A stretch of 12,985 bases of DNA from contig DATEAK010000151.1 of NCBI GenBank assembly GCA_035288405.1, forward strand, positions 1 to 12,985. The letters run 5' to 3'. Within the stretch, counting starts at the first letter, position 1, and the number at the start of each line of letters is the position of its first letter. This document shows, piece by piece, positions 1-12,985 of this stretch. A program made the translations under genes and the position numbers. This stretch comes from JACPSX01 sp035288405 [NCBI: bacterium] (GTDB lineage Bacteria; JACPSX01). The notes below the pieces were generated by a model. The model did no database searches. It saw only the letters and a list, made by a program, of their open reading frames with translations, and was not told the origin of the DNA.

Positions 1-53
1 ATCGTCCCCACGTTCACGTGCGGCTTGGTCCTCTCAAACTTCTCCTTCCCCAT
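1..53 (-). CDS. tuf: Elongation factor Tu, N-terminal fragment (runs off left edge)
   Basis: EF-Tu is the GTPase that carries aminoacyl-tRNA to the ribosome. Only the start is in the window: ATG at 53-51 and 17 full codons, reading MGKEKFERTKPHVNVGT, then the first two bases of what should be Ile. This is the near-invariant EF-Tu N-terminus that precedes the G1 loop. A purine-rich ribosome binding site (GGGAAAGGGGA) lies directly upstream. Its place just after tRNA-Thr(GGT), in a Thr-Tyr-Gly-Thr tRNA block, matches the well-known tRNA-tufB arrangement of proteobacteria, so co-transcription with the tRNAs is likely. The fragment is too short for a six-frame ORF list, but the match and context make the call firm. 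Confidence 0.93.
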   Translation of the reverse strand, partial: MGKEKFERTKPHVNVGT

Positions 54-74
54 TCCCCTTTCCCTTCTGCACCG

Positions 75-94
75 TCAGGGTGCCGGTACCCTGA
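75..94 (-). other. Hairpin in the tRNA-Thr to tuf leader
   Basis: A perfect 7-bp stem (TCAGGGT/ACCCTGA) with a 6-nt loop lies between the 3' end of tRNA-Thr(GGT) and the tuf ribosome binding site. It has no following T-run, so it is not an intrinsic terminator. It could be a processing or stabilising stem at the point where the tRNA is cut from the tuf mRNA. The function is inferred. Confidence 0.5.
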
Positions 95-109
95 GCGCCC
101 TATAATTTA

Positions 110-185
110 TGGAGCCCACGACCGGGCTCGAACCGGTGACCTCTTCCTTACCAAGGAAGTGCTCCACCGCCTGAGCTACGTGGGC
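110..185 (-). tRNA. tRNA-Thr (anticodon GGT)
   Basis: A 76-nt cloverleaf with encoded CCA: acceptor GCCCACG pairs with CGTGGGC, followed by TCCA. The D-arm begins GCTC, the anticodon stem is CTTCC/GGAAG around the loop TTGGTAA (anticodon GGT), and the T-arm contains TTCGAGC. It decodes ACC and ACU. It is the last tRNA before tuf, as thrT is before tufB in E. coli. Confidence 0.96.
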
Positions 186-194
186 AACCTCTCT

Positions 195-213
195 TTAGGA
201 GCATTTTTCCTAA
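195..213 (-). other. Small hairpin in the tRNA-Gly/tRNA-Thr spacer
   Basis: A 6-bp stem (TTAGGA/TCCTAA) with a 7-nt A-rich loop fills most of the 29-nt spacer between tRNA-Gly and tRNA-Thr(GGT). A stem between co-transcribed tRNAs suggests a processing signal. There is no direct evidence of function. Confidence 0.4.
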
Positions 214-214
214 G

Positions 215-291
215 TGGAGCGGGAAACGGGATTCGAACCCGCGACCCCGAGCTTGGAAGGCTCGTGCTCTAGCCAACTGAGCTATTCCCGC
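215..291 (-). tRNA. tRNA-Gly (anticodon TCC)
   Basis: A 77-nt cloverleaf with encoded CCA: acceptor GCGGGAA pairs with TTCCCGC. The anticodon stem is CGAGC/GCTCG around the loop CTTCCAA (anticodon TCC), and the T-loop contains TTCGAAT. It decodes GGA and GGG. It is the third gene of the Thr-Tyr-Gly-Thr transcript. Confidence 0.96.
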
Positions 292-306
292 GCAACCCAA
301 AAACAG

Positions 307-362
307 GTGAACAGCCATTAGTGAGTCCGGATGCGCTACCCTCTTCACCATTGACTGTTCAC
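307..362 (-). repeat. Imperfect inverted repeat in the tRNA-Tyr/tRNA-Gly spacer
   Basis: The 89-nt spacer between tRNA-Tyr and tRNA-Gly is unusually long for this block. It holds two 18-nt arms (307-324 and 345-362) that pair at 15 of 18 positions, including a perfect outer GTGAACAG/CTGTTCAC, around a 20-nt loop. In RNA this would form a long stem between the two tRNAs. It may be a processing stem or a copy of a small dispersed palindromic element. One copy in one window cannot tell which. Confidence 0.55.
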
Positions 363-380
363 AACCAGCAACCATTACTA

Positions 381-465
381 TGGTGGGGAGGGGAGGATTC
401 GAACCTCCGAAGGCTGTGCCGACAGATTTACAGTCTGTTCCCTTTGACCGCTCGGGAACCTCCCC
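381..465 (-). tRNA. tRNA-Tyr (anticodon GTA)
   Basis: An 85-nt class II tRNA with a long variable arm and encoded CCA: acceptor GGGGAGG pairs with CCTCCCC, then ACCA. The anticodon stem is ACAGA/TCTGT around the loop CTGTAAA (anticodon GTA), and the T-loop contains TTCGAAT. It decodes UAC and UAU. The 5' end could be read one base earlier because of a G-run, but 465 gives the 7-bp acceptor stem. Confidence 0.96.
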
Positions 466-487
466 CTTAGAAAATTTTTCCAACCCA

Positions 488-562
488 TGGAGCTGGCGAA
501 GGGACTTGAACCCCCAACCTGCTGATTACAAATCAGCTGCTCTACCGTTGAGCTACGCCAGC
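488..562 (-). tRNA. tRNA-Thr (anticodon TGT)
   Basis: A 75-nt cloverleaf with encoded CCA: acceptor GCTGGCG pairs with CGCCAGC. The anticodon stem is GCTGA/TCAGC around the loop TTTGTAA (anticodon TGT), and the T-loop contains TTCAAGT. It decodes ACA and probably ACG. It is the first gene of the tRNA-tuf transcript, about 80 nt downstream of the predicted promoter. Confidence 0.96.
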
Positions 563-650
563 AACCCGCTGAAACCTTACAGATTGAAACTATTTTTTAA
601 TATCCGGGACTTCCATCTCCCTAGGTATAAAACGCATTACCAGAACGGGT

Positions 651-678
651 ATACTAGCACAGTTACATTTGCCGTCAA
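651..678 (-). promoter_or_regulatory. Predicted sigma70-type promoter of the tRNA-tuf operon
   Basis: The minus strand carries TTGACG (678-673), a 16-nt spacer, and TAGTAT (656-651) preceded by TGC, an extended -10. Transcription would start near 644-645, about 80 nt upstream of tRNA-Thr(TGT). The TGA in the -35 box is the stop codon of the rlmB-like gene. It is the best promoter match in the gap and is expected, since tRNA-tuf blocks need strong transcription. It is inferred from the motif only. Confidence 0.65.
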
Positions 679-1411
679 TACTTTTTTTGCCCATTGTGCT
701 GGCGCCAGATTTCATAGAAAAGAATGCCGGCCGCTACGGCGACGTTGAGCGAAGAGAGCTGTCCGCTCAGGGGGATGGACAGCAACACGTCACAACTGTT
801 CCGCACCCGGGGACGCAGACCTTTCCCCTCCCCTCCCAGAACCAGGGCCGTGGGCGGGGAAAAGTCCCATGAATCACAGGTTGTTGCTGCACCAGCTTCC
901 GCGCCGATCACCCAAAACCCCTGTTCCTTTAAATAGCGGATTGCTTCATAGAGGTTCGTAACCTGAGAGATTCTTAGGTGTTCCAACGCCCCGGCAGCCG
1001 TCTTGGCAACCACAGAAGAAAGCGGAGCGGACCGCCAAATTGTTGATATAACTCCTTGAACCCCAAAAGCTTCTGCTGAGCGCAGAAGAGCCCCAAGATT
1101 CCTCGGGTCTACAACGGAATCGAGGAGCAGGAGGACCGAGATTGGGTGTTTCTCACGCACCTCGCGAACCAGGTCTTCCAATTCCCACAAGTGTCTGCGG
1201 GCAATGAGAGCCGCCACCCCTTGATGGGATCGGGTACGTGTCAGGAGATCCAAATCGGCCCGGACCTGCCGCTGGACGGGAATTCCCTGCTGCCCGGCCA
1301 TGGCCAAGATCTCTTTTAGGGGAGTGCCCCCTCGTCCTTCACTAAAAAGGAGTTTCTGGACCCGGCCGTCCTTAGAGCGGAGAGCTTCCCGTACCGGTTG
1401 AATACCGTAAA

Positions 1412-2944
<1,533 letters not shown>

Positions 2945-2967
2945 AGATAAGTCTCAACGGATGATCT

Positions 2968-4137
2968 TTAAAGTTGCCGGTCGACTAAAAGAGCATTGGC
3001 ATGGGCGACGATACCGACCCCTCTTCCCACAAAGCCGAGGCCTTCCGACGTTTTAGCCTTGATGCTGATCCGATCCGGAGCAAGCTCAAGCGTCTCGGAA
3101 ATCTTGCGGATCATCGCGGGAACGTAGGGAGAAAGACGAGGCGCTTCCGCAATCACCGTGCAGTCCACGTTCACGATCTTGTAACCTCGCTCGTTCAAAA
3201 TTCTCCTGACTCTTGAGAGCAAGTCGAGGCTCGAGATACCGGAAAACTGTGGATCCGAATCGGGGAAATGAGTACCTATATCCCCTGCGGCCGCGGCCCC
3301 TAACAGGGCATCACTTAGAGCATGGAGAAGAACGTCCGCATCGGAGTGGCCCTGAAGCCCCTTGTCGTGGGGAATCTCTACGCCACCGATCACGAGTTTG
3401 CGGCCGCTGACCAAGCAATGGACGTCGTAGCCCTGCCCGATCCTTACACTCCCCTCCTTTCTCAAGTATTTCTCCCCCCAGAGCAGATCTTCGGTGGTGG
3501 TGATTTTTATATTGGAAGAAGATCCCGGAACTACTTCCACCGTCTGGTCCAATCGTTCCACTAAACTAGCCTCGTCCGTTCCCAAAATCTGATCTTCTTG
3601 AGCCCTTCTTAGAGCCTCCAACAAAATCGCCCTACGAAAGACCTGGGGTGTTTGGGCACACCAGAGACCGTCCCGAGAGAGCGTACCCACGCAAGCGCCC
3701 CGGCGGTCCACCTTCTTGAGAGTGTCCGCCAGAGGAAGAGCAGCAATGGCGGCGCCGCATCGGAATGCCGCTTCCAAGGTGCGGACCAGAAGGTCCTGGG
3801 TCAAAAAAGGGCGCACGCTGTCGTGGACCAGAACAAACTCACTGTCCACCCGGGTCCTGAGCACCCCGGCTTGAACTGAATCTTGGCGCCTCTCCCCGCC
3901 AGGAACCAGCTCGGCGAGCTTGCTGAATGGGTATGCTGAAAGGATACTCTTCCGGCAATAATCGACGCGCTGCGGAGGAACCACGAGGATAATTTCCTCG
4001 ATGAGCGGGCACTCTTCAAGGGCTTGGAGCACATGGACAAGAACCGGCTTTCCCGCCAAAGGGTGGAACTGTTTTTCGATCTCTCCCCCGAATCGGCTCC
4101 CTCGGCCGGCTGCCGGGACGACGGCCGCGGCCCTCAT
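2968..4137 (-). CDS. ispDF: Bifunctional MEP-pathway enzyme IspD/IspF
   Basis: A fusion of 2-C-methyl-D-erythritol 4-phosphate cytidylyltransferase (IspD, residues about 1-225) and 2-C-methyl-D-erythritol 2,4-cyclodiphosphate synthase (IspF, about 231-389), two non-consecutive steps of isoprenoid precursor synthesis. IspD shows the CTP loop [12 protein letters not shown] (7-18), KQF (22-24), VHDSVRP (104-110; usually VHDAARP), TPQVFR and TDEASLVE. IspF shows the metal site D238xH240 in [23 protein letters not shown] (264-281, H272), GDIGTHFPD and [11 protein letters not shown]. Total length of 389 aa fits known IspDF fusions, found for instance in alpha- and epsilonproteobacteria and some deltas. 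ATG at 4137 has AGGAG about 9 nt upstream and is 21 nt past the yacL-like stop. Both active sites look intact. Confidence 0.96.
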
Positions 4138-4158
4138 GGGCCGCCTCTCCTCATGTCC

Positions 4159-5214
4159 TTACTCCTCCTTGCTCCCATTTTCCCGCAGCTTTGTAAAGAT
4201 CATGCGCCCGGCTGTGGTCTGCAGCACACTTGTAACTGACACTTCCACATTCCGTCCCAGAAACTTGCGGGCTCCATCTACGACAACCATGGTGCCGTCG
4301 TCCAAGTAAGCGACTCCTTGACCGTACTCCTTCCCTTCTTTAAGGACATAGACCTTCATGATCTCGCCGGGAAGAACGACCGGTTTGACGGCGTTTGCCA
4401 GTTGGTTGATGTTGAGAACCGTCACTCCCTGAAGTTCGGCAACCTTGTTCAGGTTGAAGTCATTGGTGACCACCTTGGCTCCCATGACCTTGGCAAGCTC
4501 GATCAGCTTGGCATCCACCTCGCGGATTTTAGGGAAATCGTTCTCAACGAAACGGACTTCCAGATCGTTGTTCTTCTGGATCCGCTGCAGAATGTCCAGA
4601 CCCCGGCGTCCGCGGTTGCGCTTCAAGGGATCCGAAGAATCAGCGATATGCTGGAGCTCCTTGAGAATGAATTGCGGGATGATCAGTTCTCCTTCCAGAA
4701 AGCCGGTCTCGCAAATGTCGGCAATCCGCCCGTCAATGATCACACTGGTGTCCAGAATCTTGTGCCCTTCCCTTTCCGGTTCTCCCTTGAAAAACTGGCG
4801 GTAGGTAGAGAATTCGAACTCCTCTCCTTTCCTGACTCCGATCATGATCCCCAAATAAGCAAAAACAGCATTCGTCAACATCCGTATCGTTTCTCCGAGC
4901 ACCGGATGATGAAAAGGGATCAAGAGCAACGAGTAAGTCACCACGTTGGCGGTGAGCAACCCAGCCAAAAGACCCAAGATACCTCCCACCAAGATTTTGG
5001 CGGAAAGCTTGCGCAAGCCTACCTCCACCCCGATGATGACCAACCCTCCGAAGAAGCCCAAAACTGCCCCCAGATAGTCGGCATGGGGAAGATCGGCCGG
5101 AAAGCGCCAGCCCAGGAAATAGCCCACCGAAGAGGTGAGAATCAGGAGGAGGAGGCGCAAGATGACGTAATGCAGGTGATGGCTTCCCTGAAACTCCGAG
5201 TTTTTCCCTGCCAC
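4159..5214 (-). CDS. yacL: PIN/TRAM-domain membrane protein (YacL family)
   Basis: 351 aa. Four membrane helices (about 17-36, 47-67, 73-93, 109-127) are followed by a cytoplasmic PIN nuclease-like domain (about 151-272) and a TRAM RNA-binding domain (about 281-345). The PIN acidic cluster is present: D155 in ILDTSVIIDGRI, E186 in LKEL, D234 in VDAKL, D252 in TNDFNL. The family is widespread beside ispD/ispF and radA in Firmicutes and deltaproteobacteria; its role is poorly known, with RNase activity inferred from the fold. The start is GTG at 5214, 8 nt after an ideal AGGAG. It has its own predicted promoter just upstream and heads the yacL-ispDF-cysS-rlmB run. The symbol is by family and not a proven orthology. 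Confidence 0.9.
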   Translation of the reverse strand: MAGKNSEFQGSHHLHYVILRLLLLILTSSVGYFLGWRFPADLPHADYLGAVLGFFGGLVIIGVEVGLRKLSAKILVGGILGLLAGLLTANVVTYSLLLIPFHHPVLGETIRMLTNAVFAYLGIMIGVRKGEEFEFSTYRQFFKGEPEREGHKILDTSVIIDGRIADICETGFLEGELIIPQFILKELQHIADSSDPLKRNRGRRGLDILQRIQKNNDLEVRFVENDFPKIREVDAKLIELAKVMGAKVVTNDFNLNKVAELQGVTVLNINQLANAVKPVVLPGEIMKVYVLKEGKEYGQGVAYLDDGTMVVVDGARKFLGRNVEVSVTSVLQTTAGRMIFTKLRENGSKEE

Positions 5215-5274
5215 CTTAAAACTCCTTTACTGAAAACCAAGGATAGTCGAGTCCTTAAAACCTTTATATTTCAA

Positions 5275-5303
5275 ATGTTATCATTCGACAGACTGATCGT
5301 CAA
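5275..5303 (-). promoter_or_regulatory. Predicted sigma70-type promoter upstream of yacL-ispDF-cysS-rlmB
   Basis: The minus strand carries TTGACG (5303-5298), a 17-nt spacer and TAACAT (5280-5275) preceded by TGA (extended -10). Transcription would start near 5268, giving a leader of about 55 nt that contains a short AAGGA/TCCTT hairpin and the AGGAG ribosome binding site of yacL. The radA stop codon TGA (5302-5300) is inside the -35 box. It is motif-based only. Confidence 0.65.
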
Positions 5304-6676
5304 CCCGGATTGCCTTTGGAATTCTGAAAAAGCATCTCAGTTGCCTCTTTCACCGTTCGGGCTTCTCTCACTTCCAATGAAAAGACTCCTTCCTCAGGAT
5401 GGCGGGCTGGAATCACCGCTCGTTGAAACCCCAGCTTTTCCGCTTCTCGAAGCCGGGTCTGCAATTGTGTGACGGCCCGCACCTCCCCGGCCAGACCCAC
5501 CTCGCCGAGAACCACGGTGTGGGGATCTATTTCCAGGTCGTGAAAACTCGAGCACAGGGCCATGGCGACGCCGAGGTCCACACCAGGTTCCTCGACACGC
5601 AGGCCTCCCGCCACGTTGATGAAGATGTCGCTGCCCTGCAGAGGGTAGCCCAGTCTCTTTTCCAGAACGGCAATTAAAATTGCGACTCGTTGAGGGTCCA
5701 CACCGGTTACCGCCCGCCGCGGGACCGCCGTATTCGTGGGGGACACCAACGCCTGGATCTCCAAAAGCAAGGGCCTTGACCCTTCCACGCTGGCGGTCAC
5801 CACGGAACCGGAAGCACCAGCCGGTCTCTCGGCTAAAAAGGCAACGGAAGGATTTAGCACCTCCCTCAGACCACCGGATACCATCTCGAAAATCCCCACC
5901 TCATTCGTCGACCCGAAGCGATTCTTTACCGCCCGCAGGACCCGAAACAGATGCGTTTTGTCCCCCTCAAAGTAAAGCACTGTATCGACCATGTGTTCCA
6001 GAACCCTGGGACCCGCCAGAGAGCCATCCTTTGTCACGTGGCCTATCAGAAAGACCGGGACACGAGACTTTTTGGCCAACTCGACCAGATGCGCCGCACT
6101 CTCTCGAACTTGACTCACGCTGCCCGGAGCGGAATCGAGATCGAGGCTATATAGAGTCTGGATCGAATCAATGACGATTGCAGAGAGCTGCCGTTCTTGG
6201 ATACGTTCGAGAACACGCTGCAAACAGGTCTCGTAGAGGAGCAAGAGACCTTCCCCTCTGAGCCCCAGGCGATCCCCTCGTCCCCGGACCTGTTCCAGCG
6301 ACTCCTCCCCGGTAACGTAGAGAACGGTTCCCTGACGGGCCAGACCTCCGGCCGCTTGTAAGAGAAGGGTGGATTTGCCAATTCCCGGATCGCCGCCCAC
6401 AAGTACAACGGACCCCGGCACGACTCCCCCTCCCAAAACCCGGTCAAGCTCGGCAATCCCGGTGGCAAGGCGAGGGTAACGGGCAAGATCTATGTCGCCC
6501 AAAAGAACGGGAGACTCAGAAGCGGGAGGAGGGCGCAGTTTATGATCCTGCCGCTCGGGAGAGATCTGACGCTCTTCTACCAGTGTGTTCCACTGCCCGC
6601 AGTCCGGGCAGCGGCCCAACCACTTAGGCGCTTGGTAGCCGCACTCCTGGCATACGTAGACTGCCCTAGATTTCAT
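5300..6676 (-). CDS. radA: DNA repair protein RadA (Sms)
   Basis: RecA-like ATPase that promotes branch migration in recombinational repair and acts with RecA in the cytoplasm. 458 aa, the usual length. Residues 9-26 form a C4 zinc finger (C9, C12, C23, C26). The RecA-like core has Walker A GGDPGIGKST (94-103), a Walker B-like IVIDSIQTL (167-175), and the RadA-specific KNRFG (251-255). The C-terminal part (about 290-458) is the Lon-protease-like domain with VAGGLRVEEPGVDLGVA. ATG at 6676 is the only plausible start, since the frame closes at a TAG 24 nt upstream and no GTG or TTG intervenes. It has no close ribosome binding site: the only one (AGAGGGG) is about 19 nt upstream and can pair with CCCTC next to the start. 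It follows moaC after a 164-nt gap. Confidence 0.97.
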   Translation of the reverse strand: MKSRAVYVCQECGYQAPKWLGRCPDCGQWNTLVEERQISPERQDHKLRPPPASESPVLLGDIDLARYPRLATGIAELDRVLGGGVVPGSVVLVGGDPGIGKSTLLLQAAGGLARQGTVLYVTGEESLEQVRGRGDRLGLRGEGLLLLYETCLQRVLERIQERQLSAIVIDSIQTLYSLDLDSAPGSVSQVRESAAHLVELAKKSRVPVFLIGHVTKDGSLAGPRVLEHMVDTVLYFEGDKTHLFRVLRAVKNRFGSTNEVGIFEMVSGGLREVLNPSVAFLAERPAGASGSVVTASVEGSRPLLLEIQALVSPTNTAVPRRAVTGVDPQRVAILIAVLEKRLGYPLQGSDIFINVAGGLRVEEPGVDLGVAMALCSSFHDLEIDPHTVVLGEVGLAGEVRAVTQLQTRLREAEKLGFQRAVIPARHPEEGVFSLEVREARTVKEATEMLFQNSKGNPG

Positions 6677-6840
6677 ACGTAAGGAGGGTGGATTGCCCCT
6701 CTAACACCCAAGAACGAACCTGATCATAAAGAGCCAGACCCTGGCGTGCTCCACCGGAGATAAGTGAAAAAGGATAAGGGAAGGACCTTCCGGTAACCCA
6801 TATCGGGAACGGAAACGATCGGTTGGGTAGGAGAGCAGAA
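6677..6840 (-). other. 164-nt moaC-radA gap with several short hairpins (possible radA leader)
   Basis: No convincing gene is seen here. Read on the minus strand it holds, in order, GGAAGG-T-CCTTCC (6791-6779), CTCC-GGT-GGAG (6759-6749), GCCAG-GGT-CTGGC (6745-6733), a TATGAT -10-like box just after the last hairpin with no matching -35, and GAGGG/CCCTC (6701-6684) that covers the only ribosome binding site before radA. Four small stems in one gap suggest a folded leader RNA. No known riboswitch class was recognised. Confidence 0.35.
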
Positions 6841-7347
6841 TTAGAAGTCAACGGAATCTCGAAACTCCGGGGCACGGAATTCCCCGCTTTTGCCCCCATG
6901 CTTGTAGACCAAACGAACCTCCGAAAGAGTAATGCCGCGATCAATCGCTTTGCACATGTCATAAATAGTCAGGCCAGCCCCCATGACTGCGCATAGCGCT
7001 TCCATTTCCACCCCCGTGGGGCCTACGGTCTTCACCCGGGCTTCAATCTCAATCCGGCAACCTTCCTCGTGGAGAGTAAATCCCATTTCCACTCCCGTCA
7101 AAGATAAGGGGTGGCACATAGGAATAAGATCCGCGGTTTTCTTGGCCGCCAGAATGCCTGCTACCTGAGCTACGCCGAGAACATCCCCTTTCTCGATCCG
7201 ACGATCCTGTATGCGGCGAAACGTCTCGGGGCTTACTCGCACAACTCCACGGGCGATGGCCACTCGTGTCGTGTTCCTCTTGGCGGTCACATCCACCATG
7301 CGCCCCCGGCCTGCCGGATCGAAATGGGTAAGTCCTTGCTTTGCCAT
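6841..7347 (-). CDS. moaC: Cyclic pyranopterin monophosphate synthase MoaC
   Basis: Acts after MoaA in molybdenum cofactor synthesis, converting 3',8-cyclo-dihydro-GTP to cyclic pyranopterin monophosphate; a cytoplasmic hexamer. 168 aa from the start chosen, against about 160 usually. Motifs: MVDVTAK (17-23), the active-site PMCHPL (76-81), GVEMEAL (112-118) and DMCKA (130-134) with catalytic Asp and Lys, and KSG near the end. The frame opens earlier (7380), but ATG at 7347 gives the family N-terminus (LTHFDPAGRGRMVDV) and has AGGAAGG 10 nt upstream. No other moa gene is in the window, so it sits alone and is divergent from the histidine kinase. Confidence 0.96.
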   Translation of the reverse strand: MAKQGLTHFDPAGRGRMVDVTAKRNTTRVAIARGVVRVSPETFRRIQDRRIEKGDVLGVAQVAGILAAKKTADLIPMCHPLSLTGVEMGFTLHEEGCRIEIEARVKTVGPTGVEMEALCAVMGAGLTIYDMCKAIDRGITLSEVRLVYKHGGKSGEFRAPEFRDSVDF

Positions 7348-7369
7348 AAGTTGCAAACCTTCCTGGGGG

Positions 7370-7399
7370 ATAATTAACAACTCGAACCCATAAAGTCAA
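7370..7399 (-). promoter_or_regulatory. Possible moaC promoter
   Basis: The minus strand has TTGACT (7399-7394) and an AT-rich TTAATTAT (7377-7370) at 17-18 nt spacing, just upstream of the moaC ribosome binding site. The -35 is good (5 of 6); the -10 is weak (AATTAT, 4 of 6 at 18-nt spacing). No Moco riboswitch-like fold was recognised. Confidence 0.35.
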
Positions 7400-7408
7400 A
7401 CATAAAGT

Positions 7409-7438
7409 TTCCCTAAATCGGCGACGTTACCTTATACT
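7409..7438 (+). promoter_or_regulatory. Possible promoter for the histidine kinase operon
   Basis: TATACT at 7433-7438 matches the -10 consensus at 5 of 6. The -35 region at 18-nt spacing (TTCCCT) is poor, so an activator or another sigma factor may be needed. It precedes the strong ribosome binding site at 7459-7465. Confidence 0.3.
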
Positions 7439-7458
7439 CGGAAAGACTCGAAGTCCTC

Positions 7459-7475
7459 GGAGGGGAAACAACATG
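7459..7475 (+). promoter_or_regulatory. Strong ribosome binding site and ATG out of frame with the kinase
   Basis: GGAGGGG (7459-7465) lies 7 nt before ATG 7473-7475, the best translation start signal on this strand near the kinase. Yet the frame from this ATG is not that of the kinase (7507). It runs open to 7880 as a composition-driven shadow. The kinase frame is closed by TAA at 7501-7503, so this ATG cannot simply be the kinase start. It may be a short upstream initiation, a frameshift relic, or a sequence error. Confidence 0.5.
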
Positions 7476-7506
7476 CCCCCTATTGGAGATTCAACGCGAG
7501 TAAAGA

Positions 7507-8934
7507 ATGATGACCAGCAAACTCTACTGGCCTTGGATCAAGAATCTCAACCCGGTCAAGAAATTCGCTCTAACCTCCCTGGGCTGCATTTTGATTCTTG
7601 TTCTAACTTTTTCCCTCCTGATCTCCCATTTTCTCACCCGCACCATGCTTGCAAGGGAAGGAGAGGTAACGACCGATTTCATCCGGGCCATGGTCGGGAA
7701 GTTTCTCACTCCCGAAGACTTTCAGGAACCCCTGACCAGCAACCAGGACCGAAAATTCCAGGAGTTTTTCAAGGAAATAAGGCAGATTCCCGAGCTGGTT
7801 CGGATCAAGGTGTTCAGCCCGACGGGAACAATTTTCTGGTCGGACGAACCGGCACTCATCGGAAAGTCCTTCCCCGGTAACAGAGAACTGAAAGAAGCTG
7901 TCCTCGATAAAATCCAGGTTCAGCTGGAATTCCCGGGAGATTCTTATCACGTTAACGAACGCAAATTCGGTTGGCTCACTGAAATTTACGTTCCGATCTT
8001 GTCTCCGCACGGAAACCGAGTCATTGCAGTTATTGAAACTTATAAGCGACCCTCAAGACTGCTCGCGATCCTCGGATCGGCCCGTAAACTGGTTTGGCTT
8101 ATCGCCCTGCTGGGGGGATTGTTCCTCTACCTGTGCCTGTACAAAGCATTCAAGTCATCCTACGAGCGCCAAAAAGAGCTGGAACAGCAAATTGTAGAAG
8201 TCGAACGCCTGGCCAGTAAAGGGCAGCTGGCTGCTGAAATCGGGCACGAGATCAACAATTATCTGACCGTACTCAACGGTAATCTTGAGGTCCTATCCGG
8301 CGAACTCGACGGCCACCGTCCTCCCAACACGGAGAAACGCATGAGGACTATTCAGGAATACCTCGACAAAATGACCCGTTTCACGAATGGACTCCAGGAT
8401 CTGAGCCATTTGGGAACCAGACCCTCCCCATGCCAGCTCAACGATCTTCTTACCAGCCTGGTGGGCTTTGTGAAGCCCCAAAACCGGTTTGACAACATCA
8501 ACATCGTGATCGAATCCTCTCCGGAACTTCCCCGGATCGAAGTGGACGAGGTCCAAATGCAGCAGATCTTCCTCAATCTTCTCTTAAACGCGGCAGAGTC
8601 CATTCGGGACTCGGGAAAGAAGAGCGGCACGATCCGGATCACCACGCAATTTGACACGAGCCGGGATTCGATCGTCATGTCCGTGCAAGACACGGGGTGT
8701 GGGATCGAGCCTGATTGCCTCGAACGGATATTCGAGCCTCGATACACAACCAAGAAAGATGGCCATGGGTTTGGCCTGGTAGCCTGTCAGACGATCGTCA
8801 CCAATCACCAGGGTTCGATCCAGGTTGCCAGTAATCCCGGTAAGGGATCTACCTTCACCGTTTTACTCCCCCGCAAAGAACCAGCTGCAAAGAAAGCCCG
8901 CCTGTTCATTGACAGCACCGAGCAGTCGTGTTAA
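7507..8934 (+). CDS. Membrane sensor histidine kinase (orphan)
   Basis: 475 aa. The order is a short cytoplasmic tail, TM1 (about 22-43), an extracytoplasmic sensor of about 150 residues (about 44-190, Cache-like size, fold not assigned), TM2 (about 194-213), a charged coiled-coil linker (217-240), the phosphoacceptor helix with H247 in GHEINNYL, and a HATPase_c domain: N-box LNLLLNAAESI (356-366), G1 DTGCGI (395-400), F-box IFEPRYTTK (408-416), G2 GHGFGL (419-424). It should autophosphorylate on H247 and pass phosphate to an unknown receiver. The GHEINN H-box and terminal layout resemble NtrB-like/HPK4 kinases. No DNA-binding response regulator is nearby; the only receiver is CheY, 2.1 kb downstream. 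ATG at 7507 (or 7510) has only a weak ribosome binding site, while a strong one precedes an out-of-frame ATG at 7473. Confidence 0.93.
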   Translation: MMTSKLYWPWIKNLNPVKKFALTSLGCILILVLTFSLLISHFLTRTMLAREGEVTTDFIRAMVGKFLTPEDFQEPLTSNQDRKFQEFFKEIRQIPELVRIKVFSPTGTIFWSDEPALIGKSFPGNRELKEAVLDKIQVQLEFPGDSYHVNERKFGWLTEIYVPILSPHGNRVIAVIETYKRPSRLLAILGSARKLVWLIALLGGLFLYLCLYKAFKSSYERQKELEQQIVEVERLASKGQLAAEIGHEINNYLTVLNGNLEVLSGELDGHRPPNTEKRMRTIQEYLDKMTRFTNGLQDLSHLGTRPSPCQLNDLLTSLVGFVKPQNRFDNINIVIESSPELPRIEVDEVQMQQIFLNLLLNAAESIRDSGKKSGTIRITTQFDTSRDSIVMSVQDTGCGIEPDCLERIFEPRYTTKKDGHGFGLVACQTIVTNHQGSIQVASNPGKGSTFTVLLPRKEPAAKKARLFIDSTEQSC

Positions 8935-8972
8935 AAGGGCCCAACACCCCTGCGGAGAATTTGGCGAGCCTC

Positions 8973-9974
8973 ATGGATGCGATAAAGGCTACTCCGATTT
9001 CAGATGTGGGCCCGATTGCCATTGGCCACGCCTCCGATTTCACCCACTACACAGGTTGCACGGTGATCCTCTGTGAACAGGGAGCTGTCGCTGGGGTCGA
9101 GGTGCGAGGGCTGGCCAGCGGCACGCGTGAGACGGACGCCCTCTCGACCTGCCACCTCGTGGATAAGATCCACGGTCTTCTCCTGGCAGGAGGGAGCGCA
9201 TTCGGACTGGAAGCGGCTGCAGGGGTCATGGACTACCTGGAGGAAAAGGGGGTTGGATTCCAGACCACCACGGGCCCTGTACCGATCGTCCCCTGTGCGA
9301 TCCTCTATGACTTGAACTTTGTCTCCCGTCTGGTTAGACCCAACCGAGCCATGGGATATGCGGCTTGTCTCAATGCGTGTGCGGCTCCCCCCCAGGAGGG
9401 GAGTGTAGGCGCCGGCACCGGGGCGACGGTCGGAAAACTCTTTGGCATCGAACGGGCCACCAAAGGAGGATTGGGGGTCGCTTGTTACCAAATTCCGGGT
9501 ACGGGAGTTCTCGTGGGGGCTTTGGCCGCAGTGAACGCGTTTGGAGACATTCTCGACCGGCACACCCAGAAGATAATCGCGGGTGCCCGTGTTGCGCATG
9601 ACAGCCACTGTTTCGTAGGCACCGCCCGGGAAATGATGAGAGGGATTACACGTACGGACTTTGCGAACACCCATACCATCCTGGGCGTCATCATGACCAA
9701 TGCAGCTCTCGACAAACGGGGGGCCACCATCTTGGCCCGCCTGGCCTCCAATGGACTGGTTCAGGTCAGCTCACCCGCCTCCACAACATTTGATGGGGAC
9801 GTGGTCTTCGCCCTTTCCGTAGGAAACATTTCCGCCGATATCAATGTGTTGGGCGTTGTGGCTGCCGAAGCTCTCTCCGAAGCGATCAACCGGGGAGTGC
9901 GCAAGGCAAATGGTTTCGGAATTCTCCCCTCCCATCTAGAAATCGCTAGCCGGCAGGGAGCCGAGCAGGGATGA
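8973..9974 (+). CDS. P1-family peptidase (DmpA/NylC-like, self-cleaving N-terminal nucleophile hydrolase)
   Basis: 333 aa from the ATG chosen. Family S58/P1 members (DmpA aminopeptidase, BapA, nylon oligomer hydrolase NylC) mature by cutting their own chain to expose a Ser or Thr nucleophile. Here ISDVGPIAIGHA (9-20) with GCTVIL gives the family N-terminus, LAGGSAFGLEAAAGVMDYLEE (71-91) and GSVGAGTGATVGK (143-155) the glycine-rich core, and NTHTILGV (232-239) followed by MTNAALD matches the cleavage region; T233 or T235 is the likely nucleophile. The substrate is unknown; small peptides or amides are typical. No signal peptide is seen. The frame opens at GTG 8928, overlapping the kinase stop, but ATG 8973 fits the family start better. 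It overlaps cvpA by ATGA, so the two are translationally coupled. Confidence 0.88.
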   Translation: MDAIKATPISDVGPIAIGHASDFTHYTGCTVILCEQGAVAGVEVRGLASGTRETDALSTCHLVDKIHGLLLAGGSAFGLEAAAGVMDYLEEKGVGFQTTTGPVPIVPCAILYDLNFVSRLVRPNRAMGYAACLNACAAPPQEGSVGAGTGATVGKLFGIERATKGGLGVACYQIPGTGVLVGALAAVNAFGDILDRHTQKIIAGARVAHDSHCFVGTAREMMRGITRTDFANTHTILGVIMTNAALDKRGATILARLASNGLVQVSSPASTTFDGDVVFALSVGNISADINVLGVVAAEALSEAINRGVRKANGFGILPSHLEIASRQGAEQG

Positions 9975-10609
9975 ACTGGCTCGACATCATCCTCCTCATC
10001 GTACTGGGATTCGGTGTCTATAAAGGTCTCCGGGCGGGGTTTTCGGGGCAGGTAATCTCACTGCTGGCTCTTGTGGCCGGCTACGTAATTGCAAGCAAGG
10101 CCCAGCAATGGGGAGCCGGCCAACTGGCGATTCTCTTTGAAAGCGAAACGGGATCCCGAATCTTAGCCTTCCTGCTCCTCTTCGGCCTGGGCTACCTGGC
10201 GACGCGCATTGCCGTTGGCCGCGTATTGGAAAAACTCTTGGGGAACCGCCTCTCGCTGGGAAATCGAATTGCTGGAGGGGCCATTGCCCTGATGAAAGTT
10301 TCGATCCTTCTTTCCTTCCCTCTGATCCTCTGGATCCTTTTCCTGCCCGAGTCCTCCTTTCCATCGCTGGCCCACTCGAGAATCCGTCCGTATCTCAAAC
10401 CGGCACTGGGGTTTAGCCTGAAATTTCTGCCTAAAGATCTCATGGAAGCATACGATAAGAGACTCGCCGTGCTGGAAAGCGTAGAGTTTCCGAAGCCAGT
10501 GCAGAAGAAGGGCAACAAAACGGAACCTGGGGATGAAAAACCGCTTGAACAACGGGACACTCATAAACTAAAGGATCGCCGGCAAATCGAAAAGCTCATC
10601 GGAGAGTGA
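9971..10609 (+). CDS. CvpA-family membrane protein
   Basis: 212 aa. The start MNWLDIILLIVLGFGVYKGLRAGF is the CvpA signature (W-D-hydrophobic helix, then the G-x-x-x-G-x-x-R-G kink). There are four predicted helices: about 4-18, 26-44, 62-82 and 103-124. A C-terminal tail (about 130-212) becomes highly charged (KKGNKTEPGDEK, KLKDRRQIEK) and is probably cytoplasmic. CvpA was named for colicin V production in E. coli; its general role in the inner membrane is unclear, with links to envelope stress tolerance. Its ATG overlaps the peptidase stop (ATGA). A hydrolase coupled to a CvpA protein could be an envelope pair, but that is inference. Confidence 0.88.
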   Translation: MNWLDIILLIVLGFGVYKGLRAGFSGQVISLLALVAGYVIASKAQQWGAGQLAILFESETGSRILAFLLLFGLGYLATRIAVGRVLEKLLGNRLSLGNRIAGGAIALMKVSILLSFPLILWILFLPESSFPSLAHSRIRPYLKPALGFSLKFLPKDLMEAYDKRLAVLESVEFPKPVQKKGNKTEPGDEKPLEQRDTHKLKDRRQIEKLIGE

Positions 10610-10642
10610 CTCTGCCGGGGAGATAATTCCCGAGGGGAACCG

Positions 10643-10656
10643 GGCCAAGGGGCTGC
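10643..10656 (+). promoter_or_regulatory. Weak sigma54-like element before the orf118-cheY pair
   Basis: The 89-nt gap between the CvpA gene and the 118-aa gene has GG (10643-10644), 10 nt, and GC (10655-10656), the invariant spacing of sigma54 promoters, with GGC and TGC matching the consensus and most other positions not. Sigma54 often drives flagellar genes in deltaproteobacteria, which is why it is noted. In GC-rich DNA such matches occur by chance. Otherwise the gap shows only the GGAG ribosome binding site 8 nt before 10699. Confidence 0.2.
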
Positions 10657-10698
10657 GCAAATCCTCCCGAGGCTCGACAATGGAACGGAGCGAATCCA

Positions 10699-11055
10699 AT
10701 GGCCCAAAGCAAAACCCCTCAGCCGGGACCAGGAAAACCAAGCTCTAAATCCCAAACAAAAGGTCCCGAAGTTCTAGCGAAGCAACCGATTTCTTCACCA
10801 GCCCCCGCTGCAGGCAGCGAGGCTTCTCCATCCAACGATGAGATGGATTCTAAGGTGTTGCACGATCTCACCCAAATGGTCAAGGCGATGTCCGAGGGGG
10901 ACTTCTACCGGGAACTGAGCATCAAGGTGGAAGAAGGAACCGAACAAACGTTGGAAATGAAGGCGGAGATCATGAGCAAGCTGGAGGGGCAAAACACAAT
11001 CGGCGAACTTCGCCAGGATTTGGTCGATGAGATCCTTGCCCAGTTGAACGGGTAG
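10699..11055 (+). CDS. Small unassigned protein upstream of cheY, with a CheZ-like C-terminal CheY-docking tail
   Basis: 118 aa; I do not recognise a named family over the full length. Residues 1-48 are a Pro/Ser/Lys-rich disordered stretch. 49-97 is an acidic amphipathic helical region ([22 protein letters not shown] and on). The last 14 residues are [15 protein letters not shown]. coli CheZ ends SQDQVDDLLDSLGF, the helix that binds CheY-P; the shared pattern is QDxVD[DE][LI]LxxL. FliM N-termini (SQAEIDALLNG) use a related CheY-binding motif. CheY starts 20 nt downstream, so a CheY-P partner or phosphatase is a good guess. The CheZ catalytic D-x3-Q pair is not clearly present: there is DLTQ, with D and Q three apart, not four. 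ATG 10699 has GGAG 8 nt upstream. Coding is supported by the start signal and neighbours; function is inference. Confidence 0.75.
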
Positions 11056-11075
11056 GTAAGAGGAGGCACTTGCCA

Positions 11076-11453
11076 ATGGATTTGAACATAAAGATCCTTA
11101 TCGTTGACGATTTCTCGACCATGCGGAGGATTGTGAAAAACCTGCTGCGGCAGCTTGGTTTCAACAATATTCAGGAAGCCGATGATGGTACGACAGCTTT
11201 GGAGCAGCTCAAGACGGACCCTGTGGATCTGATCATTTCGGACTGGAACATGCCCAAGATGACCGGACTCGATCTGTTGAAAGCGATCCGGGGAGATGAC
11301 AAGTTAAAAAAGATCCCCGTCTTAATGGTCACCGCCGAGGCAAGAAAAGAAAACATCGTTGAAGCCGTCCAAGCAGGCGTGAACAATTACATTGTAAAAC
11401 CGTTTACGGCGGAAACGTTGAAAGAGAAAATGGAAAAAGTCCTTACCCCTTAA
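11076..11453 (+). CDS. cheY: Chemotaxis response regulator CheY
   Basis: 125-aa single-domain receiver. Phosphorylated CheY binds FliM at the flagellar switch and changes rotation. All key residues are present: acidic pair D11-D12 in VDDFSTMRR, phosphoacceptor D56 in [10 protein letters not shown]86 in MVTAEA, switch aromatic Y105 in NNYIVKPF, and K108. It is strikingly like E. coli CheY ([35 protein letters not shown]), so a true flagellar CheY is likelier than a generic receiver. A TTG at 11070 is only 3 nt from AGGAGG; ATG 11076, at 9 nt, is the better start. It sits 20 nt after the 118-aa gene and away from cheA, cheW or flagellar genes in this window. Its stop overlaps that of panC on the other strand. 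Confidence 0.96.
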
Positions 11454-12298
11454 GGGACCTTGAGAACGGCATTGTCAATGAGACGGGCCTTCCCCGCAAA
11501 CACAGCCAGGGCCAGCAAGGTGTCTTTCTGAATCTGGCTTACCTCTTCCAAAGTTTCCGGGTCACACAGCGCAACATAGTCAATCCGCACTTCAGGTTGT
11601 TCCGAAATCGTCTCCTCAACCATGGCCAGAATCGCTTCCGACCTGCGCTCGCCCTGATCGATCATGGCCTGGGCCTGGCGCAATGACCGACTCAGGGACA
11701 AGGCGGATCGCCTTTGCTGTGGACTCAAGTAGACGTTGCGCGAGCTCAAGGCCAGTCCATCGGGATCCCGAACAATTTCCACGCCTACGATCTCCAGATC
11801 CCAGTTCAGGTCCGCCGTCACCCGCTTGATCACCAAAAACTGCTGATAGTCCTTCCGTCCAAAGTAAGCACGGTGGGGCTGGACGATGTGGAAGAGCTTG
11901 CTGACCACCGTGGCAACCCCTCGGAAATGCCCCGGGCGGGAACGACCGCAGAGCTTTTCGGTAATGCCTTCCACCTCCACCCAGGTGCGGGAATCCGCAG
12001 GGTACATCGCTTCCACACGGGGAGTAAACAAGACGTCAACTCCGACGGAGGAGGCCTTGGCCGCATCACCTTCGAGGTCCCGCGGGTAGGCAGCCAGGTC
12101 CTCACCCTGACCGAACTGGGTCGGATTGACAAAGAGGCTCACGACCACCAAATCCGATTCCTGCCTCGCCACCCTCATGAGCTGCAGGTGGCCATCGTGG
12201 AAATAACCCATGGTCGGCACAAAACCAATCGTTTTTCCACTGCGCCGTGCCTGGCGGGCCACCGCCATCATATCCTCGATCTCTACAATTCGATCCAT
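11450..12298 (-). CDS. panC: Pantothenate synthetase (pantoate--beta-alanine ligase)
   Basis: Joins pantoate and beta-alanine with ATP to make pantothenate, the vitamin B5 core of CoA. 282 aa, usual for the family. Motifs: [18 protein letters not shown] with HIGH-like HDGH (34-37), [15 protein letters not shown] (54-68), [19 protein letters not shown] (118-136), FGRKDYQQ (146-153), and the KMSKS-like ALSSRN (183-188). The frame opens at 12361 inside panB, but ATG 12298 ([10 protein letters not shown]) is the normal family start, 13 nt after the panB stop, with GGTGA about 5 nt upstream. It forms a panBC operon. Its TAA stop shares the palindromic TTAA with the cheY stop, so there is no intergenic room at the convergence. 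Confidence 0.97.
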
Positions 12299-12311
12299 GA
12301 CGCTCACCGCT

Positions 12312-12985
12312 TTATTGAAAGCTCTGTTCCTCTGCCGGAAATACCCCCCGCTCCACTTCATCCCGGTAGCGATTGACCGCCTCCAAAATGATCTCTTCCA
12401 GATTCACGTAGCGCTTGACAAACTTGGGGGCGAGCTTGCCGTACAGCCCCAACAAGTCGTAGCAGACCAGAACCTGTCCGTCGCAGTCAGGCCCCGCACC
12501 GATGCCGATGGTCGGAATCCGGAGATGCTCGGTGATGCGCGCCGCCAGCGGGCTTGGAATTCCCTCGAGCACCATCGAGAAAGCTCCGGCCTCCTCTACA
12601 CAGAGAGCCTCTTTCAACAGGCGTTCCTCGGCTTCCGTTCCCCGACCTTGAATCTTGTAACCTCCAAAGGAGTGAATGGACTGGGGGGTGAGACCGATAT
12701 GTCCCATCACCGGAATGCCGGTCTCCACCATCGCCCGGATTTGCTCCCGGACCCGCTCTCCTCCTTCGAGTTTGACCGCCTCCGCCCCACCTTCTTGGAT
12801 GAGCCGTCCGGCATTCCGCACGGCTTCAGGCACCGAAATCTGGTAAGTCAAAAACGGCATATCGGCCACCACCATCGCTGCACAGTCGGAGCGCGCCACC
12901 GCTGCCGTATGCCGGATCATGTCCTCAAGAGTCACCGGCAAAGTGGTAGGATGCCCCAGGACCACCATTCCCAGGGAATCTCCTA
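12312..12985 (-). CDS. panB: 3-methyl-2-oxobutanoate hydroxymethyltransferase, 5' end missing (right edge)
   Basis: Makes ketopantoate from 2-oxoisovalerate and methylene-tetrahydrofolate, the first committed step to pantothenate. The frame stays open to the window edge, reading [11 protein letters not shown] just inside it. An internal ATG at 12968 is not the start, because GDSLGMV is a conserved internal PanB motif whose Asp binds Mg. About 40 N-terminal residues are therefore outside. Other motifs: [15 protein letters not shown] (Mg-binding Glu), [23 protein letters not shown], the catalytic Glu in MVLEGIP, and [15 protein letters not shown]. It ends 13 nt before panC. Confidence 0.96.

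Follow-up and report, generated by a model that had tools for sequence, protein, structure and literature searches.

Escherichia coli CheZ (PDB 1KMI chain Z; PF04344) is a protein of 214 aa that combines a dimeric four-helix phosphatase bundle with a C-terminal CheY-docking helix. Docking takes place on the alpha4-beta5-alpha5 face of CheY, the terminal Phe of CheZ being important for it, and the affinity of FliM for CheY is lower than that of CheZ. The N-terminal CheY-binding motif of FliM, a motor protein, is likewise a short helix-type segment and reads LSQ(D/E)E(I/V)(D/N)ALL in the seven FliMs that we compared. PMC7750401 divides E. coli CheZ into an N-terminal helix (1-34), the bundle (35-168), a linker (169-199), and a C-terminal helix (199-214). 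For Azorhizobium CheZ, it describes the N-terminal helical region as sufficient for polar localisation, several regions being redundant. PMC1447658 places the main CheY-P affinity of CheZ in the short C-terminal helix, which is held on a flexible tether.

The nearest known architectures to that of the protein analyzed here, the product of gene X (hereafter X), are a HAMP-CheZ protein from Nitrospirae bacterium NC_groundwater_891 (L062:8511-9182) and the CheW-HAMP-CheZ type fusions of loci L096 and L190-L193. In the L062 protein, a Pfam HAMP domain (31.6 bits, cut-off 25) is directly followed by PF04344 (78.6 bits). The fusions (L096:976-2151, L190:973-2103, L191:1042-2202, L192:1042-2181, and L193:1045-2211) join CheW-like and HAMP-like parts to a full CheZ and lie beside cheY; Pfam confirms both CheW and CheZ on L096, L190, and L193, and L191 and L192 were assigned by reading the sequence. 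Variant surroundings of the CheZ active site, FQDLVAQ and YQDAARQ instead of FQDLTGQ, with the DxxxQ spacing kept, were also seen (L162, L167, L168, L169, L171, L174, L175, L182, and L183, plus L083:1495-2163).

X shares with the HAMP-CheZ and CheW-HAMP-CheZ proteins a HAMP-like head (AMSEGDF or a close variant), a docking tail, and a cheY neighbor, but the HAMP-CheZ proteins have a PF04344 region with DxxxQ and X has neither. It further differs from them in its Asn-Gly ending, in a 44-residue unstructured N-terminus that is not found in the L062 protein, and in gene order, as X lies upstream of cheY and the HAMP-CheZ genes downstream. The observed basis of our interpretation is two matching segments in CheZ order, with the catalytic region absent (Table 1).

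Table 1 Features of gene X and the adjacent cheY, in coordinates of the window.
Feature	Position	Strand	Basis
Purine-rich stretch GGAACGGAG ahead of gene X, likely ribosome-binding	10682..10690	+	Read from sequence
Gene X, core-less CheZ relative	10699..11055	+	ORF, coding statistics, HAMP-CheZ model 25.6 bits
Residues 1-44, Pro/Ser/Lys-rich N-terminus, no predicted structure	10699..10830	+	Sequence; single-sequence model (low confidence)
Residues 45-79, HAMP-like head common to HAMP-CheZ proteins	10831..10935	+	21.4 bits, HAMP-CheZ model
Residues 80-95, expected place of the second HAMP helix, same length	10936..10983	+	Similarity not above chance
Residues 102-118, CheZ-type CheY-docking tail (predicted)	11002..11052	+	Tail profile 22.1 bits; pairwise identities
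GAGGAGG, likely ribosome-binding site of cheY	11060..11066	+	Read from sequence
cheY	11076..11453	+	Pfam Response_reg 1.3e-33; NCBIfam CheY equivalog 2.3e-54

The window, i.e., the whole stretch of DNA analyzed, is 12,985 nucleotides long, and its ORF listing gives gene X an ATG start and a product of 118 aa. The location that the initial annotation had given for this ORF, directly upstream of cheY, proved exact, with 20 bases between the stop codon and cheY. By codon usage, X looks like a real coding gene: its in-frame codon score is 0.23 bits per codon, compared with −0.50 to 0.07 for the five remaining frames, and falls inside the range of 11 other window genes (0.17-0.41), which served both as the training set of the score and as the comparison set. 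Its GC3 (0.61) can likewise be set beside the 0.58-0.69 of these 11 genes. Scans around X were uninformative, with no sigma-70-like promoter (1.0 expected) and five terminator-like sites (3.0 expected). A single-sequence structure model, too poor to use (mean pLDDT 55), places no helix before residue 47, at low confidence.

The neighbor was also correctly read as a true CheY, its product scoring 115.9 bits with Pfam Response_reg and 183 bits with the NCBIfam CheY equivalog, just below the 189-bit cut-off, and sharing 66-75% identity with the CheY proteins of the 80 retained loci. A Pfam scan of 13 window proteins pointed to chemotaxis only for CheY, and none of the 13 was recognized as a CheY phosphatase. 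The histidine kinase at 7507-8934 is of the ordinary two-component type, and cheY is followed by panC on the opposite strand. Upstream of X, a Peptidase family S58 gene (8928-9974, + strand) is flanked by the histidine kinase gene and by a CvpA (Colicin V production) gene; no link to chemotaxis was seen. Elsewhere in the window, a 389-aa fused IspD-IspF is encoded on the minus strand (2968-4137; Pfam IspD 211.5 bits, YgbB 223.3 bits) in a run with PIN/TRAM, RadA-like, CysS, and SpoU-methylase genes and four tRNAs.

RadA of the window was compared with sets of 198, 22, 118, and 10 genomes and reached its best identities, ~58-60%, in both the phylum of genome G012, recorded as Nitrospirae, and that of genome G002. 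A quick, unfinished tree groups the window, on a long branch, with rows of the G012 phylum (SH-aLRT 89), while the most identical single row (L102, 60%) belongs to the phylum of G002 and the nearest rows by tree path are others. The best bit score came from G455, whose class of ten genomes includes five with CheW-HAMP-CheZ type proteins (G433, G475, G441, G448, and G424); the second best, G446, lies outside that class, and the next two, with equal scores, come from the phylum of G002. As these signals conflict, phylogenetic placement was not used as evidence on X.

The similarity of the C-terminus to CheZ, on which the initial annotation had built, was borne out, although the terminal Gly-Phe is replaced. 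A tail profile was built from 48 distinct CheZ tails, X excluded, from loci found in CheY, X, and Pfam CheZ searches; all of them end in G[FLI] because the collecting pattern demanded that ending. X scored 22.1 bits on this profile, a value reached by none of 200,000 shuffles and by only one of 5,790 other C-termini (L083), the next best scoring 10.9. These C-termini were those of six-frame ORFs of at least 90 aa, many of them non-genes, from which ORFs with the usual CheZ core and those of the window had been removed. L083 is itself CheZ-like, with a HAMP-like head and the YQDAARQ core, and falls below the cut-offs of both PF04344 (25.3 bits, cut-off 30.7) and HAMP (21.3 bits, cut-off 25). 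In pairwise comparisons, the last 17 residues of X are identical at eight positions to the CheZ tails of L062 and L168 and at seven to that of L192 (no shuffle in 100,000 as high in each case), at seven to L083 (4/100,000) and the gamma-type CheZ of L005 (32/100,000), and at six to L096 (35/100,000). X ends in Leu-Asn-Gly, i.e., with Asn-Gly in place of the terminal Gly-Phe (or Gly-Leu/Ile) of CheZ tails.

The FliM motif had also been named as close to this tail, and it is, with the same Q...(D/N)..L spacing. A regular-expression search found no FliM in the loci gathered until then, and the seven FliM loci used for comparison were taken from 8 genomes. Their N-terminal motifs resemble the X tail (similarity 16-26), on the whole less than six CheZ tails do (25-38), with a slight overlap. 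Judged by its sequence, the tail of X is a predicted CheZ-type CheY-P docking helix, beyond a chance match. This mixture, a tail that is CheZ-like in its body but FliM-like at its end, where the terminal Phe is lacking, suggests that docking might be weaker and more reversible than that of CheZ.

A second landmark of the CheZ lineage, absent from the initial annotation, was found at residues 45-79. The first helix and the GD turn of HAMP-CheZ proteins are present in this segment, and residues 46-76 are identical to the L062 CheZ at 16 of 31 positions (0/100,000 shuffles as high). In the fusions of L096 and L190, the stretch matching the X head lies between the CheW domain and CheZ, with HAMP below the cut-off; the sequence of L193 is alike, yet Pfam lists no HAMP there at E ≤ 0.001. 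The following residues, 77-95, share only 4 of 19 positions with L062, a level reached by 8,818 of 100,000 shuffles, and only the first half of a HAMP is therefore recognizable in X. Pfam HAMP (PF00672) gave no match for residues 46-118 at E ≤ 10 or for the whole of X at E ≤ 1.

Between head and tail, the phosphatase core is missing. A first CheZ model, made from 18 sequences, aligned its positions 171-218 with X residues 22-74 and 360-398 with 75-115, skipping 219-359; none of 5,000 shuffles scored as high as X. As the CheW domain of fusion proteins was part of this model, 116 of 6,049 other ORFs scored at least as high as X; these were apparently CheW-type proteins and CheZs missed by the filter pattern. 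The model was replaced by a CheZ-only model of eight sequences (L062, L095, L096, L190-L193, and L203), on which X matched in two pieces, 45-79 and 94-115, with nothing between and no shuffle in 10,000 scoring as high. Of 6,137 ORFs scanned with this model, a score was obtained for 3,101 that lack the usual core pattern, and only L083 (73.8 bits) exceeded X; the longer frame of X itself scored 24.7 and the next ORF 20.2. A full-length MAFFT alignment placed the central part of X differently, against the helix that follows the active site. Our placement of the segments rests on the local models, which we preferred over the full-length alignment and over a two-sequence alignment that misplaced the tail.

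Both models thus skip the core, and neither the four-helix bundle nor, anywhere in X, the DxxxQ catalytic motif was found. On the CheZ model, no other window ORF of at least 30 aa scored above 5.0 bits; the bundle is therefore absent and not merely in another frame. A profile search against PF04344, proposed in the initial annotation as a check, returned nothing for X at E ≤ 1 or for residues 46-118 at E ≤ 10, and the CheC, CheX, and FliY phosphatase families gave no Pfam match at E ≤ 1 either. As it has no PF04344 match, bundle, or DxxxQ, X is most probably not a minimal CheZ phosphatase, and on these defining features of its sequence it should not be filed as a CheZ phosphatase. The idea of a minimal or divergent CheZ stands as to kinship, given the head, the tail, and their right order, and is not supported as to a working phosphatase, for which the DxxxQ bundle is missing. 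We infer that the other option raised for this gene, an adaptor tethering CheY, would be the best remaining one.

Relatives of X were sought at several scales. A pattern search of genome contigs and searches of viral contigs and plasmids returned no ortholog. With X as the query, 6 of 14 genomes gave matches at E ≤ 1, the best being the L062 CheZ (1.0e-5) and L083 giving a weak one (0.049). Searches with X alone in 395 genomes from the phylum of G002 and 295 from that of G012 returned eight places at E ≤ 0.01. The three in the phylum of G012 (1.0e-5, 1.8e-5, and 0.007) are all CheZ and match X on its N-terminal side, not at the tail; the first two, the best of all eight, are matched at the head. 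Of the five in the phylum of G002 (L090-L094), L092 is a CheZ-tailed protein with an FQDLSGQ core; among the six weaker places, L092 and L096 are likewise CheZ genes matched at the head. The remaining four (L090, L091, L093, and L094) do not look like CheZ; they match mainly the Pro/Ser-rich low-complexity N-terminus and show no CheZ core in the DNA examined.

A head-and-tail profile, built to favor short forms, was then run on 395 genomes from each of the two phyla, in which it matched 230 genomes of the G012 phylum (E ≤ 0.01) and 58 of the G002 phylum (E ≤ 3e-4). A short form with both pieces would be expected to rank near the top of these matches; no X-like short form was present among the matches listed, which for the G012 phylum reach down to ~3e-4. 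All frames among them were of at least 200 aa, except a 49-aa piece in G425 just behind a 210-aa CheZ frame. Numerous long frames are matched by the profile as well, some of them with repeats at regular intervals, which is expected of a HAMP-like segment. Frames of ~1,800-2,400 aa matching the head (G434, G555, G589, G595, and others), several with matches 276 bases apart, are probably poly-HAMP proteins. PF04344 itself was found in 75 of 118 genomes of the G012 phylum at E ≤ 0.001, 70 of which pass the cut-off. In 17 of 30 CheZ loci of this phylum, cheY lay within the examined flank, and cheZ followed cheY in all 17. No core-less CheZ or HAMP-CheZ appears in the titles and abstract openings of the papers listed by searches of an open-access library. 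X has no known ortholog of the same short architecture, and there is therefore no sign of selection keeping the short form.

With moderate confidence, we read X as a CheZ-derived, core-less CheY-docking protein that would hold or buffer CheY-P and would have arisen from a HAMP-CheZ by loss of the bundle. The ancestor would have had a HAMP-like head, a four-helix phosphatase bundle, a linker, and a CheY-docking tail, the bundle being lost thereafter. The C-terminal helix of X would bind the same face of CheY-P as CheZ and FliM do, and the HAMP-like head might pair with itself or with a partner, such as a component of the receptor array or the cell pole. In this way, X could compete with FliM for CheY-P, which it would hold or buffer but not dephosphorylate. 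The cheY gene beside X, as beside cheZ in the 17 loci above, counts for CheZ descent. Counting against the core-less docking reading are the single occurrence, the four of eight X-only places that do not look like CheZ, the unrecognizable second HAMP half and missing Pfam HAMP match, the missing Gly-Phe, the poor structure model, the MAFFT placement, and the lack of a sigma-70-like promoter in the scan.

The strongest rival is a decaying cheZ, in which an in-frame deletion would have removed the bundle and left a remnant drifting without a function of its own. It stays a serious rival because no ortholog of the same architecture is known: X occurs once, with no short form among the matches listed for the 395 + 395 genomes, and its last two residues and second HAMP half have diverged. 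However, the frame is open, codon usage and GC3 are normal, the ribosome-binding sites are plausible, the tail still scores 22.1 bits, and X has a 44-residue N-terminus for which the L062 HAMP-CheZ offers no counterpart; we consider decay unlikely on balance.

X could also be a CheY-binding adaptor unrelated to CheZ, its tail being convergent as in the FliM N-terminus and its head an ordinary HAMP fragment. The resemblance of the FliM motifs to the tail (16-26) would fit such convergence, as would the many long non-CheZ frames matched by the profile head, which by length and repeat spacing are receptor-, kinase-, or poly-HAMP-like. Yet the best whole-genome places for the X head are CheZ genes, head and tail stand in CheZ order, and the six CheZ tails score 25-38, making an unrelated adaptor improbable. 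An assembly or sequencing artefact, in which a misjoin would have removed the bundle from what is really a normal HAMP-CheZ gene, is less probable again: the join would fall between domains, but it would also have to be in frame within a gene that is coding-like, and X precedes cheY, whereas cheZ follows it in the 17 cheY-cheZ loci. Least probable of all is a true minimal phosphatase with a different catalytic arrangement, which the frequent cheZ position beside cheY and the lack of another recognized CheY phosphatase among the 13 window proteins would suit, but which the missing DxxxQ and bundle and the lack of a Pfam match to CheZ, CheC, or CheX at E ≤ 1 speak against.

Returning to the core-less docking protein, we put forward only tentatively, as a possibility we hold to be doubtful, that this lineage turned a CheY-P phosphatase into a non-enzymatic CheY-P holder, in which a dimeric HAMP-like head with free CheZ tails would buffer or position CheY-P against the motor, replacing or counterbalancing signal termination. 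If true, such a holder would be the equivalent, in chemotaxis, of a pseudophosphatase. In CheZ, an active site that binds loosely goes together with a tethered docking tail; a natural protein with such a tail but no active site would uncouple docking from catalysis and would allow a test of whether motor switching is shaped by the holding of CheY-P alone. The HAMP-CheZ and CheW-HAMP-CheZ type proteins suggest a direct coupling of signal termination to receptor-type modules in some lineages.
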